A DNA stretch of 64,000 nucleotides from NCBI RefSeq assembly GCF_013404085.1, contig NZ_JABFHO010000001.1, positions 744,001 to 808,000 on the forward strand. The letters run 5' to 3'. How positions within the stretch are numbered: the stretch's first letter is position 1; the number at the start of each line of letters is the position of its first letter. The notes beneath the pieces are model-generated. The model did no database searches. It had not been told where the DNA came from and saw nothing but the letters and a program-made list of their open reading frames with translations. Origin of the DNA: Winogradskyella helgolandensis. GTDB lineage: Bacteria; Bacteroidota; Bacteroidia; Flavobacteriales; Flavobacteriaceae. Below are positions 1-64,000 of this stretch, piece after piece. Both the position numbers and the translations under genes were made by a program.

Positions 1-79
1 TTGGTGCGCCTAAATGATTATCTGATGCAAAATAGATTTTTTTTCCGTCGGCAATATGTATGTGGTTCGGTTTACTCAT
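1..79 (-). CDS. UDP-2,3-diacylglucosamine diphosphatase-like metallophosphoesterase (partial, 5' end only)
   Basis: Only the first 26 codons lie in the window; the gene runs off the left edge. The peptide begins MSKPNHIHIADGKK and continues into IYFASDNHLGAP. The D-x-H pair in SDNHLG is the first metal-binding motif of calcineurin-type phosphoesterases, and the wording closely resembles the LpxH-type lipid A enzymes annotated in Bacteroidota (hydrolysis of UDP-2,3-diacylglucosamine at the inner membrane). The ATG overlaps the queD stop by 8 nt, so the two genes are translationally coupled. The family call is from recall of such sequences and rests on a short peptide. Confidence 0.7.
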   Translation of the reverse strand, partial: MSKPNHIHIADGKKIYFASDNHLGAP

Positions 80-524
80 TATCACTAGCGTACCATTCAG
101 CAAAAGAAGAGGTGGTTTCTGAAAGCCTTAAAGAATGTAATTTTATAGTTTCTGGTAAACGCTGTTTTATTTTTTCCGCAAAATCAATCACCATCATTTC
201 ACTTGTTGGCTGATAATCTACAAGCAACACATTATGCTCTCTAGCTTCTAGTTCCTTGGCCAATTCTACGTGTGGTGTGTTTTTATTAAAAACCGTAGCA
301 TGGTCAAAAACATCTACAATTTCTTCCTTTACTATTTTCTTTAAGTCACCAAAATCGATGACCATTCCAAATTTTACATTAGTGGCATCTGCTATTGGTG
401 TTCCTATTACGGTAACAAAAAGGTGGTAACTATGACCATGCACGTTTTTACACTTACCGTCGTAACCGTATAGGGCGTGACCTGTTTCAAAAGAAAACTG
501 TTTTGTTATGCGAATTTTACTCAT
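72..524 (-). CDS. queD: 6-carboxytetrahydropterin synthase (QueD/PTPS family)
   Basis: This 150-residue protein matches the PTPS fold family that converts dihydroneopterin triphosphate to 6-carboxy-5,6,7,8-tetrahydropterin in queuosine synthesis (cytoplasm). Visible features are FETGHALYGYDGKCKNVHGH, giving zinc ligands H16, H29 and H31 and the catalytic C25, then the D74-H75 pair and a PTSEM segment near residue 107 where the family normally has PT-x-E-N. Length fits QueD. It is followed after an 8-nt overlap by an LpxH-like gene, and a -7 box lies 20 nt upstream. Other QueD paralogues (sepiapterin or folate type) cannot be fully excluded without the other que genes. Confidence 0.9.
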   Translation of the reverse strand: MSKIRITKQFSFETGHALYGYDGKCKNVHGHSYHLFVTVIGTPIADATNVKFGMVIDFGDLKKIVKEEIVDVFDHATVFNKNTPHVELAKELEAREHNVLLVDYQPTSEMMVIDFAEKIKQRLPETIKLHSLRLSETTSSFAEWYASDNE

Positions 525-543
525 GCTATTCTAAATTATAGTG

Positions 544-551
544 CAAAGATA
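544..551 (-). promoter_or_regulatory. -7 promoter element for queD (TATCTTTG)
   Basis: Read on the minus strand this is a perfect match to the Bacteroidota -7 consensus TAnnTTTG, 20 nt before the queD ATG. No TTG is present at the expected spacing, so only the -7 half is supported. Confidence 0.5.
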
Positions 552-582
552 TTATAAATGTAAAAGGAATAGCTTTTTAGAT

Positions 583-590
583 TACATTTG
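583..590 (+). promoter_or_regulatory. -7 promoter element for the 2OG oxygenase gene (TACATTTG)
   Basis: Perfect TAnnTTTG match about 60 nt before the chosen GTG start. It is divergent from the queD promoter, so this intergenic stretch serves both directions. A matching -33 TTG is not obvious. Confidence 0.5.
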
Positions 591-649
591 CGCACTTTTT
601 TTAAATTCTTAAAAGATAATGAAAGGATTAAATTTCTTTAAAAGTTACG

Positions 650-1279
650 GTGAGTAGCCTTTTCGAAGCTATTCCGTTTGTTGAAAACTCGCTTTACGAG
701 CGTGTTATTTCAGACATTTCATCGCAAAAATATAGTATTGTTGATGATTTTTTTTCAGAAGATGAAGTTATTGCTTTACGGCACTCCTTGCTTTTAAAGT
801 ACGAGGAAGATACCTTTAAAAAATCGGCAATTGGAAATAAAACCAATGAGCTCGTTAAAAAAGCGGTACGTGGTGATATTATTCTTTGGATAGATGAAAA
901 CGTCATCAATTTTGCCGAACAATTATTCTTCAATAGAATTAATGATTTAAAAGATTACCTCAATCGCACCTGTTTTCTTGGAATTAATCAGAAGGAATTC
1001 CACTATGCCATTTATCCTAAGGACACCTATTACAAACGACATTTAGATACATTTCAGAATGATGACAGACGTAAATTATCGTTTGTGTGTTATTTAAATA
1101 GTGAAGACTGGCAACCCGAAAACGGAGGTGAATTAGTGCTTTATTTAGACGATGAAGACAAGGTTATTTATCCATTTCCTGGTAAAGTCGTTATTTTTGA
1201 AAGCCAAGAATTAGAGCATGAAGTAAAACCAGTAAATACACAGCGATTGAGTATTACAGGCTGGTTAAAAACGCGGTAA
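650..1279 (+). CDS. 2-oxoglutarate/Fe(II)-dependent oxygenase, prolyl 4-hydroxylase type
   Basis: The 209-residue product carries the facial triad of 2OG-Fe(II) dioxygenases: H131-x-D133 in YKRHLDTF and H190 in ELEHEVKP, with R199 (QRLSITGW) placed to bind 2-oxoglutarate. The C-terminal half is a typical double-stranded beta-helix of the SM-20/EGLN-like bacterial group, which hydroxylates protein or peptide proline or related substrates; the target here is unknown. The only start that fits is GTG at 650: an in-frame TAA lies at 629-631 and no ATG lies between. A 12-codon reading frame (619-657) overlaps this GTG. The gene stands alone and is convergent with the small membrane genes to its right. 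Confidence 0.85.
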   Translation: MSSLFEAIPFVENSLYERVISDISSQKYSIVDDFFSEDEVIALRHSLLLKYEEDTFKKSAIGNKTNELVKKAVRGDIILWIDENVINFAEQLFFNRINDLKDYLNRTCFLGINQKEFHYAIYPKDTYYKRHLDTFQNDDRRKLSFVCYLNSEDWQPENGGELVLYLDDEDKVIYPFPGKVVIFESQELEHEVKPVNTQRLSITGWLKTR

Positions 1280-1286
1280 ACCTATA

Positions 1287-1385
1287 TTAACGTCTTTTAT
1301 ATTTGTTGTAGAAAAATATAATTATAAGTACTAATCCTAATATAAGGAATAAGCCGTTTCCGCCTAAGAAGCCAAGAATATCCAT
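1287..1385 (-). CDS. Tiny single-span membrane protein (32 aa)
   Basis: A 32-residue frame begins with MDILGFLGGNG, has one strongly hydrophobic span (LFLILGLVLIIIFF) and ends with a basic tail, YNKYKRR. That is a typical small inner-membrane protein with the tail in the cytoplasm. Its ATG lies one base after the stop of the preceding 58-aa membrane protein, which argues for translational coupling and a real gene. The same frame can be read further upstream to an ATG at 1508, but that extension would overlap the 58-aa gene completely, so the short start is preferred. Function unknown. Confidence 0.55.
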   Translation of the reverse strand: MDILGFLGGNGLFLILGLVLIIIFFYNKYKRR

Positions 1386-1386
1386 A

Positions 1387-1563
1387 CTATTCGTCTTTAT
1401 ATCTGTTTTTATTATATCTATAAATTGCAAAAGCAATAAGAACCAAAACCACAAAAGGTAAGAGTGTGCCAATAAAAATGCCGATGCTATAACTGCTATC
1501 TGGAGCATTCTTTATTTTTTCGTCTATATCAACGTTTTGCAATACTGTTATTAATAAGCTCAT
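1387..1563 (-). CDS. Small single-span membrane protein (58 aa)
   Basis: This 58-residue frame begins MSLLITVLQNVDIDEKIKN, has a hydrophobic span (IGIFIGTLLPFVVLVLIAFA, about residues 27-46) and a charged tail YRYNKNRYKDE. It starts 27 nt after the MATE exporter stop on the same strand and is followed one base later by a second tiny membrane protein, giving the order GNAT, MATE, 58 aa, 32 aa. No family is recognised. The position suggests accessory subunits or modulators of the exporter, but that is inference. The tight spacing and clean membrane topology support expression. Confidence 0.6.
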   Translation of the reverse strand: MSLLITVLQNVDIDEKIKNAPDSSYSIGIFIGTLLPFVVLVLIAFAIYRYNKNRYKDE

Positions 1564-1590
1564 TATAGAAGTAAATTGTATTGATCAAAT

Positions 1591-2925
1591 TTAAGCGTTT
1601 TGTGCTAGCGAAATAAATGTTTTTCTAAATTTTATAATTAATGGTAAGCCTCTAGCAATCATCCACAATGTAAAGGCGATAAAAATGCCATAGAGTTTAT
1701 AATCTAGGCTATCTACCCAAAATATAACTGGAACAAAAATTACGAGCGTAGAGAATAACAAAACGTTTCTAAGATACTTCATCTTACCAAGTCCTTTAAA
1801 AACACCATCAAAAATAAATGCTAATGCACATAAGGGTTGCATAGCTAAAACAATCCAAAACACGTTGTAGAATTCAGTAAGTACTGCTTCGTCATTGCTA
1901 AAAAGGTTTCCGATAGGATAGTAAAAAACAGCTCCAATTGCTCCAATAAAAAGTCCAACAACAATGCCATATTTAATCAGTTTATTACTTAATTCTAAAA
2001 GGTTTTTATAGTCTTTTGCACCTAACAATTTTCCCGATAAAATATTACCAGCACTGGCATAACCATCAATAAGAAAAGCACCCAAAAACCAAAGATTAAT
2101 CGCAATAGTATAAGCAGCAATATAATTTTCGCCATATTTTGTAGCAAAGCTAGTTCCGAAATACAAGGCAATATTCAGAGCTATGGTTCTAATGAATAAA
2201 TTCAAAATCATTAAAGTGAATCGTTTCATTTCGGGATTAAAAGGCAATTTTGCAATTAACGGAATGCCTGTTTTTTTTAATAAATAATAAGCAGAAAGTA
2301 AAGCCATAATTAGTTGCGCAATAACACTTGCATAAGCTGCACCTTTAATGTGCATGGGAGGTATAACACCTTCAATTCCATATACAAGTATAACATCTAG
2401 TACAATATTTGCTAACGCACCAGAAATAGCAATTAGCATAGGAAAATAGGTGTTCTGAAGTCCTCTAAAGGTTCCAAAAACAGCTATGGTAAACAAGGTA
2501 AAAGGAAATCCAAAAACCCGAATTTGATAATAGTCTACACTATAATTTAGAATGTCGCCCGAGGCATTGTAAAGTTTAAAAATAGGCGAAGCTAAGGGAT
2601 AGGTAATAGTTATAATTACAAGACTGAGTGTTGTAATTACAAAAATAGCTTGGGCTGGTAAATTCTTCACTGCTTCTACATTTCCAGCACCTAAGTACTG
2701 TGAAATAATAGACGAAATAGCACTTCGGGTTTGACCTAACACCCAAATTAGCATCGATAAAAATGTCGTTACAATACCAACTGCTGCCAACGATGTTGTG
2801 GCGTTCTGTTCCATATTACCAATGATTGCCGCATCGGTTAAAGATAAAATAGGCTCAGACACTCCTGCAATTAAAGCAGGAATCGCCAATTTATTAATTT
2901 GTTTTAAAGTTATAGCTGTGCTCAC
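1591..2925 (-). CDS. MATE-family multidrug/sodium antiporter
   Basis: The product has about 12 hydrophobic spans and typical MATE sequence, opening with KQINKLAIPALIAGVSEP and continuing with LSLTDAAIIGNM, as in DinF/NorM-type exporters that expel cationic compounds using Na+ or H+ gradients across the inner membrane. Length (444-450 residues) is normal. Two starts are possible: an ATG at 2943 that overlaps the upstream GNAT gene by 22 nt, or a GTG at 2925 that makes a 4-nt GTGA overlap with the GNAT stop. I chose the latter because it gives the compact overlap usual in operons and a more typical N-terminus. Substrate unknown. Confidence 0.88.
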   Translation of the reverse strand: MSTAITLKQINKLAIPALIAGVSEPILSLTDAAIIGNMEQNATTSLAAVGIVTTFLSMLIWVLGQTRSAISSIISQYLGAGNVEAVKNLPAQAIFVITTLSLVIITITYPLASPIFKLYNASGDILNYSVDYYQIRVFGFPFTLFTIAVFGTFRGLQNTYFPMLIAISGALANIVLDVILVYGIEGVIPPMHIKGAAYASVIAQLIMALLSAYYLLKKTGIPLIAKLPFNPEMKRFTLMILNLFIRTIALNIALYFGTSFATKYGENYIAAYTIAINLWFLGAFLIDGYASAGNILSGKLLGAKDYKNLLELSNKLIKYGIVVGLFIGAIGAVFYYPIGNLFSNDEAVLTEFYNVFWIVLAMQPLCALAFIFDGVFKGLGKMKYLRNVLLFSTLVIFVPVIFWVDSLDYKLYGIFIAFTLWMIARGLPLIIKFRKTFISLAQNA

Positions 2926-3422
2926 AATACCAATTCGTAACAATGAAAAGGAAATTCACTTTGCTTTGGAAAGTAAATATCTCCTAATCGTTTATAACCG
3001 CGAAGTTCGTAAAACTTTTGGTTTCTTTTGTTCTCTGAAAAGGTATCCAATCGAATAGAGCTATAATTGTTATCAATAGCAAATTGCTCTGCAAACGACA
3101 TCAGTTGCTGCGCATAACCTTTCCCTTGTAATTTTGGGTGAATTGCTAAACGATGAATGTAAATATTGTTTTCATTTTCTGTTAACCACTTAACCGGTTT
3201 ATATTCTGAATCCATAAGTGTAGAAATCACAATGCAACCTTTAATAGCGTTATCTAACTCTAAAACATAAAGTTCAATACGCTTTATATCATTTTGAAAA
3301 GCAGATTTATTTGGATAATCGTCATTCCATTGAAAAACACCATTAGAAATCATAAATTTAGCACAAGCTTTTGTGACTTTTAAAATTGATTGAATATCTT
3401 TTTCTTCTGCTAAACGAATCAT
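2922..3422 (-). CDS. GNAT-family N-acetyltransferase
   Basis: A 166-residue protein with the acetyl-CoA binding motif A of the GNAT fold, HRLAIHPKLQGKGYAQQLM (the Q-x-x-G-x-G/A pattern), then SIRLDTFSENKRNQKFYELRGY, the usual C-terminal strand-helix with the F-Y-E-x-x-G-F/Y signature. It transfers an acyl group to an amine; the substrate cannot be read from the sequence. It is the first gene of an apparent operon with the MATE exporter, so a role in modifying or resisting a small molecule is possible. Confidence 0.85.
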   Translation of the reverse strand: MIRLAEEKDIQSILKVTKACAKFMISNGVFQWNDDYPNKSAFQNDIKRIELYVLELDNAIKGCIVISTLMDSEYKPVKWLTENENNIYIHRLAIHPKLQGKGYAQQLMSFAEQFAIDNNYSSIRLDTFSENKRNQKFYELRGYKRLGDIYFPKQSEFPFHCYELVL

Positions 3423-3459
3423 TATATTGTTTACTTTTACTTTTTTAAAAAAATAATTT

Positions 3460-3533
3460 GGGGATGTAGCTCAGTTGGCTAGAGTGCTTGACTGGCAGTC
3501 AAGAGGTCGTCGGTTCGAGCCCGATCTTCTCCA
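3460..3533 (+). tRNA. tRNA-Ala (anticodon GGC)
   Basis: A 74-nt cloverleaf: acceptor GGGGATG pairs with CTTCTCC, the anticodon stem CTTGA/TCAAG closes a CTGGCAG loop with anticodon GGC, and the T arm is GTCGG-TTCGAGC-CCGAT with discriminator A. The G3-T70 wobble pair (G3:U70) is the classic alanine identity element and supports the call. Position 6-67 is a U-U mismatch. CCA is not encoded. A terminator hairpin follows directly. Confidence 0.95.
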
Positions 3534-3535
3534 CG

Positions 3536-3562
3536 AAAAGCGTGTTTCGACACGCTTTTTTT
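3536..3562 (+). terminator. Intrinsic terminator after tRNA-Ala
   Basis: Inverted repeat AAAAGCGTG / CACGCTTTT around a TTTCGA loop, followed by a T run. It lies between the tRNA and the convergent hydrolase gene and could serve both strands, though the minus-strand T run is short. Confidence 0.8.
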
Positions 3563-4400
3563 ATTTTATAAACTCAACAGCACTTTCAACCACAAACTTT
3601 AATGCTTCTGAAAGCTCATTTTTAGGCCAAGGATGCTTAGTATTAAATACGTGGTCTGCATCTTCAACAATCTTAAATTCACTATTAGGATTCCATTTAT
3701 GTAACGCTTCAGCTTCGCTAATATTCACAGAAGTATCTTTAGAACCATGAATAATTAAATGTGGAATGGTTAATCGTTTTTCAGCCGATTCAATATGAAG
3801 TCGATTTTCATTGTCTTTAAAATTTTCGTAAAACTGATAGTAATGTGGCATTTGCTGTTTCGTTCTACCGTTTACAACATACTTAACTCCATCTTTTTTC
3901 CAATTTTTAATTTCATCTTCTGTACCGAATCGATTCCCAAAATCACTGACACTTGCTAAGGTAATTAGTTTTGTAATCCGTGTGTCTTCAGAAGCCTTAA
4001 GAATAGTTATGCCACCACCTCGACTGTGACCAATTAAACATATCTTGTTGCTGTTTATATTAGAATTTGATTTAAAATATTTTTGAGCCCAACTAATAAC
4101 AGCATCTAAATCATCTAATTCTTTAGTGTAGTTATTATTTCCAAAAGCTTCTAAATCTGGAAAATCAATAGGGTTTTCCATGGTGCCACCATTGAGAGAA
4201 AAGTTGAATTTTATAACACAAAATCCAGCCTCAGCAATATGCTCTGCCATTACATTCCAAGCTCCCCAATCTTTATAACCTTTATAGCCATGACAAAATA
4301 TAACGATGGGCTGATTGGTTTTCGATTCATGATAAAACGCATCAATTAAAATCGGTTTTTTTCCGTCTCTTTTTAAAATTATGTCTTTATCAATAGTCAT
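3561..4400 (-). CDS. Alpha/beta hydrolase (dienelactone hydrolase/S9-like)
   Basis: A 279-residue alpha/beta hydrolase with the oxyanion-hole region FCHGYKGYKDWG, nucleophile elbow GHSRGG (S126), acid D222 in HGSKDTSVN and H250 in EDADHVFNTKHPW, a complete Ser-Asp-His triad. No signal peptide is seen, so it should act in the cytoplasm on an ester or similar bond; the substrate is unknown. The start codon overlaps the last bases of the upstream nuclease gene (TAATG), so both are probably co-transcribed. Confidence 0.88.
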   Translation of the reverse strand: MTIDKDIILKRDGKKPILIDAFYHESKTNQPIVIFCHGYKGYKDWGAWNVMAEHIAEAGFCVIKFNFSLNGGTMENPIDFPDLEAFGNNNYTKELDDLDAVISWAQKYFKSNSNINSNKICLIGHSRGGGITILKASEDTRITKLITLASVSDFGNRFGTEDEIKNWKKDGVKYVVNGRTKQQMPHYYQFYENFKDNENRLHIESAEKRLTIPHLIIHGSKDTSVNISEAEALHKWNPNSEFKIVEDADHVFNTKHPWPKNELSEALKFVVESAVEFIK

Positions 4401-7159
4401 TAGTCGAGTTCTTTTTCAGTAAAATTAAGCTTTGGGTTACAGATTTCTGAAATCAGTTTTTTGAGTTCTATTTCAAAATCATCTAAGGTCTCATTCGTAA
4501 TTAATTGGTCTTTTGTTCTAGCATGAGACGACGATTTTTTTCCAAATTTCAATAAGCCTTCACTTAAGTTTTTGAATGAAATAATTCCAGCTTCAATTGG
4601 TAATTCTATTAAGTTTTGTTGTCTCATCATATAGGCATAACACAAAATCTGAAACGATTTACTGTACTTATCATAATCTGTAGTTAGGTCTTCCCAATTA
4701 ACAATTTCAACTTTATTTTGTTCCACCTTACCAGATTTATAATCGATAACTCTAGTCATGCCATTAAAGCTATCAATTCTGTCTACTTTTCCTTTTAACT
4801 TAATTGGAAAATCTAAGCCCTCTATTTTAATATCAATGGATTCATCCGCTTCAATAGAAAGGATTTTAATTTCGTTTCCTTGTTTAAGACTCTCTAGTTC
4901 TAAGTTTAAGAAATTTGAAATGTAGCGTTGCGCAATTTCAAAAATGATAAGATTTTTACCCTGAGAGAAGCCACCTTTGTTGTAAAGTTCTTCAAAATGC
5001 TTTGTTACCATGCCTTTTATTTGACTTTTAAAGCCTTTTATATGCTCAACAGTTAAAATTGAGCCTTCTAATGGCTTGTAAAAATCTTCTAAAGAGTTAT
5101 GAATTACAGAGCCTAAAGTATTCGCTGCAATGTTCTCTTCGACATCTTCAAATTCTTTAATTCCTAAAATTTTATCGTAATAAAAATCTATAGGGTTTCT
5201 AATATAATTGGTCAATGACGACGGAGAATAGCCTTTACCAGACAAGACCTTTATTTGATCAACGACTGAAGGTGTTTTAATAATTTCAGTTAATTTTTGT
5301 TCTATAATCGGAACATCTGGAGATACAATACTTGTTTTTATATCATGAATACCTTCAATCTCCATTTGTGTTAAAAAGCGACTCTTTTCACCACCTTTTA
5401 AGGCATCAATTTCTGTGTTGTATAAAATGTATACGTTTTTAGCACGTTGTAAAAGTCTGTAAAAATGATAAGTGTAAACAGCATCCTTTTCTTTAAAGGT
5501 TGGTAACTTATTTTCAATTTTTACATCGAACGGAATAAAAGAATTATTGGTTTTTCCCGAAGGCAAAATACCTTCATTTACAGAACTTATAATCACTGTT
5601 TCAAAATCCAGAACTCGCGATTCTAACATGCCCATTATTTGAAGACCTTCTAAAGGTTCTCCCTTAAAATCTAAGGTTTCAGAACTTAATAATTCTTTGT
5701 AGATGGACTGTAAAGCGACTATCGAACGAAGGTATTTGTAGGTGATATTTAATTCTGATAATTGATTAAATAAAGTATTAAAACGATACAAGTATTCTAA
5801 TTCTAAACTGTGATTTTGCTTGTTGTCCTCAAAATTTGCTTTCATTCTTAAAATCAGCTCAGAACAATTATTTAGTGCCATTTCTGGGTTATCATCCCAA
5901 GATTTAAAAAGTAATGCTATCAGTTCTTTATGGGACTTAGTGAGTTGTTTAAGTTCATCTACACTAACATAAACGGTATTGTTTTTTTGAATATGAACTA
6001 CAATGTCGTTTGATACATTGGCATCTTCAGTTTCAAACAAAGGATAAATGGATGGATGAGACAATAAACCTATAACATCCTTATAATAAAATTGCTTCGG
6101 ATTGTTTTTATGAACATTAAACAGTTGCTCAAAAAATGAAGCCAAAGGCACAAACTGTAATGGCAAACCCATGGTAACATTGAGTTTGGTTATGTTTTTA
6201 GGAATTGAATTTAATACCGGAAGTAATAAATGCTCTTCTCCTAATACAACAGCAATACTAGATAAATTAGTCTCTTTTTCTGTTAACTCCTCTAAGAGTT
6301 GTCCTATATATTTAGCTTGCCCAACTAATTTAGGAATTCCAATAGCTTGAATATGCTTTGGCTCACTATAATAATCAGTGACCCAATTAAAAGGTTGTGT
6401 TTGAAAGTAATTCCATTGTTTTCTATGCTGCCTTGTAAACCAACCTGCATCATGTACGTTATCATTAATAAATGCTTTATCGATATCCCAATATATGTGA
6501 GCCAAATCGTTTTTTAATAAACCTTGAATAATTTGAGACTCTGCCGTATTTAACGCATTAAAGCCCATAAAGACATGCATCTTCCCTTTACTGCTGTACA
6601 TATAAGACTCTAGGTTTTCTACAGCTTCTCTGTAAATTAATCCTTGATAGCCTTGCTTGGATTGAATTAAGTTATCAGTAAACGCCTTATAGTAATTTTT
6701 AAGCTGTTTCCAGAACTTTAAATGATTTTTAACAAGATCTGTTTGATTAGGATCTAACGACCAATGGTGAAGCTCTTTTATCGCATTTAAGTAATCAAAG
6801 ATGTGTTCTTGAGGTATAAGGTAACGATCAATTTCGTTAAAATCTTGTAATAAGATTTGAGCCCATTTAGAAAACGATTCAAAAGACTCTTGTTCTTCAT
6901 CTGCTGTTAAAGCTTTATACGTTTCATAAAGTCTAAATAGTAAATCTGTATTTGGCAGGTTTTGTAAACCAGATAGTTCTTCTACAAATTCCTCACTACT
7001 GAGAATGTGAGGAGCAAATATAGGTTGGTCTATTAATGTAGAAAGGTGATGCTTAAGAAAAACACCAGCACGTTTACTTGGTAAAATGAAATATAAATCT
7101 TCGAGTTTTAAGCCTTGCTTTTGAAGATCTACGAGTACCGATTTTATAAAACTTATCAT
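4400..7159 (-). CDS. AddB-like PD-(D/E)XK nuclease of a double-strand-break repair complex
   Basis: A 919-residue protein with the layout of AddB/RexB subunits: an N-terminal inactivated helicase-like region (ILPSKRAGVFLKHHL, no usable Walker A) and a C-terminal RecB-type nuclease domain with KGKVDRID and RVIDYKSGKV, the D and D-x-K metal-binding residues. At residues about 655-670 it has NYIRNPIDFYYDKILG, where canonical AddB has a Cys of its iron-sulfur cluster (CPF-x-YF), so the cluster is probably absent. The AddA-like partner lies 2.8 kb upstream on the same strand, split off by ompA and kbl. Together they should resect DNA ends for RecA loading. Confidence 0.82.
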   Translation of the reverse strand: MISFIKSVLVDLQKQGLKLEDLYFILPSKRAGVFLKHHLSTLIDQPIFAPHILSSEEFVEELSGLQNLPNTDLLFRLYETYKALTADEEQESFESFSKWAQILLQDFNEIDRYLIPQEHIFDYLNAIKELHHWSLDPNQTDLVKNHLKFWKQLKNYYKAFTDNLIQSKQGYQGLIYREAVENLESYMYSSKGKMHVFMGFNALNTAESQIIQGLLKNDLAHIYWDIDKAFINDNVHDAGWFTRQHRKQWNYFQTQPFNWVTDYYSEPKHIQAIGIPKLVGQAKYIGQLLEELTEKETNLSSIAVVLGEEHLLLPVLNSIPKNITKLNVTMGLPLQFVPLASFFEQLFNVHKNNPKQFYYKDVIGLLSHPSIYPLFETEDANVSNDIVVHIQKNNTVYVSVDELKQLTKSHKELIALLFKSWDDNPEMALNNCSELILRMKANFEDNKQNHSLELEYLYRFNTLFNQLSELNITYKYLRSIVALQSIYKELLSSETLDFKGEPLEGLQIMGMLESRVLDFETVIISSVNEGILPSGKTNNSFIPFDVKIENKLPTFKEKDAVYTYHFYRLLQRAKNVYILYNTEIDALKGGEKSRFLTQMEIEGIHDIKTSIVSPDVPIIEQKLTEIIKTPSVVDQIKVLSGKGYSPSSLTNYIRNPIDFYYDKILGIKEFEDVEENIAANTLGSVIHNSLEDFYKPLEGSILTVEHIKGFKSQIKGMVTKHFEELYNKGGFSQGKNLIIFEIAQRYISNFLNLELESLKQGNEIKILSIEADESIDIKIEGLDFPIKLKGKVDRIDSFNGMTRVIDYKSGKVEQNKVEIVNWEDLTTDYDKYSKSFQILCYAYMMRQQNLIELPIEAGIISFKNLSEGLLKFGKKSSSHARTKDQLITNETLDDFEIELKKLISEICNPKLNFTEKELD

Positions 7160-7170
7160 TCTATAAAAAT

Positions 7171-7202
7171 AAAAAACGCCCCGAATATCGGGGCGTTTTT
7201 TT
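7171..7202 (-). terminator. Strong intrinsic terminator after ompA
   Basis: Stem AAAAAACGCCCCGA / TCGGGGCGTTTTTT with a 3-nt loop. It lies between the ompA stop and the AddB-like start, so ompA transcription should end here. A/T runs on both sides make it bidirectional. Confidence 0.9.
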
Positions 7203-7220
7203 AATATATTTTAGATGTGA

Positions 7221-8618
7221 TTAGTTTTTCAACTTCACCTCTACACGTCTGTTTTCTTTTTTACCAGCACTTGTACTGTTGCTAGCGATAGGATTAGACT
7301 CACCGAAACCAGCAGCAGTTAATCTATCAGCATTAATACCATTAGCGATTAAGTAATCTCTAACTGCATTTGCGCGTCTTTCAGATAATGCTTGGTTCAT
7401 AGATTTAGAACCATCAGAATCAGTATGACCTTCTAAAGAGAAGTTAGCTTTTGGGTAATCTTTAAAGATTGCTACCATTGACTGTAATACTTGATCAGTT
7501 TGTTTCTGGAAAGTTGCTTTACCTGAATTAAATAAGATAGATCTTGCATATTCATTTAAAGTATCCATTACAGGAGCAGTTGGCTTAACTTCAGGACAAC
7601 CATTGTTTGCAACAGTTCCAGCTTCATTAGGACACTTATCGTCTTTGTCTAATACACCGTCACCATCAGTATCTGGCCAAGGACATCCACTGTTTGCAGC
7701 AGGACCTGCTTCATTAGGACAGTTATCATCAGCATCAGAAACACCGTCACCATCAGCATCTGGACAACCAGCTAAAGTTTTTAATCCAGCAACATCTGGA
7801 CATTTATCATCTTTATCCATTACACCGTCACCATCAGAATCAGGACAACCGTTAAATTCAGCTAAACCAGCAGTATTTGGACAATCATCTTTAGAATCTT
7901 GGATACCATCATTATCAGAATCTGGACAACCATTGAAGATCTCTAAACCAGCTTCTTCAGGACAAGCATCATCTTGATCATATATACCATCTCCATCAGT
8001 ATCAGTACCACCAAACTTGAAAGTAAGACCAACTGAATGTTGGAAGTGTTTTGGTAAGTAATCTTCGAAAGAATGCTTATAAGTAGATTGAATATCTAAA
8101 CCTAGCTTTTCAGTGAACCAAACTTTAAAACCTAAAGTACCGTTTACAGTTCCAGCTCCGATTTCATCAACCCAAGTGTAACCACCACCAACACCTAAAT
8201 AAGGGTCAATTGTTTTAGAGTTAATAACATCCATAAAGCTATAAGAAACTCTACCATCTAAACCATAATAAGTTAAATCATCAACTTTGTTAGTTGTTTC
8301 TTCACCTGTCATTAAATCGACGTTAGAACCAAATTTATCTATTCTGTTAATAGAACCTTTTGCAGTAAATACAAAACCGTCACTAAGGTATCTAGATACA
8401 GAAAGTGTTGAAATTGAAGGAAGGATATTCCAGTGATCAGATACGTTGAAGTATTCGTCAAAATATTCTCCTTGTGGTGTGTCTTCACCTACTGGGTAAA
8501 AGTCAACTGCGTTGGCTCCAAAACCAAGGGCCCATGGATTGTTCTTGTCTTGTGCATTAGATGTGCTAAAACTTGCGATAAGCACTGCGACAAAAAATAA
8601 TCTGCTAAGATTTTTCAT
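7221..8618 (-). CDS. OmpA-family outer membrane protein with thrombospondin type 3 repeats
   Basis: A 465-residue protein with a signal peptide (about 1-22, ending SNAQ), a beta-barrel region to about residue 200, five Asp-rich TSP3 repeats (pattern D-x-DGDG-x-x-D-x-DD-x-CP, about 205-343) and a C-terminal OmpA peptidoglycan-binding domain (LEGHTDSDGSKSMNQALSERR ending RRVEVKL). This is the major PorF/OmpA type of Flavobacteria: the barrel sits in the outer membrane, the repeats probably bind calcium, and the C-terminal domain grips the cell wall. It has its own near-perfect promoter and a strong terminator, so it is probably an abundant single-gene transcript. Confidence 0.93.
   Translation of the reverse strand: MKNLSRLFFVAVLIASFSTSNAQDKNNPWALGFGANAVDFYPVGEDTPQGEYFDEYFNVSDHWNILPSISTLSVSRYLSDGFVFTAKGSINRIDKFGSNVDLMTGEETTNKVDDLTYYGLDGRVSYSFMDVINSKTIDPYLGVGGGYTWVDEIGAGTVNGTLGFKVWFTEKLGLDIQSTYKHSFEDYLPKHFQHSVGLTFKFGGTDTDGDGIYDQDDACPEEAGLEIFNGCPDSDNDGIQDSKDDCPNTAGLAEFNGCPDSDGDGVMDKDDKCPDVAGLKTLAGCPDADGDGVSDADDNCPNEAGPAANSGCPWPDTDGDGVLDKDDKCPNEAGTVANNGCPEVKPTAPVMDTLNEYARSILFNSGKATFQKQTDQVLQSMVAIFKDYPKANFSLEGHTDSDGSKSMNQALSERRANAVRDYLIANGINADRLTAAGFGESNPIASNSTSAGKKENRRVEVKLKN
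7590..8005 (-). repeat. Five tandem TSP3 coding repeats in ompA
   Basis: The DNA repeats a unit of roughly 75-85 nt encoding Asp-rich calcium-binding type 3 repeats with paired Cys-Pro. The repetition produces long open frames on the opposite strand that are not genes. Confidence 0.85.
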
Positions 8619-8654
8619 ATTCTAATTAATTTTAATTTTAAGTGTTAATTGTGG

Positions 8655-8684
8655 CAAAAATAAGATGTTAAATTTTATTAACAA
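8655..8684 (-). promoter_or_regulatory. Promoter of ompA (TTG, 19 nt, TATTTTTG)
   Basis: On the minus strand TTG (8684-8682) is followed after exactly 19 nt by TATTTTTG (8662-8655). This is a full match to the Bacteroidota primary-sigma consensus TTG-N19-TAnnTTTG, with a predicted 5' leader of about 30 nt. It is the best promoter in the window, as expected for an abundant porin. Confidence 0.8.
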
Positions 8685-8752
8685 AGACAAATATATAAAA
8701 ATATTGGAAAATTGCCCTAAAATAGAGCGATTGAGTTAAATTTATAACGGTT

Positions 8753-9946
8753 TCAGATAACATTTAATTCTTTACCAACTTTAGTAAAGGCTGCAATCGC
8801 TTTATCGAGTTGGCTTTTATCATGAGCAGCAGAGAGTTGCACTCTAATTCGGGCTTTATCTTTTGGTACTACAGGAAAAAAGAATCCTATTACATAAATC
8901 CCTTCTTCTAAGAGCTTATTCGCCATAGTTTGAGATAGTTTGGCATCATATAACATCACAGGCACAATAGCAGAGTCACCATCGACAATATCAAAACCGG
9001 CTTCCTTCATTCCTTTCTTGAAATACTTCGTGTTCCAATCTACTTTATCTCTTAACGTTGTATCATTTTTAAGCATGTCAAAAACCTTTATAGAAGCTCC
9101 AACAATTGCTGGTGCCAAAGAATTTGAAAACAAATAAGGTCTAGAACGTTGACGCAAAAGCTCAACAATCTCTTTTTTAGCCGTCGTATAACCACCCATG
9201 GCTCCACCAAGTGCCTTTCCTAAAGTTCCGGTAATAATATCTATTCTACCTAAAACACCTTTTTCTTCTAGAGTTCCGATACCTGTTTCACCAATAAATC
9301 CTGTGGCATGACATTCATCAATCATCACCATAGCGTCGTACTTGTCGGCTAAATCACAAATTTTATCTAAAGGTGCGACTAAACCATCCATTGAAAACAC
9401 ACCGTCGGTTACAATAATTTTGAAACGTGCTCCATTAGCATTCGCTTCAATTAATTGTGTTTCTAAATCTGCCATATCGTTATTTTGGTAACGATATCTT
9501 GCCGCTTTACATAATCTTACTCCATCTATAATTGAGGCGTGATTTAATGAGTCTGAAATAATAGCATCTTCTTTTGTTAATAAAGGTTCGAAAACACCTC
9601 CATTAGCATCAAAAGCAGCTGCATATAATATAGTATCTTCAGTACCATAAAAATCGGCAATTTTTTGTTCTAGTTCCTTATGAATATCTTGAGTTCCACA
9701 AATAAAACGTACCGAAGACATCCCAAAACCATGCGTATCCATAGTGTCTTTTGCAGCTTGAATGACATCTGGATGCGATGATAAACCCAAATAATTATTA
9801 GCACAGAAGTTTAAAACTTTTTGTCCAGTATTAAGGGTTATTTCGGCTCCTTGAGGTGATGTTATAATGCGTTCTTCTTTAAAAAGTCCAGCGTCCTTTA
9901 TCGATTCTATTTCTTGTTGTAAATGATTTTTTATATCTCCGTACAT
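8753..9946 (-). CDS. kbl: Glycine C-acetyltransferase (2-amino-3-ketobutyrate CoA ligase)
   Basis: A 397-residue PLP enzyme of the alpha-oxoamine synthase family. It shows [15 protein letters not shown] near the N-terminus, the [12 protein letters not shown] segment with the PLP-contacting Asp, and the Schiff-base lysine in [14 protein letters not shown]. It splits 2-amino-3-ketobutyrate with CoA into glycine and acetyl-CoA in threonine breakdown. Length and motifs fit KBL better than 8-amino-7-oxononanoate synthase or serine palmitoyltransferase. No tdh lies next to it. It sits between ompA and the AddA-like gene on the same strand. Confidence 0.9.
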
Positions 9947-9987
9947 TGTGTTTGGTTTTGAATATGAAACAAAGATACTATGAAAAA

Positions 9988-12900
9988 TTAGACTTCGAGA
10001 ACTTCGATTGTGTCATTTATATAAACTAGTAATTTATGCGTCACGGTTAAATTCATCTGATTTAAAACAGCCTCATAATCCTTAAGTTGATTCTCATGAA
10101 ATTCTTTAGCTTCACCTGTTTTATAATCAATTATTATAGCTTCATTTTTTGAATTTATATTAAGTCGGTCTGGTCTTAAAAGTTGACCAGAACTAGTTAT
10201 AATATCGCGTTCATTATAAATCTTGAAATCACTAGTATAATAAGTCTTTAACTTTGGATGCTCCAAAACATCTAGGACTAATACTTTTAGAGCATGGATG
10301 TTAGTTTTAGTGACATCTCCGGATATTAATAAATCATTAAACGCAAAATCAAGATCTTCACTCGTTTTAATTTTAGATAAAATTAAATGAACTAAGTTTC
10401 CACGTTCAATTGCCGCTTCTTGTTGCGTATCCCACAGCAATCCAGAATTGGTTACTATGTTTAAATTATGAGCTTCTTTTGGTACCGAAATTAATTTTAG
10501 TGGACGTGTTGTGATTTCCTTATCTGAACTATTTTCATTTGGTTTCAAAATCCCAAAACTATAATTAAGTTGGCTATCCGACCATTTATCTTGGTGTTGC
10601 AAGAACTTTATAAACATACCAGCATAGGTATTCTCATTAACCACACCTTTAGAACTCACATCTTTTTTTGAAATAATATACAACTGCTCAACCGCTCTTG
10701 TTAAAACCACATAAAGTAAATTAATATTATCTAACTCTAATTGCGATTGGTGCGTGTTGTAAATAAGCGTTCCTGTTTCCCCAAAATTCTCTACATCTTT
10801 ATTATAATTAAGGAGTAAAGTGTCAAAGGTGTTATAATTTTCAGCTTCAACAGGGAACCAAACTTTTGGCTCTAATTCTCTGTAAATATTAAGATCTGCA
10901 TAAGGAAATATCACCACTGGAAATTCTAAACCCTTCGACTTATGAATCGTCATTATCTGAACGGCATTCATATTCTCTGGTGTTACAACGCTTAAATTAT
11001 CTTCTTTCTTTTCAAAATAATTAACAAAAGCAGCAATATCTGCATTTTGCTTTTGCGTGAATTCTAAAACTACATCCAAATAAAATTGAAGATAGGCATC
11101 CGAAGTTTCATTAAGATTGAAAAGTCGTACTACGTGTTCTACTAATTCATAAAGTGGTAATTGAAGACATTGGTTTTTATCTATATAAATATTCAGCTGT
11201 TTTAGTTCTAAAAACATCTCGTCAAGATCCTCCCTTAAATAGGTAACAAAAAACTGGTGTTTATCTTCAATATGGTGTTGTTCTGCTAAATAAGAAAGCA
11301 CTTCAATCTTTAGACTATCATTATTAGGTTGAATAAGCAGTTTTAAAAATGAATTAATAAAATTAACCTTATCCGAATTTTTTAAAAGCAAGGTTTCCGA
11401 AGACGTAATTTTAATACCATTTTCATTCAAATATTTTGCAATGGCAACACCTTCTTTTCGTTTTCTAACTAAAACACAAATATCATCTAAGGGAAATCCA
11501 TTGACTTGACATTCTTTAATCGTTTGAAGAACTTGATTAGCATACATTTCATGACTATCATCTTCTTTTTGCACATCTAAAAAATTCAGATTTACATAAC
11601 CCTCAGAACTATTATACATTTTTTGGGTTGCCTTTTCATAAAGATCGGCATAAGCCGTTTCACTAAAGGCGGTTTTACTTAAAAACTCAAAAAACGAATT
11701 ATTAAATTCAATAACCGCTTTAGAACTCCTATAATTACTATCTAAAGTTAAAACCTCAGCGTCAAGTTGAAACGGGTTTTCAATTTTATTATACAGTTTT
11801 ATAAATTGTTCTGCTTCACCTCCTCGCCATCTGTAAATAGCTTGTTTGGCATCACCAACCAACATCGCAGAACCATTAGCTGCTGATAGTGCATTTTCTA
11901 ATAAGGGTACTAAATTTTCCCATTGCATTTTTGAAGTATCCTGAAATTCATCAATAAAATAATGCTTAAACTTTTCACCCAACCGTTCATAAATAAAAGG
12001 GGTTGGTTGATTTTTAATTTCTTTACTTATTATAGTGTTGAACTCTGAAATCAACATTTTATTCTGATCTGCTTTTAAAGCATCTAATTCATTTTTAATG
12101 GCATTTAAAACAGACAATGGAGTGATATTTCTGTAAAATCCTTTTTTCAATTTTATATCGAAAATAGTCGTTTTTGAATCCTCAAAATATGTCGCTAATT
12201 GTGGCTGAATGCTTTCTATGGTTGAAGAAACAATCTCAGTAACACGCTTTGGATACATAGTATTTCCTTCCTTTAAATCGTTTTGCCAAGCCGCATCAAA
12301 ACCAACAGAAAATTGACCAGTACTTAATTTTTCAAAATGCTTGGGAAGTGAACTTCTATTAAAATCATCAAATTGTAATCCTGATTCTTCAATTAAAGTT
12401 AAAGCTGAATTTGCTGTGTTTATAATGTTTTCTTCAAGCTGAAGGATTTCTTTAGATAACTGCTGTTTTAAAATCTTAAAATCTTCAAGGGTTTTTTCCT
12501 TTAAAGTCTGAATGGCAAATAGGTCATTCTCATTGACTAATAATTTTGAAATCTTATTAAAATCATAACTAATGTCCCAACTTTTATCGTCGTCTGCTTT
12601 TTCTATCGCAAAATCCACGAGGACTTTAGTTAAGGTTTTATCACTTCCTGCTTTAGCGATTAAACTATCGACAGCTTCGTTTAGGAGGCGTTCTTGATCG
12701 AGTTCGACTTCAAAATTAATAGGTAATTTTAAATCGTGTGCAAACGTTCTAATCACTCTATGTGTAAAACCATCAATAGTAGAAATATCGAAAGCACCAT
12801 AATTATGAATGATATGTTTTAATATCCGTTTTGATTTTGTGTGAAGAACTTCTGGCTTAATTTCCAATTCATCACAGATGCCAACAAACATAGGATGCGG

Positions 12901-13119
12901 TTCTGTCAAGCTTTTTTCCGAAGAAAAAGATTTTAGCATATCTATAATACGTTCTTTCATTTCACCTACCGCTTTATTGGTAAAAGTGATTGCCAAAATA
13001 GATTTAAATTGGTCTAGACTTTTAGACTGAATCAGTATTTTTAGATAGGCTTTGGCTAGTGTAAATGTTTTTCCACTGCCTGCAGAAGCGTTGTATATTT
13101 TGAAAGCTGAATTTTGCAA
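9988..13119 (-). CDS. AddA-like UvrD-family helicase-nuclease
   Basis: A 1043-residue superfamily 1 helicase: Walker [17 protein letters not shown] near residue 11, motif Ia [15 protein letters not shown], motif [15 protein letters not shown], motif [18 protein letters not shown], motif [15 protein letters not shown] and motif [17 protein letters not shown]. The C-terminus has a RecB-type nuclease with RPDRLN and [16 protein letters not shown]. This is the motor/nuclease subunit pairing with the AddB-like protein at 4400-7159 to process double-strand ends. It is shorter than Bacillus AddA (about 1230), which is usual in Bacteroidota. It is divergent from the superoxide dismutase gene. Confidence 0.88.
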
Positions 13120-13186
13120 GAGATAATTTTTATACCAAAATAGGGAATCTTAATAGTTTATTAAGAGAAAATTACAGACAAAATTG

Positions 13187-13194
13187 TAAATTTG
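13187..13194 (+). promoter_or_regulatory. -7 promoter element for superoxide dismutase (TAAATTTG)
   Basis: Perfect TAnnTTTG match about 40 nt before the sod ATG. No TTG at the standard spacing was found. Confidence 0.5.
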
Positions 13195-13234
13195 AGTTCA
13201 AACAATAAAATAACTAATTAAAATCAGAAATATT

Positions 13235-13843
13235 ATGGCTTTCGAACTACCGAAATTAAAATATGCTTACGATGCTTTAGAACCAAATATAGATGCTCGC
13301 ACAATGGAGATCCATCATACTAAACATCACCAAGGCTACACAAACAATTTAAATGCAGCTATTGAAGGCACCGATTTAGAAGGGAAAACGATAGAGAACA
13401 TCCTTATCAACCTTGATATGGATAATAAAGCGGTTAGAAATAATGGTGGTGGATTTTACAATCACTCATTATTTTGGGATGTGATGAATCCTGAAGGAAA
13501 AGGTCGTTTATCTGGTGATTTAAAAGATGCTATTGAAGCAGAATTTGGATCTTTTGAGGCGTTTAAAGATGCTTTTTCTAAAGCTGCTGCTACACAATTT
13601 GGTTCTGGATGGGCTTGGTTGTGTGTACATGAAGGTGGAAAAGTTGAAGTATGTTCTACACCTAACCAAGATAACCCGTTAATGCCTGGCGTAACTTGTG
13701 AAGGTACACCAATTTTAGGGTTAGACGTTTGGGAACACGCTTACTATTTAAACTACCAAAACAGAAGACCAGATTATATTAACGCATTCTTTGATGTTAT
13801 CAATTGGAATGAAGTTGAGCGTCGTTATGCTGAAGCGAAATAA
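13235..13843 (+). CDS. sodB: Superoxide dismutase (Fe/Mn family)
   Basis: A 202-residue Fe/Mn-SOD that dismutates superoxide in the cytoplasm. Metal ligands are visible as H27 ([11 protein letters not shown]), H77 (YNHSLFW), D164 and H168 ([20 protein letters not shown]). The [11 protein letters not shown] and DVWEHAYY signatures are canonical. Whether the metal is Fe or Mn cannot be decided safely by eye, so the symbol is provisional. The gene is monocistronic, with a -7 box upstream and a hairpin terminator downstream. Confidence 0.93.
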
Positions 13844-13868
13844 GTAAAAGCTTAATTTTTATACATTG

Positions 13869-13905
13869 AAAAATCTGAGTCTTGCGAAAGGCTTAGATTT
13901 TTTTG
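13869..13905 (+). terminator. Intrinsic terminator after sod
   Basis: Imperfect stem AAAATCTGAGTC / GGCTTAGATTTT with an 8-nt loop (TTGCGAAA) and a following T run ending in TTTTTTGTTTT. Confidence 0.75.
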
Positions 13906-13927
13906 TTTTATAATTATTTTAAATTCA

Positions 13928-14377
13928 TTAAAGAACCTCTGTTATCGTAAACTTATTTTCCCTAAACATAACCTCATCACCAACAGTTTTAGACAGTAAC
14001 AACTGTGCGATTGGTGTGGCTGCAGATATAGCAAAATAAGAGGTATTATCTATGATGATTTCACCAGCACTCATAGCTATAAAATAATTGGATAGACTTG
14101 TTTTAACTACGCTTCCTAAAGCCACTTTATTGTGTTTGGATTCAATATTTACTTTTTGAAGTATTTGCTTTTGTTTTTCTATTTCAGCCAATTGATGACC
14201 TGCTTTTTCACGTTCTAATTGCAGCATCGCTCTACCGGTTTCGTGCTTATCACCCGCACTACTTTTTGTTTCGGATTGTAATGAATTTTGAATGTCTGAA
14301 ATTGTACTGTTAACCGTTAATAAACGGTCGTCAATAAACTTTAAACAGGATCTATACAGTGCTTCTTTTAAAGTCAT
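13928..14377 (-). CDS. GreA/GreB-like transcript-cleavage-factor family protein
   Basis: The 149-residue product starts MTLKEALYRSCLKFIDDRL, has an acidic/coiled N-terminal half with TKSSAGDKHETGRAMLQLER, and a C-terminal domain reading IAQLLLSKTVGDEVMF like the GreA/B C-terminal fold that docks on RNA polymerase. I recall close homologues in public records being labelled 3-oxoacyl-ACP synthase, which the sequence does not support. The ATG at 14377 makes a 4-nt ATGA overlap with the mtgA stop; a longer frame to 14431 exists but would overlap mtgA by 58 nt. Function beyond RNA polymerase or UvrD-like interaction is inference. Confidence 0.7.
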   Translation of the reverse strand: MTLKEALYRSCLKFIDDRLLTVNSTISDIQNSLQSETKSSAGDKHETGRAMLQLEREKAGHQLAEIEKQKQILQKVNIESKHNKVALGSVVKTSLSNYFIAMSAGEIIIDNTSYFAISAATPIAQLLLSKTVGDEVMFRENKFTITEVL

Positions 14378-15057
14378 TTTTGAGGATTTAAGTCCAATTT
14401 TCCATAGAATCGCATCTGTTTTACAATCCACTCTTTTCGTTTTTGAATATAGGTCGATGCTGGATTTGCACGATATTTCCTAGGGTTTGGTAACACGGAA
14501 ACTATGGCAGCAGCCTCATATGCCGTTAAGTTAGCCCCCGATTTTTTAAACCAATGGTGCGATGCGGCTTCCACACCGTAAACACCTGGTCCCATTTCAA
14601 TACTGTTTAAATAAACTTCGAGAATACGTTCTTTACTCCAGATAGTTTCAATCAAAAACGTAAAATAAACTTCTAAGCCCTTACGAACCCAGCTGCGATT
14701 TGGCCATAAAAACACATTTTTAGCCGTTTGCTGACTTATAGTGCTAGCTCCTCTAATACGGTTTCCTTTTTTATTATTTTCGTATGCTTTTTCAATAGCC
14801 TCAATATCAAAACCATTATGCTCTAAAAATTTTTGATCTTCACTGCAAATAACGGCTAACTGTATATTTTTAGATATGTGTTCGATTGGTACCCAATTGT
14901 GTTTCCAGCTTTTTTCTTCATCAGTACTTTCAACATAACGAATAACCATTAAAGGTGTTACCGGAACAGGAACATACTTAAATAAAACCACCAGGCTTAC
15001 AGAAAGAATAGCGAACCAGATAAGCAATTTAACCAAAAATCGAAATAGTCTCTTCAT
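14374..15057 (-). CDS. mtgA: Monofunctional biosynthetic peptidoglycan glycosyltransferase
   Basis: A 227-residue GT51 enzyme with one N-terminal membrane anchor (LIWFAILSVSLVVLFKYV). Family motifs are present: EDQKFLEHNGFD (catalytic Glu region), RGASTISQQTAKNVFLW, and KERILEVYLNSIEMGPGVYG. It polymerises lipid II into glycan strands on the outer face of the inner membrane, without a transpeptidase domain. It sits between an FAD oxidoreductase (3-nt gap) and a GreA/B-like gene (4-nt overlap), so the three genes form one operon. Confidence 0.93.
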   Translation of the reverse strand: MKRLFRFLVKLLIWFAILSVSLVVLFKYVPVPVTPLMVIRYVESTDEEKSWKHNWVPIEHISKNIQLAVICSEDQKFLEHNGFDIEAIEKAYENNKKGNRIRGASTISQQTAKNVFLWPNRSWVRKGLEVYFTFLIETIWSKERILEVYLNSIEMGPGVYGVEAASHHWFKKSGANLTAYEAAAIVSVLPNPRKYRANPASTYIQKRKEWIVKQMRFYGKLDLNPQK

Positions 15058-15060
15058 AAA

Positions 15061-16176
15061 TTAATCTAATAAATCCGCCAACTGTTTCCCAACGGTGCTG
15101 CCAATTGCAATTCCCATTCCTCCCAAACGCACTCCGCAAAACACATTATTGGAGACTTGTTTTACGATTGCTTTTTTCTGTTTACCAACTCCCATAATTC
15201 CGGACCATCGATGATCGATTTCAAACTTAATACCTGGTAAAATGGTAGTTTTTAAAAGGTCTTCAAGTTTATTTTGTATGCGTTCTGTTTCTCCAAACAC
15301 TGTAGTTTCTTCAATTTTAAAATCGAGATTCCTTCCACCTCCAAACAAGAGTCTATTATCTATGTTTCTAAAATAATAATACCCTTCATCTAAATGAAAT
15401 GTGCCTTTAATAGATAAATTCCCTATCGGTTTTGTTATTAAAACTTGAGCTCTAGCAGGTTTTACTTCAGAAATATTGAGCTGTTTTGCAAATCCATTAG
15501 TGGCAATAAAGAGTTTTTTTGTTGTTATATCGAAATGAGTCGTCTTCATTTTTACCGAATTTGAATCTTCAGAAAACACTTCAACTGTAGTATTATTCAA
15601 TATTTTTATGCCTAAAGATTGGACTTTATGCAATAAAGCATCCATCATTTTTCCAGTATCAATTTGCCCTTCAAAAGGATTAAAACTATAATGGGATTTT
15701 ATCTCTTTAAATCCAAAGCTATTTTTCTTAAACGAAAAAACCTCTGTATTAAAAAGTGGATACAATAGTTGATTGATTTGTTGCTGTTTTTCAACACAGG
15801 AATTATATAATGTTTCATTAGTATCTAAGAACAATTCATAACCTCCTAAATTTTGATAATCTATAATAGTATCTCCAAGAGTTTCTCTAAGAATTTGAAG
15901 ACCATTAATACGTTTTTTTACCAGCTCTAGGACTTCTTCCTCTGAATGCCGTTTTAAATCGTCTATAATCTCACTTAAACTTCCGAAACACGCAAAACCA
16001 GCATTTTTAGTACTAGCACCTTGTGGAAGTATTCCTTTTTCAAGAATTAAAATCTTAGAATTTGGAAATCGTTGTTTTAGTTGTAAGGCACAATTAAGAC
16101 CTACAATGCCACTACCAACAATTGTATAATCAATGTTAGATAACCAGTTTTTTATTTCCCAATATGATAAGTTCAT
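15061..16176 (-). CDS. FAD-dependent oxidoreductase (DAO/GlcD-type amine or hydroxyacid oxidase fold)
   Basis: A 371-residue flavoprotein: dinucleotide-binding motif YTIVGSGIVGLNCALQLK at residues 17-34 with E46 in ILILEKG, the STKNAGFACFG segment that packs on FAD, and a C-terminal RWSGIMG...GVRLGGMGIAIG. It belongs to the DadA/glycine-oxidase-like group; the substrate is unknown. It heads an operon with mtgA. Such enzymes in Flavobacteria are annotated only broadly, so I assign no symbol. No signal peptide is present. Confidence 0.82.
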   Translation of the reverse strand: MNLSYWEIKNWLSNIDYTIVGSGIVGLNCALQLKQRFPNSKILILEKGILPQGASTKNAGFACFGSLSEIIDDLKRHSEEEVLELVKKRINGLQILRETLGDTIIDYQNLGGYELFLDTNETLYNSCVEKQQQINQLLYPLFNTEVFSFKKNSFGFKEIKSHYSFNPFEGQIDTGKMMDALLHKVQSLGIKILNNTTVEVFSEDSNSVKMKTTHFDITTKKLFIATNGFAKQLNISEVKPARAQVLITKPIGNLSIKGTFHLDEGYYYFRNIDNRLLFGGGRNLDFKIEETTVFGETERIQNKLEDLLKTTILPGIKFEIDHRWSGIMGVGKQKKAIVKQVSNNVFCGVRLGGMGIAIGSTVGKQLADLLD

Positions 16177-16182
16177 AGCATA

Positions 16183-16210
16183 AAAAAAAGCTCCTAATTT
16201 AGGAGCTTTT
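16183..16210 (-). terminator. Intrinsic terminator after the metalloprotease gene
   Basis: Stem AAAAGCTCCT / AGGAGCTTTT with a 5-nt loop and a T run on the minus strand. It lies between the protease stop and the start of the FAD oxidoreductase, separating the two transcripts. Confidence 0.85.
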
Positions 16211-16229
16211 AAAGTAATAAAATATATTC

Positions 16230-18935
16230 TTAATCTACTATAATTTTCTTAGTCACTTTTTGTGATCCATCCATAATAGTTAACAAATACACTCCAGATT
16301 GTGCATTATTAAGCTGAATCGTTTCGTCAAACCTACTAACGTTATTGTAGTTTTTAGTATAAATAGATCTCCCTCTAATATCATAAACAGCGACAGAGAT
16401 ATCTTCACCTGATTTTGGATTAAAATGAATATTAAACTCCCCGTTATTAGGATTTGGATAGATGCTTAATTGATCTAGTTCGTTATCTTGAACAGATAAT
16501 ACCGCTTCGACAGAATTTTCACAAACCTCAATCGTTACTGAATTTATTGAACTAACAGTACCATTCACTGTACTGTCAAAAATATAGAATACCCAATCTC
16601 CTTGAGAATTTGTACCATCTACAACAGATAAGGCATCTTCTGAAACAACACTGTCTCCGTTACTTAATGTTGAACAATTAATCGCACCACCTTCATCGTC
16701 AAAAACAAAATTTGGATTAGCACTACCTGAACATTCTTGAGATGCTAATCTTACTAGAAATGCACCTGAATATTCTGGATGTCTAAAACCATATAATAAA
16801 TCACCGCTATTTGGGTGCGTAATATCTACAGAGATATTTGCATCAGTCATTGTTAATGCAGCTGGAATATTTAAAGTATACCCACTATAACCAGTATCAC
16901 TTTCTGGCACCGTTAAACCACCGAAATCAAAATTATAACTTTCACAAACATCTACAGCTTCATAAATATAATTACCGATGGCGAAAAAAGACGTGTTAAG
17001 ATTAAAAAAGATATTTCCAGAACCTTCGACCATTATCCTACATTTTGCTCCGCTTACATTAGGTACAACAATCTGGTGAGAGCCGTCATTTGGAACATTA
17101 GTAGCTAAAAAAGTATCATAGGTTAAACCTTCGTCTGTAGAAAGACGAATGTTAACATTGGCTGTATTAACTCCGTTACCAGTTGTACCAGCAACATTCC
17201 AAGTTATGGTTTCTGTTTCACCGGGTGTCCAAACTATTTGATCCGCAGTTTGTGATGTTACTGTAAACGGACCTGCTGCTGCAATATTATTAATGGTCAT
17301 TTGATCTGAATCTGTTTGACCTCCTCTAGCATCATTATCTCTTACAGTTAATGCAAAAGTCATACTTCTATTAACACTTGATAATTTTTCCCATGTAGTA
17401 GATGTCCCGCCATTGTTTAAAACGTCTGCGAGTCTTGGCACATATCTAATTGGGTTTTCAGTGCCTTCAAATGACCTTACTAAAGGACCTGAAAAAGCTG
17501 TTTCAGTTGGCAGACCTGCTGATCCTAAATCATATTGTTCCCATGTGTATGTTAATGTTTCCATTCCATCATCATCGGTAGAACCATCTCCATTTAATTT
17601 ATAAGGAGTGCCTTGAGGTATGGTATAATTAGAGCCTGCATTTGCAACTGGTTCTGTGTTTCCTGTAGATGTTCTATTTACAGGACATGCACCAGTGCTA
17701 GTTACATGACTCCAGATTCGGTTAATACTATTCTGGTGGAAATAAGCATCACTACCAACTTGAATATTATCAGAACCACAGATACCTGCATAAGCCATAA
17801 TTGTTGTACCACTGCCTGGCTCGTAGGCATTTGAAGCGGATCTGTTTCCACCTGCGCAATTACCCACAGTTCCATTAAAAGTATGTGGTGCTCCGAATTG
17901 ATGACCTAATTCATGTGCAACAAAATCTATATCAAAAGCATCACCGATAGGTTGTGTAACTCCTGTAACCCCTCGTGCTTTAAAGTTAGTATTACATGTT
18001 ACACCCTGAGAAGCTAATCCACCTGCTCCTGTACTAAAGGTGTGACCAATATCATAGTTACTAGACCCAATAACCGAATTAATCACACTTTGACTTTGAC
18101 CAATAAGAATAGACTCATTATCATTAGAAAATGGATCATCGTCGCCATCTGTATATATGATACTCGAGTTATTGGCAATTAAGGTTAAAGTAATTGATAA
18201 ATCACGCTCATAAACACTATTAACTCTAGTTAACGTTACAACTATTGCAGCCATAGCATCAGCAACCGTTCCTCCATGAAATTGCGTATATTCTCCTGTA
18301 CACGCAACTGCAATACGATAATTTCTTAACGTTCCATCATTTGCATTTTTTGATGGAGGAGCTTCAAAGCTCGTCGTATCAAGAAGCGGATCATCTATAA
18401 CACCACATTCAAATTCAAAATTTCTATCGGATAAATCTCTTTTAGAATAAACAGTGTAGATATCTCCCTCTTTAGAGAATGGATCAATAAATTGAGTACC
18501 ATGAGATGTTCCTAAAATAATGGCATGAAACCCTTTAGAAGTCATACTAAATCTTATTATCTCAGTAGGATTATCAACACCTTGGCCAGCATAAGTTTTC
18601 ATATCTGGAAACTGTGCTTGAAGTTCTGATTCCATTATTGAAGCTTCAAATATTTGAAACTGTTTTAATTTACCTTCTGAATCAGGAATAGAAATAATAG
18701 TATTTCCTGGATTTTTTCTATCTCCAATATTTTGAAGTTCCACTTTTAATTGTTCAATATTTAGTTGGAAAAACTTTTCGGATTTAAGTTGAATTTTTCT
18801 TACAACTTGTTCGAATTGTTGAGCTTTCTGAGCATTAATACTCGTCCATAATTCACTCGAATTTTGACCTTGACTGGACATTGAAAAAAACACAATGATA
18901 ATTGTGCTGATTTTTAAAACGTAATTCTTAAGCAT
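16230..18935 (-). CDS. Secreted reprolysin-like (M12B-type) zinc metalloprotease with T9SS sorting domain
   Basis: A 901-residue secreted protease. Signal peptide about residues 1-23; a prodomain to about 200; a metzincin catalytic domain with HELGHQFGAPH (H341, E342, H345, H351); an Ig/Fn-like stretch (about 430-660); a P-domain-like jelly roll around 665-810 (ITHPNSGDLLYGFRHPEYSG); and a type A T9SS C-terminal domain (about 825-901: LSIYPNPNNGEFNIHF to KKIIVD). It should cross the inner membrane by Sec and the outer membrane by the type IX system, and degrade extracellular protein. It has its own terminator. Confidence 0.9.
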   Translation of the reverse strand: MLKNYVLKISTIIIVFFSMSSQGQNSSELWTSINAQKAQQFEQVVRKIQLKSEKFFQLNIEQLKVELQNIGDRKNPGNTIISIPDSEGKLKQFQIFEASIMESELQAQFPDMKTYAGQGVDNPTEIIRFSMTSKGFHAIILGTSHGTQFIDPFSKEGDIYTVYSKRDLSDRNFEFECGVIDDPLLDTTSFEAPPSKNANDGTLRNYRIAVACTGEYTQFHGGTVADAMAAIVVTLTRVNSVYERDLSITLTLIANNSSIIYTDGDDDPFSNDNESILIGQSQSVINSVIGSSNYDIGHTFSTGAGGLASQGVTCNTNFKARGVTGVTQPIGDAFDIDFVAHELGHQFGAPHTFNGTVGNCAGGNRSASNAYEPGSGTTIMAYAGICGSDNIQVGSDAYFHQNSINRIWSHVTSTGACPVNRTSTGNTEPVANAGSNYTIPQGTPYKLNGDGSTDDDGMETLTYTWEQYDLGSAGLPTETAFSGPLVRSFEGTENPIRYVPRLADVLNNGGTSTTWEKLSSVNRSMTFALTVRDNDARGGQTDSDQMTINNIAAAGPFTVTSQTADQIVWTPGETETITWNVAGTTGNGVNTANVNIRLSTDEGLTYDTFLATNVPNDGSHQIVVPNVSGAKCRIMVEGSGNIFFNLNTSFFAIGNYIYEAVDVCESYNFDFGGLTVPESDTGYSGYTLNIPAALTMTDANISVDITHPNSGDLLYGFRHPEYSGAFLVRLASQECSGSANPNFVFDDEGGAINCSTLSNGDSVVSEDALSVVDGTNSQGDWVFYIFDSTVNGTVSSINSVTIEVCENSVEAVLSVQDNELDQLSIYPNPNNGEFNIHFNPKSGEDISVAVYDIRGRSIYTKNYNNVSRFDETIQLNNAQSGVYLLTIMDGSQKVTKKIIVD

Positions 18936-19034
18936 AATTTCTTTTTTTTATAGCTTATAAAGTTAAGCTATTTATATTTAAAAGCCCGTTACCCCATAAA
19001 AACACTATATACTTTAATATTCTACTTGAAACAA

Positions 19035-19062
19035 AAAACCCAAACGTAAACGTTTGGGTTTT
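19035..19062 (-). terminator. Intrinsic terminator after accC
   Basis: Perfect stem AAAACCCAAACG / CGTTTGGGTTTT around a TAAA loop, 4 nt after the accC stop. Confidence 0.9.
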
Positions 19063-19065
19063 AAT

Positions 19066-20418
19066 CTATTCTTCAATCTGTTTTTCTAACTTAAAGTCTT
19101 CCATGAATTTAGTAGTATAGTTCCCTGCTAAATACTCTGGATGATCCATTAGTTGTCTATGAAAAGGGATGGTAGTTTTTATACCTTCAATCACAAATTC
19201 ATCTAATGCACGCTTCATTTTATTAATCGCTTCTTCTCTTGTTTGCGCTGTTGTGATTAACTTAGCAATCATAGAATCGTAATTTGGAGGAATACTATAA
19301 CCTGCATAAACATGCGTATCTAAACGAACTCCATGTCCGCCTGGTGCATGTAGCGTTGTAATTCTACCTGGTGACGGCCTAAAATCATTGAAAGGATCTT
19401 CGGCATTAATTCTGCACTCAATAGAATGTAAGTTTGGCGTATAGTTTTTACCAGAAATTGGTACTCCTGCTGCTACCAATATTTGCTCACGAATCAAATC
19501 GAAATCAATAACTTGTTCTGTTATTGGGTGTTCAACTTGGATACGTGTATTCATTTCCATAAAATAGAAGTTACGGTGCTTATCTACCAAAAACTCTACT
19601 GTTCCTGCTCCTTCATATTTAATGAACTCCGCAGCTTTTACGGCCGCTTTACCCATTTTAGTTCTCAATTTATCTGTCATAAACGGAGAAGGCACTTCTT
19701 CTGTTAACTTTTGATGACGTCTTTGGATTGAGCAATCGCGTTCTGATAAATGACATGCTTTTCCGCGTGAATCACCAACGATTTGTATTTCAATATGGCG
19801 TGGCTCTTCAATGAGTTTCTCCATATACATATCATCATTTCCAAAAGCTGCTTTAGATTCTGAACGCGCAGATTCCCATGCATTTTGGAGATCTTCAGCT
19901 TTCCAAACAGCTCTCATTCCTTTTCCTCCACCGCCTGCAGAAGCTTTAAGCATTACAGGATATCCTGTTTCTTTAGCGACTTTCACACAGTCTTCAAAAG
20001 TTTCAATAACTCCTTCACTACCTGGCACACATGGCACACCAGCAGCTTTCATGGTTGCTTTTGCATTGGCTTTGTCACCCATTCGGTTAATCATCTCTTC
20101 AGATGCACCTATGAATTTTATACCATGCTCTTCACATATTTTTGAGAACTTAGCATTTTCAGATAGGAATCCATAACCCGGATGAATAGCATCTGCATTT
20201 GTAATTTCTGCAGCTGCAATAATATTTGATATTTTAAGATAGGATTCACTACTTGGAGGTGGTCCAATACAAACAGCTTCATCAGCAAACTTTACATGAA
20301 GACTTTCAGCATCTGCTGTAGAATATACAGCTACCGTTCGTATACCCATTTCTTTACAGGTTCTAATAACTCTAAGCGCTATTTCACCTCTATTGGCAAT
20401 CAGTATTTTTTTAAACAT
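19066..20418 (-). CDS. accC: Acetyl-CoA carboxylase, biotin carboxylase subunit
   Basis: A 450-residue ATP-grasp carboxylase with the N-terminal [21 protein letters not shown], the glycine-rich ATP loop [14 protein letters not shown], catalytic segment [15 protein letters not shown] and [16 protein letters not shown]. It carboxylates the biotin on AccB at the expense of ATP and bicarbonate, the first half-reaction of malonyl-CoA synthesis. It follows accB by 75 nt and ends in a strong terminator, closing the fabH-accB-accC run. Confidence 0.96.
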
Positions 20419-20493
20419 AACTTTTAGGTATTTAAAATTTCAAATTCCAAATTTCTACATATGAGAAATTAATCTTTGGAATTTTAAATCGGG

Positions 20494-20970
20494 TTATGAT
20501 GGATCTACCAAGAATAATGGCTGATCGAATTCTACTGGTGATGAATCATCAACAAGTACTTTAACAATTTTACCAGAAATCTCTGATTCAATCTCGTTAA
20601 ATAATTTCATAGCTTCGATGACACAAAGTACATCTCCTTCTTTAATATCTGTACCAACCTCAACAAAAACGGGTTTGTCTGGAGAAGGCTTTCGATAAAA
20701 TGTACCTATTATTGGAGATTTTATTGTAATATATTTTGAATCTTCAGTTGCAGCTGCTGGTGCAGCTTCTTGTGCAGGTGCAGCAGCTTGTGCTGGTATA
20801 TGCTGTTGCATTACTGGAGCTGCTTGCATTGGCATTTGTTGTACAATTGTGGTATCGCTTTCTGAACCAGTTCTAATGGTGATTTTAATATCATCCATTT
20901 CTAACTTAACTTCGCTTGCCCCAGATTTGGCAACAAATTTAATTAAGTTCTGAATTTCTTTTATATCCAT
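20494..20970 (-). CDS. accB: Acetyl-CoA carboxylase biotin carboxyl carrier protein
   Basis: A 158-residue BCCP with an N-terminal dimerisation region, an Ala/Pro/Gln-rich linker (about residues 45-76) and a C-terminal biotinyl domain with the biotin attachment site EAMKLFNEIE (K122). It carries the carboxyl group from AccC to the carboxyltransferase. It is 32 nt after fabH and upstream of accC on the same strand. The Ala-Pro linker is typical of the family. Confidence 0.96.
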   Translation of the reverse strand: MDIKEIQNLIKFVAKSGASEVKLEMDDIKITIRTGSESDTTIVQQMPMQAAPVMQQHIPAQAAAPAQEAAPAAATEDSKYITIKSPIIGTFYRKPSPDKPVFVEVGTDIKEGDVLCVIEAMKLFNEIESEISGKIVKVLVDDSSPVEFDQPLFLVDPS

Positions 20971-21002
20971 AATTTTAGATATTTTGATTAGTTAGTTTTT
21001 AG

Positions 21003-21998
21003 TTAGGAATTATAAGCCCACTTAAGATAAATTGAGCCCCAAGTAAATCCGCCACCAAAGGCAGCAAATATAATTTTATCACCTTTTTTAAGTTGTGATT
21101 CGTAATCAAACAATAATAATGGCAACGTTGCAGAAGTTGTGTTACCATACCTCTGAATGTTCATCATTACTTTATCTTCTTCTAATTCAATTCTATTAGC
21201 CGTAGCATCAATAATACGCTTATTGGCTTGGTGTGCTGCTAACCATGAGATATCATCGTTTGTAAGATCATTTCTCTTCATAATCTTCTCTGCGACATCT
21301 GCCATGTTAAAAACAGCATTTTTAAATACTGTTTTTCCATCTTGAAAAACATAATGTTTGCCTTCGTTAAAAGTATCTTCGGTGATAGGATATGAAGACC
21401 CTCCGTAAGTGGCTTGTAAAAAATCTCTTCCGTCACCATTACTTCTAAGTAATTCATCTTGTAAACCTAATCCTTCTTCATTAGGTTCAAAAAGTACAGC
21501 TCCTGCACCATCACCAAAGATGATACACGTTGCTCTGTCTTTATAATTTATGAATGATGAATTTTTATCGGCTCCTATTAAAAGAATTTTTTTATAGCGT
21601 CCTGCTTCAATATATGCTGTTGCTGTAGACATTCCGAAAAGAAAACTAGAACATGCAGCTTCCAAATCGTACGAAAACGCATTTACGGCTCCAATTTGTG
21701 TTGCTGTATAGGCAGCTGTTGATGCCGCTTTCATATCTGGTGATGCCGTACAAACAATAACCAATTCAATCTCTTTTGGGTCTAATCCTGTTTTTTGAAT
21801 TAGATCTTCAGCCGCTTTTATGGCTAAAAACGATGTACCTTTTCCATCCTCTTTAAGAATGCGACGTTCTTTAATACCAGTTCTTGAAGTGATCCACTCA
21901 TCATTGGTTTCAACCATTGTTTCGAGGATTTTGTTCGTTAAAACATATTCAGGAACGTAGCCTCCGACAGCTGTAATTGCCGCTGTGATTTTACTCAT
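21003..21998 (-). CDS. fabH: 3-oxoacyl-ACP synthase III (KAS III)
   Basis: A 331-residue thiolase-fold enzyme with active-site C116 in DLEAACSSFLFG, His in WLAAHQANKRII and Asn in QRYGNTTSATLPLLL, the Cys-His-Asn triad of FabH. It condenses acetyl- or branched acyl-CoA with malonyl-ACP to begin fatty acid synthesis, and in Flavobacteria probably sets iso-branched chains. It lies between rpmF and accB. plsX, often between rpmF and fabH in other bacteria, is absent here. Confidence 0.95.
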   Translation of the reverse strand: MSKITAAITAVGGYVPEYVLTNKILETMVETNDEWITSRTGIKERRILKEDGKGTSFLAIKAAEDLIQKTGLDPKEIELVIVCTASPDMKAASTAAYTATQIGAVNAFSYDLEAACSSFLFGMSTATAYIEAGRYKKILLIGADKNSSFINYKDRATCIIFGDGAGAVLFEPNEEGLGLQDELLRSNGDGRDFLQATYGGSSYPITEDTFNEGKHYVFQDGKTVFKNAVFNMADVAEKIMKRNDLTNDDISWLAAHQANKRIIDATANRIELEEDKVMMNIQRYGNTTSATLPLLLFDYESQLKKGDKIIFAAFGGGFTWGSIYLKWAYNS

Positions 21999-22132
21999 TA
22001 TTAGCTTTTAGATTAATTAAAAGTATGAAAAATTGACAAAAAATGTAGTGTTTCATTCAATTTTCCTCGTTTTTTGGCAAATAGTAACGCAAAGTAAGTG
22101 GTTTTTGCTGTATTGAAAAAATAATAACAAAA

Positions 22133-22156
22133 AAAACGCTCACATAGGAGCGTTTT
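22133..22156 (-). terminator. Intrinsic terminator after rpmF
   Basis: Stem AAAACGCTC / GAGCGTTTT with loop ACATAG and flanking A/T run, 20 nt after the rpmF stop. It suggests fabH-accB-accC has its own promoter in the 135 nt between this hairpin and fabH. Confidence 0.8.
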
Positions 22157-22176
22157 CTTGTATGCACGCATAGTAC

Positions 22177-22380
22177 TTATGCTGCGTTTTCTTCTTCAAC
22201 AGAGTTGTCAATAAGGACTTGACCTCTGTAATATAGTTTACCTTCGAACCAATGTGCTCTATGGTATAAATGTGGCTCACCAGTTGTTGGGCAAGTTGCT
22301 ATTTGAGGTACAGAAGCTTTATAATGTGTTCTTCTTTTATCTCTTCTTGTTTTCGATATTTTACGCTTTGGATGTGCCAT
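22177..22380 (-). CDS. rpmF: 50S ribosomal protein L32
   Basis: A 67-residue basic protein beginning [20 protein letters not shown], the universal L32 start, then [17 protein letters not shown]. Only one cysteine (C30) is present, so the four-Cys zinc ribbon of some L32 proteins is missing. It starts 8 nt after the DUF177 gene, the common yceD-rpmF pair. Confidence 0.96.
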
Positions 22381-22388
22381 TTTAAATG

Positions 22389-22928
22389 TTATTTATCCGT
22401 TAATAGTTTTTTTAAATTATTCCAACGAGGATCAATATCCTCTGATGATTTTACTTTATGGTCCTCACTAGGACTTAATTCTTCTAATTTTGAAAGTATG
22501 TCTGATTGTAATGTACCATCTTCAATACCTGGATGAATTCTTTTAATAGGAACTGCTAAAATTATCAGCTCATATATATATTGTGCTACATTAATTTCAT
22601 ATTCGCCATGAGGTATAATTAAGATATCTTCATTATCATCGTTATACTCATTTCCAAACTTAACTACTAATTTAAAATCGTCGTTGATCGCTTGGTCATA
22701 AGGCTCATTCGTAATATCGCAATTCAAATTTATTGAACCTTTAGCCGAAAAATACAACTCTAAAAGGGTTGATCTTTTCTCGAATTCTAGGTCAATTTTA
22801 ACATCAACTGCATTATATTCATCAAATTCAAAATGCTTAAAGAACGTATTATCAATTTGAAAATCAAAATGATGCATTCCTATCTTTAAACCTACAAAAG
22901 GGATCGTATAAGATTTTAATGCCTTCAT
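22389..22928 (-). CDS. DUF177 (YceD-type) 23S rRNA accumulation protein
   Basis: The 179-residue product (start [11 protein letters not shown]; an alternative ATG 12 nt upstream adds MNVI) matches the DUF177/YceD family by its position directly before rpmF and by the conserved middle [15 protein letters not shown], the usual L-x-C-x-x-x-x-x-P segment, followed by [23 protein letters not shown]. Family members help 23S rRNA accumulate and are co-transcribed with L32. Only one Cys of the motif remains visible. The family call rests on context and this motif. Confidence 0.82.
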
Positions 22929-23007
22929 TATCACATTCAATTTGAGCGTGCAAATATATAACTTTTTCCTTATTTAAAGCCTAGATATCAACAAATTTTG
23001 TTTATAA

Positions 23008-24048
23008 CTATCGAGATCCCTTTTTTAAAGGGTTTTTACTGTAGTAATTATACTCCTCTCTGTGTCTAAAAATATCTATTGCTGTAACTATGGCTTGTTT
23101 CATGGAACTCTCATCAGCTATACCTTTTCCTGCTATTTCATATGCTGTACCATGATCTGGTGACGTTCTCACTTTATCTAGACCGGCTGTGTAATTAACC
23201 CCTTTCCCAAAAGCAATCGTTTTAAAAGGAATTAAGCCTTGATCGTGATAAGAAGCAATTATAGCATCGAAATTTCTATACGTGTTAGAGCCAAAAAAGC
23301 TATCAGCCGAATAAGGTCCGTAAACTAAAGTGCCTTCAGATTTTATTTTTTCTAAAGTGGGTTTTAAAATGGTATCATCTTCATTTCCTATAACTCCATT
23401 ATCACCTGCGTGTGGATTAATAGCTAAAACAGCAATTTTTGGTTTTCTAATTCCGAAGTCCTGCTTTAATGATTTTGTAACCGTTGCTATTTTCTCCTTA
23501 ATCAGATCTACTGTAATAGCATTGCTAGCATCTTTAAGCGGAACATGGTCTGTTAATAGCCCAACTCGCAACTCATCAGACACCATAAACATTAAACTTT
23601 TTCCATTTAAGGCTTTAGCTAAATAATCTGTATGACCTGGAAAGTTAAATGTTTCCGATTGAATATTATGTTTGTTTATAGGAGCAGTCACCAATACATC
23701 TATAGTTCCTGCTTTTAAAGCATTTGTAGCGGCTTCCAGAGATTTAATAGCGTATTCTCCTATTTTTTTGTCTTCTGTTCCGAATTCAATTTTTACAGGT
23801 TCGGTCCAAACATTAACCACATTAACTTTTCCATGAACTACTTTTTCTGGAGAATCAATACTGAAAAAATTAATTTTACTATTAAAATGAGTCTTAAAGA
23901 ATTGCATTGTTTTTGCCGAAGCAAAAATCACAGGAGTATTTAGCTCTAAAGATCTTGGATCTTCATAAGTTTTAATGACTATTTCTGCACCAATACCATT
24001 TAGGTCTCCAATAGAAATCCCTACAATTATCTTTTCGTCTTTTTTCAT
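23008..24048 (-). CDS. pdxA: 4-hydroxythreonine-4-phosphate dehydrogenase
   Basis: A 346-residue PdxA: N-terminal ISIGDLNGIGAEIVIKTYED, the metal-binding FPGHTDYLAKALNG and SYHDQGLIPFKTIAFGKGVNYTAGL segments, with conserved His in GHTDYLA and SYHDQG, then VRTSPDHGTAYEIAGKG. It oxidises 4-phosphohydroxy-L-threonine in the DXP-dependent pyridoxal phosphate route. It is divergent from ribE and upstream of the yceD-rpmF pair. Confidence 0.95.
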   Translation of the reverse strand: MKKDEKIIVGISIGDLNGIGAEIVIKTYEDPRSLELNTPVIFASAKTMQFFKTHFNSKINFFSIDSPEKVVHGKVNVVNVWTEPVKIEFGTEDKKIGEYAIKSLEAATNALKAGTIDVLVTAPINKHNIQSETFNFPGHTDYLAKALNGKSLMFMVSDELRVGLLTDHVPLKDASNAITVDLIKEKIATVTKSLKQDFGIRKPKIAVLAINPHAGDNGVIGNEDDTILKPTLEKIKSEGTLVYGPYSADSFFGSNTYRNFDAIIASYHDQGLIPFKTIAFGKGVNYTAGLDKVRTSPDHGTAYEIAGKGIADESSMKQAIVTAIDIFRHREEYNYYSKNPLKKGSR

Positions 24049-24058
24049 TTTTTGTCTT

Positions 24059-24066
24059 TAACTTTG
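24059..24066 (+). promoter_or_regulatory. -7 promoter element for ribE (TAACTTTG)
   Basis: Perfect TAnnTTTG match 33 nt before the ribE ATG; it slightly overlaps the region of the divergent pdxA promoter. Confidence 0.5.
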
Positions 24067-24072
24067 TAACTG

Positions 24073-24080
24073 CAAATTTA
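24073..24080 (-). promoter_or_regulatory. -7 promoter element for pdxA (TAAATTTG)
   Basis: Perfect TAnnTTTG match on the minus strand, 24 nt before the pdxA ATG. The ribE and pdxA promoters are back to back within 22 nt. Confidence 0.5.
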
Positions 24081-24099
24081 ACTAAATAAAGTACAAATT

Positions 24100-24690
24100 A
24101 TGTTCACAGGTATTATAGAAGATCTCGGTACAATCGAAAAAATAAATAGAGATGGAGGAAATCTTCATATTACAGTACAAACCTCTATAACAAATGAATT
24201 AAAAATTGATCAAAGTGTTGCTCATAATGGTGTGTGTTTAACTGTTGTTGACATTGAAGGAGATACATATACAGTTACAGCTATCCAAGAAACGCTTGAC
24301 AAAACCAATTTAGGATTTCTAAAAGAAAATGAATTTGTAAATATAGAACGTGCTATGAAACTTGGCGATCGCTTAGATGGCCATATTGTTCAAGGTCATG
24401 TGGATCAGATTGCTACTTGTGCAGATATTATTACAAAAGATGGCAGTTGGGTTTTTACTTTTGAATATGATAAGAGCCTAAACAATATCACAATTGAAAA
24501 AGGATCTATTACAGTAAATGGAGTGAGTTTAACGGTTGTGAATTCTCAATTGAATCGTTTCTCTGTAGCCATTATACCTTATACATTTAATCATACGACC
24601 TTAAAAACAATAAAAGTTGGTGATACAATAAATTTAGAGTTTGATGTTATCGGAAAATATGTAAAGCGTCTTAATGACCTAAGAAATTAA
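24100..24690 (+). CDS. ribE: Riboflavin synthase alpha subunit
   Basis: A 196-residue protein of two lumazine-binding repeats: MFTGIIEDLGTIEKI with SVAHNGVCLTVVDIEGD in the first half and GHIVQGHVDQIA with ITVNGVSLTVVNSQLN in the second. It dismutates two molecules of 6,7-dimethyl-8-ribityllumazine to riboflavin. Length is normal. Its end overlaps by 4 nt the convergent small membrane gene. In some naming schemes the gene is ribC. Confidence 0.95.
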   Translation: MFTGIIEDLGTIEKINRDGGNLHITVQTSITNELKIDQSVAHNGVCLTVVDIEGDTYTVTAIQETLDKTNLGFLKENEFVNIERAMKLGDRLDGHIVQGHVDQIATCADIITKDGSWVFTFEYDKSLNNITIEKGSITVNGVSLTVVNSQLNRFSVAIIPYTFNHTTLKTIKVGDTINLEFDVIGKYVKRLNDLRN

Positions 24691-24896
24691 GCGTCTTTAA
24701 TAGATAATTTATAAGATTTATAAATACCATAGCATAATGCAAGGGCAAATAAAACAACTATTCCTGTATCAATAGGAAGGCCAGGTGGTGACGGTGGTGC
24801 TGGAGGAGGAGGAACCGATCCTGTAGTTTCCTGAGCCATAGAAGCGAAACCTACAAAAAAAACTAAGATTGAGACAAACATATTTTTCTTATGCAT
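24687..24896 (-). CDS. Small secreted protein with Pro-rich, PID-CTERM-like sorting tail
   Basis: A 69-residue protein with a signal peptide (about 1-22, ending ASMAQ), a short Pro-rich stretch, the motif PGLPIDTG, one hydrophobic span (VVLFALALCYGIY) and a basic tail KSYKLSIKDA. The signal peptide, P-x-ID motif, membrane span and basic tail resemble the short PID-CTERM sorting-domain proteins that I recall from Bacteroidota annotations. Almost nothing lies between the signal peptide and the tail, so it may be little more than a sorting signal. No processing enzyme is encoded nearby. The gene is convergent with ribE (4-nt overlap). Confidence 0.65.
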   Translation of the reverse strand: MHKKNMFVSILVFFVGFASMAQETTGSVPPPPAPPSPPGLPIDTGIVVLFALALCYGIYKSYKLSIKDA

Positions 24897-25127
24897 TCTA
24901 TTAATTATGGTGTAAAAGTATTAAAAAAAATGAGCTGACAAAATTAAATTCATTAAAAACATCTTTAAACGGCAAATTTTATCGATAAAACGCATAAAAC
25001 GAGGTTAAGTTAGGGAAGTTACCTACATTTTTCATTATCATTCAATGCAAATATAATATTTAAATTATATAAACGATACACTGAATACGCTCAAATCACA
25101 AAATAAGCGTTTAACTGCCAATGGTTT

Positions 25128-27626
25128 CTAAAAATAAATCCGCAAAACAGCATTAGTAGTAATACCTAAAGAATATCTAGAAAATTTTATCGGATTAGTC
25201 TCACCATCAATTCTATAATAATTATTTATTGGATTTTTGACATCGGATACATTCCATGCTGAAATACCCACTTCTGAACGTAACGCTTTATTTATTCTAA
25301 ATTTATAAAGTGCTGAAGCATCAATTCTAATGTATTCTTGCAATCTTTCGTTATTAGCGTTATCAAAATTTACGGCATCATTTATAACTTCACTACCTAT
25401 TAATGGTATCGATGTTGGTTTGCCAACTCTATAGTTAAGTCCTGCAGATATATTCCACGTATCATTACTATAGGTTGCACCAAATGTAAAAGCGTGGGTG
25501 ATATCAAAATTACTAGGAAACTCTATGTCTTCTAGAGTTTCAAAAGTGTAATCGTTTTTCATATAAGCGTAACTTAACCACATATTTAAATTATTGAAAT
25601 TTTTTCGGACTAAAAATTCAGCACCAAAAACATCATAGCTACCTTTTTCTTTTTCAAATTCATATTTGGTAGTGAAACTTTGGCTTTGTGTGGTAATGCC
25701 ATCTACGTTTTGATAATACCCTTTAACATCTAATAACCAACCTTTATTTTTATAAAGCAATCCTATTGACGCTTGTTTACTTTTAATAATAGGTATGCTA
25801 TCGTTATCCGTAAGTTGCCATCGTCGTTTTTCTACTCCTAGAAAATCATTTTGAAAATTGATAATTTGAGAGGTATTTTGATGTTTAAATTCGCCTAAAG
25901 CTTCTAATTCAAAATGATTTCCTAAAGCTTTTCTAATACTTAAACGAGGTTCTATAATTAATTCATCAAACTTTTCAATATAATTAACTCTAGATCCTAA
26001 TTTTACAATAAGATTTTTGTTTTCATTTTCGAACTTAGCGTGTGCAAAAACAGCTTGTTCTCTTAAAACTTCAGAGTCACGCCTAACAAATCGTGGCACA
26101 TCAATGTCGTTGAGATTTGTAATTTCAGATTCAATGAAATTATACCCTAAATTAAATTGCCATTGGTTTTGGGTATAAAACCCTTCTAGTTTTACAGACG
26201 TTTCAGACACTATGTTTTCTTGCAAGAAGCGCTGTTCTGCCATAATATTAGCATTGACCGCTTGTAACTTGTAATCTGTATTATAAATATTGAGAACTGT
26301 GCTCAAGTTATCGTTCCATTGTCGTTTATAATTTAAACCTGCAGAAATACTCTTTTGAGAAATACTACTTTCTCGTGTTTCCTGTATACCATTAAAAAGT
26401 GCAGATTCATCAAAAGTTAAATCATTGTGTACGAGAAGAAAATTTAATCGTATAAAATCCTTATTCGTTGGGTTGTAAAGCCATCGTAAAGAGCTATCAT
26501 AAAAATCGAAAGATTGATTTGAATTGGAAACACTAGTTGTATTTTCTTCTATTTCTGTGTCTTGCGTAACACGTTTAAAATAGGTTTCATAAGTTGGTGT
26601 GCGCACCAATTCATCTATAGATTTCCGTCCTGCAATTTGAACCGAAGATTTTTCGCCAATAGGTAGATTCAAAAATAAATCGGCATTAAGAAGGTTAAGA
26701 CCAAAGGAACCTTCAAAACTAGAGTCAATATTTTTATTAGATCGCATATCAATTGTTCCTGAAACACCATCAGTATAAGAAGCATCTGTTCCGTTATTAA
26801 TAACCGTTGCTGTTTGTGTCATCTGTGGATTAAAGCTTGAAATCAATCCGAAAAAATGACTAGATTGATACATTTTAATGCCATCCCAAAGCAATAAATT
26901 TTGATCGTTAGAACCTCCTCTTATATTAATATTAGAAACCGTTTCATCTACACTTATCACACTTGGCAATGCTTGAACAGTTTGTAACACATCAGACTCA
27001 ATAAGTCCTGGCAACAGCGTGAACTTACTATAATCAATAGCGATACTTCCATCTCGCTGTTTGTCTATACCTTTTATAATATAACCGTTGAGTACTACAG
27101 AACTAAACACTTCTGCTTCTTCTATGAGCGTTATAGACTCACAACTATTAAGATTAAAAAACTCGGCTTGACGCTCTATGGTTTTAAAACCAATAAATCG
27201 GATGGTTAAAATAGCATCTACTGAAGGTATTTCAATTTCAAAATAACCTTCCTCATTGGTAACAGCATAATTACTTTTTGTATTAATTGTTGCTCCATAA
27301 AGTGGATTGTCTAAACGGTCTCGTACATAACCACAAACAGTAATCATTTCTGTGATAGAGATCACCACATCACTAATCTTCCTAAATTTTAAATGGGTTT
27401 GCTGTTCTAAGTTTTTAATTTTAGCCTTAAGACTTATGCTACTAGATATAGGAATTACATTAATATTTTTAAGAAGATCACTTTTATAATTAAAAGTGAT
27501 GTTGTGCGCCTTAGAAATATCATTGAGTGCATCTATTATTGAAACTTTTTCGTCATTAGTTTGCGCGCTCACAGAAAGACAACACAAGAAACTTACTAGA
27601 AAAGTAATCCAATCAATTTTTAACAT
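25128..27626 (-). CDS. TonB-dependent outer membrane receptor with N-terminal signalling (STN) domain
   Basis: An 832-residue receptor: signal peptide (about 1-22), an STN/secretin-TonB N-terminal domain (about 25-90, ALNDISKAHNITFNYKSDLL), a carboxypeptidase-like regulatory beta-sandwich (about 93-170, VCGYVRDRLDNPLYGATI), a plug (about 185-295, SVISVDETVSNINIRGGSND) and a 22-strand barrel ending RYSLGITTNAVLRIYF. The STN domain marks a transducer that talks to a FecR anti-sigma factor; fecR overlaps it by 14 nt. No SusD-like partner follows, which argues against a polysaccharide system and favours a metal, siderophore or peptide ligand. The ligand is unknown. Confidence 0.88.
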   Translation of the reverse strand: MLKIDWITFLVSFLCCLSVSAQTNDEKVSIIDALNDISKAHNITFNYKSDLLKNINVIPISSSISLKAKIKNLEQQTHLKFRKISDVVISITEMITVCGYVRDRLDNPLYGATINTKSNYAVTNEEGYFEIEIPSVDAILTIRFIGFKTIERQAEFFNLNSCESITLIEEAEVFSSVVLNGYIIKGIDKQRDGSIAIDYSKFTLLPGLIESDVLQTVQALPSVISVDETVSNINIRGGSNDQNLLLWDGIKMYQSSHFFGLISSFNPQMTQTATVINNGTDASYTDGVSGTIDMRSNKNIDSSFEGSFGLNLLNADLFLNLPIGEKSSVQIAGRKSIDELVRTPTYETYFKRVTQDTEIEENTTSVSNSNQSFDFYDSSLRWLYNPTNKDFIRLNFLLVHNDLTFDESALFNGIQETRESSISQKSISAGLNYKRQWNDNLSTVLNIYNTDYKLQAVNANIMAEQRFLQENIVSETSVKLEGFYTQNQWQFNLGYNFIESEITNLNDIDVPRFVRRDSEVLREQAVFAHAKFENENKNLIVKLGSRVNYIEKFDELIIEPRLSIRKALGNHFELEALGEFKHQNTSQIINFQNDFLGVEKRRWQLTDNDSIPIIKSKQASIGLLYKNKGWLLDVKGYYQNVDGITTQSQSFTTKYEFEKEKGSYDVFGAEFLVRKNFNNLNMWLSYAYMKNDYTFETLEDIEFPSNFDITHAFTFGATYSNDTWNISAGLNYRVGKPTSIPLIGSEVINDAVNFDNANNERLQEYIRIDASALYKFRINKALRSEVGISAWNVSDVKNPINNYYRIDGETNPIKFSRYSLGITTNAVLRIYF

Positions 27627-28518
27627 TACGGATCGTTACCTTTTCGTTATTTATAATACTATAGGTCAAACCAAGTGGCTGGGAAATAGATTTTAAAGCA
27701 CTATTAAGATTGTTGTGCTCAAATGCACCTGTAAACCTTAAATTGTTAGCACTAATTGAATCTGTAACGCTAATATTATATTGATTTTCAAGTTCTAAAA
27801 GAACCGCTTTAATTGGTGCATCTTTAAATACACTCATCTTTTTAAGCCAATACGGTTCTGCAATTGCAACATTAGATTTTTGAGCCTTTCCTGAAACTAA
27901 AATAAACTCTGAACCTGCAGGCAATTGAATAGCCTCATCATTATAACGCACTTCTACTAAACCTTCATAGCAGGTAACTTTAAAAATACTGTCTTTGGAT
28001 AGCACATTAAACTCTGTACCTAAAACACTCACTTTTCCAAGTGTAGTAGTGACGTCGAAACGCTTTCCTTTTTCAACATCAAAAAAAGCTTCCCCTTTCA
28101 GGTTTAGCGTTCTTTCGTTTTTCCAATTTGAAGAATTGTAGTCAAGTTGGGATAATTCATTAAGTTCTACTCTAGAATTATCAGGAAGTGTAATCGTTTC
28201 TTTTTGTGCTAAATCGGTTGAAATTATATTGGTATTATCTTTATTCAAAAATAAAAATAGTGCTAAACCAATTACAAAAATGGCTGCAAATCTTGAAGCT
28301 ACTTTCATCCAATTGAAAGGTGTTGCTTTTTTATCTTGTAATCGTTTATCTAAAGTTTCAAAAGCCGGAACTTTTGCCTGATGATGGGCACCAAATCGTT
28401 GCGCTTCATCTACAATTTCTTCATACAGCTTTGCATCATCTAAAGCCTTAAAAGCTTTTGCTTCCGCTTCAGATAAGTCATTATCCAACCATTTTTTTAA
28501 TAAATATTCTTTGTCCAT
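27613..28518 (-). CDS. FecR-family anti-sigma factor
   Basis: A 301-residue single-span protein: an N-terminal cytoplasmic sigma-binding part (1-70), a membrane helix at about 73-92, then the periplasmic FecR domain (KETITLPDNSRVELNELSQLDYNS, LKGEAFFDVEKGKRFDVTT) and a C-terminal DUF4974-like domain (APIKAVLLELENQYNISVTD) similar to the receptor STN fold. It should hold the ECF sigma factor until the receptor signals. It overlaps the receptor gene by 14 nt and is preceded by a copy of the shared promoter-like motif. Confidence 0.92.
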   Translation of the reverse strand: MDKEYLLKKWLDNDLSEAEAKAFKALDDAKLYEEIVDEAQRFGAHHQAKVPAFETLDKRLQDKKATPFNWMKVASRFAAIFVIGLALFLFLNKDNTNIISTDLAQKETITLPDNSRVELNELSQLDYNSSNWKNERTLNLKGEAFFDVEKGKRFDVTTTLGKVSVLGTEFNVLSKDSIFKVTCYEGLVEVRYNDEAIQLPAGSEFILVSGKAQKSNVAIAEPYWLKKMSVFKDAPIKAVLLELENQYNISVTDSISANNLRFTGAFEHNNLNSALKSISQPLGLTYSIINNEKVTIRNVKN

Positions 28519-28527
28519 AACTCGATG

Positions 28528-28563
28528 TTATACTTATAAAACAACTCAATGTTTAATTGTCCC
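28528..28563 (-). promoter_or_regulatory. Shared ECF-type motif, copy A (upstream of fecR)
   Basis: In the 54 nt between the sigma-factor stop and the fecR ATG the minus strand reads GGGACA, 11 nt, AGTTGTT, TTATA, AGTATAA. The same blocks occur twice on the plus strand upstream of the acidic lipoproteins with identical 11-nt spacing. It is probably a promoter or operator of the ECF sigma regulon; this is inferred from conservation alone. Confidence 0.6.
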
Positions 28564-28572
28564 AGAATTATT

Positions 28573-29091
28573 TCAATTAAGTTCTTCTAACTGGTCTTTC
28601 AACTTACTTAAAGCCGCATAAATTCTATGTTCAGCGACCTTTTTGGTGACATTTAATAATTCACCTATTTCTTTATGCGTTTTTCCATCAACCTTACTTA
28701 AAAGAAAAGCAACACGTTCTTCTTCTTTTAAAGTTGATAATGCCGTTTCATAGCGTTTTAGAAATTCCTTTTTACGCAACATAAATTCTGGAGTCTCATT
28801 GGTGTAATCCTTAGGCTTAACTTCTTGATGTTTAAATACAATATTTTGGTGCTTTACTTCATTTAGCATCATATTATTTGCAACCGTATATAAATAAGAT
28901 TTTGCAGCCTCAGGTGCTACTTTTGCGCAATTTTCCCATAATTTAATAAAGGCATCTTGCACTTTATCTGAAGGATTTAACAAATCCCCATACTTATAAT
29001 ATAAAATGTTACTCATACTCTGTGCATACTTTTCATAGAGTTTAGAAAAGCGCAATTTATCACAGATATCTTTGTGGAGCGACTTAGGCAA
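28573..29091 (-). CDS. ECF RNA polymerase sigma factor (FecI-like)
   Basis: A 172-residue ECF sigma factor. Region 2 lies at about 17-85 (YEKYAQSMSNILYYKYGD, DKVQDAFIKLWENC, YLYTVANNMMLNEVKHQN) and region 4 at about 112-168 (LKEEERVAFLLSKVDGKTHK, EIGELLNVTKKVAEHRIYAA), with the helix-turn-helix that reads -35 elements. No extra domains are present. It heads a sigma-fecR-receptor operon with the usual Bacteroidota gene order. A standard -7 box upstream suggests basal expression from the housekeeping sigma factor. Confidence 0.93.
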   Translation of the reverse strand: MPKSLHKDICDKLRFSKLYEKYAQSMSNILYYKYGDLLNPSDKVQDAFIKLWENCAKVAPEAAKSYLYTVANNMMLNEVKHQNIVFKHQEVKPKDYTNETPEFMLRKKEFLKRYETALSTLKEEERVAFLLSKVDGKTHKEIGELLNVTKKVAEHRIYAALSKLKDQLEELN

Positions 29092-29119
29092 TTAAAAATG
29101 ATTTTGAAATTTGAATATC

Positions 29120-29127
29120 CAAAAGTA
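29120..29127 (-). promoter_or_regulatory. -7 promoter element for the ECF sigma gene (TACTTTTG)
   Basis: Perfect TAnnTTTG match on the minus strand, 28 nt before the sigma ATG. The sigma gene thus looks driven by the primary sigma factor, unlike fecR and the lipoproteins, which carry the GGGACA-type motif. Confidence 0.5.
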
Positions 29128-29217
29128 TACTTTTTTAAAAGACCATAAAAAAGTTAGTGTTATTAAAATATCAAATTTAGATTTTAGAATTGAATTAGAA
29201 TTTGTTTTAAAAAATTT

Positions 29218-29253
29218 GGGATATTTTAATATGCAGTTGTTTTAAAACTATAA
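29218..29253 (+). promoter_or_regulatory. Shared ECF-type motif, copy C (distal)
   Basis: GGGATA, 11 nt, AGTTGTT, TTAAA, ACTATAA on the plus strand. It keeps the spacing of copies A and B with one change in each outer block. It lies 24 nt before a 22-codon reading frame and 209 nt before the first lipoprotein gene. Confidence 0.5.
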
Positions 29254-29277
29254 GCCCAATCTAAAACCTCACAAAAT

Positions 29278-29346
29278 ATGAATCAATCAACTGAAACTAA
29301 AAACTACGATTCAAAACCTAAAACAACTCGAAATACAATTAAATAA
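29278..29346 (+). CDS. Possible 22-residue leader peptide
   Basis: A short frame encoding a Lys/Thr/Asn-rich peptide (MNQSTETKNYDSKPK and a further TTRNTIK) begins 24 nt after motif copy C. It is hydrophilic, has no membrane span and resembles no known family. Its only support is position after a promoter-like motif; it may be chance in AT-rich DNA. Confidence 0.2.
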   Translation: MNQSTETKNYDSKPKTTRNTIK

Positions 29347-29367
29347 ATAAAAAATTAAAAATTTCTC

Positions 29368-29401
29368 GGGACATTTAATTACTAAGTTGTTCTAAGTATA
29401 A
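29368..29401 (+). promoter_or_regulatory. Shared ECF-type motif, copy B (upstream of acidic lipoproteins)
   Basis: GGGACA, 11 nt, AGTTGTT, CTA, AGTATAA on the plus strand, 60 nt before the first lipoprotein ATG. It matches copy A upstream of fecR block by block. If A is an ECF sigma promoter, this places the lipoproteins in the same regulon. Confidence 0.6.
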
Positions 29402-29461
29402 AAGCGGTAATTTAAGTGCCTTAATAAAAAACTTAACCATAATTATAAAAACAAATTAACA

Positions 29462-30544
29462 ATGAAAACTATCAAACCTTTACTTTTTGCCTTATTGGGT
29501 TTATTTCTAACAATGACGTCTTGTAGAACCGAAGACGATGTCAATATAGATCCACCTACAGAATCTATTTTACAACCTAATTCAGCGTTAGCAAGCCAGA
29601 TTCAGCTAGTCACCATGAACGATGGTTCTATCGATAATATCGTTTACAACGCGAATTGTTTTACCATTCAACTTCCACTTTCAGTAACCATTAATGGAGT
29701 AGAATTAACCATTACTAATGTTAATGATTATGACGATCTTGAAGATATTCTTGATGAATTTGATGACGATGACGATGATGTTGAGATTGCTTTTCCTATC
29801 ACAATCATTCTTGCAGATTATACTGAAATCCAAATCAACAGTTTAGACCAGTTAGAAGACTATGCTGACGATTGTAATGATGAAAATGAAATTGACGATG
29901 ATATAGAATGTTTAGATTTTGTATATCCTATCACTGCTTCACTATTTAATACCAGCAACGAAGTTGTGGCAACATTAACATTTACTAACGATTACGATCT
30001 GTATGAATTTATAGATGATATTGACGAAGATGATTTAATTGGATTTGAATTTCCTATAAGTATTGTCATAGCAGATGGTACCGAAATTGTAATCAATAAT
30101 TTTGACGATCTTGATAATGCTATTGACACTTATGGAGATGATTGTGATGAAGATGACGATTACGACCATGACGATGATGATTGTACCAATTGCACACCAA
30201 GTCAATTAGAATCAATTTTAACCGCTTGTTCTGGTTGGTACATAGACGAATTAGAACGTAATGATAATGACTTAGAAGACAACTATAATGGCTACTTATT
30301 TGATTTCTTCACTGATAATACAGTAACCGTAACTTGGAGTGGTAACACTGCAAATGGCACTTGGACAACTAGCGGAACAGGAAACAACATCACTGTAACC
30401 TTTGATATTCCAGGATTTGATGATATTAATGACACATGGTATTTAGATGAAATCGATAACGACGATGATGACAATGAAACTGAAGTAAGTTTTGAAATTG
30501 GTGATGATGACGAGTTAGAATTCAAAAACAATAATTGCAACTAA
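29462..30544 (+). CDS. Asp-rich lipoprotein with two internal repeats and a Cys-bounded C-terminal domain
   Basis: A 360-residue lipoprotein (lipobox LTMTSC, C21) of unknown family. Three Cys-bounded modules are visible: repeat 1 (C66-C138) and repeat 2 (C150-C228) share the plan beta-rich LPLSVTI/YPITASL, an Asp-rich loop, FPI-x-I-x-x-AD-x-TEI and a DDC end; then an Asp/His cluster (DDDYDHDDDDC) leads to C241-x-x-C244 and a beta-rich domain to C359. The acidity suggests binding of Ca2+ or another cation, but no EF-hand or TSP3 consensus is clear. It is divergent from the sigma-fecR-receptor operon and followed by a paralogue of its last domain. Confidence 0.85.
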   Translation: MKTIKPLLFALLGLFLTMTSCRTEDDVNIDPPTESILQPNSALASQIQLVTMNDGSIDNIVYNANCFTIQLPLSVTINGVELTITNVNDYDDLEDILDEFDDDDDDVEIAFPITIILADYTEIQINSLDQLEDYADDCNDENEIDDDIECLDFVYPITASLFNTSNEVVATLTFTNDYDLYEFIDDIDEDDLIGFEFPISIVIADGTEIVINNFDDLDNAIDTYGDDCDEDDDYDHDDDDCTNCTPSQLESILTACSGWYIDELERNDNDLEDNYNGYLFDFFTDNTVTVTWSGNTANGTWTTSGTGNNITVTFDIPGFDDINDTWYLDEIDNDDDDNETEVSFEIGDDDELEFKNNNCN

Positions 30545-30599
30545 TCCTAAAATTAAATAACAAACAAACCTTAAATTAAACATTATGAAATCACATATT

Positions 30600-31061
30600 A
30601 TGAAAACCCTATTTACACCTAAAACCTTATTAAGCGCACTACTAGTTTTTAGCTTATTATCTTGTTCTAATGACGATGATGATGACCATAACGACGATTG
30701 TAATACTTGTACTACGGAACAATTAGAAACTATTTTAACAGCTTGTTCAGATTGGTATATTGAAGATTTAGAACGAAATAATATCGATTTAGAAAGCAAT
30801 TATGTAGGTTACTTCTTTAATTTCTCAGCAGACAATACGGTTATTGTGACATGGGATGAAAATACAGCGAATGGCACTTGGACTACCAGCGGCACAGGAA
30901 ATAACATCAACGTAACCTTTAATATTCCAGATTTTGATGATATCAATACGACTTGGATATTAGATGAACTTGATAATGATGACAATGATAACGATGTTGA
31001 AGTAAGTTTTGAAATTGGTACTACTGACGATTTAGAATTCAAAAACAATACCTGTAATTAA
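30600..31061 (+). CDS. Asp-rich lipoprotein, paralogue of the preceding C-terminal domain
   Basis: A 153-residue lipoprotein (from ATG 30600; an ATG at 30585 adds five residues) with lipobox FSLLSC, a DDDDDHNDD cluster, then CNTC and a domain reading ILTACSDWYIEDLERN, NTANGTWTTSGTGNNINVTF and FKNNTC. These match the C-terminal domain of the upstream lipoprotein nearly residue for residue, and the two DNA stretches (30182-30541 and 30699-31058) are also alike, so this is a fairly recent tandem duplication. It is co-directional with a 55-nt gap and ends before a terminator. Function unknown; probably the same ligand as its neighbour. Confidence 0.85.
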   Translation: MKTLFTPKTLLSALLVFSLLSCSNDDDDDHNDDCNTCTTEQLETILTACSDWYIEDLERNNIDLESNYVGYFFNFSADNTVIVTWDENTANGTWTTSGTGNNINVTFNIPDFDDINTTWILDELDNDDNDNDVEVSFEIGTTDDLEFKNNTCN

Positions 31062-31115
31062 TCACCTTAATTACAAAGTTCTAATTTAAGTTTCCAAACT
31101 TAATTAATAGCAGAG

Positions 31116-31148
31116 CCAACCTTGAAGAAATTCTTGGTTGGTTTTTTT
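31116..31148 (+). terminator. Intrinsic terminator after the lipoprotein pair
   Basis: Stem CCAACC / GGTTGG, with a further GAA/TTC pairing inside, followed by seven T residues. Single-direction (plus). Confidence 0.75.
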
Positions 31149-31180
31149 ATTATGGACATAAAAATATTATAAAAGCTCTA

Positions 31181-32035
31181 CTACTCTTTAATACCCATTT
31201 TTATAGCCTCATAGACCAATTTAACCTCAGCCTCTCCATACTTTCGCTCTAAACGCCTAATGGTAAAATGTGCCGTTGCCATATTCTGAAAGTGATCTAC
31301 AAAAACATAATTTAAACCACCTCCTCCAATGGCTCCAACAATAGGTACAGCTTGCGCCAAAAATTTCTCGCTAATGAGAAGACTTAATCTTGTCGCAATT
31401 TTAGATAAAAAATTACCCACAGCATTAGACCCCAAAGCACTTGCTCCTTTTACTAAACTCTCTAAGCTCATTTTTATGCCTGCTGTTGAGACATTATTTA
31501 AAGCCGAATTCAATGCCAAACGTGTGGTGTAATAACTAGCTTCCATGCCATCATCATCTAATGAATCTCCTCCAAGCGCAAAAACTTGCAGACATGCCAT
31601 TTGACCTTCTAAAGTGTAGATATCTTCACCTTCGCTTCGTGCTATATCCATAATGGTACGCATTAAAAACTTAGTGGTAATCGTAACTTCTGATGCAAAA
31701 ATAGCAGTTCCAAACCCCGTAGACGATCCAAAAAAACCACTTAAAGCTCCTGTACCAGTGACAATACTTTTATAAGTGTTTTTTGAAGGCTTTTTAAAAG
31801 TTTTGTTTTTTTGAATGGTTAATAAATTAGCTTTTATAATTTTTAATAATACAGATTCTGTAATCTTCTGCACTTTAACTAATACTTTTTCTGGTACGTA
31901 GCTAACTCCTGTTTCAACCGTATTACCAATTTTATTGACATTACGAATGGCCCAACCTAAATTTTGCATGCTAGATTTTGCGTGCACTAAGGCTTCTTTG
32001 TCTTCTGGTGATATGGGATTTGCTGTTAGATTCAA
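31181..32035 (-). CDS. EcsC-family protein
   Basis: A 284-residue protein with the EcsC-domain pattern: a basic N-terminal helix region, then a Gly/Ala-rich hydrophobic stretch (SIVTGTGALSGFFGSSTGFG), FLMRTIMDIARSEGEDIY, ALGG near residue 155, and a second hydrophobic segment AVPIVGAIGGGGLNYVFVDH. The family is named for the third gene of the Bacillus ecs ABC-transporter operon; its biochemical role is unsettled. No ABC genes are next to it here. It is a single gene, convergent with the lipoproteins. Confidence 0.78.
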   Translation of the reverse strand: MNLTANPISPEDKEALVHAKSSMQNLGWAIRNVNKIGNTVETGVSYVPEKVLVKVQKITESVLLKIIKANLLTIQKNKTFKKPSKNTYKSIVTGTGALSGFFGSSTGFGTAIFASEVTITTKFLMRTIMDIARSEGEDIYTLEGQMACLQVFALGGDSLDDDGMEASYYTTRLALNSALNNVSTAGIKMSLESLVKGASALGSNAVGNFLSKIATRLSLLISEKFLAQAVPIVGAIGGGGLNYVFVDHFQNMATAHFTIRRLERKYGEAEVKLVYEAIKMGIKE

Positions 32036-32107
32036 GGGCTTCTGTTTATAGGATTTGTCGGTTAATCTTCTTAATTGTTACAAAGTCAACACTATCTCAA
32101 TCAAAAA

Positions 32108-33196
32108 TTAACCCTCCTTAACAGTATTATTATCTTCATACACAAACTCATCGCGACCATTGTATTCCACATTTTCCTTTATGAGAATATCTATTGGAAG
32201 GTAAATTTTATGTTCTGGAACTTTATTTTGAATTAGAAAATCAGTTAACAACCTTACAGATTTATAACCTTGATCAAACGGTTTTTGAGAGATTAAAAAC
32301 GAAACCGAATCATTCAGTAAGCACGCTGTATTTTGAGGTGTATTATCAAACCCTATAAGTTTTAAATGTTGTAACCGATGGTTTTCAATACAATCTACTA
32401 CTTTATAAATTCTACTCGATGGTACAAATACTCCTTTGATTTCAGGATGTATTTGTAAATATGAATTAATGATTTCCTTTGCCTCTAGCACGTTATTGAT
32501 ATCATCAATTTTTAAAGTTTCCGGAGTTGAATTCATTTCATTTTTCAAAAAATAATCCTTAAAGCCTTTAACTCTATTAGATATCGCATTGTTTTTAGTG
32601 ATATTTTGGCTCGATTGAATAATTAAAAATTCACACGGTTGCGGATTATTAAAATGCATCATCTTACCTGCTATATAACCTGCCGTATAGGCATCTTGAC
32701 CAACATAGGCGATATTATTAAAGCCCTCTATATCAATATTTAGAAACAGATATGGAATATTAAGTGCTTCTAATCGGTTTATAATTTGCTTCGTTTCATC
32801 AGAAAAATTAGGCACCATAATAACAGCTGTTGGCTCTGTTTCTAATACATCTTCAAATGCGCTTAAATAAGACGTTGCATCAGATTGATTGAATGTGAAA
32901 CTATTCACCTGAACACCAAAATTCTTAACATCATCAGCAGCCTTAATTACCCCTAAGTATGGTGATTTCCAAAATAAATCAGAATCATTATGCTCAGGAA
33001 TTAACACTGAAATTTGATGCTTCTTTTTCATGGCAAGCGCACTTGCTACAGGATTTACTTTAAAATTATGACGCTCTAAAACCTTTTTAACCTTGGCCTC
33101 GGTTTTTTTAGAAACACCTCTTCTGTTATGTATAACGCGATCCACAGTGCCTTCTGAAACATTGGCCTCTTTAGCTATATCCTTAATTGTAATCAT
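32108..33196 (-). CDS. LacI-family transcriptional regulator of the hexuronate operon
   Basis: A 362-residue regulator with an N-terminal LacI helix-turn-helix (TIKDIAKEANVSEGTVDRVI, then HNRRGVSKKTEAKV) and hinge (NPVASALAMKK), followed by a periplasmic-binding-protein-like sensor domain (about 62-345: ISVLIPEHNDSDLFW, VPNFSDETKQII). The VDRVI reading instead of VSRVL marks a less common LacI subgroup. It is divergent from the uronate catabolic and TRAP genes, and the intergenic region holds a palindrome typical of LacI operators, so it probably represses them until a hexuronate or pathway intermediate binds. The effector is inferred. Confidence 0.88.
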   Translation of the reverse strand: MITIKDIAKEANVSEGTVDRVIHNRRGVSKKTEAKVKKVLERHNFKVNPVASALAMKKKHQISVLIPEHNDSDLFWKSPYLGVIKAADDVKNFGVQVNSFTFNQSDATSYLSAFEDVLETEPTAVIMVPNFSDETKQIINRLEALNIPYLFLNIDIEGFNNIAYVGQDAYTAGYIAGKMMHFNNPQPCEFLIIQSSQNITKNNAISNRVKGFKDYFLKNEMNSTPETLKIDDINNVLEAKEIINSYLQIHPEIKGVFVPSSRIYKVVDCIENHRLQHLKLIGFDNTPQNTACLLNDSVSFLISQKPFDQGYKSVRLLTDFLIQNKVPEHKIYLPIDILIKENVEYNGRDEFVYEDNNTVKEG

Positions 33197-33224
33197 ATTT
33201 TAAAATATCTCAATCTATCTGATG

Positions 33225-33232
33225 CAAACTTA
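33225..33232 (-). promoter_or_regulatory. -7 promoter element for the lacI-type gene (TAAGTTTG)
   Basis: Perfect TAnnTTTG match on the minus strand, 28 nt before the regulator's ATG and about 60 bp from the nearest palindrome. Confidence 0.45.
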
Positions 33233-33284
33233 TACATTAAATACGCTGCTTTAAATCATGGCAATTTAATAAAAACAAATACAT

Positions 33285-33304
33285 TTTTGTGTGCGCACAC
33301 AAAA
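33285..33304 (+). promoter_or_regulatory. LacI-type operator O1 (perfect 20-bp palindrome)
   Basis: TTTT-GTGTGCGCACAC-AAAA is a perfect inverted repeat with a central CG, the symmetry expected for a LacI-family dimer. It lies 10 bp upstream of the -7 element of the uronate operon and overlaps where RNA polymerase would contact the -33 region. Confidence 0.75.
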
Positions 33305-33313
33305 TACTATCAT

Positions 33314-33321
33314 TATATTTG
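33314..33321 (+). promoter_or_regulatory. -7 promoter element for the uronate operon (TATATTTG)
   Basis: Perfect TAnnTTTG match lying between operators O1 and O2, 50 nt before the SDR start. Binding at either operator would block it. No good -33 TTG is seen at 19 nt. Confidence 0.6.
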
Positions 33322-33322
33322 T

Positions 33323-33334
33323 GTGTGCGTACAC
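33323..33334 (+). promoter_or_regulatory. LacI-type operator O2 (imperfect copy)
   Basis: GTGTGCGTACAC differs from the O1 core by one base. Centre-to-centre distance to O1 is 34 bp, about three helical turns, so two dimers could bind on nearly the same face. It covers the probable transcription start. Confidence 0.65.
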
Positions 33335-33371
33335 GAAAAAATAATTTAAGAACAAACTAAGACGTTTAATA

Positions 33372-34199
33372 ATGGATAAAGTAATCGTATTAACAGGAGC
33401 AGGAGGGGTTTTATGTAGCACCTTAGCCATGGCTCTTGCAAAACAAGGAAACAGAATTGCTGTTTTAGATTTAAGAAAAGAAGCAGCAGATAAAGTAGCA
33501 AATGAAATCACCGCTTATGGAGGAAAAGCTATTGGCGTTATGGCTAATGTTTTAGAGAAAGACTCTTTAGAAGCCGCTAAGAAAATTGTGAATGAGGCTT
33601 TTGGCAAAGTGGATATTTTGGTAAATGGCGCTGGTGGAAATCATCCTCTAGGAACAACATCTAACCCCTTTTTAGAAACAGCAGATTTAGCAAATAAAAC
33701 AGAAGGCTTTAAAACGTTTTTCGATTTAGACCCAAAAGGAATAGAATTTACATTCAACCTCAACTTCTTAGGAACATTAATTCCTACACAAGTATTTGCA
33801 ACAGATATGGTAGGCCGAGACGAGTGTTCTGTATTAAATATTTCTTCTATGAATGCGTTTACACCCTTAACAAAAATACCTGCCTATAGTGGAGCAAAGG
33901 CTGCTGTATCTAACTTTACGCAATGGTTAGCGGTGCACTTTTCTAAAGTCGGCATCCGTGTTAACGCCTTAGCACCAGGATTTTTCTTAACGGACCAAAA
34001 TAGAACATTATTAACTAATGAAGATGGAAGTTTAACACAACGAGGCCAACAAATCATTGACCAAACCCCAATGAGTCGTTACGGTGAACCTGAAGATTTA
34101 ATAGGCACAACATTATGGCTTTGTGGTGAAGGTTCAAAATTTGTAACAGGAGTTGTAGTGCCAATTGATGGTGGATTTTCAGCCTATAGTGGCGTTTAA
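33372..34199 (+). CDS. SDR-family oxidoreductase, probable D-mannonate (fructuronate) reductase
   Basis: A 275-residue short-chain dehydrogenase: nucleotide-binding [19 protein letters not shown] (the last Gly of TG-x-x-x-G-x-G is replaced by Cys), NGAGGN near residue 88, catalytic Ser in LNISSMNAF and Y-x-x-x-K in [11 protein letters not shown], and the usual FLTDQNR tail. First gene of the uronate operon, 11 nt before uxuA. The pathway needs an NADH-dependent reduction of fructuronate to mannonate, and no UxuB/UxaB-type enzyme is present, so this SDR very likely fills that step. That assignment comes from context. Confidence 0.83.
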
Positions 34200-34210
34200 A
34201 AAATAAAAAA

Positions 34211-35398
34211 ATGATACAAAATTTAGAACAAACATGGCGTTGGTATGGACCAAATGACCCTGTTTCTTTATCAGACATAAAACAAGCAGGAGCCACAGGA
34301 ATTGTTTCGGCATTACATCATATTCCAAATGGAGAGGTTTGGACGGTTGAAGAGATCAACAAAAGAAAAGCGACTATAGAAGGCCATGGACTTACATGGT
34401 CAGTTGTAGAGTCTGTACCTATCCACGAAAACATTAAAACAAAGTCGGGCGATTATCAGTTATATATTGATAATTACAATCAAACCTTATTGAATTTAGG
34501 TGCCTGTGGCATTGATACCGTTTGCTATAATTTTATGCCTGTTTTAGATTGGACACGTACCAACCTAGATTTTGAAGTTTCAGATGGTTCTACTGCCCTA
34601 CGTTTTGAAGCCGCTGCTTTTGCTGCTTTTGAATTGTATCTATTAAAAAGACCTGGTGCAGAACACGACTATTCGGATGCTCAAAAACAAAGTGCTGCTG
34701 AATTTTTGAAGCAGGCTTCCGCTGAGGAACAAAAAACCTTAATCCGGAATATTATTGCAGGTTTACCAGGTGCTGAAGAAGGTTATACTTTAGAAGAATT
34801 TAATACCATTTTAGCAACTTATAATAACATTGGTCCAAAAGAATTAAAAGCGAATTTATTTTCATTTTTATCAGAAATTATTCCCGCTGCAGAACAAGCT
34901 GGTGTGTTAATGTGTATTCACCCGGATGATCCACCGTTTCCAATTTTAGGCTTACCAAGAGTGGTTTCAACAGAACAAGATATTGTTGATTTATATGAAG
35001 CGGTTCCTTCTCATAATAATGGACTAACCTTCTGTACGGGTTCTTTTGGTGTAAGAGCCGATAATGATTTGACAGGCATGGTAGAACGCTTAGGTGAACG
35101 TATTCACTTTATTCATTTACGAGCTACAAAACGCGATGCTGAAGGTAATTTTCATGAAGCCGACCATTTAGATGGAGATGTCGATATGTACGCCGTGATG
35201 AAAGCCTTAATTAAAGAACAACAGAAGCGTATCGAAGCCGGACGAACAGACCTTAGATTGCCGTTTAGACCCGATCATGGTCATAAAATGTTAGATGATT
35301 TAAAAAAGAAAACCAATCCAGGCTATTCAGGAATTGGACGTTTACGAGGTTTGGCTGAGTTACGAGGTTTAGAACTCGGTATTAGACGTTCATTATAA
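34211..35398 (+). CDS. uxuA: Mannonate dehydratase
   Basis: A 395-residue UxuA: starts [20 protein letters not shown] with [20 protein letters not shown], and carries metal-site segments [32 protein letters not shown] and [12 protein letters not shown], then [14 protein letters not shown]. It dehydrates D-mannonate to 2-keto-3-deoxygluconate (Fe2+/Mn2+ enzyme, TIM barrel). Length fits the family. It sits second in the uronate operon between the SDR and uxaC. Confidence 0.96.
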
Positions 35399-35416
35399 CA
35401 TAGAAAACTTTTCAGA

Positions 35417-36826
35417 ATGACTAGTAATTCACCTTTTATAGGAGCTAATTTTTTATTGCAATCGGACGTTGCAGAAACGCTGTATCATCAATATGCTAAA
35501 GACTTACCGATTATAGATTATCACAATCATTTGTCGCCACAGCGCATTGCAGAAGATCAACCCATAAACAATATCACCGAAGCTTGGTTATATGGAGACC
35601 ATTACAAATGGCGAGCAATGCGTGCCAATGGAATTGAAGAAGCCTTTATAACTGGTGATGAAACAAGCCCAAAAGAGAAGTTTGTAAAATGGGCCGAAAC
35701 CGTGCCTTATACCCTAAGAAATCCTTTATTTCACTGGACGCATTTAGAACTCAAACGCTATTTTAATATCGACGAGCTTTTGCAACCCTCAACGGCAGAA
35801 ACTATTTATGAGAAAGCAAATGCCATTTTAGAACACAAAACACCAGCACAACTTTTAGAACAAATGAAGGTTGAAGTGATTTGTACTACAGATGACCCAA
35901 CAGATACTTTAGAACACCATAAAACTATTGCTAAAAAAGGATTTTTCACTACCGTTTTACCAACCTTTAGACCCGATAATTTAATTTTAATTGAAGCGGA
36001 TAGCTATATCATTTATATTGAAAAATTAACCTCTCGCGTTAAATTTCCTATTACCAACTTATCAGAATTACTAGAAGCTATTCAAAATAGAGTGGACTTT
36101 TTCGATGCCTTAGGTTGTCGACTTTCAGATTATGGATTGGAGCAAATTTATGCTATCGATTTTACTAAGGACGAAGCAGATGCTATCTTTCAAAAGCGTT
36201 TATCTCAGACAGTAATCACTAAAGACGAAGCGAATATATTTGCCTCTTGTATCTTATTTGAATTATGTAAAATGTATCATGCCAAAGGTTGGGTGCAACA
36301 ATTTCATTTAGGGGCTTTACGAAATAATAATAGCAGATTATTAAATCAAATAGGCTTAGATGCAGGCGTCGATTCTATTGGTGATTTTAGTCAGGCACAA
36401 GCCATGTCTAAATTATTCAATCAATTAGATGCTGAAAACTTATTATCAAAAACCATAACCTATAACCTCAACCCTTCTCAAAACGAAGTCTTCGCCACCA
36501 TGATGGGGAATTATAGCGAAGCAGGCATTCCTGGGAAAATGCAATGGGGCTCTGGCTGGTGGTTTTTAGACCAAAAAGACGGCATGGAAAAACAGTTAAG
36601 CACACTTTCAAACATGGGCTTATTAAGTCGGTTTGTGGGTATGCTAACTGATAGTCGTAGCTTTTTATCTTTCCCAAGACACGAATATTTCAGACGCATT
36701 CTATGCAACTTAATTGCAGAAGATGTGAAAGAAGGGTTAGTTCCAAATGACATTGAATTTCTAGGGAAAATGATTCAAGATATTTGCTATAACAACGCTG
36801 TGAATTATTTCAATTTTGAAAATTAA
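35417..36826 (+). CDS. uxaC: Glucuronate (uronate) isomerase
   Basis: A 469-residue UxaC of the amidohydrolase-like superfamily: DYHNHLSPQRIAEDQP near the N-terminus (H-x-H), LYGDHYKWRAMRANG, CTTDDPTDTLEHH, QFHLGALRNNN and a C-terminal DSRSFLSFPRHEYFRR. It interconverts D-glucuronate and D-fructuronate (or galacturonate and tagaturonate), the first step of the pathway completed by the SDR and UxuA upstream. The two next enzymes (KDG kinase and aldolase) are not in the window. Confidence 0.96.
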   Translation: MTSNSPFIGANFLLQSDVAETLYHQYAKDLPIIDYHNHLSPQRIAEDQPINNITEAWLYGDHYKWRAMRANGIEEAFITGDETSPKEKFVKWAETVPYTLRNPLFHWTHLELKRYFNIDELLQPSTAETIYEKANAILEHKTPAQLLEQMKVEVICTTDDPTDTLEHHKTIAKKGFFTTVLPTFRPDNLILIEADSYIIYIEKLTSRVKFPITNLSELLEAIQNRVDFFDALGCRLSDYGLEQIYAIDFTKDEADAIFQKRLSQTVITKDEANIFASCILFELCKMYHAKGWVQQFHLGALRNNNSRLLNQIGLDAGVDSIGDFSQAQAMSKLFNQLDAENLLSKTITYNLNPSQNEVFATMMGNYSEAGIPGKMQWGSGWWFLDQKDGMEKQLSTLSNMGLLSRFVGMLTDSRSFLSFPRHEYFRRILCNLIAEDVKEGLVPNDIEFLGKMIQDICYNNAVNYFNFEN

Positions 36827-36830
36827 CACT

Positions 36831-37805
36831 ATGAAAAACCGTTTGTTAGTTATCTTAATATTTATCGTCTCGCTACAAAGTTGTAAAGAAGAAAAGGCTA
36901 CTAAGACGCTCTATTTGGCGCATAATATGCCACAAACGCATTCGGTTCACAAAGGTATTTTAGAATTTCAAAAAGCCTTACGATTAAAATCTGGCGGAAA
37001 ATTAGATGTCAAGATATTTCCAGATGGGCAATTAGGTTCAGAACGAGAAGTCCTCGAATTATTACAAATAGGCAGTGTGGCTATAACTAAAGTAAGTGCA
37101 GCCACTTTGTCTAATTTTGTACCCGAATATCACGTGTTTGGCATTCCTTATTTATTTGAAAACAAGCAACATCAATTTGATATTTTAGAAGGCGACGTCG
37201 GAAAATCGATTTTAGAAAAAGGAAGTCAATTTTGGTTACGCGGTTTATGTTATTACGATGCTGGAAGCCGAAATTTTTACACGACAAAAAAAGCCATTAG
37301 AACACCAGAAGATTTAAAAGGATTGAAAATACGGGTGATGAACAATCAAATGGCCATTAATATGATTAATAGTATGGGAGGCTCGGCAACACCTTTGGCT
37401 TTTGGTGAGCTCTATACTGCCATGCAGCAAGGCGTGGTAGATGGCGCCGAAAATAACGCACCATCCTTTGTATCCTCTAATCATTACGAGGTTAGTAAGT
37501 ATTACACAATTGACGAACACGCTTCCATTCCTGATGTATTACTCATTGGTACTAAGTTTTGGGACCAATTATCCGAACAAGAAAAACAATGGGTTCAAGA
37601 GGCTGCTGAAGTATCGGCTCAAGCTCAAAAAGTATTTTGGAATGCATCTGTTGAAGAATCTATGGCCATTGCAAAAGCCGCTGGTGTAGAAGTTATTATT
37701 CCTGAAAAATCTTTGTTTCAAGAACGCTCAAAATCGGTCTTAGAAAACTTTATGAAAGACCATCCTGAGATGCGTTCCATCGTCAATAACATTCAAAAGC
37801 AATAG
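36831..37805 (+). CDS. TRAP transporter substrate-binding lipoprotein (DctP type)
   Basis: The 324-residue product has DctP features: LAHNMPQTHSVHKGILEF, KLDVKIFPDGQLGSEREVLE, and GLKIRVMNNQMAINMINSMG then GELYTAMQQGVVDGAENN, the classic TRAP ligand-binding segment with a conserved Arg (R in KIRVMNN) that binds carboxylates. The N-terminus ends in a lipobox (VSLQSC), so it is membrane-tethered rather than free in the periplasm. Start is ATG 36831, 4 nt after the uxaC stop. Next to DctQ/DctM in a uronate operon, it probably binds a hexuronate. Confidence 0.9.
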   Translation: MKNRLLVILIFIVSLQSCKEEKATKTLYLAHNMPQTHSVHKGILEFQKALRLKSGGKLDVKIFPDGQLGSEREVLELLQIGSVAITKVSAATLSNFVPEYHVFGIPYLFENKQHQFDILEGDVGKSILEKGSQFWLRGLCYYDAGSRNFYTTKKAIRTPEDLKGLKIRVMNNQMAINMINSMGGSATPLAFGELYTAMQQGVVDGAENNAPSFVSSNHYEVSKYYTIDEHASIPDVLLIGTKFWDQLSEQEKQWVQEAAEVSAQAQKVFWNASVEESMAIAKAAGVEVIIPEKSLFQERSKSVLENFMKDHPEMRSIVNNIQKQ

Positions 37806-37807
37806 GT

Positions 37808-38299
37808 ATGAAAACGGCAGATATTCTTTTCACTAAAGTATGCAAATTCATGGAAATGGTATTGATTTCTATTTTCGGATTATTAGTTATAGATGTATTA
37901 CTACAAGTCTTTTCACGCTATATTTTAAACACCTCATTCACTTTTACAGAAGAGTTAGCCCGTTTTTCTCTGATTTGGTTATCTATATTAGGTGCCGCTT
38001 ATCTCAGTGCCAAACGCGAACACTTATCTATGGATTTTCTCTATCAGAAAATGGGTATTAAATCTCAGAAAAAAGCCCTTATGTTTATTGAAATCTGTGT
38101 GTTTTTATTCGCGCTTTGTATTATGGTTATCGGTGGAATTAATTTGGTTTACACCACGCTGCATTTAGAACAGTTATCAGGAACCTTACGTATTCCTCTG
38201 GGCTATATTTATGCCATTTTACCTGCTAGCGGACTTCTTATGATGTGTTTTTCAATTTATCATTTTATAAAAATCAACACTAACGACATAACCGATTAA
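37808..38299 (+). CDS. TRAP transporter small permease (DctQ type)
   Basis: A 163-residue four-span membrane protein with DctQ-type sequence: VLISIFGLLVIDVLLQVFSR, TFTEELARFSLIWLSILGAA (the E-E-L-A-R-x-x-x-x-W signature), REHLSMDFLY. It is the small subunit of the Na+-driven TRAP symporter; its gene starts 2 nt after the binding-protein gene and 2 nt before the large permease. Confidence 0.92.
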   Translation: MKTADILFTKVCKFMEMVLISIFGLLVIDVLLQVFSRYILNTSFTFTEELARFSLIWLSILGAAYLSAKREHLSMDFLYQKMGIKSQKKALMFIEICVFLFALCIMVIGGINLVYTTLHLEQLSGTLRIPLGYIYAILPASGLLMMCFSIYHFIKINTNDITD

Positions 38300-38301
38300 T
38301 T

Positions 38302-39606
38302 ATGAGTATAGAAGTCATCAGTATCCTCGTTTTATTTGTTAGCTTTTTTGTGTTGTTAATGCTGAAAGTTCCTGTGGCGTATAGTATAGGAATTTCTACT
38401 ACATTGAGTTTACTACTCAACATTGATAAAATGCCAGGTCTAACCACCATCGCGCAGCGTATGAACACCGGAATCGATAGTTTTGCGCTCTTAGCCATTC
38501 CGTTTTTTGTGCTCGCTGGCGAAATAATGAAACAAGGCGGAATAGCCAATCGGCTTATTAATTTTGCGAAGTCTTTAGTGGCTAGTTTACCTGGTGGTTT
38601 GGCTTATGTAAACGTCTTATCATCAATGTTGTTTGGAGCAGTATCAGGGTCAGCCATAGCCGCAACCTCTGCCATAGGAAGTATTATGACGGACCCTATG
38701 GAAAAGGAAGGTTATCCAAGAGCATTTAGTGCCGCTGTAAATATCACCTCATCAACAACAGGCTTATTGATTCCTCCAAGTAATATTCTAATTGTTTACG
38801 CTTTAGCAAGTGGTGGCACCGCTTCTGTTGCAGCCTTATTTATCGCGGGTTATTTACCTGGGATTCTGCTTGGTGTAGCTTTGATGGCTTACATAGCCTT
38901 TGTCGCCATAACTCGAAAATTTGCCAAAGGTGAACGTGTGCCGTTGTCTTTAATTTGGACTTATTTTAGGAAAGCTTTTTTCAGTCTATTATTATTAGTT
39001 GTTGTGGTTGGAGGTATTGTGTCAGGTATATTTACGGCTACTGAAGCCTCTGCTATTGCTGTTTTATATGCTGGTGTATTGGCCTTAATTTATGGTGACG
39101 TTAACTTCAAAGATTTTCCTGCCATATTATTAACAAGCGCTAAGACTACGGCTGTTATTATGTTTTTAATTTGTACGTCTATGGCGATGTCTTGGCTGTT
39201 TTCTTTTGAAGGTATTCCGGAATTGATTAGTGGTTTTTTACTCGAACAATTCAGCAATAAAATTGTCATCTTTTTAGTCATTAACCTTGTGTTATTAATC
39301 ATAGGCACCTTTATGGATATGACACCTGCTGTACTTATATTTACCCCTATATTTCTACCTGTAGTAGTCGCTTTAGGCATGGATCCGGTTCACTTTGGAA
39401 TTGTTTTAGTACTCAACCTTTGTATCGGCTTATGTACGCCACCGGTAGGCACCATTCTTTTTGTAGGTAGTGGTGTAGCCAAGATTTCCGTTTCAAAAGT
39501 TATAAAACCGTTACTGCCGTTTTTATTAATTATGATTGCTGTGCTGCTACTTATCACTTATATTCCTGAAATATCGATGTTTTTGCCTACTCTGTTTGGT
39601 TTGTAA
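38302..39606 (+). CDS. TRAP transporter large permease (DctM type)
   Basis: A 434-residue protein with about 11-12 spans: LLMLKVPVAYSIGISTTL, RMNTGIDSFALLAIPFFVLA, GEIMKQGGIANRLI, GAVSGSAIAATSAIGSIM, LLIPPSNILIVYALASGG and LCIGLCTPPVGTILFVG, all standard DctM signatures. It imports the carboxylate delivered by the DctP lipoprotein, coupled to Na+. It is the last gene of the six-gene uronate operon (SDR, uxuA, uxaC, DctP, DctQ, DctM). Confidence 0.94.
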   Translation: MSIEVISILVLFVSFFVLLMLKVPVAYSIGISTTLSLLLNIDKMPGLTTIAQRMNTGIDSFALLAIPFFVLAGEIMKQGGIANRLINFAKSLVASLPGGLAYVNVLSSMLFGAVSGSAIAATSAIGSIMTDPMEKEGYPRAFSAAVNITSSTTGLLIPPSNILIVYALASGGTASVAALFIAGYLPGILLGVALMAYIAFVAITRKFAKGERVPLSLIWTYFRKAFFSLLLLVVVVGGIVSGIFTATEASAIAVLYAGVLALIYGDVNFKDFPAILLTSAKTTAVIMFLICTSMAMSWLFSFEGIPELISGFLLEQFSNKIVIFLVINLVLLIIGTFMDMTPAVLIFTPIFLPVVVALGMDPVHFGIVLVLNLCIGLCTPPVGTILFVGSGVAKISVSKVIKPLLPFLLIMIAVLLLITYIPEISMFLPTLFGL

Positions 39607-39691
39607 ATACCAAAGTGTAATTTCAGCATATTATATTACAGTGCTATAAAAAATTGTTCCGTATTTACGTGCAACTTTGTACCTTTATGAC

Positions 39692-40459
39692 ATGAATATA
39701 GGATTAGTACTTTCTGGTGGAGGCGCAAGAGGTGCAGCGCATATTGGTGTTATTAAAGCATTAGAGGAACACAATATATTTCCTACACATATTGCAGGTA
39801 CAAGCGCTGGTGCTATTGTCGGTGCTTTATATGCCGCTGGCGTTCCTTGGTCAGAAATTTTGATTTTTTTTAAAACTATTCCCCTTTTTCATACTAAAAG
39901 GTTTGCTAGAAAAAAACCTGGTTTTTTAAATTCTGAAAACTTTTATGATGATCTTAAAACCTTCTTACCGAAAGATAGCTTTGAAGATTTAAAAAAGCCT
40001 TTATTCATTCCTGCAGCCAATATCATTGATGGTACATCAAAAATTTTTAGCAAAGGACAACTTATTAAACCCATTATTGCTTCTGCCTCTTTTCCTGGTG
40101 TTTTTACACCTACTGAAATTAATGGGAAATTTTACGTTGATGGAGGCACCTTAAATAATTTTCCTGTTGAACCCTTAAAAAATAAGTGTGATAAAATTAT
40201 TGGTGTTTGCGTCAACCCTTTAAAGACCGTAAACATGAAAGATTTAAGACATTCTTATTCCGTCATAGAACGCGCTTATAAAATTAAAGTTGCTGCAGAG
40301 TCCTCAAACAAGTTTCCTGATTGTGACATGGTAATAAGCCCTCAAGAACTAGTGAATTACAGCACTTTTGGTATGAGTAATATGGAGGCTATTTTTAATT
40401 TGGGATACACATCTACACTAACAGCTCTAAAGGATAATCAAGGCCTTTTCATGCCATAA
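39692..40459 (+). CDS. Patatin-like phospholipase
   Basis: A 255-residue protein with the patatin elements: glycine-rich GLVLSGGGARGAAHIGV, nucleophile elbow GTSAG (S38) and the D-G-G dyad in FYVDGGTLNNFP. It should hydrolyse acyl esters of lipids through a Ser-Asp dyad. No signal peptide is seen. I chose ATG 39692 (MNIGLVLSGG) rather than an in-frame TTG 15 nt upstream because the family begins right at this glycine loop. It is outside the uronate operon (85-nt gap). Confidence 0.9.
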   Translation: MNIGLVLSGGGARGAAHIGVIKALEEHNIFPTHIAGTSAGAIVGALYAAGVPWSEILIFFKTIPLFHTKRFARKKPGFLNSENFYDDLKTFLPKDSFEDLKKPLFIPAANIIDGTSKIFSKGQLIKPIIASASFPGVFTPTEINGKFYVDGGTLNNFPVEPLKNKCDKIIGVCVNPLKTVNMKDLRHSYSVIERAYKIKVAAESSNKFPDCDMVISPQELVNYSTFGMSNMEAIFNLGYTSTLTALKDNQGLFMP

Positions 40460-40817
40460 ATAATATTGAAATTATTTTTTACCATCGTGGATTAAAATCA
40501 TTTTCAATCTACTCACAAACTGTATCTTGTTTTATTTGAAAGGAATTTTAACATATATCGACAAATTCAAAAACCAACCCATTAATAATTAAATGAAACT
40601 AATCAAAACCCTAGGATACCTAGGTCTTGTCGCCTTTATTCTTTTAGCATTAAGCGCGTGTTTTCTACATTATTCACCTTCCATTTTAGAACATTCTGAG
40701 CCTTATGAGTTTTTCAAATTTGTATCTTAAGGCATCTTATTACCAGTCGATGGAGTAAAAATTGCTTTAGTATAAGCCTTCATCTTTTAAATAAATTATT
40801 ACCATATCTATAATCAC
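40460..40817. other. 358-nt intergenic region with a decayed small frame
   Basis: Between patatin and the Rieske-glutamate synthase gene. AT-rich; holds one 45-codon frame (40593-40730) whose reading continues in frame after the stop. No strong promoter (no TAnnTTTG with a TTG partner) or tRNA was found. Confidence 0.6.
40593..40730 (+). pseudogene. Short membrane/lipoprotein-like frame, possibly a gene remnant (45 aa)
   Basis: The frame begins MKLIKTLGYLGLVAFILLAL and continues SACFLHYSP to EPYEFFKFVS, a signal-peptide-like start with a possible lipobox (LSAC). After the TAA the same frame continues with sense-like sequence GILLPVDGVKIALV for 14 more codons to a second stop. That pattern suggests the truncated head of an older gene. 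It could also be a genuine small protein; no family is recognised. Confidence 0.35.
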
Positions 40818-42428
40818 ATGGAAAAACCCGTAGTCATTGCTCAAGTAAGCGCATTAGAAAATAAGCAACCAGAACACGCACTCGTTAATGGATTAGACTT
40901 AGTCATCGTAAAATTTGATGACGATATTTCCGTACTCTACGGAAGATGTTTGCATAGAGGAGCACTAATGTCCGACGGTCATGTAGATGGTCATAATTTA
41001 ATTTGCGGAGTTCATGGATGGGATTATCGTGTTGATTCTGGAGTTTCAGAATATAATAATAAAGAAGTCCTTCATAAATTTTCGACTAAAATTGAAGGAG
41101 ATGATTTGTTTGTAGATGCTTTCGAAATTGATGCTTATTTAGTCAATAGTCCACAACCTTTTAATCGTGATGCGTATTTAGGAGCCTATGCTGATACACA
41201 TCCCGAAGACACAGAACCCTACACAAGTTATATAAAGGAATTGGCTCAAAATGGACTAAAAAATATTGGTCATCACGGATTCTCAGCTTCTATGGGAGTC
41301 GATAGGACGACGCTTCCTAAATGGAACGATATTCAGTTTTTACCAGCACAATTAGCATCAAGACCTTTATTAGATCATGAAGCCGTAGCAACTAAAGTTG
41401 TGATTGGACCAAAGGCAAAAAAGCCATTAGAATTGGATATGCCTCTTTTTGTAAGTGATATGAGTTTTGGTGCCTTATCTCGTGAAGCCAAAATAGCCTT
41501 ATCAAAAGGAGCACAATTAGCAGGAACAGGAATTTGCTCTGGTGAAGGTGGTATGTTACCCGAGGAACAAGCGAGTAATTCTAAATATTTTTACGAATTA
41601 GCATCCGCTCAATTTGGTTTTTCTTGGGATAAATTAGACAACGTACAAGCCTTTCATTTTAAAGGCGGTCAAGGAGCAAAAACAGGAACAGGAGGACATT
41701 TACCAGGCAATAAAGTAAGTGCTGAAATTGCAGCAGTTCGCGGATTAAAAGAAGGAGAAACCGCAATTTCACCAGCTGCAAACCCAAATTTTCATACGGT
41801 TGAAGACTTTAAAGTATTTGCAGATAAAGTAAGAGCACGTACAGGAGGCATTCCTATTGGATTTAAAATTGCTGCAAGTCATATTGAAAAAGACATTCAA
41901 TTTGCACTCGATGTTGGTGTCGACTATATTATTCTCGATGGTCGTGGTGGCGGAACAGGCTCTGCTCCTACTATTTTAAGAGATCATATTAACGTTCCAA
42001 CCATCCCGGCATTAGCAAGAGCAAGAGCGTATATGGATAAAGTTGGTGCGACTGATGTCACTTTAGTTATTACAGGAGGTTTACGTGTCGCTGAAGATTT
42101 TGCAAAAGCCATGATGTTGGGAGCAGATGCTATTGCGGTATCTAATTCGGCATTACAAGCTATTGGGTGTTTAGGGATGCGTGCTTGTGGCAGTAATAAC
42201 TGTCCGGTTGGAATTGCGACTCAAAAAGAATCGTTACGAAGCAGATTAATTATAGATGCTTCAGCTAAACAATTACAAAACTACTTTGAAGCAAGCAACG
42301 ATTTAATTAAAGTTGTAGCACGTGCTTGTGGTTATGATACGATCTCTAAATTTAATCAAGAAGACCTTTCAACTTACGATCGCGATATGCATCAACTTAC
42401 AGGAATTAATTACGCAGGAATAATATAA
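40818..42428 (+). CDS. Rieske [2Fe-2S]-glutamate synthase FMN-domain fusion protein
   Basis: A 536-residue two-domain protein. Residues 1-105 form a Rieske domain with C44-x-H46 (RCLHRGALMSDG) and C63-x-x-H66 (CGVHGWDY). Residues about 190-510 are the FMN-binding glutamate synthase domain (DMPLFVSDMSFGALS, GICSGEGGMLPEEQ, KGGQGAKTGTGGHLPGNK, DGRGGGTGSAP) with the [3Fe-4S] cysteines C451, C457 and C462 in CLGMRACGSNNCPVGIATQ. The amidotransferase domain of GltB is missing, so electrons may enter through the Rieske centre. The reaction is not known; glutamate formation from ammonia or an unrelated oxidoreduction is possible. An unknown gene follows 11 nt later. Confidence 0.85.
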   Translation: MEKPVVIAQVSALENKQPEHALVNGLDLVIVKFDDDISVLYGRCLHRGALMSDGHVDGHNLICGVHGWDYRVDSGVSEYNNKEVLHKFSTKIEGDDLFVDAFEIDAYLVNSPQPFNRDAYLGAYADTHPEDTEPYTSYIKELAQNGLKNIGHHGFSASMGVDRTTLPKWNDIQFLPAQLASRPLLDHEAVATKVVIGPKAKKPLELDMPLFVSDMSFGALSREAKIALSKGAQLAGTGICSGEGGMLPEEQASNSKYFYELASAQFGFSWDKLDNVQAFHFKGGQGAKTGTGGHLPGNKVSAEIAAVRGLKEGETAISPAANPNFHTVEDFKVFADKVRARTGGIPIGFKIAASHIEKDIQFALDVGVDYIILDGRGGGTGSAPTILRDHINVPTIPALARARAYMDKVGATDVTLVITGGLRVAEDFAKAMMLGADAIAVSNSALQAIGCLGMRACGSNNCPVGIATQKESLRSRLIIDASAKQLQNYFEASNDLIKVVARACGYDTISKFNQEDLSTYDRDMHQLTGINYAGII

Positions 42429-42439
42429 AACAATATACT

Positions 42440-43186
42440 ATGGAAAAACAAATGCATTTAGCAGCTCAATATTTAGCTGCAGCAGGAATAAGCTTTTTAG
42501 AAAAAAAACCAGACGATAGCCATACTAACTTAGGGTTTGATAAAGAAAATGGAAGTCTTTGTACGCATACACTTTCAGAGAATGGAGATCAATTATGTTT
42601 AGATTATGAAAAGTTCGCATTACAATGGAAATCTAATAAAGGCACTACAACTTTTGAGTTAGATGGTGCTATGCATGCTGAAGTTTTAAGTTGGCTGACG
42701 GACACGACTAAAGCCCATTTAAATAAAACATATCATTACGCATTTCACTACGATTTACCTTATGCAATCGACAATTCTTTTACGTTTGAATTGTTAGATT
42801 CTGACCAACTGAATGCACTCAAAAACCTACGTGTTTTAGCACAATCAATTCTTGAAAAAATAGATCAAAACTATAATCTTAATACATCAATTAGAGTTTG
42901 GCCACATCACTTTGATTCTGGCATTTATAATGCATTACCCGATTCTGATATTACTATTGGATTAGGTTTAGCAATTCCTGATGCTATCAGCAACAAACAT
43001 TATTTATATATCTCTGGATACAAAAATGGTGGTACAATAGACACTTCACAATTACCGAAATTACCATCTGGAGAATGGAAATCTGGTGACTTTAAAGGTG
43101 CGGTTCTTAATGCAGATACAATCGTAGAATCTGAAGGTGTAACCTTTTTTGCAGAAGCAATTCATCAATTAAAGAACAACTCATAA
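42440..43186 (+). CDS. Protein of unknown function next to the Rieske-glutamate synthase gene
   Basis: A 248-residue soluble protein without signal peptide or membrane span. I do not recognise the family with certainty; the segments SIRVWPHHFDSGIY and ITIGLGLAIPDA look like conserved core motifs, the first reminiscent of the W-P-x-H-F-D pattern of DUF5996-like proteins. It begins 11 nt after the fusion gene stop, so the two are probably one transcript and may act together. Basic composition and length are ordinary. No catalytic motif can be assigned. Confidence 0.75.
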   Translation: MEKQMHLAAQYLAAAGISFLEKKPDDSHTNLGFDKENGSLCTHTLSENGDQLCLDYEKFALQWKSNKGTTTFELDGAMHAEVLSWLTDTTKAHLNKTYHYAFHYDLPYAIDNSFTFELLDSDQLNALKNLRVLAQSILEKIDQNYNLNTSIRVWPHHFDSGIYNALPDSDITIGLGLAIPDAISNKHYLYISGYKNGGTIDTSQLPKLPSGEWKSGDFKGAVLNADTIVESEGVTFFAEAIHQLKNNS

Positions 43187-43258
43187 TAAACACTATAGAC
43201 TTCTAGAATACAAAATTATTACTCACAATAGGTGTATTACTTATAAAATATCTAATTA

Positions 43259-43885
43259 ATGGGAGATAAATCAAAAGGGAAAGCTGAGGATCACTATTTA
43301 ATGGAAGAATTAAATATTGATAAAGACGCGTTAAAACAATTAAAAAAGAAATTAGCTAAAGTTGCACCAAGGTCTGAAAGAGGAGTAGAAACATTATTTA
43401 GATTATTATCTAAAAATCAGTATACTCTAAACACGATGATAGATACTAAATCAAATATTTTAATCTCCATAAACGCTTTAATTTTATCATTAATTCTAGG
43501 TACAGTAATGAGCCAATTAAGCACAGACCCTCATCTAATCTTTCCAGTAGTCATGATTTTGTTTACGAATCTAGCCTCAATTGCCTTTGCAATCTTTGCA
43601 ACACGTCCAGAATTAGTTCATGGAAAAAGTGAAACGAAAAACTTAATGTTTTACGGAAACTTTCGTGATATGGAAGAAGTTGAGTACGTCAATAACATTA
43701 CCAACTTAATGAATGAAGGCGATGAGTTATATAAGACCATTGCTACAGATACCTACCATTTAGGCAAAACGATTGACCGTAAATTTAAGTTACTTCGTAA
43801 ATCGTTTAATATTTTTTTAATTGGTATTATTTTATCCGTAATCGCATTTATAGGGTGTCATGTGTTTTTTGGAGGGATGATTTAA
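43259..43885 (+). CDS. DUF5706/PycTM-like membrane protein (Pycsar effector family)
   Basis: A 208-residue protein with a charged N-terminal helix (1-55), the segment NTMIDTKSNILISINALILS that begins the first span, spans at about 67-86, 92-114 and 183-205, and FATRPELVHGKSETKNLMFYG then YHLGKTIDRKFKLLR between them. This is the DUF5706 domain found as PycTM in cyclic-pyrimidine (Pycsar) phage defence and, in many Bacteroidota, fused behind an HD phosphohydrolase domain. Here no HD domain and no nucleotide cyclase gene are adjacent. Role in defence is therefore inference; it could be a housekeeping membrane protein. Confidence 0.78.
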   Translation: MGDKSKGKAEDHYLMEELNIDKDALKQLKKKLAKVAPRSERGVETLFRLLSKNQYTLNTMIDTKSNILISINALILSLILGTVMSQLSTDPHLIFPVVMILFTNLASIAFAIFATRPELVHGKSETKNLMFYGNFRDMEEVEYVNNITNLMNEGDELYKTIATDTYHLGKTIDRKFKLLRKSFNIFLIGIILSVIAFIGCHVFFGGMI

Positions 43886-43953
43886 TTTTTAAGCAAAGCT
43901 ATTTTAGCTTCAGAAGTACTATGAAAAATTAAAGTTTAAAACTTCTACTCCAT

Positions 43954-43987
43954 AAAAAAAGCCCTACATCTCTGTAAGGCTTTTTTT
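43954..43987 (-). terminator. Bidirectional terminator between DUF5706 gene and tRNA
   Basis: Stem AAAAAAAGCC-C-TACA / TGTA-A-GGCTTTTTTT with one C-A mismatch and a TCTC loop. It can end both the rightward DUF5706 transcript and the leftward tRNA. Confidence 0.85.
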
Positions 43988-43991
43988 GTTG

Positions 43992-44065
43992 TGGTCCCAC
44001 ATGGACTCGAACCATGGACCACCTGATTATGAGTCAGGTGCTCTAACCAACTGAGCTATAGGACC
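43992..44065 (-). tRNA. tRNA with CAT anticodon (elongator Met or Ile2)
   Basis: A 74-nt cloverleaf on the minus strand: acceptor GGTCCTA / TGGGACC, D arm GCTC/GAGC, anticodon stem CCTGA/TCAGG around CTCATAA (anticodon CAT), T arm CCATGG-TTCGAGT region, discriminator A. The initiator signature (three G-C pairs under the anticodon loop, unpaired 1-72) is absent. Elongator tRNA-Met and the lysidine-modified tRNA-Ile2 share the CAT anticodon and cannot be told apart safely by eye. CCA is not encoded. Confidence 0.9.
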
Positions 44066-44149
44066 ATTGACATTTGTCAATCTCTTTATTACTAAAGAGT
44101 GTGCAATATTACTACATATTTTAAAACTCTACAAGAAAAATAAACCGTT

Positions 44150-44554
44150 TTAATCCTTTATATCTTGACACAACTCAATTAAAACTCCATTTGTGGATTT
44201 TGGATGTAAAAAAGCAATCAATTTATTGTCCGCTCCTTGTTTTGGTTTCTTATGAATCATCGTAAAACCTTCTTTGGTTAAGCGTTCAATTTCCTTCTCA
44301 ATATCATCAACCGCAAAAGCAATATGATGCATCCCTTCTCCTTTTTTCTCTATGAATTTAGCAATCGGACTGTCTTCATCGGTTGCCTGAAGCAATTCAA
44401 TTTTATTTGGACCACATTTAAAAAATGACGTTTTTACCCCTTCGCTTTCAACATCTTCAATTTTATAATGCTCTTTTCCAAATAAGGCTTTAAAAAGGGA
44501 ATTCGATTTTTCAATGTCCTTAACAGCGATTCCTATATGTTCTATTTTCTTCAT
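44150..44554 (-). CDS. mce: Methylmalonyl-CoA epimerase
   Basis: A 134-residue vicinal-oxygen-chelate protein: KKIEHIGIAVKDIEKSNSLF at the N-terminus, the metal ligands H6, and H76 in GEGMHHIAFAVDDIEKEIER, and Glu in STNGVLIELCQ. It interconverts the (S)- and (R)-forms of methylmalonyl-CoA in propionate/succinate metabolism. Length and motifs match the family closely. The mutase genes are not adjacent. Confidence 0.93.
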   Translation of the reverse strand: MKKIEHIGIAVKDIEKSNSLFKALFGKEHYKIEDVESEGVKTSFFKCGPNKIELLQATDEDSPIAKFIEKKGEGMHHIAFAVDDIEKEIERLTKEGFTMIHKKPKQGADNKLIAFLHPKSTNGVLIELCQDIKD

Positions 44555-44670
44555 GAAAAATTTTTATTTTTTGTTCCCTTAAAAAAGGGAATATCCGTTT
44601 CAGTTTCCGCAAAAGCGAAAATCCCATTAATAATTTACACTCAAAAATAAGATAATCCTTAAATAACCTC

Positions 44671-44678
44671 TACTTTTG
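44671..44678 (+). promoter_or_regulatory. -7 promoter element for rbfA (TACTTTTG)
   Basis: Perfect TAnnTTTG match 25 nt before the rbfA ATG. No TTG at the standard distance was found. Confidence 0.5.
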
Positions 44679-44703
44679 CAGACGATTAGTTATTATAATC
44701 ATC

Positions 44704-45102
44704 ATGGAAGAATTTACACAAAGACAAAAGAAAATAGGAGGTATCCTCCAACAAGATTTAGCAGAGGTATTACAAAAAGCGGCTACCGATGGTGGTTTGC
44801 GTGGTGTAATCATATCCGTTAGTAAAGTAAATGTAACTACAGATCTGTCTGTGGCTAAAGTTTATCTTAGTATTTTTCCTAATAAAGAAGGAGAAACCTT
44901 ATTAGAAGGTATTAAATCTAACAAACCTTTAATTAGACACGAATTAGCAAAACGCACACGTCACCAATTGAGACGTATGCCACAATTAGAATTTTTTATC
45001 GATGATTCACTAGAATATATTGATGGTATTGAACGTTCATTAAAAGGAGAAGACAATCCATTAGAGAACCCAGACTTATTAGGCAAGCGTAAAAAATCTT
45101 AA
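44704..45102 (+). CDS. rbfA: 30S ribosome-binding factor A
   Basis: A 132-residue RbfA: QRQKKIGGILQQDLAEVLQK at the N-terminus, ISVSKVNVTTDLSVAKVYLS in the middle, and the KH-like end LAKRTRHQLRRMPQLEFFID followed by DDSLEYIDGIERSL. It helps mature the 16S rRNA 5' end of the small subunit, especially in the cold. It abuts the next gene: the TAA stop is followed at once by GTG of the permease, so the pair is translationally coupled. Confidence 0.95.
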   Translation: MEEFTQRQKKIGGILQQDLAEVLQKAATDGGLRGVIISVSKVNVTTDLSVAKVYLSIFPNKEGETLLEGIKSNKPLIRHELAKRTRHQLRRMPQLEFFIDDSLEYIDGIERSLKGEDNPLENPDLLGKRKKS

Positions 45103-46305
45103 GTGAATTTCCCTTTATATATAGCAAAACGTTACCTGTTTTCTAAAAGCAGTAACAATGCTATTAATATAATGACGTTGATTGCTTCAGGAGGAGTGAT
45201 TATTGCTTCAGCAGCACTATTTATTGTCCTATCTGTATTTGCGGGCTTAAAAGATTATAGTCTTAATTTTTCCACATTTGTCGATCCCGATTTAAAATTA
45301 ATTCCTTCAACAGGAAAGTCATTTCAATGGTCTGAAAAGGATAATGCTTCCCTCTTAAAAATTGAAGGTATTGCTGTATCTTCTGAAATCATAGAGGAAC
45401 GTATTTTCATTAAAACTGATAATAAAAACCAAATTGCCACATTAAAAGGCGTCGATAAAAATTACTCAAATGTTACTAGCATCGACTCTATGGTAACCAA
45501 AGGAAATTGGATCACTCCTAATAGCACTGAAGTTGTTTCTGGCTGGGGAATTTCTAATAATTTATCCTTTGGTGTTCTAGATTATATAAAGCCTCTTTCG
45601 TTTTACGTTCCTAAGGTTGGAAAAGGTCAAGCCACGTCTATTCAAGGGTATTATAATTCGGTTTATGTGACTAATGTTGGCCTATTTGATATCAATGAGC
45701 AGTTTAATAATAATTATGTGTTTTCAGATATTAAACTCGCTAAACAATTACTTAGTTACAAAGACGATCAACGCAGTGCTATTGAGATAAAATTGAATCC
45801 TGATGCGAATGAAGACCTTATCAGATCTCAAATTGAAACTGCCTTCGAAGGTAAATTCAATATAAAAAATAGAGCCGAATTGAATGATGCCTTATTCAAA
45901 ATGTTGAATACCGAAAACCTCGCTATTTACCTCATCTTCACTTTAGTGATTATTATTGCCTTATTCAATGTTATTGGTGCCATTATTATGATGATTTTGG
46001 ACAAGAAGAAATCACTCAACACCTTGTTTCATTTAGGTGCAGAAACCAAATCTATTAAGTCTATCTTTTTTCTACAAGGTAGTCTAATGACCATTGTAAG
46101 TGGGATTATTGGCGTTACAATAGGATTAATCATTGTTTTTTTACAGCAAAGTTTTGAGTTAGTAATGTTAACTCCAGACCTCGCTTATCCTGTTCGTCTT
46201 AGTTTCTTTAATGCCATCGTTGTTTTAGTAACAATTTTTGCTTTCGGTATTATGGCTTCTAAAATTGCTTCTCAACGCATTACACCTAGTTTAATAAAGA
46301 GTTAA
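45103..46305 (+). CDS. ABC transporter permease (LolC/FtsX-type lipoprotein release)
   Basis: A 400-residue membrane protein with an N-terminal span (IASGGVIIASAALFIVLSVF), a large periplasmic MacB-like domain (about 50-260) and three C-terminal spans with FtsX-type sequence (NLAIYLIFTLVIIIALFNVI, KSIFFLQGSLMTIVSG). It resembles the LolC/E permeases that free lipoproteins from the inner membrane for transport to the outer membrane, powered by a LolD ATPase encoded elsewhere. Start is GTG, directly abutting the rbfA stop; no other start fits without overlap. Confidence 0.88.
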   Translation: MNFPLYIAKRYLFSKSSNNAINIMTLIASGGVIIASAALFIVLSVFAGLKDYSLNFSTFVDPDLKLIPSTGKSFQWSEKDNASLLKIEGIAVSSEIIEERIFIKTDNKNQIATLKGVDKNYSNVTSIDSMVTKGNWITPNSTEVVSGWGISNNLSFGVLDYIKPLSFYVPKVGKGQATSIQGYYNSVYVTNVGLFDINEQFNNNYVFSDIKLAKQLLSYKDDQRSAIEIKLNPDANEDLIRSQIETAFEGKFNIKNRAELNDALFKMLNTENLAIYLIFTLVIIIALFNVIGAIIMMILDKKKSLNTLFHLGAETKSIKSIFFLQGSLMTIVSGIIGVTIGLIIVFLQQSFELVMLTPDLAYPVRLSFFNAIVVLVTIFAFGIMASKIASQRITPSLIKS

Positions 46306-46440
46306 TTTTTAAACGCGAATTTATAGTGATTTATTCGAATAGCTCAAGGGCTTAAACTGAGTTGTACGACGTTTACATGGAGATTAGCAGATAATAATTA
46401 AGAAGGCGATTTTTAAAAGTTATCATAATCAACTTATCCG

Positions 46441-46457
46441 CTTTGCGACTTTGCGAG
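46441..46457. repeat. Direct repeat of CTTTGCGA in intergenic DNA
   Basis: Two tandem copies of CTTTGCGA. It sits in the 257-nt stretch (46306-46562) between the permease and dusB, which otherwise holds only a weak ACTAGA/TCTAGT hairpin near 46501-46528 before a T-rich run. Small degenerate elements of this kind recur in Flavobacteria as I recall; no mobile element is shown. Confidence 0.3.
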
Positions 46458-46562
46458 AATTATAGTTGCACATCGTTATTCTGAGAAAAAACAAACCATA
46501 ACTAGAGTTTCCCTTTTTAGAATCTAGTTTTTGTTTTTATTGAAACTTAAGTTTAGCCTTTT

Positions 46563-47555
46563 CTACTCAAACTGATAATCAGAAAACTTGTCTAAAACTT
46601 CATCAAAAGCTGCGAAGACATCTTTAGAGTCGTCGCTTGTTACCATTTTCATGCGGTATTCTTTAAAGTGTGGAATTCCTTTGAAATAATTGGTATAATG
46701 TCTACGGGTTTCAAAAACACCAAGAACCTCACCTTTCCAATCAATAGCCATTTGTAAATGTCGTCTAGCGGCTTCTACACGTTCTGCTAATGAGATTGGT
46801 CCTAAATGTTCACCGGTTTCAAAAAAGTGCTTTACTTGTTTAAAAAACCATGGGTTTCCTATAGATGCGCGTCCAATCATAGCTCCATCTAAACCATAAG
46901 AATCACGCATTAACATCGCTTTTTCAGGCGTATCTACATCACCATTTCCAAACACAGGAATATGCATACGTGGATTATTCTTAACCTCCGCTATCGGTTT
47001 CCAGTCGGCATCACCTTTATACATTTGTGCTCTGGTTCTACCATGTATAGAAATTGCCTTACAACCTACATCTTGTAAACGTTCTGCAACCTCAACAATT
47101 TTAATAGAATCGTGATCCCAACCTAGCCTAGTTTTCACAGTTACTGGTAAATTAGTACGCTTTACCATTTCGGCAGTCAATTGTTCCATTAAACAGATAT
47201 CTTTTAAAATACCTGCTCCTGCTCCTTTTGATACTACTTTTTTAACCGGACAACCAAAATTGATATCAATAATATCTGGATTCGATTTTTCGACAATATC
47301 AATGGTTTGCAACATGCTTTCCATATTGGCTCCAAAAATCTGGATACCAACTGGCCGTTCTTTTTCGTAGATATCTAATTTCATAACGCTTTTTGCTGCG
47401 TTACGGATTAAGCCTTCACTAGATACAAACTCAGTATACACCACATCGGCTCCTTGTTCTTTACAAAGTGCTCTAAATGGTGGATCGCTTACATCTTCCA
47501 TAGGTGCTAAAAGCAATGGAAAGTCTGGTAATTCTATGTCGCCTATTTTAACCAA
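46563..47555 (-). CDS. dusB: tRNA-dihydrouridine synthase (DusB type)
   Basis: A 330-residue FMN-dependent TIM-barrel enzyme: PLLLAPMEDVSDPPFRALCK, the active-site INFGCPVKKVVSKGAGAGIL (C102), KTRLGWDHDS, ISIHGRTRAQMYKGDADW and VFGNGDVDTPEKAM. It reduces uridine in tRNA D loops to dihydrouridine. It is a single gene; the Cys and all phosphate-binding residues are in place. DusB is chosen over DusA/C by overall similarity, so the letter is less certain than the family. Confidence 0.92.
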   Translation of the reverse strand: MVKIGDIELPDFPLLLAPMEDVSDPPFRALCKEQGADVVYTEFVSSEGLIRNAAKSVMKLDIYEKERPVGIQIFGANMESMLQTIDIVEKSNPDIIDINFGCPVKKVVSKGAGAGILKDICLMEQLTAEMVKRTNLPVTVKTRLGWDHDSIKIVEVAERLQDVGCKAISIHGRTRAQMYKGDADWKPIAEVKNNPRMHIPVFGNGDVDTPEKAMLMRDSYGLDGAMIGRASIGNPWFFKQVKHFFETGEHLGPISLAERVEAARRHLQMAIDWKGEVLGVFETRRHYTNYFKGIPHFKEYRMKMVTSDDSKDVFAAFDEVLDKFSDYQFE

Positions 47556-47592
47556 GTGTATAAATTTTGATGCAAAATTAATGCTTTTTATT

Positions 47593-47630
47593 AAAAGACC
47601 TCACGGCTTGTAAAACCCGTGAGGTCATTA
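47593..47630 (-). terminator. Intrinsic terminator after the M28 peptidase gene
   Basis: Perfect stem GACCTCACGG / CCGTGAGGTC with a 10-nt loop, followed on the minus strand by TTTTAATAAAAAG, about 30 nt after the peptidase stop. Confidence 0.75.
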
Positions 47631-47658
47631 ATTTTAATTTGAATCCGCTAATTGATTC

Positions 47659-48903
47659 TTAAAACTGAACTTTAGTTGCAATTTCTTCCTGTCCACGTTT
47701 CACGGTAATATCAGCTTCATCACCGTTGTCAAAAACAGATAAGGCACGCATGTAACTCATCATATCTGTAATAGTGCTATCCCCTAATTTAGTGACTACA
47801 TCTCCTTTTTGTAAACCTGCATTAAAAGCTGGTGTATCTTCGCGAGTGCCATCTATTCGCATGCCTTTTCCATCGTATAAATAATCTGGAACCACTCCTA
47901 ACCCCACTTTAAAACGTGGTGTTTCTTCACTTTCATTCTTTGTTTTTCGGAATGCCAATTCTCCATTATCATCCAAATCGTTAATAATATCGTAGATGTA
48001 ATCTGAAATTAAATCCATGCCTTCGTAATTCAACTTTTCAGCATCATCACCTGGTTTATGGTAATCTTCGTGCTGACCTGTAAAGAAATGTAACACCGGA
48101 ATGTCTATTAAATAAAAAGACGTGTGATCGCTAGGACCTACCCCACTTTCATTTTCTACAATTTTGAATTTATCATTATTAGATTTCAAGGTTTGCTTAA
48201 ATATTGGAGAGGTTCCTGTACCATAAACCGCTAAAGTACTATCCGCTTTCATTCTGCCAACCATATCCATATTTATCATGTAATTGATCGATTCAGCATC
48301 TAATGTTGGGTTTTTTGAAAAGTAATTAGAGCCTAATAATCCCATTTCTTCACCAGAAAACGCTAAAAATAAATAGTTGTTTTTGTCCTTAATTTCAGAC
48401 TGGTCATTTTTCACTTTTAACCGGCTTGCCAGATTTAGCATCACAGCCACTCCACTCGCATTATCATCAGCTCCGTTATGTATGGCTTTATCTTCACCAC
48501 GATATAAAGACCCTTCACCTCCAAAACCTAAATGATCGTAGTGTGCACCAATAACTATAGTAGTTTTAGCATTGTTGTCTATAAAACCAATGACATTATG
48601 ACCCGTAATGGTGCTGTCTGCATTGGTCGTAAATTCTACTTCACTGTGCGGATCTGTTTTAGGTTTGAACGAAAACGACTGTAAATACCCTTCCGTTCCT
48701 TTTGGTTGTACTCCAATTGCTTTAAAACGCTTAATAAGATATTCAGATGCTAAAACTTCACCTTGTGTTCCTGTTTGGCGACCTTCTAATTTATCATCAG
48801 CTAAAAATGCAACGTCTTCCTTTATGTTGTTTTCAGCAACTTTAGGTTCATTTTTACAAGATAGAAATCCTACTAAAATGAATAAAATCAATACTTTTTT
48901 CAT
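47659..48903 (-). CDS. M28-family zinc aminopeptidase lipoprotein with C-terminal PDZ domain
   Basis: A 414-residue lipoprotein (lipobox VGFLSC). The peptidase domain has the two-zinc ligands of M28: IGAHYDHLGFGG, HNGADDNASGVAV, LAFSGEEMGLLGSNY and GPSDHTSFYLIDIPVLHFFTG. The C-terminal part (about 325-410: VPDYLYDGKGMRI, PAFNAGLQKGDVVTKLG) is a PDZ domain that may bind substrates or partners. It probably trims peptides in the periplasm or on the cell surface. Confidence 0.9.
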   Translation of the reverse strand: MKKVLILFILVGFLSCKNEPKVAENNIKEDVAFLADDKLEGRQTGTQGEVLASEYLIKRFKAIGVQPKGTEGYLQSFSFKPKTDPHSEVEFTTNADSTITGHNVIGFIDNNAKTTIVIGAHYDHLGFGGEGSLYRGEDKAIHNGADDNASGVAVMLNLASRLKVKNDQSEIKDKNNYLFLAFSGEEMGLLGSNYFSKNPTLDAESINYMINMDMVGRMKADSTLAVYGTGTSPIFKQTLKSNNDKFKIVENESGVGPSDHTSFYLIDIPVLHFFTGQHEDYHKPGDDAEKLNYEGMDLISDYIYDIINDLDDNGELAFRKTKNESEETPRFKVGLGVVPDYLYDGKGMRIDGTREDTPAFNAGLQKGDVVTKLGDSTITDMMSYMRALSVFDNGDEADITVKRGQEEIATKVQF

Positions 48904-49003
48904 GTCAGAATATATTTTTAATGTTTTATGAGAAAGCAGTTTTGTAGTCGAACAGTGAATTATTTATCCGCAGTATTTCGTCGCGTATTTCACCATTAAA
49001 TCT

Positions 49004-49011
49004 TACTTTTG
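49004..49011 (+). promoter_or_regulatory. -7 promoter element for the PD40 lipoprotein gene (TACTTTTG)
   Basis: Perfect TAnnTTTG match 43 nt before the ATG, in the divergent region between the M28 and PD40 genes. Confidence 0.5.
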
Positions 49012-49054
49012 CACAAAATTAGGCATTAAATATCACTTATTATAATTCTTTATT

Positions 49055-50170
49055 ATGAACAGAATCATTGCAGTTTTAATTCTATTGGTTACGTTTTCAT
49101 CTTGTAAAAATGACCGCTCTAAAACATCTGACGGAACCGTTGAAACAACATCGGGTGCTACTAAAAAATATGATTCTTTAATCTACCCTGAAGAAACTTA
49201 TTTTAAGTCTATGAGACAAGTCACTTATGGTGGTGATAATGCTGAAGCCTATTGGAGTTTTGATGATAAACAATTGGTGTTTCAATCTAATAATGTTAAA
49301 TGGGATGTGGAATGCGATCAAATGTTTATAATGGATGCTAACCAAACCTTTACAGATAGTATTGCTCCACCAATGGTCAGTACAGGAAAGGGAAGAACAA
49401 CCTGTTCGTATTTTATGCCAGATAACAAGCATATTATTTATGCTTCTACACATCTCGGAGACGACGCTTGCCCTGATACACCAATGAAAAGAAACGGAAA
49501 GTACATTTGGCCAATCTATGATACCTACGATATTTTTGTAGCTGATTTAGAAGGTAATATTGTAAGCCAATTAACTAATGAAGTGGGTTATGATGCCGAA
49601 CCAACTGTATCTCCAAAAGGTGATAAAATTGTATTTACTTCAACTAGAAGTGGTGATTTAGAATTATACACCATGAATTTGGATGGTTCTGATGTTAAAC
49701 AAATTACTAATGAATTAGGTTATGATGGTGGAGCCTTCTTTTCACCAGATGGCAGTAAATTAATCTTTAGATCATCGCGTCCTAAAACAGAAGAAGAGAT
49801 TAAAGAATATAAAGATTTATTGGCTGAAGGCTTAGTTCAACCAACGCAAATGGAATTGTATATCTGTAATGCAGATGGGTCTGATTTACGTCAATTAACC
49901 GATTTAGGTAATGCCAATTGGAGTCCGTTTTTTCACCCTTCTGGTGAGAAGGTATTATTCTCTTCTAATTTTGAATCTGAACGCGGTTTTCCTTTCAACT
50001 TATACTTAATTGATATTGATGGAAAGAATTTAAAACGTGTTACACATAGTGAAACGTTTGATGCATTTCCGGTATTCTCTAATGATGGAAAATATTTAGT
50101 GTTTTCTTCTAATAGAAATAATGGTGGAGGACATGATACTAATTTGTTTATTGCAGAATGGCAAGATTAG
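49055..50170 (+). CDS. TolB-like beta-propeller lipoprotein (PD40/WD40-like repeats)
   Basis: A 371-residue lipoprotein (lipobox TFSSC, C17) with repeating propeller blades: AEAYWSFDDKQLVFQS, AEPTVSPKGDKIVFTSTRSG, GGAFFSPDGSKLIFRSSRP, WSPFFHPSGEKVLFSSN and AFPVFSNDGKYLVFSSNR. Each is the PD40 pattern (P-x-x-S-P-D-G-x-x-I-x-F-x-S-x-R) used for protein contacts, as in TolB and related exported proteins. There is no peptidase domain. Its last 4 nt overlap the convergent receptor gene. The binding partner is unknown. Confidence 0.9.
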   Translation: MNRIIAVLILLVTFSSCKNDRSKTSDGTVETTSGATKKYDSLIYPEETYFKSMRQVTYGGDNAEAYWSFDDKQLVFQSNNVKWDVECDQMFIMDANQTFTDSIAPPMVSTGKGRTTCSYFMPDNKHIIYASTHLGDDACPDTPMKRNGKYIWPIYDTYDIFVADLEGNIVSQLTNEVGYDAEPTVSPKGDKIVFTSTRSGDLELYTMNLDGSDVKQITNELGYDGGAFFSPDGSKLIFRSSRPKTEEEIKEYKDLLAEGLVQPTQMELYICNADGSDLRQLTDLGNANWSPFFHPSGEKVLFSSNFESERGFPFNLYLIDIDGKNLKRVTHSETFDAFPVFSNDGKYLVFSSNRNNGGGHDTNLFIAEWQD

Positions 50171-52584
50171 TTTAAATCTTTTAATCTTTCGCGCTCTTCA
50201 GCACTTGTAGTACGCTCATTAGTGCTGAGTTTTGTATTACCAAATTTATATCTAAACCCTAATTTTATATATCTACTATCTAGATCTATAAAACTAGAAT
50301 TAGACTGATTTAAATAACGTGTTGACGTTTCATAGTTTTGTAGATCAAAGAAATCTTCAACAGATAGAGAAATAACCCCTTTTTTATTAAAAACAGTTTT
50401 TGATAAACTTAACTCAGAAACCAACCGATTTTCAACGGTTTGAAATTGTTGTAAATTCTTGCCAATCCAAGTAAACGTTAGACTCGCACTTAAACTTTGA
50501 TCTTTCAAAAAGGAAAAACTATTAGATAAAATACTATAGTTAGACCATTGATCTTGTTCAACAAAACCCTCTCCAAAATCTGCTTCTTCAGAAAAGTTAT
50601 AAAATGAGGTTAAAAAATATAAATCCCAAATGTTTGTTGGAGAGTAGATGAATTGAAAATCAAAACCATATTCTACTTTCTTGTCTAGGTTGGTTGGTGT
50701 GTAAGCAACCATATTAGTGCTATTGTTTTGGCGAGGTAATTCTACAATATCTCCATCATAGTTTATATAATAAGCCTCAATCGTAAAATATTTTAAGAAA
50801 TCGGTTCCTATTTTAAAGTGATCATAATAGGTTGGGACTAAATTAGGGTTACCCAATACTATGGTGTTCTCGTTTAAGAAAAGTGTAAATGGATTTAAAT
50901 CTGTATAACTTGGTCTTGCAATGCTGCGCTTATAATTTGCATTGATACTTAAATCTTCAAGAATTTGATGTGACACACTCGCATTAGGAAACCAATCTAA
51001 ATAATCTTGTGTATTCATTTCATTCATTGTTAGAGATTCTCCTTCAATATTGCTTTGCTCAACTCTTAACCCTATGTTTAATTCCCATTTGTCCCAAGAT
51101 TTAGCATAGTTAGAATACGCAGCAAAGACCTTTTCATCATATTTAAAGGCATCAGTATTTGCTGTATTTATAACTTCAGAACCTCCAACAATATCTAATC
51201 TTGTAATGTCGCTGTCGGTATTTATGTTTGAATATTTTACTCCAACTCCAAAACTAGAAGATTCATTTATAGGCAAACTATAATCTATTTTACCTGTTAC
51301 TATATTTGTTTTCTGGTTAGAAATTGAATTAAACTCTGAATCTCCACTAAACAGATTATTTTCATCATAAGTGTTAGTGAGTACATTTTGGTCACGCTCA
51401 TAATCATAAATCGTATAATGTGCATTAAATGTAAGGTTGGCACTATTTTCAAAATCGTGTCTAAAAATTAAATCGGTGCCAATATTGTACTTGTTGTCTC
51501 TAGATAAATTATCTGCTGTAAAACGTTCTTGAAAAACATAATTTTCGTCCGTAATATTCGTGTTATTATTTATTTGATACTTATAATATGGAGTATAGAG
51601 ACCCGTACTTGTTAAACTTAAAGTATTGTTATCATTAATATAATAATCGAAATTAAGGTTAAGATTGTGGGTTTCTGTCCAGGTATTTCTATTGATGTTA
51701 GATGTCCAGATTTCTTCAATGTCATTTGCGGAGTCTAAAAAATTAACGGTATCATCTTGTTCTCTATTAATTTTATTCTTAGTGTAACTGTAATTAAGAT
51801 TTAGGTTGACTTTATTATTCTTAAAATAATGACTCGTACCAGCATTATATCTAGGAAAAACACCTTGCGTATAATTAGTAAACACACTGCCTCTATAGCC
51901 TGTAACCAAATTTTTACTCATTATAATATTAATCACAGAACCAGAATCTGCATCATAACTGGCTGGTGGATTGGTAATCACCTCAACCGATTTAATGCTA
52001 TTTGCTGGTGCACTTTCTAACAATGTAATGAGTTCATCGGAAGTCAATTGCACACGTCTATTATTAATATAAACAATTGCCGGTGCGCTTTTAATATTTA
52101 TAGTCCCTTCTGAAACTATGATTCCGGGTGTATTTTTTAAAACACTAAGTGTAGAACCTTCTATTAACGCTGTATTCTCTACATTAAAAATTAAGCGGTC
52201 TGACTTACGTGTTATAGTTGGTTTTTTAGCAATTATTGTAACTTCATCTAAACTATCAGGAATCTCATTAAGCTGAATATTTTTTAAATCTAAATGTCCT
52301 GTTAGAATAATTTTTTGTTGAAATTCCTCAAAACCCAAGTAACTTATTTTAAGGTAGAATGTAGTTTCGGATAAATTAATTAAATTAAAAAAACCTTTAT
52401 CATCTGTTGATGTTCCTTTTAAATAATCACCATCTAATTCTGCAAGAATTACAACATTTGCAAACTCAATGGGATTATTATTAGAATCAACTACACGACC
52501 AGAAACTGTATAATCTTGAGCAAACATCACAGAAGAGAGCATAAAAATATATACACAAAAAAAGAGGCGCAAATGATTAATCAT
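50167..52584 (-). CDS. Outer-membrane beta-barrel receptor (TonB-dependent-receptor-like, CarboxypepD_reg)
   Basis: An 805-residue outer membrane protein: signal peptide ending SVMFAQ, a carboxypeptidase-like regulatory beta-sandwich (DYTVSGRVVDSNNNPIEFAN), a plug-like domain (VLKNTPGIIVSEGTINIKSA, VYINNRRVQLTSDEL) and a long barrel of the OMP_b-brl_3 type to the C-terminus. The start at 52584 is the ATG right before a clear signal peptide; the frame is open a further 102 nt upstream, but that extension would put a charged tail before the signal. It belongs to the group near TonB receptors without a SusD partner; the ligand is unknown. Confidence 0.85.
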   Translation of the reverse strand: MINHLRLFFCVYIFMLSSVMFAQDYTVSGRVVDSNNNPIEFANVVILAELDGDYLKGTSTDDKGFFNLINLSETTFYLKISYLGFEEFQQKIILTGHLDLKNIQLNEIPDSLDEVTIIAKKPTITRKSDRLIFNVENTALIEGSTLSVLKNTPGIIVSEGTINIKSAPAIVYINNRRVQLTSDELITLLESAPANSIKSVEVITNPPASYDADSGSVINIIMSKNLVTGYRGSVFTNYTQGVFPRYNAGTSHYFKNNKVNLNLNYSYTKNKINREQDDTVNFLDSANDIEEIWTSNINRNTWTETHNLNLNFDYYINDNNTLSLTSTGLYTPYYKYQINNNTNITDENYVFQERFTADNLSRDNKYNIGTDLIFRHDFENSANLTFNAHYTIYDYERDQNVLTNTYDENNLFSGDSEFNSISNQKTNIVTGKIDYSLPINESSSFGVGVKYSNINTDSDITRLDIVGGSEVINTANTDAFKYDEKVFAAYSNYAKSWDKWELNIGLRVEQSNIEGESLTMNEMNTQDYLDWFPNASVSHQILEDLSINANYKRSIARPSYTDLNPFTLFLNENTIVLGNPNLVPTYYDHFKIGTDFLKYFTIEAYYINYDGDIVELPRQNNSTNMVAYTPTNLDKKVEYGFDFQFIYSPTNIWDLYFLTSFYNFSEEADFGEGFVEQDQWSNYSILSNSFSFLKDQSLSASLTFTWIGKNLQQFQTVENRLVSELSLSKTVFNKKGVISLSVEDFFDLQNYETSTRYLNQSNSSFIDLDSRYIKLGFRYKFGNTKLSTNERTTSAEERERLKDLN

Positions 52585-52832
52585 AAAATAGGTTTGAATG
52601 CAAGATATAAATTGTTTTTTACATAATACTGCGGTTTTTCCGTAATTGCAATTGTTTTTATTCTTATATTTTATACGATAAAGCACAAGAAATCAATTAT
52701 ATTTCTTCAGTATAATCTTTATTTAATAAACTTAAAAAGTATAAATTTTAGCTTCACTTCAGCAACCACTTCGTTAGCCTACATAATTTATTTAATTTGA
52801 AAACTTACAAAATTCAAATGAAAAAATTCATG

Positions 52833-52840
52833 TACTTTTG
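52833..52840 (+). promoter_or_regulatory. -7 promoter element for lepA (TACTTTTG)
   Basis: Perfect TAnnTTTG match 29 nt before the lepA ATG. No TTG at 19 nt. Confidence 0.5.
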
Positions 52841-52869
52841 CCAATTAGTTATTGCCTTAGAAAAGATAC

Positions 52870-54666
52870 ATGAAAAACATTCGTAATTTTTGCATTATTG
52901 CACATATTGACCACGGTAAAAGTACCTTAGCAGATCGTTTACTAGATGCCACAGGTTCTGTAACTGCGCGCGAACAGCAAGCCCAGCTTTTAGATAGTAT
53001 GGACTTGGAACGTGAACGTGGTATTACTATTAAGTCGCATGCCATACAAATGGATTATATATATGAAGGCGAAAAATATGTGCTTAACCTTATTGATACA
53101 CCTGGTCACGTAGATTTTTCTTATGAAGTCTCACGTTCTATTGCTGCTTGTGAAGGTGCCCTATTAATTGTAGATGCAGCTCAGAGTATACAGGCGCAAA
53201 CTATTTCTAACTTGTATTTAGCACTAGAGAATGATTTAGAAATAATTCCGGTATTGAACAAAGTTGATTTACCAAGTGCAAACCCTGAGGAAGTAACCGA
53301 TGATATTGTTGACCTTTTAGGTTGTGATCCTTCTGAAGTGATTCATGCCAGTGGAAAAACTGGTTTTGGTGTTGAGAATATTTTAAAAGCCATTATTGAA
53401 CGTATTCCAGCTCCAAAAGGTAATGTAGACGAACCGCTTCAAGCTTTAATTTTTGATTCCGTTTATAACACATTTAGAGGTATTGAAACCTATTTTAGAG
53501 TCTTTAATGGTGAAATAAAGAAGGGTCAAAAAATTAAATTTGTTGCCACAGGAAAAGAATATTTTGCAGATGAAGTTGGAACTTTAAAATTAACTCAAGT
53601 TGCCAAACAAAGTGTAAAAGCTGGTGATGTTGGCTATCTAATTACAGGTATAAAAACAGCTAAAGAAGTAAAAGTGGGTGATACCATTACAGATTTTGCT
53701 AATCCAACAACCAATATTATTGAAGGTTTTGAAGATGTAAAACCAATGGTTTTTGCTGGTATTTACCCTGTGGACACTGAAGATTACGAAGAGTTGAGAA
53801 ACTCTATGGAAAAATTACAACTTAATGATGCATCCTTGGTATTTCAACCTGAAAGCTCTGCAGCTTTAGGTTTTGGTTTCCGTTGTGGATTCTTAGGCAT
53901 GTTACACATGGAAATTATCCAAGAACGTCTAGAACGTGAATTTGATATGACCGTAATTACTACAGTTCCTAACGTATCCTATCATGCATATACCAACAAA
54001 AATCCTGATGAGGCTTTTATTGTTAATAATCCAAGTGACCTACCAGAGCCTACAACTGTAAATCGTGTTGAAGAGCCGTTTATTAAGGCTACCATTATTA
54101 CAAAATCTGATTTTGTCGGTAACGTTATGAGTTTGTGTATTGAAAAACGAGGTATGATTGTTAATCAAACCTATTTAACGACAGAACGTGTAGAATTAAT
54201 TTTTGAAATGCCATTAGCAGAAATTGTTTTCGATTTTTATGATCGTTTAAAAACGGTTTCTAAAGGTTATGCCTCTTTCGATTATTCGCCAATTGGTATG
54301 AAAGTGTCAAAATTAGTACGTTTAGATGTCTTATTAAATGCACAACCTGTTGATGCGCTTTCGGCATTAATTCACGCGGATAACGCACACCATATTGGTA
54401 AAAAAATGTGCGAGAAATTGAAAGAGTTAATACCAAGACAGCAATTTGATATTCCTATTCAAGCGGCCATCGGTGCAAAAATTATTGCACGTGAAACTGT
54501 AAAAGCATTACGTAAAGATGTAACAGCAAAATGTTATGGTGGAGATATTTCTCGTAAACGTAAGTTACTTGAAAAGCAGAAAAAAGGTAAAAAACGTATG
54601 CGCCAAGTAGGTAATGTTGAAATACCTCAGCAGGCATTTATGGCTGTATTGAAACTGAATGATTAA
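52870..54666 (+). CDS. lepA: Elongation factor 4 (LepA)
   Basis: A 598-residue translational GTPase: G1 [17 protein letters not shown]2 [13 protein letters not shown]3 [12 protein letters not shown]4 LNKVDLP, G5 ASGKTGFG, and the LepA-specific C-terminal [20 protein letters not shown] followed by [19 protein letters not shown]. It back-translocates or remodels stalled ribosomes under stress. Length is exact for the family. A terminator follows. Confidence 0.97.
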
Positions 54667-54680
54667 TCATGTTTTAAATA

Positions 54681-54713
54681 AAAAAAGATTCCTGCTTTCG
54701 TAGGAATCTTTTT
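54681..54713 (+). terminator. Intrinsic terminator after lepA
   Basis: Stem AAAAAGATTCCTGC / GTAGGAATCTTTTT with a TTTC loop and A/T tails on both sides; it may also end the convergent antiporter gene. Confidence 0.85.
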
Positions 54714-54761
54714 CTTTATTATTCGTTCTTTATCTTAAATATTCATTTATCATAGGGCATT

Positions 54762-56609
54762 TTAATCCTCATTCACCACCTTTTCCAGATCAAAAGGCTT
54801 ACCTAAATACACCAATTTAAAGTTTTGTCCAATATTATCGTCTTTTGTGTTGTGCACTGAAATTATATGAAGTTCTCCTTCATCATCTTTTATAAACAAT
54901 GGAATGATATACTGATCCTTACGTGCCATTTCTATAAGACTAGCGTAATGTGCAGCATCACGTATGTCTATTTCTTGTATGGCAGGATATTTACGTGTTA
55001 CTTCTGTTAAATTAATATAATCATCAGTGGGAGAAAATAAGCCTTCTTTTGGACTGTTTTCTGGGTTGTTCATTTCATCTGAAGTGACCAATCTATACGA
55101 ACCATTCTCACCAAATTCTTTTGTAAATTTTTCTATAACGTAAGCATTAATATCCGAGTTTCCGGTCATTGCCATGATGTAACCTACATCATTTAATTCA
55201 ATATTGTCCGAAAGTGTATCTGCATAAATATTACTACTTAAGGCTTCAAGACCTAATTCTTCGGCCTTATCTATATTATTTTGATTGCTATCAATAAGCA
55301 CCACATGCCTTCCGTTCGTTACTAAATAATGTCCTAAAAGTCGTGATAATTTTGAAGCTCCAACTATTAAAATTCCATTCGATTTTGTTAAAAATACACC
55401 AACCAATCTTGCAAATAAACGTGCCGTTGTTGCATTTAATAAAACGGTTCCTAAAACAATCATAAATACTAAAGGAGTAATGTATTCTGCTCCTTCAACA
55501 CCTTGCTTCATTAATTTACTGCCAAAAAGTGATGCGATACCTGCGGCAACAATACCACGTGGTCCAACCCAACTTATAAATAGTTTTTCATTGAGTTCAA
55601 GCTTAGAACCGTGGGTACTCACAAATACCGCTAATGGCCTAATAACAAAGACAACGATAGCAAACAGTATCGCTGTATTCCAATTGTATAGTAGAAGTAG
55701 GTCTTCAATATCAATGTTTGCAGCTAACAGAATAAATAAAATTGAAATTAATAATACACTCAGCGATTCTTTAAAATATAATAGTTCTTTGAGATTATCT
55801 AGTTTACTGTTTCCTAAAACCATTCCCATAACCACAACAGCTAAAAGTCCAGATTCGTGAGCAAATAATTCTGATTCAACAAACACCAATAATACGGTTG
55901 AAAGCGATACGACGTTTAATAAATAATGTGGAATTAGCTTTTTATTAATTGCAAAAGCCAAAGCATGAGCAAACGTGAAACCAAATGTGGTACCAAATAA
56001 TACAATTTTACCAAATTCCATTAAAGCTGTCTTTGTAAAACCACTGTCACCTCCAACACTTATAAATTCAAAAACTAAAACGGCAACTAAAGCACCAATA
56101 GGATCGATAAGAATACCTTCCCATTTTAACACGGTTGAAACATCTTTTTTAAGTGGAATATTTCTTAAAATTGGGGTAATTACAGTTGGTCCAGTTACAA
56201 TAATAAGTCCTGCAAATAGAAAAGATAAATCCCAACTTAAGTTAAACGTATAACGTGCCACGATACCAGCACCGAAGAATGTAATGGCAGAACCAACGGT
56301 AATTAATTTGGTAATTACAGGTCCTACATTTTTAATTTCGGATCGTTTTAAGGTTAAGCCTCCTTCAAATAAAATAATACTTATGGCAAGTGACACAAAA
56401 TAATACAAGCTATCGCCAGGGAACAACCCTTTTGTGCCATTCCAAATAGGCTCTATCCATTTGGTTTTATCTTCACTTAAAAATTCTGCTGCAATCGGAC
56501 CTACCAATAATCCTATTAGTATTAAGGGTAAAATAGCTGGGATTTTAAATTTCCAAGCTACCCATTGTGCTAATATTCCAAGAATTATAATTCCGGCGAG
56601 TTCTAACAT
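54762..56609 (-). CDS. Na+(K+)/H+ antiporter, CPA1/NhaP type, with RCK (TrkA-N) domain
   Basis: A 615-residue protein with about 12 spans of the Na/H-exchanger fold (PAILPLILIGLLVGPIAAEF, VTGPTVITPILRNIPLKKDV, WVGPRGIVAAGIASLFGS) and a C-terminal cytoplasmic Rossmann/TrkA-N domain (about 400-520: GILIVGASKLSRLLGHYLV, VVLIDSNQNNIDKAEELG), then a possible TrkA-C part. It exports Na+ or K+ in exchange for protons, useful in salt water; the RCK domain likely senses nucleotides. Convergent with lepA. Cation preference is not readable from sequence. Confidence 0.88.
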   Translation of the reverse strand: MLELAGIIILGILAQWVAWKFKIPAILPLILIGLLVGPIAAEFLSEDKTKWIEPIWNGTKGLFPGDSLYYFVSLAISIILFEGGLTLKRSEIKNVGPVITKLITVGSAITFFGAGIVARYTFNLSWDLSFLFAGLIIVTGPTVITPILRNIPLKKDVSTVLKWEGILIDPIGALVAVLVFEFISVGGDSGFTKTALMEFGKIVLFGTTFGFTFAHALAFAINKKLIPHYLLNVVSLSTVLLVFVESELFAHESGLLAVVVMGMVLGNSKLDNLKELLYFKESLSVLLISILFILLAANIDIEDLLLLYNWNTAILFAIVVFVIRPLAVFVSTHGSKLELNEKLFISWVGPRGIVAAGIASLFGSKLMKQGVEGAEYITPLVFMIVLGTVLLNATTARLFARLVGVFLTKSNGILIVGASKLSRLLGHYLVTNGRHVVLIDSNQNNIDKAEELGLEALSSNIYADTLSDNIELNDVGYIMAMTGNSDINAYVIEKFTKEFGENGSYRLVTSDEMNNPENSPKEGLFSPTDDYINLTEVTRKYPAIQEIDIRDAAHYASLIEMARKDQYIIPLFIKDDEGELHIISVHNTKDDNIGQNFKLVYLGKPFDLEKVVNED

Positions 56610-56764
56610 CTATCTACTTTTTGCGTGAAAATACTAAATTCTACTTTTATAAAAGGTTTTAATGTATAACTACTCATAATGTATTTTATTAAAATTTAAG
56701 TGCTATTATTAACCACACAAATTATTTAAGTAAAAACCGCAACTGAATTGTGAGTTTCTAAATA

Positions 56765-57145
56765 TTATTCTTCAGTGTCGTTAGCTTCTTTTTCTTCAGA
56801 TTTATAGTACACCCGTTTTAAACTCTTCTTTAATAAAGTAAATCTATAAACTCCAATGATAAAAAAGACCACACTAAATACAATTGCCGTCAGTGCTAAA
56901 TATTGAAAATTAGCAAATTCTTTAAGTTGATATAACGCAATGGCGCCCAATAATAAGTATAAAGAAGAACGAATATAGGATAATAGTGTTCGCTCGTTTG
57001 CCAATCGTGTACGCTCTATGGCTAAATAATCTCGTAAAATAACTTGCTGATCGGGTTTAAAATCGCGACCAAAACGCAAGAGTTTGATTTTCTTAATTTT
57101 TAATGGTGATTTTGACATTCGTTTCATTGCTAATTCAATTTTCAT
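56765..57145 (-). CDS. DUF202 (YidH-type) membrane protein
   Basis: A 126-residue protein with the DUF202 core RDYLAIERTRLANERTLLSY (the ERT-x-LANERT-x-LS-x-I-R pattern) and two or three spans (YLLLGAIALYQL, YLALTAIVFSVVFFIIGVY), ending in an acidic tail. The basic N-terminal extension (MKIELAMKRMSKSPLKIKK) is ahead of the core; a start at the internal Met residues is possible. Function of the family is unknown. Confidence 0.82.
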   Translation of the reverse strand: MKIELAMKRMSKSPLKIKKIKLLRFGRDFKPDQQVILRDYLAIERTRLANERTLLSYIRSSLYLLLGAIALYQLKEFANFQYLALTAIVFSVVFFIIGVYRFTLLKKSLKRVYYKSEEKEANDTEE

Positions 57146-57283
57146 TCTAAAAGTAAATATTTTTTAGAATAGATAAGAGAATATATAGCCCTTAATTGTT
57201 AAATCTCTTCTAATTTATTAAGACTAACAACAATTAGTTTTAAAGCTTTTAGTAATTTGCAAAACTTTACAAAATTTTCGCAA

Positions 57284-58144
57284 ATGCAATTATATCCTAT
57301 ACAATCTGGAAACTTTAAGCTCGATGGTGGAGCCATGTTTGGTGTGGTACCAAAATCATTATGGCAACGTACCAATCCTGCTGATAATAACAACATGATA
57401 GATATAGCTGCGCGTTGCTTATTAATTGAAGATGGAAATCGCCTTATTTTAATTGATACCGGAATGGGTAATAAACAAAGTGATAAGTTCTACGGTTACT
57501 ATTTTCTTTATGGTGATGACTCTATAGATAAATCGTTGGCGTCTTATGGATTTCATCGTGATGATATTACAGATGTTTTTATGACGCATCTCCATTTTGA
57601 TCATTGTGGAGGGAGCATTCAATGGAACAAAGACCGAACGGGTTATGAACCTGCTTTTAAAAATGCTCATTTTTGGAGTAATAAAGACCATTGGAAATGG
57701 GCTACACAACCAAATAGACGTGAGGTGGCTTCGTTTCTAAAGGAGAATATTTTACCAATGGAAGACAGTGGACAATTAAAATTCACTTCCGTTCCTGATA
57801 ATCCTATTTTAAAAAATTCTGACTTAGGATTTGATATTTTCTTTGCCAATGGCCATACCGATAAACAGATGATTCCTATGATTAATTACAAAGGAAAAAC
57901 CATTTGTTTTATGGCAGATTTATTACCAACTGTTGGTCATTTACCTATGCCTTTTGTAATGGGTTATGATACTAGACCCTTATTAACACTTGACGAAAAA
58001 GAGTTGTTTTTAAATATGGCCGCAGACCAAAATTTCTATCTTTTTTTAGAACATGATGCCCATAACGAAATTATTACGGTTAAACATACTGAAAAAGGGG
58101 TGCGACTTAACGAAACATTTACAACTAACGACCTATTTAACTAA
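57284..58144 (+). CDS. MBL-fold metallo-hydrolase
   Basis: A 286-residue metallo-beta-lactamase-fold protein with metal motif THLHFDHCGG (H-x-H-x-D-H), further ligands in FANGHTDKQMIP and FLEHDAHNE, and a typical N-terminal GGAMFGVVPKSLWQRTNPAD. It resembles the quorum-lactonase/AHL-type group of hydrolases, though the substrate is unclear. I chose ATG 57284, 27 nt inside an in-frame TTG, because the protein then opens like its relatives. It precedes the S8 protease gene by 29 nt, possibly an operon. Confidence 0.88.
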   Translation: MQLYPIQSGNFKLDGGAMFGVVPKSLWQRTNPADNNNMIDIAARCLLIEDGNRLILIDTGMGNKQSDKFYGYYFLYGDDSIDKSLASYGFHRDDITDVFMTHLHFDHCGGSIQWNKDRTGYEPAFKNAHFWSNKDHWKWATQPNRREVASFLKENILPMEDSGQLKFTSVPDNPILKNSDLGFDIFFANGHTDKQMIPMINYKGKTICFMADLLPTVGHLPMPFVMGYDTRPLLTLDEKELFLNMAADQNFYLFLEHDAHNEIITVKHTEKGVRLNETFTTNDLFN

Positions 58145-58173
58145 AAAAATAAAACAATAATAAACATTAATAC

Positions 58174-59775
58174 ATGAAATTTAATTTTAGAATAATAACG
58201 ATTTTAGGGTTTGCTGGAACACTATTTCTAGGGTGTGGTAGCACGGGTGCCATTCTTTCTACACCAATTGAAAACATAGATTCAGCTCCTTTAAAGGTTA
58301 CAGCGTTAACCGATGCTGAAGCTAAAAACTGGGGACATTTAGACCTTGTAAATGATACTATTCCTGGAATGAGTGTTAATAAAGCTTATACTGAAATCAT
58401 TAAAAATAAAAAAGGAACTAAAGTCATTGTTGCCGTAATTGATTCTGGAATTGACATTGATCATGAAGATTTAAGAAATGTACTTTGGACTAACGAAGAT
58501 GAAATTCCTAACAACGGAATTGATGATGATAACAACGGTTATATAGACGATATCCATGGTTGGAATTTCTTAGGTGATGGTTATGACGAACAGTTAGAAT
58601 ACGTACGCCTAATAGCAAGCGGAGATACGTCTAATCCTCGTTATGATGAAGCTGTAGCTCTACAAAAAGAGGAATATGAAACGTATCTTGGTGCTAAAAC
58701 GAGATATGAACAAATTATAAATGTCTTAAAAAGTGCCGATGAAAAGTTAATAACACATTTTGGTAAGAAGGACTATACAATTGAAGAGGTTAATGCGATT
58801 AAAACAGAAGATGAATTATTAGGACAAGCTGTTCAAATTGCACAAAACATACATGCTAATGGTGGTACTTTTGAAGAAGCTATTGCAGAAGTTAGTGCGC
58901 CATTAGAAGGCTTTAATGAACGCTTAAACTATCATTTTAATGTTGATTTTTCGGGTCGCACCACTAAAGATGACATCAATGATTTATCTGATAAAGGCTA
59001 TGGAAATGGAAACGTTAAGCCTGTTAAAAAATCAGAATCTCACGGAACGCACGTTGCAGGTATTATTGCTGCAGAACGCAATAATGGAAAAGGAGCAAAT
59101 GGAATTGCTAATAATGTAGAAATTATGTCCGTTAGAACAGTTCCTAATGGAGATGAGTACGATAAAGATGTTGCATTAGCTATTCGTTATGCTGTAGATA
59201 ATGGAGCAAAAGTAATAAACGGAAGTTTTGGTAAATCATTTTCTCCGCATCCAGAATGGGTAAGAGACGCTATTAAATATGCTTCAGATAATGACGTTGT
59301 ATTTGTACATGCTGCAGGTAACGACAGTAAAAATGTAGATGAAGGTGCTAATTTTCCAGATGATAATGTCAACTTTGTTGAAATATCAAACACTTATATC
59401 AGAGTGGGTTCATTAACCTCAAAATATGGTTCTAAAATTGTCTCTGGTTTCTCTAATTATGGTAAAAAGAATGTGGATGTTTTTGCTCCTGGATCAGATA
59501 TCTATTCAACGTTTCCAGAGAATGATTATGAAAGCATAAGCGGTACATCTATGGCATCACCTGCTGTTGCTGGTGTAGTTGCTTTAGTACGCTCTTACTA
59601 CCCTAAATTAACTGCTGCACAAGTTAAACAAGTCATTTTAGAATCTGGTTTGCCTATTACAACTAAAGTGGTTGTTGGTGGAGATGCCTCTAACGTTAAG
59701 TCATTTTCAGATTTATCTACATCTGGTAGAATCGTTAATGCTTATAATGCCTTAATAATGGCATCAAAATTATAA
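58174..59775 (+). CDS. Subtilisin-like (S8) serine protease lipoprotein
   Basis: A 533-residue S8 protease with a lipobox (LFLGC, C21). Catalytic residues: D90 in AVIDSGIDIDHEDL, H290 in SHGTHVAGI, N383 in HAAGND and S459 in SGTSMASPAVAG. About 200 residues separate Asp from His, far more than the usual 30-40, containing a Lys/Glu-rich helical insert (about 155-275). It should degrade proteins at the periplasm or surface, anchored by lipid. No prodomain or T9SS tail is seen. A terminator hairpin follows. Confidence 0.92.
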   Translation: MKFNFRIITILGFAGTLFLGCGSTGAILSTPIENIDSAPLKVTALTDAEAKNWGHLDLVNDTIPGMSVNKAYTEIIKNKKGTKVIVAVIDSGIDIDHEDLRNVLWTNEDEIPNNGIDDDNNGYIDDIHGWNFLGDGYDEQLEYVRLIASGDTSNPRYDEAVALQKEEYETYLGAKTRYEQIINVLKSADEKLITHFGKKDYTIEEVNAIKTEDELLGQAVQIAQNIHANGGTFEEAIAEVSAPLEGFNERLNYHFNVDFSGRTTKDDINDLSDKGYGNGNVKPVKKSESHGTHVAGIIAAERNNGKGANGIANNVEIMSVRTVPNGDEYDKDVALAIRYAVDNGAKVINGSFGKSFSPHPEWVRDAIKYASDNDVVFVHAAGNDSKNVDEGANFPDDNVNFVEISNTYIRVGSLTSKYGSKIVSGFSNYGKKNVDVFAPGSDIYSTFPENDYESISGTSMASPAVAGVVALVRSYYPKLTAAQVKQVILESGLPITTKVVVGGDASNVKSFSDLSTSGRIVNAYNALIMASKL

Positions 59776-59800
59776 TAAACTCTTTCATATTAAATTAAAT

Positions 59801-59845
59801 AATTGGGTTATTTAGTCAATACATCTAAATAACCCAATTATTTTT
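59801..59845 (+). terminator. Intrinsic terminator after the S8 protease gene
   Basis: Perfect 15-bp stem beginning AATTGGGTTATTTAG with a 9-nt loop, followed by ATTTTT. Confidence 0.9.
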
Positions 59846-59883
59846 AAGGTCTTTTAATTTTCATATTTATAAAAACAAATGTC

Positions 59884-61686
59884 ATGAAACATTCCATTAT
59901 TAGTCTTTTTTCACTCTTAATTCTTGTCTCTTGTGGTGCTACAGAGCAGCCAAGTAAAGGGGTTAAAACAATAAATAATTCTACAAATAGTTATTGGCAA
60001 CAACATGTAGATTATGCTATGGAAATTGATATGGACGTCAATAACTATCAATATAAAGGGAAGCAGAAATTAGTGTATACTAATAACTCACCAGATGTTA
60101 TAAATCGTGTGTATTACCATTTGTTTTTTAATGCCTTTCAACCTGGAAGTGAAATGGATGTACGTTCACGTACCATTAGTGATCCAGATCCTAGAGTTGG
60201 TGATCGTATTAGTAAACTTCAACCTAATGAAATTGGTTATATTAAAGTGAATTCTTTACAACAAAACGGAACGTCTGTGTCTTACGAAACTGTTGGTACT
60301 GTTTTAGAAGTACAATTGAGTCAACCTATTCAACCAGGTGAAAAAGTAACTTTTAATATGGATTTTAATGCTCAAGTTCCTGTTCAAATTCGTAGATCAG
60401 GACGAAATAATAAAGAAGGTGTTGCTTTATCCATGTCTCAATGGTACCCAAAATTAGCAGAATATGATGATGAAGGTTGGCATGCAGATCCTTATATAGG
60501 CAGAGAGTTTCATGGAGTTTGGGGAGATTTTGATGTAAAATTAACTATCGATGAAGATTATATTGTTGGTGGAACTGGCTATCTTCAAGGAGAGCCAATA
60601 GAAAAATCTGGTAAGAAAATCCATCATTTTAAAGCTCCTAAAGTGCATGATTTTACTTGGGCTGCAGATCCAGAATATATTCACGATACATTTCAAATGC
60701 CAAATGGTCCAACACTTAATTTCTACTATAAAAGCACTTTAGAACAGGTCTATTTAGATAATTGGAAAAAATTACAAGCTGATACAGCTTTATTAATGGA
60801 TTTCTTTAATGAACATATCGGAAACTATCCGTACGATCAGTATTCAGTAATTCAAGGTGGTGATGGAGGTATGGAATATGCCATGTCTACATTAATCACT
60901 GGTAAACGTAGCTATGGTAGTTTATTAGGAGTTACCGCACACGAGTTAGCACATACTTGGTTTCAATTTTTATTGGCATCCAACGAATCTAAACACGAAT
61001 GGATGGATGAAGGCTACACAACATATATTTCAAATTTAGCAATGAATTCGCTTAGTGAAGACAAAAAATCTAATCCATTATCTGGTGCCTATAGAGGTTA
61101 TATCGCATTAGCAAATTCTGGAGTTGAGCAACCATTAACCACACATTCTGATCGCTATGCCTTTAACAGAGCTTATGGAGCTGCAGCTTACAGTAAAGGA
61201 GCTGTTTTTTTAGCACAATTAGGTTATGTTATTGGTGAGGAAAACAGAGATAAAACGATTAAAACATATTTTGAAAATTTTAAATTTAAACATCCAAAAC
61301 CCTTCGATATTATTAGAACTGCAGAACGCATCACTGATTTTGAACTGGATTGGTATTTTATAGATTTTACGCAAACTACAAATACAATAGATTATAAAGT
61401 CAGTGCGGTTAACGGTAAATCAATTACTTTAGAACGTATTGGATTAATGCCAATGCCAATAGACCTTTCTGTAACTTATACTGATGGCACTACAGAAGAC
61501 TTTTACATTCCGCTTCAAATGATGCGTGGAGAAAAACCAACCTCAGCAACGATTATTAATGATTGGGCTTGGGCAATACCAACGTATTCATTTGACGCTA
61601 AGAAAGTAGTAAAATCTGTTGAAATTGATAGTTCTCAGATGATGGCAGATGTTGATAGAACTAATAATGTGTTTACAATTGAATAA
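59884..61686 (+). CDS. M1-family metallopeptidase (lipoprotein)
   Basis: A 600-residue zinc aminopeptidase with lipobox LILVSC. The gluzincin motif HELAHTWFQ (H353, E354, H357) is followed after 18 residues by E376 in HEWMDEGYTT, exactly as in M1 enzymes; GGDGGMEYAMSTLITG is the exopeptidase GxMEN-like loop, here G-G-M-E-Y. N-terminal beta-saddle residues about 35-240. It cuts N-terminal amino acids in the periplasm or at the surface. The hairpin between this gene and rnpA marks its end. Confidence 0.92.
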   Translation: MKHSIISLFSLLILVSCGATEQPSKGVKTINNSTNSYWQQHVDYAMEIDMDVNNYQYKGKQKLVYTNNSPDVINRVYYHLFFNAFQPGSEMDVRSRTISDPDPRVGDRISKLQPNEIGYIKVNSLQQNGTSVSYETVGTVLEVQLSQPIQPGEKVTFNMDFNAQVPVQIRRSGRNNKEGVALSMSQWYPKLAEYDDEGWHADPYIGREFHGVWGDFDVKLTIDEDYIVGGTGYLQGEPIEKSGKKIHHFKAPKVHDFTWAADPEYIHDTFQMPNGPTLNFYYKSTLEQVYLDNWKKLQADTALLMDFFNEHIGNYPYDQYSVIQGGDGGMEYAMSTLITGKRSYGSLLGVTAHELAHTWFQFLLASNESKHEWMDEGYTTYISNLAMNSLSEDKKSNPLSGAYRGYIALANSGVEQPLTTHSDRYAFNRAYGAAAYSKGAVFLAQLGYVIGEENRDKTIKTYFENFKFKHPKPFDIIRTAERITDFELDWYFIDFTQTTNTIDYKVSAVNGKSITLERIGLMPMPIDLSVTYTDGTTEDFYIPLQMMRGEKPTSATIINDWAWAIPTYSFDAKKVVKSVEIDSSQMMADVDRTNNVFTIE

Positions 61687-61708
61687 ACACTTGTAATATA
61701 AATGAATC

Positions 61709-61740
61709 AAAACCGCATCATGTTGATGCGGTTTTCTATT
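61709..61740 (+). terminator. Intrinsic terminator after the M1 peptidase gene
   Basis: Perfect 12-bp stem AAAACCGCATCA / TGATGCGGTTTT with a TGT loop and T-rich tail. It falls inside an upstream extension of the rnpA reading frame, which argues that rnpA starts later. Confidence 0.9.
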
Positions 61741-61764
61741 TTTGTTAAACCTGATAAACGAAAC

Positions 61765-62157
61765 GTGAACTTTAAGTATTCAAAAAAAGATAAACTAAAA
61801 AGTAAAAAGTTAATAGAACAGCTTTTTACTAATGGCAAAGCTGTTACCGCTTATCCGCTAAGATTGGTGTATCTTAAAACTGAATACGAAGATGGTTCAA
61901 CATTAAAAACAGGTGTTTCTGTAAGTAAACGATTGCATAAAACGGCCGTTTCTAGAAACCAAATTAAACGATTGCTCCGCGAAGCCTATAGACTGAATAA
62001 ACCCTTATATTTTAACAATAGTTCTGAATCTTATGCGTTTATGATTTTGTACCTTAGTAAGGATGGAACAACTTTTGATAAACTAAATGATGGTATGAAA
62101 TTATTGTTTCGGAAATTTACCGACAAAATCGCTACACATGAAAAAACTGCTACATAA
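61765..62157 (+). CDS. rnpA: Ribonuclease P protein component
   Basis: A 130-residue basic protein starting at GTG 61765 (read as MNFKYSKKDKLKSKKLIEQLF), with the RnpA signature KTAVSRNQIKRLLREAYRL (R-N-x-I-K-R-x-x-R-E). It binds the RNA subunit to mature tRNA 5' ends. The frame is open upstream to an ATG at 61702, but that stretch contains the M1 terminator hairpin and is unlike the family, so the GTG is preferred. Its last 20 nt overlap the S41 protease gene. rpmH is not next to it. Confidence 0.9.
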   Translation: MNFKYSKKDKLKSKKLIEQLFTNGKAVTAYPLRLVYLKTEYEDGSTLKTGVSVSKRLHKTAVSRNQIKRLLREAYRLNKPLYFNNSSESYAFMILYLSKDGTTFDKLNDGMKLLFRKFTDKIATHEKTAT

Positions 62158-63772
62158 AAAAATACTAATTCCTGTCTTTGGTGTGCTTATCTTTTTTGGC
62201 ACCACAGCTTTTAAGAACGACTTTTTTGAAATTGCGAAACAAATAGAAATATTTACCACGCTTTTTAAGGAAATTAACATGAACTATGTGGATGATACCA
62301 ACCCAGGAGATTTAATGGATACCGCTATTAAAAGCATGTTAGACGATTTAGATCCTTACACACAGTTTTATAACGAACAAGACGTAGAAGCCTCTAGAAT
62401 TAACAATGCAGGGGATTATACAGGTATTGGAGCGAAGGTTTTAACCTTAAAAGATAAATTGGTTATTGTAGAACCTTATCAAAATTATGCTGCCGATAAA
62501 GCCGGACTTAAAGCTGGTGATGAAATTATTAAAGTAGATAAAGTTGTGGTTGCTGATTTTAAAGATGATGCTGCCAACCTACTACAGGGAGCTGCTGGTA
62601 CAGAAGTTTCTGTGACCTATAGACGACAAGGCAAAACCAATACGGTCACTATTATTAGAGAATCGCTAGATATTAAAGCCGTACCACACTACTCTATGGT
62701 CAATGATAAAACCGGTTATGTGGTACTAAGAAAATTTAATGATAAAGCGTCTTCTGAGACAATAAGAGCTATTAAAGCCTTAAAAAATCAAGGCGCTACG
62801 CAATTAATATTAGATTTAAGAGGAAATCCTGGTGGTTTATTGCACGAAGCGGTTAACGTCACTAATATTTTTGTGCCGAAAGATCAATTAGTCGTAACCA
62901 CTAAATCTAAAGTAAAAAAATACAATAAAACCTATTATACACAACGTGAAGCTGTAGATACTGAAATTCCATTAGTCGTTTTAATTGATGGTAAAAGTGC
63001 TTCAGCAAGCGAGATTGTTTCTGGTGCTTTACAAGACATGGATCGTGCAGTTGTAGTGGGAACAAGAAGTTTTGGTAAAGGTTTAGTACAACGACCAAAA
63101 CCGTTGACTTATGGTACACAAATGAAGATTACAATTTCCAGATATTACACACCATCTGGTCGTTGTATTCAGGCTCTAGATTACTGGAATCGTGATGAAG
63201 ATGGTAATGCCACAAGAACACAACAAGAAAACTATAATGCTTTTAAAACCAGAAATGGACGCGATGTGTTTGATGGAGGCGGTGTAGAACCAGATGTTGA
63301 AGTTGAATTTTCTAAGCAAACACCTATAAGTAAAGCGATATCTAACGAAAATCTAGTCTTCAACTTTGCAACAGACTATTATTACGATCATCAAATTGAA
63401 GATTTAAAAGGCTTTTCACTTTCAGATTCAGACTTTAAAAAGTTTAAAAATTATATTAAATCAAGCGGTTTTAATTTTGAAACTAAGACAGAAATAGCTT
63501 TAGATAAGGCTATTGCTGTAGCTAAAGAAGAAGCACTTGAAGCCGAAATTAATTCAGAATACAACGCCTTAACTGCCGCTTTACAAGCGTATAAAACCAA
63601 TGCGATTGACGATAATAAAACACAATTAAAATCATTACTAACAGACGAAATTATTAAACGTTATTTTTATAGTGAAGGTTTATATACCTATTATACTGCT
63701 AATAATGCAGAAATTAAAAAAGCCTTAAGCATTCTTAATAATCCTTCGCAATATGCAGGCATTTTGAGATAG
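62138..63772 (+). CDS. S41-family C-terminal processing peptidase (CtpA type) with PDZ domain
   Basis: A 544-residue protease: an N-terminal signal anchor (ILIPVFGVLIFFGTTAF), a PDZ domain (about 85-165: IGAKVLTLKDKLVIVEPYQN, AGLKAGDEIIKVDK), and the S41 domain with nucleophile Ser in DGKSASASEIVSGALQD and Lys in SFGKGLVQ. It trims the C-termini of envelope proteins in the periplasm. The start codon overlaps rnpA by 20 nt, an arrangement common in this group. An OmpA-family gene follows 64 nt later. Confidence 0.93.
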   Translation: MKKLLHKKILIPVFGVLIFFGTTAFKNDFFEIAKQIEIFTTLFKEINMNYVDDTNPGDLMDTAIKSMLDDLDPYTQFYNEQDVEASRINNAGDYTGIGAKVLTLKDKLVIVEPYQNYAADKAGLKAGDEIIKVDKVVVADFKDDAANLLQGAAGTEVSVTYRRQGKTNTVTIIRESLDIKAVPHYSMVNDKTGYVVLRKFNDKASSETIRAIKALKNQGATQLILDLRGNPGGLLHEAVNVTNIFVPKDQLVVTTKSKVKKYNKTYYTQREAVDTEIPLVVLIDGKSASASEIVSGALQDMDRAVVVGTRSFGKGLVQRPKPLTYGTQMKITISRYYTPSGRCIQALDYWNRDEDGNATRTQQENYNAFKTRNGRDVFDGGGVEPDVEVEFSKQTPISKAISNENLVFNFATDYYYDHQIEDLKGFSLSDSDFKKFKNYIKSSGFNFETKTEIALDKAIAVAKEEALEAEINSEYNALTAALQAYKTNAIDDNKTQLKSLLTDEIIKRYFYSEGLYTYYTANNAEIKKALSILNNPSQYAGILR

Positions 63773-63836
63773 CATTAAAATTATTTATATTTAACGTCAT
63801 AACTATTTTCTATTAGTAAGAAAATTATATAGCAAC

Positions 63837-64000
63837 ATGAAACCCCTATTTATCCTATTATGCTTATGTTTTCAACTTTCTTTTGCTCAAAAGGAACTGA
63901 AGCACGAAGTATATTTTGAAACTGACCAACACGATATTCCTGAAACTGAGCACAGTAGGTTATTACTTTTTCTGTCCAAAATTGAAGATGTTGATATAGA
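63837..64000 (+). CDS. OmpA-family secreted protein (partial, 5' end only)
   Basis: The first 54 codons are in the window. They encode a signal peptide (MKPLFILLCLCFQLSFAQ) followed by KHEVYFETDQHDIPETEHSRL, similar to the start of an OmpA C-terminal peptidoglycan-binding domain (V-Y-F-x-x-x-x-x-x-L/I-x). The domain placement directly after the signal suggests a short periplasmic OmpA protein. The family call rests on this short stretch. Confidence 0.6.
   Translation, partial: MKPLFILLCLCFQLSFAQKELKHEVYFETDQHDIPETEHSRLLLFLSKIEDVDI

Follow-up and report, generated by a model that had tools for sequence, protein, structure and literature searches.

The Winogradskyella helgolandensis locus described here carries three copies of a bipartite motif that are, in all probability, promoters of the FecI-type ECF sigma factor encoded beside them; the activity of this factor would be gated by FecR and a TonB-dependent receptor, and its output would feed back on these sensor genes and extend to a divergent pair of lipoprotein genes, lipA and lipB. 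The motif occurs nowhere else in the genome, is kept at the same two places in more than 100 related loci, and differs between loci in step with the adjoining sigma factor. Our analysis covered the window, by which we mean the whole stretch of 64,000 nucleotides, and the complete genome of 4,598,621 bases (4.6 Mb).

Organisation of the locus

The combination of a FecI-type sigma factor with FecR and a TonB receptor is common in the Bacteroidota. In the window the corresponding genes lie on the minus strand, divergently from the lipoprotein genes, with the following features:

25128..27626, minus strand: TonB-dependent receptor, candidate transducer (Plug and CarbopepD_reg_2 domains)
27613..28518, minus strand: fecR, anti-sigma factor or regulator (FecR and FecR_C domains, one strongly hydrophobic segment)
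28528..28563, minus strand: motif copy 1, predicted fecR-receptor promoter, lodged in the sigma-fecR gap
28573..29091, minus strand: FecI-type ECF sigma gene (TTG start; Sigma70_r2 and Sigma70_r4_2 domains)
29120..29127, minus strand: housekeeping-type -7 box TACTTTTG (TAnnTTTG) upstream of the sigma gene, read from the sequence
29218..29253, plus strand: motif copy 2, predicted to be the promoter of a small gene, since deleted, whose relic lies downstream
29278..29346, plus strand: relic of a small helical-protein gene, 22 codons, from alignment with relatives
29368..29401, plus strand: motif copy 3, upstream of lipA, predicted to drive lipA-lipB in a sigma-dependent manner
29462..30544, plus strand: lipA, acidic lipoprotein, predicted to be surface exposed, with a putative lipocalin-like C-terminal domain
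30585..31061, plus strand: lipB, another acidic lipoprotein, which duplicates the lipA C-terminal domain

The domain matches of the sigma factor (Sigma70_r2, E 2.3e-9; Sigma70_r4_2, E 4.5e-12) are above cut-off. Its top NCBIfam match is TIGR02985 (Bacteroidetes ECF family 1), to which it is related, but as the score of 90.6 bits falls below the curated cut-off of 126.4 it is not filed as a member. The fecR product matches FecR (E 1.3e-18) and FecR_C (E 5.2e-11), and its hydropathy reaches a 19-residue maximum of 2.38 from residue 73. A domain search of the window receptor returned Plug and no match to STN or FecR_C; among eight orthologous receptors scanned, five have an N-terminal FecR_C match (E 8e-6 to 0.0015), of which only that of L049 is above cut-off, and two have an STN match below cut-off. 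Behind the receptor gene, at 24687-24896 on the minus strand, a small protein is encoded whose match to the PID-CTERM sorting domain falls narrowly short of the cut-off (25.9 bits against 26). The genome contains three FecR genes, those of the window and of two further loci, L182 and L183. The L183 region (G000:C1:1024000-1036000), which holds the third, has the order fecR, sigma, then a receptor-like gene.

The motif and its occurrence in the genome

The first-pass annotation had reported the pattern GGGAYA-N11-AGTTGTT-N3-5-ASTATAA at 28563-28528 on the minus strand and at 29218-29253 and 29368-29401 on the plus strand. All three copies are present with the same 11-nt spacing, and there are no others in the window or in 100 dinucleotide shuffles of it. 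The genome-wide scan that it had called for returned the same three matches, all at this locus, in 4,598,621 bases, and the reversed-pattern control gave none. The third block, ASTATAA, did not hold up as part of the motif: it is a local tail outside the core kept in relatives, which is RGGA-N13-AGTTGTTnTA. A relaxed, tail-less genome scan with GGGAYANTTN8AGTTGTTNTA gave three exact matches and 0, 3 and 63 matches with one, two and three mismatches; this total of 69, set against 71 in the reversed-pattern control, leaves nothing beyond chance.

In copy 1 the putative -35 element GGGACA occupies 28563-28558 and the putative -10 element AGTTGTT 28546-28540, and the core ends 18 nt upstream of the fecR ATG. 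The same distance from core to ATG is found in 57 of 108 loci, and 73 of 112 loci place the start of the -35 block 2 nt past the sigma stop codon. Copy 3 is the best preserved one over five Winogradskyella loci: invariant positions make up 6/6 of the outer block, 10/11 of the spacer and 6/7 of the box, as against 202/370 overall; copy 2 was left out of this scoring, as L186 is misaligned around it.

Conservation at homologous loci

When lipB was used as the query, 149 of 299 family genomes had a match, and the matches fell into two tiers of similarity. Places in the upper portion of the match list were fetched, 40 in all, in 38 of which lipA is divergent from a sigma gene; fecR comes next in 37 of these, and in the remaining one the contig ends earlier. 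A second set consisted of the best 80 of 388 relatives from a lipA-alignment scan of named genomes, for which lipA similarity was the sole criterion; every one of the 80 shows the receptor-fecR-sigma arrangement with divergent lipA. The two sets overlap, and the distinct loci number 113. Agreement with the core is as follows (regions with 0/1/2/3 mismatches):

First set plus window, sigma-fecR gaps: 24/8/4/2 of 38
First set plus window, lipA upstream regions: 23/10/4/2 of 39
Second set plus five further loci (85), sigma-fecR gaps: 59/20/4/2
Second set plus five further loci (85), lipA upstream regions: 44/30/8/3
Distinct loci, sigma-fecR gaps: 75/25/8/4 of 112
Distinct loci, lipA upstream regions: 62/37/9/5 of 113

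Shuffling of the first set produced no exact core in 3,800 gaps or in 3,900 lipA upstream regions, and with the spacer shortened from 13 to 12 bases there was no match at any sigma locus. With up to two mismatches allowed, the core is present in 108 of 112 sigma-fecR gaps, the comparison that the first-pass annotation had proposed, in 108 of 113 lipA upstream regions, and at both sites in 105 of 112 loci. The regions with three mismatches (4/112 gaps and 5/113 lipA upstream regions) count against a promoter reading. The loci L338 to L342 carry the motif at both places in all five cases. The first-pass annotation had named many unrelated genomic matches, or a lack of conservation at homologous loci, as grounds for abandoning its proposal, and neither was found. 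Its central claim, that one ECF-type promoter motif is common to fecR and a divergent lipoprotein gene, is supported by a motif that homologous loci keep and that is nearly absent elsewhere.

The second plus-strand copy

The motif had been described as preceding divergent acidic lipoproteins twice. There are indeed two plus-strand copies; both precede lipA, and the extra one serves no second lipoprotein, lipB lying 40 nt behind lipA with no motif copy of its own. Among 122 lipA upstream regions of distinct sequence, 22 contain at least two cores (up to two mismatches), and in 12 of these 22 (L186, L035, L187, L188, L195, L204, L213, L225, L231, L236, L238 and L243) homologous frames of 75-85 amino acids, lacking a signal peptide, lie between the copies. 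This family of small helical proteins has no Pfam match above cut-off. The nearest relative to retain the gene is W. vidalii (L186, 78 amino acids); in the window, L184, L185 and L224 an internal deletion has cut it to 22 codons, its beginning and 3' end being still recognisable in the alignment. In view of the relic and of the genes that relatives hold between the copies, copy 2 is probably a promoter left behind when this lineage deleted a small gene, and could still feed lipA by read-through; copy 3, given its invariant positions, is best seen as the predicted lipA promoter.

The sigma gene and its own promoter

The sigma gene had been credited with an ordinary -7 box in place of the motif, and this is what we find, the box being TACTTTTG at 29127-29120 on the minus strand. 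A search confined to the sigma upstream region found TAnnTTTR within 70 nt of the gene in 93 of 113 distinct loci; the opposite strand has it in 15 of 113, and shuffled sequences in 21%. In Flavobacterium psychrophilum the -7 consensus of the housekeeping factor is TAnnTTTG (PMC9723704), and because a box of this type precedes it the sigma gene appears to be driven by the housekeeping factor. The first residue is encoded by TTG in 92 of 113 distinct loci (29091 in the window); perhaps this conserved weak start limits the amount of sigma factor.

The proposal of an autoregulated ECF promoter thus stands in part. An ECF-type motif is common to fecR and the lipoprotein gene, but the sigma gene, which lacks the motif and has a housekeeping-type box, would not be the autoregulated gene; what lies behind the motif are the anti-sigma factor, receptor and lipoprotein genes.

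Matching differences between sigma factors and motifs

Three versions of the motif with equal spacing can be distinguished: TGGGAcA..AGTTGTT (group A), TCAGGA..AGTTGTT (group B) and GTAGGA..AnCTGTT (group C). In a set of 85 loci, TGGGA is present at the fecR site in all 18 whose sigma factor is at least 70% identical to that of the window and in none of the 67 below this value, sigma identity serving here as a check that is independent of the motif. The residue comparison included 22 group A sigmas, 91 group B sigmas and 37 aligned group C rows; the motif itself was the criterion that separated groups A and B, the search cut-off for group C also admits other groups, and the 37 rows include one duplicate (L182 and L294 are the same locus). 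The commonest residues in groups A, B and C are K, K and A at position 80; T, K and R at 138; H, Y and K at 155; and A, S and G at 159.

Residue i of the window sigma aligns with residue i+16 of SigW, so that residues 155 and 159 correspond to SigW T171 and R175, and residue 138 to S154. In SigW, T171 and R175 contact -35 bases and S154 contacts the backbone (PMC6713349). Histidine at position 155 goes with G as the first motif base at 46 of 46 sites, and tyrosine with A at 171 of 177; the two B-side sigmas with H155 (L237 and L262) each have G as first base at both of their sites. Lysine at position 80 goes with T in the -10 element at 222 of 225 A and B sites and at all four sites of two clade C loci. 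Alanine goes with C at 58 of 68 sites, and with T, against the co-variation, at 7 of 68. In the two group C sigmas with K80 (L310 and L320), and also in L342, T replaces C at both -10 sites. On the tree there are two independent changes at residue 155 and between one (well supported) and four at residue 80, too few for a sign test to reach 0.05. A code for residue 159 was also tried: L038 and L205, which combine CAGGGA sites with K/R159, predicted K or R in G017, which has C. This prediction having failed, no code is claimed for residue 159.

Different versions also occur side by side within single genomes. In W. helgolandensis itself one further system is found:

G000:C1:1924000-1940000: L182, related system, sigma-fecR-receptor with a divergent lipA-like lipoprotein gene

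Its products share 53% (sigma), 44% (FecR), 39% (receptor) and 30% (divergent lipoprotein) identity with those of the window, and at the same two places it carries the version GTAGGA-N13-AnCTGTT, as GTAGGA-N13-AGCTGTTATA and GTAGGA-N13-AACTGTTTTA. In the genome G085 all three versions coexist, each next to a sigma gene of its own: A at L035, B at L052 and a C-like version at L342. Such matching of sigma factor and promoter may let several surface-signalling channels run together unmixed. A broader proposal, to which we give a little less than an even chance as a whole, is that the Flavobacteriaceae possess as many as three such channels, which share an origin and run in parallel, insulated from one another. 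In every channel a FecI-like sigma factor, FecR and a TonB transducer would be joined by an acidic surface lipoprotein of the lipocalin type; each channel would have its own dialect (TGGGA..AGTTGTT, TCAGGA..AGTTGTT or GTAGGA..AnCTGTT), set by sigma residues 80, 138, 155 and 159, and would command surface lipoproteins and not an import operon.

Sites away from the locus

From sequence matches, the regulon in W. helgolandensis would be the locus itself and at most one weak candidate. A weak group A-like site, L346 (G000:C1:4043879), has AGGTGTT for AGTTGTT, with similar sequences in two relatives, and lies 38 nt before the gene of an exported protein of 1,142 amino acids, a possible fourth target that we list as a candidate only. 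No remote group A site was consistent across the 12 genomes compared.

The exact B-type pattern occurs 33 times in 299 family genomes, 30 times at loci with this sigma factor; the other three matches are in G156, G201 and G230, those in the latter two preceding lipoprotein genes. Remote B-type sites were scored for 34 of 36 sites away from a sigma gene, with 30 wrong-spacing matches with loci as the control; two sites within a few kilobases of a sigma gene were left out (G231:C33:8526, which precedes a lipoprotein gene, and G270:C2:122874, with no ORF behind it). Of the remote sites, 24/34 are intergenic, with an ORF immediately downstream in 16 cases, as against 6/30 intergenic and none before an ORF for wrong spacing (Fisher, p 6e-5 for intergenic position). 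The ORFs behind the 16 sites look exported in 14 cases and have a lipobox by rule in 8 (Fisher, p 0.005 for lipobox); in these automatic calls the lipobox rule overlooked L163, and L169 was scored as genic owing to an opposing ORF. Targets include DUF4382 and Fib_succ_major lipoproteins; not every site follows this pattern, some falling inside genes and others lying ahead of genes for cytoplasmic proteins. In W. helgolandensis the group C motif, too, is followed by genes for exported proteins at the three places inspected, L343, L344 and L345 (G000:C1:1963954, 722857 and 1531697), two of the three targets being lipoprotein-like, and the L343 site recurs in all six Winogradskyella genomes searched.

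The lipoproteins

The lipA product is 98% identical in its best segment to its counterpart in W. psychrotolerans E3R09, and lipB is 72% identical to the lipA C-terminal domain over the matched part. In 18 aligned LipA proteins S20, C21, R22 and E24 are invariant, the sequence after the lipobox being mostly CRTEE, CRTED or CRKEE. A lipoprotein export signal, C-X-K-(D/E)2, has been defined in Capnocytophaga (PMC5080379), and the closeness of the LipA start to this signal makes surface exposure plausible. In the structure model (pLDDT 81.5, pTM 0.51) residues 235-360 are predicted to form a lipocalin-like barrel, and an acidic stretch, residues 228-241, hints at cation binding. That LipA is a surface binding protein working with the receptor is a guess, which may equally well prove right or wrong.

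Proposed mechanism and alternative explanations

We propose that the three sites act as -35/-10 promoters for RNA polymerase carrying the adjacent FecI-type sigma factor, with a -35 element TGGGA, a -10 element AGTTGTTnTA and 13 nt from GGA to the -10 block, transcription presumably starting downstream. The sigma factor would be made from its housekeeping-type promoter, probably at a low level given this promoter and the TTG start. FecR would retain it until the TonB-dependent receptor signals the presence of a ligand through an N-terminal signalling domain; that the window receptor matches neither STN nor FecR_C speaks against this scheme. Once released, it would raise expression of fecR and the receptor gene, a feedback on the sensor and not on the sigma factor, and also of lipA-lipB, whose lipoproteins are predicted to face outward.

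Bipartite sites can be bound by proteins other than sigma factors, and the link to the sigma factor rests on the motif and its co-variation; the motif could in principle be bound by a conventional transcription factor, or a response regulator, whose gene lies at another place and which co-regulates housekeeping promoters of fecR and the lipoprotein genes. We consider this unlikely, as in 105 of the 112 distinct loci both places show the same fixed spacing and orientation toward the gene, a spacing one base shorter yields no match at sigma loci, and the motif version tracks the adjoining sigma factor even between related systems in one genome. It is somewhat less likely still that the sites are ECF-type promoters read by another sigma factor, or by several among which the local one is merely included. 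Overlapping ECF regulons are known (PMC9723704) and clades A and B have the same -10 element, but the sites are almost confined to the locus of this sigma factor, and co-resident related loci carry different versions. As the sites fall within short untranslated stretches, they might instead represent a structured or leader RNA element common to the messages, an idea to which we attach hardly any weight: the interval 27500-31500 has no Rfam match at gathering level (two snoRNA models, E 0.17 and 0.25, fall below it, inside lipA), the distances of 2 nt from the sigma stop codon to the -35 half (73/112 loci) and of 18 nt from the core to the fecR ATG (57/108) recur, and most spacer positions are not conserved.

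Comparison with known systems

Recognition by the adjacent sigma factor would give the locus a resemblance to the Has system (HasI-HasS-HasR), which likewise combines a sigma factor, an anti-sigma factor and a TonB-type receptor and has a non-autoregulated sigma gene and a sigma-dependent promoter for the anti-sigma gene: in Serratia marcescens HasI drives hasS and not itself (PMC9249621). The Has system, however, produces a hemophore for heme and takes it up, whereas the divergent target in Winogradskyella is an acidic lipoprotein; the motif differs, and in Winogradskyella fecR and the receptor gene appear to lie under one promoter region. The E. coli Fec system (FecI-FecR-FecA) has a similar gene set, and there too the sigma factor comes from a housekeeping promoter (PMC9249621), but fecIR is not autoregulated, FecI driving fecABCDE and not fecR, whereas the Winogradskyella motif precedes fecR and the lipoprotein genes, with no transport operon seen behind it. 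Judged from the arrangement of sites, the wiring is of the HasI kind rather than the E. coli Fec kind.

Within the same bacterial family, SM6 of Flavobacterium psychrophilum also represents ECF-type promoters, but its -10 box is CGT and it stands upstream of T9SS genes (PMC9723704), whereas the Winogradskyella versions have AGTTGTT or AnCTGTT and precede fecR and lipoprotein genes. SM6, which is of another type, was the single flavobacterial ECF motif met in the literature consulted, and the titles, abstract openings and passages searched contain no description of a promoter motif for a FecI-type sigma factor of the Bacteroidota. The locus is, on the evidence of its genes and sites, a variant of FecI/FecR cell-surface signalling with promoter dialects of its own. 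It supplies a well-defined motif, a regulon of small predicted size and sigma-promoter pairs that vary naturally inside single genomes, which make promoter recognition, insulation between related systems and the role of an uncharacterised family of acidic lipoproteins directly testable.
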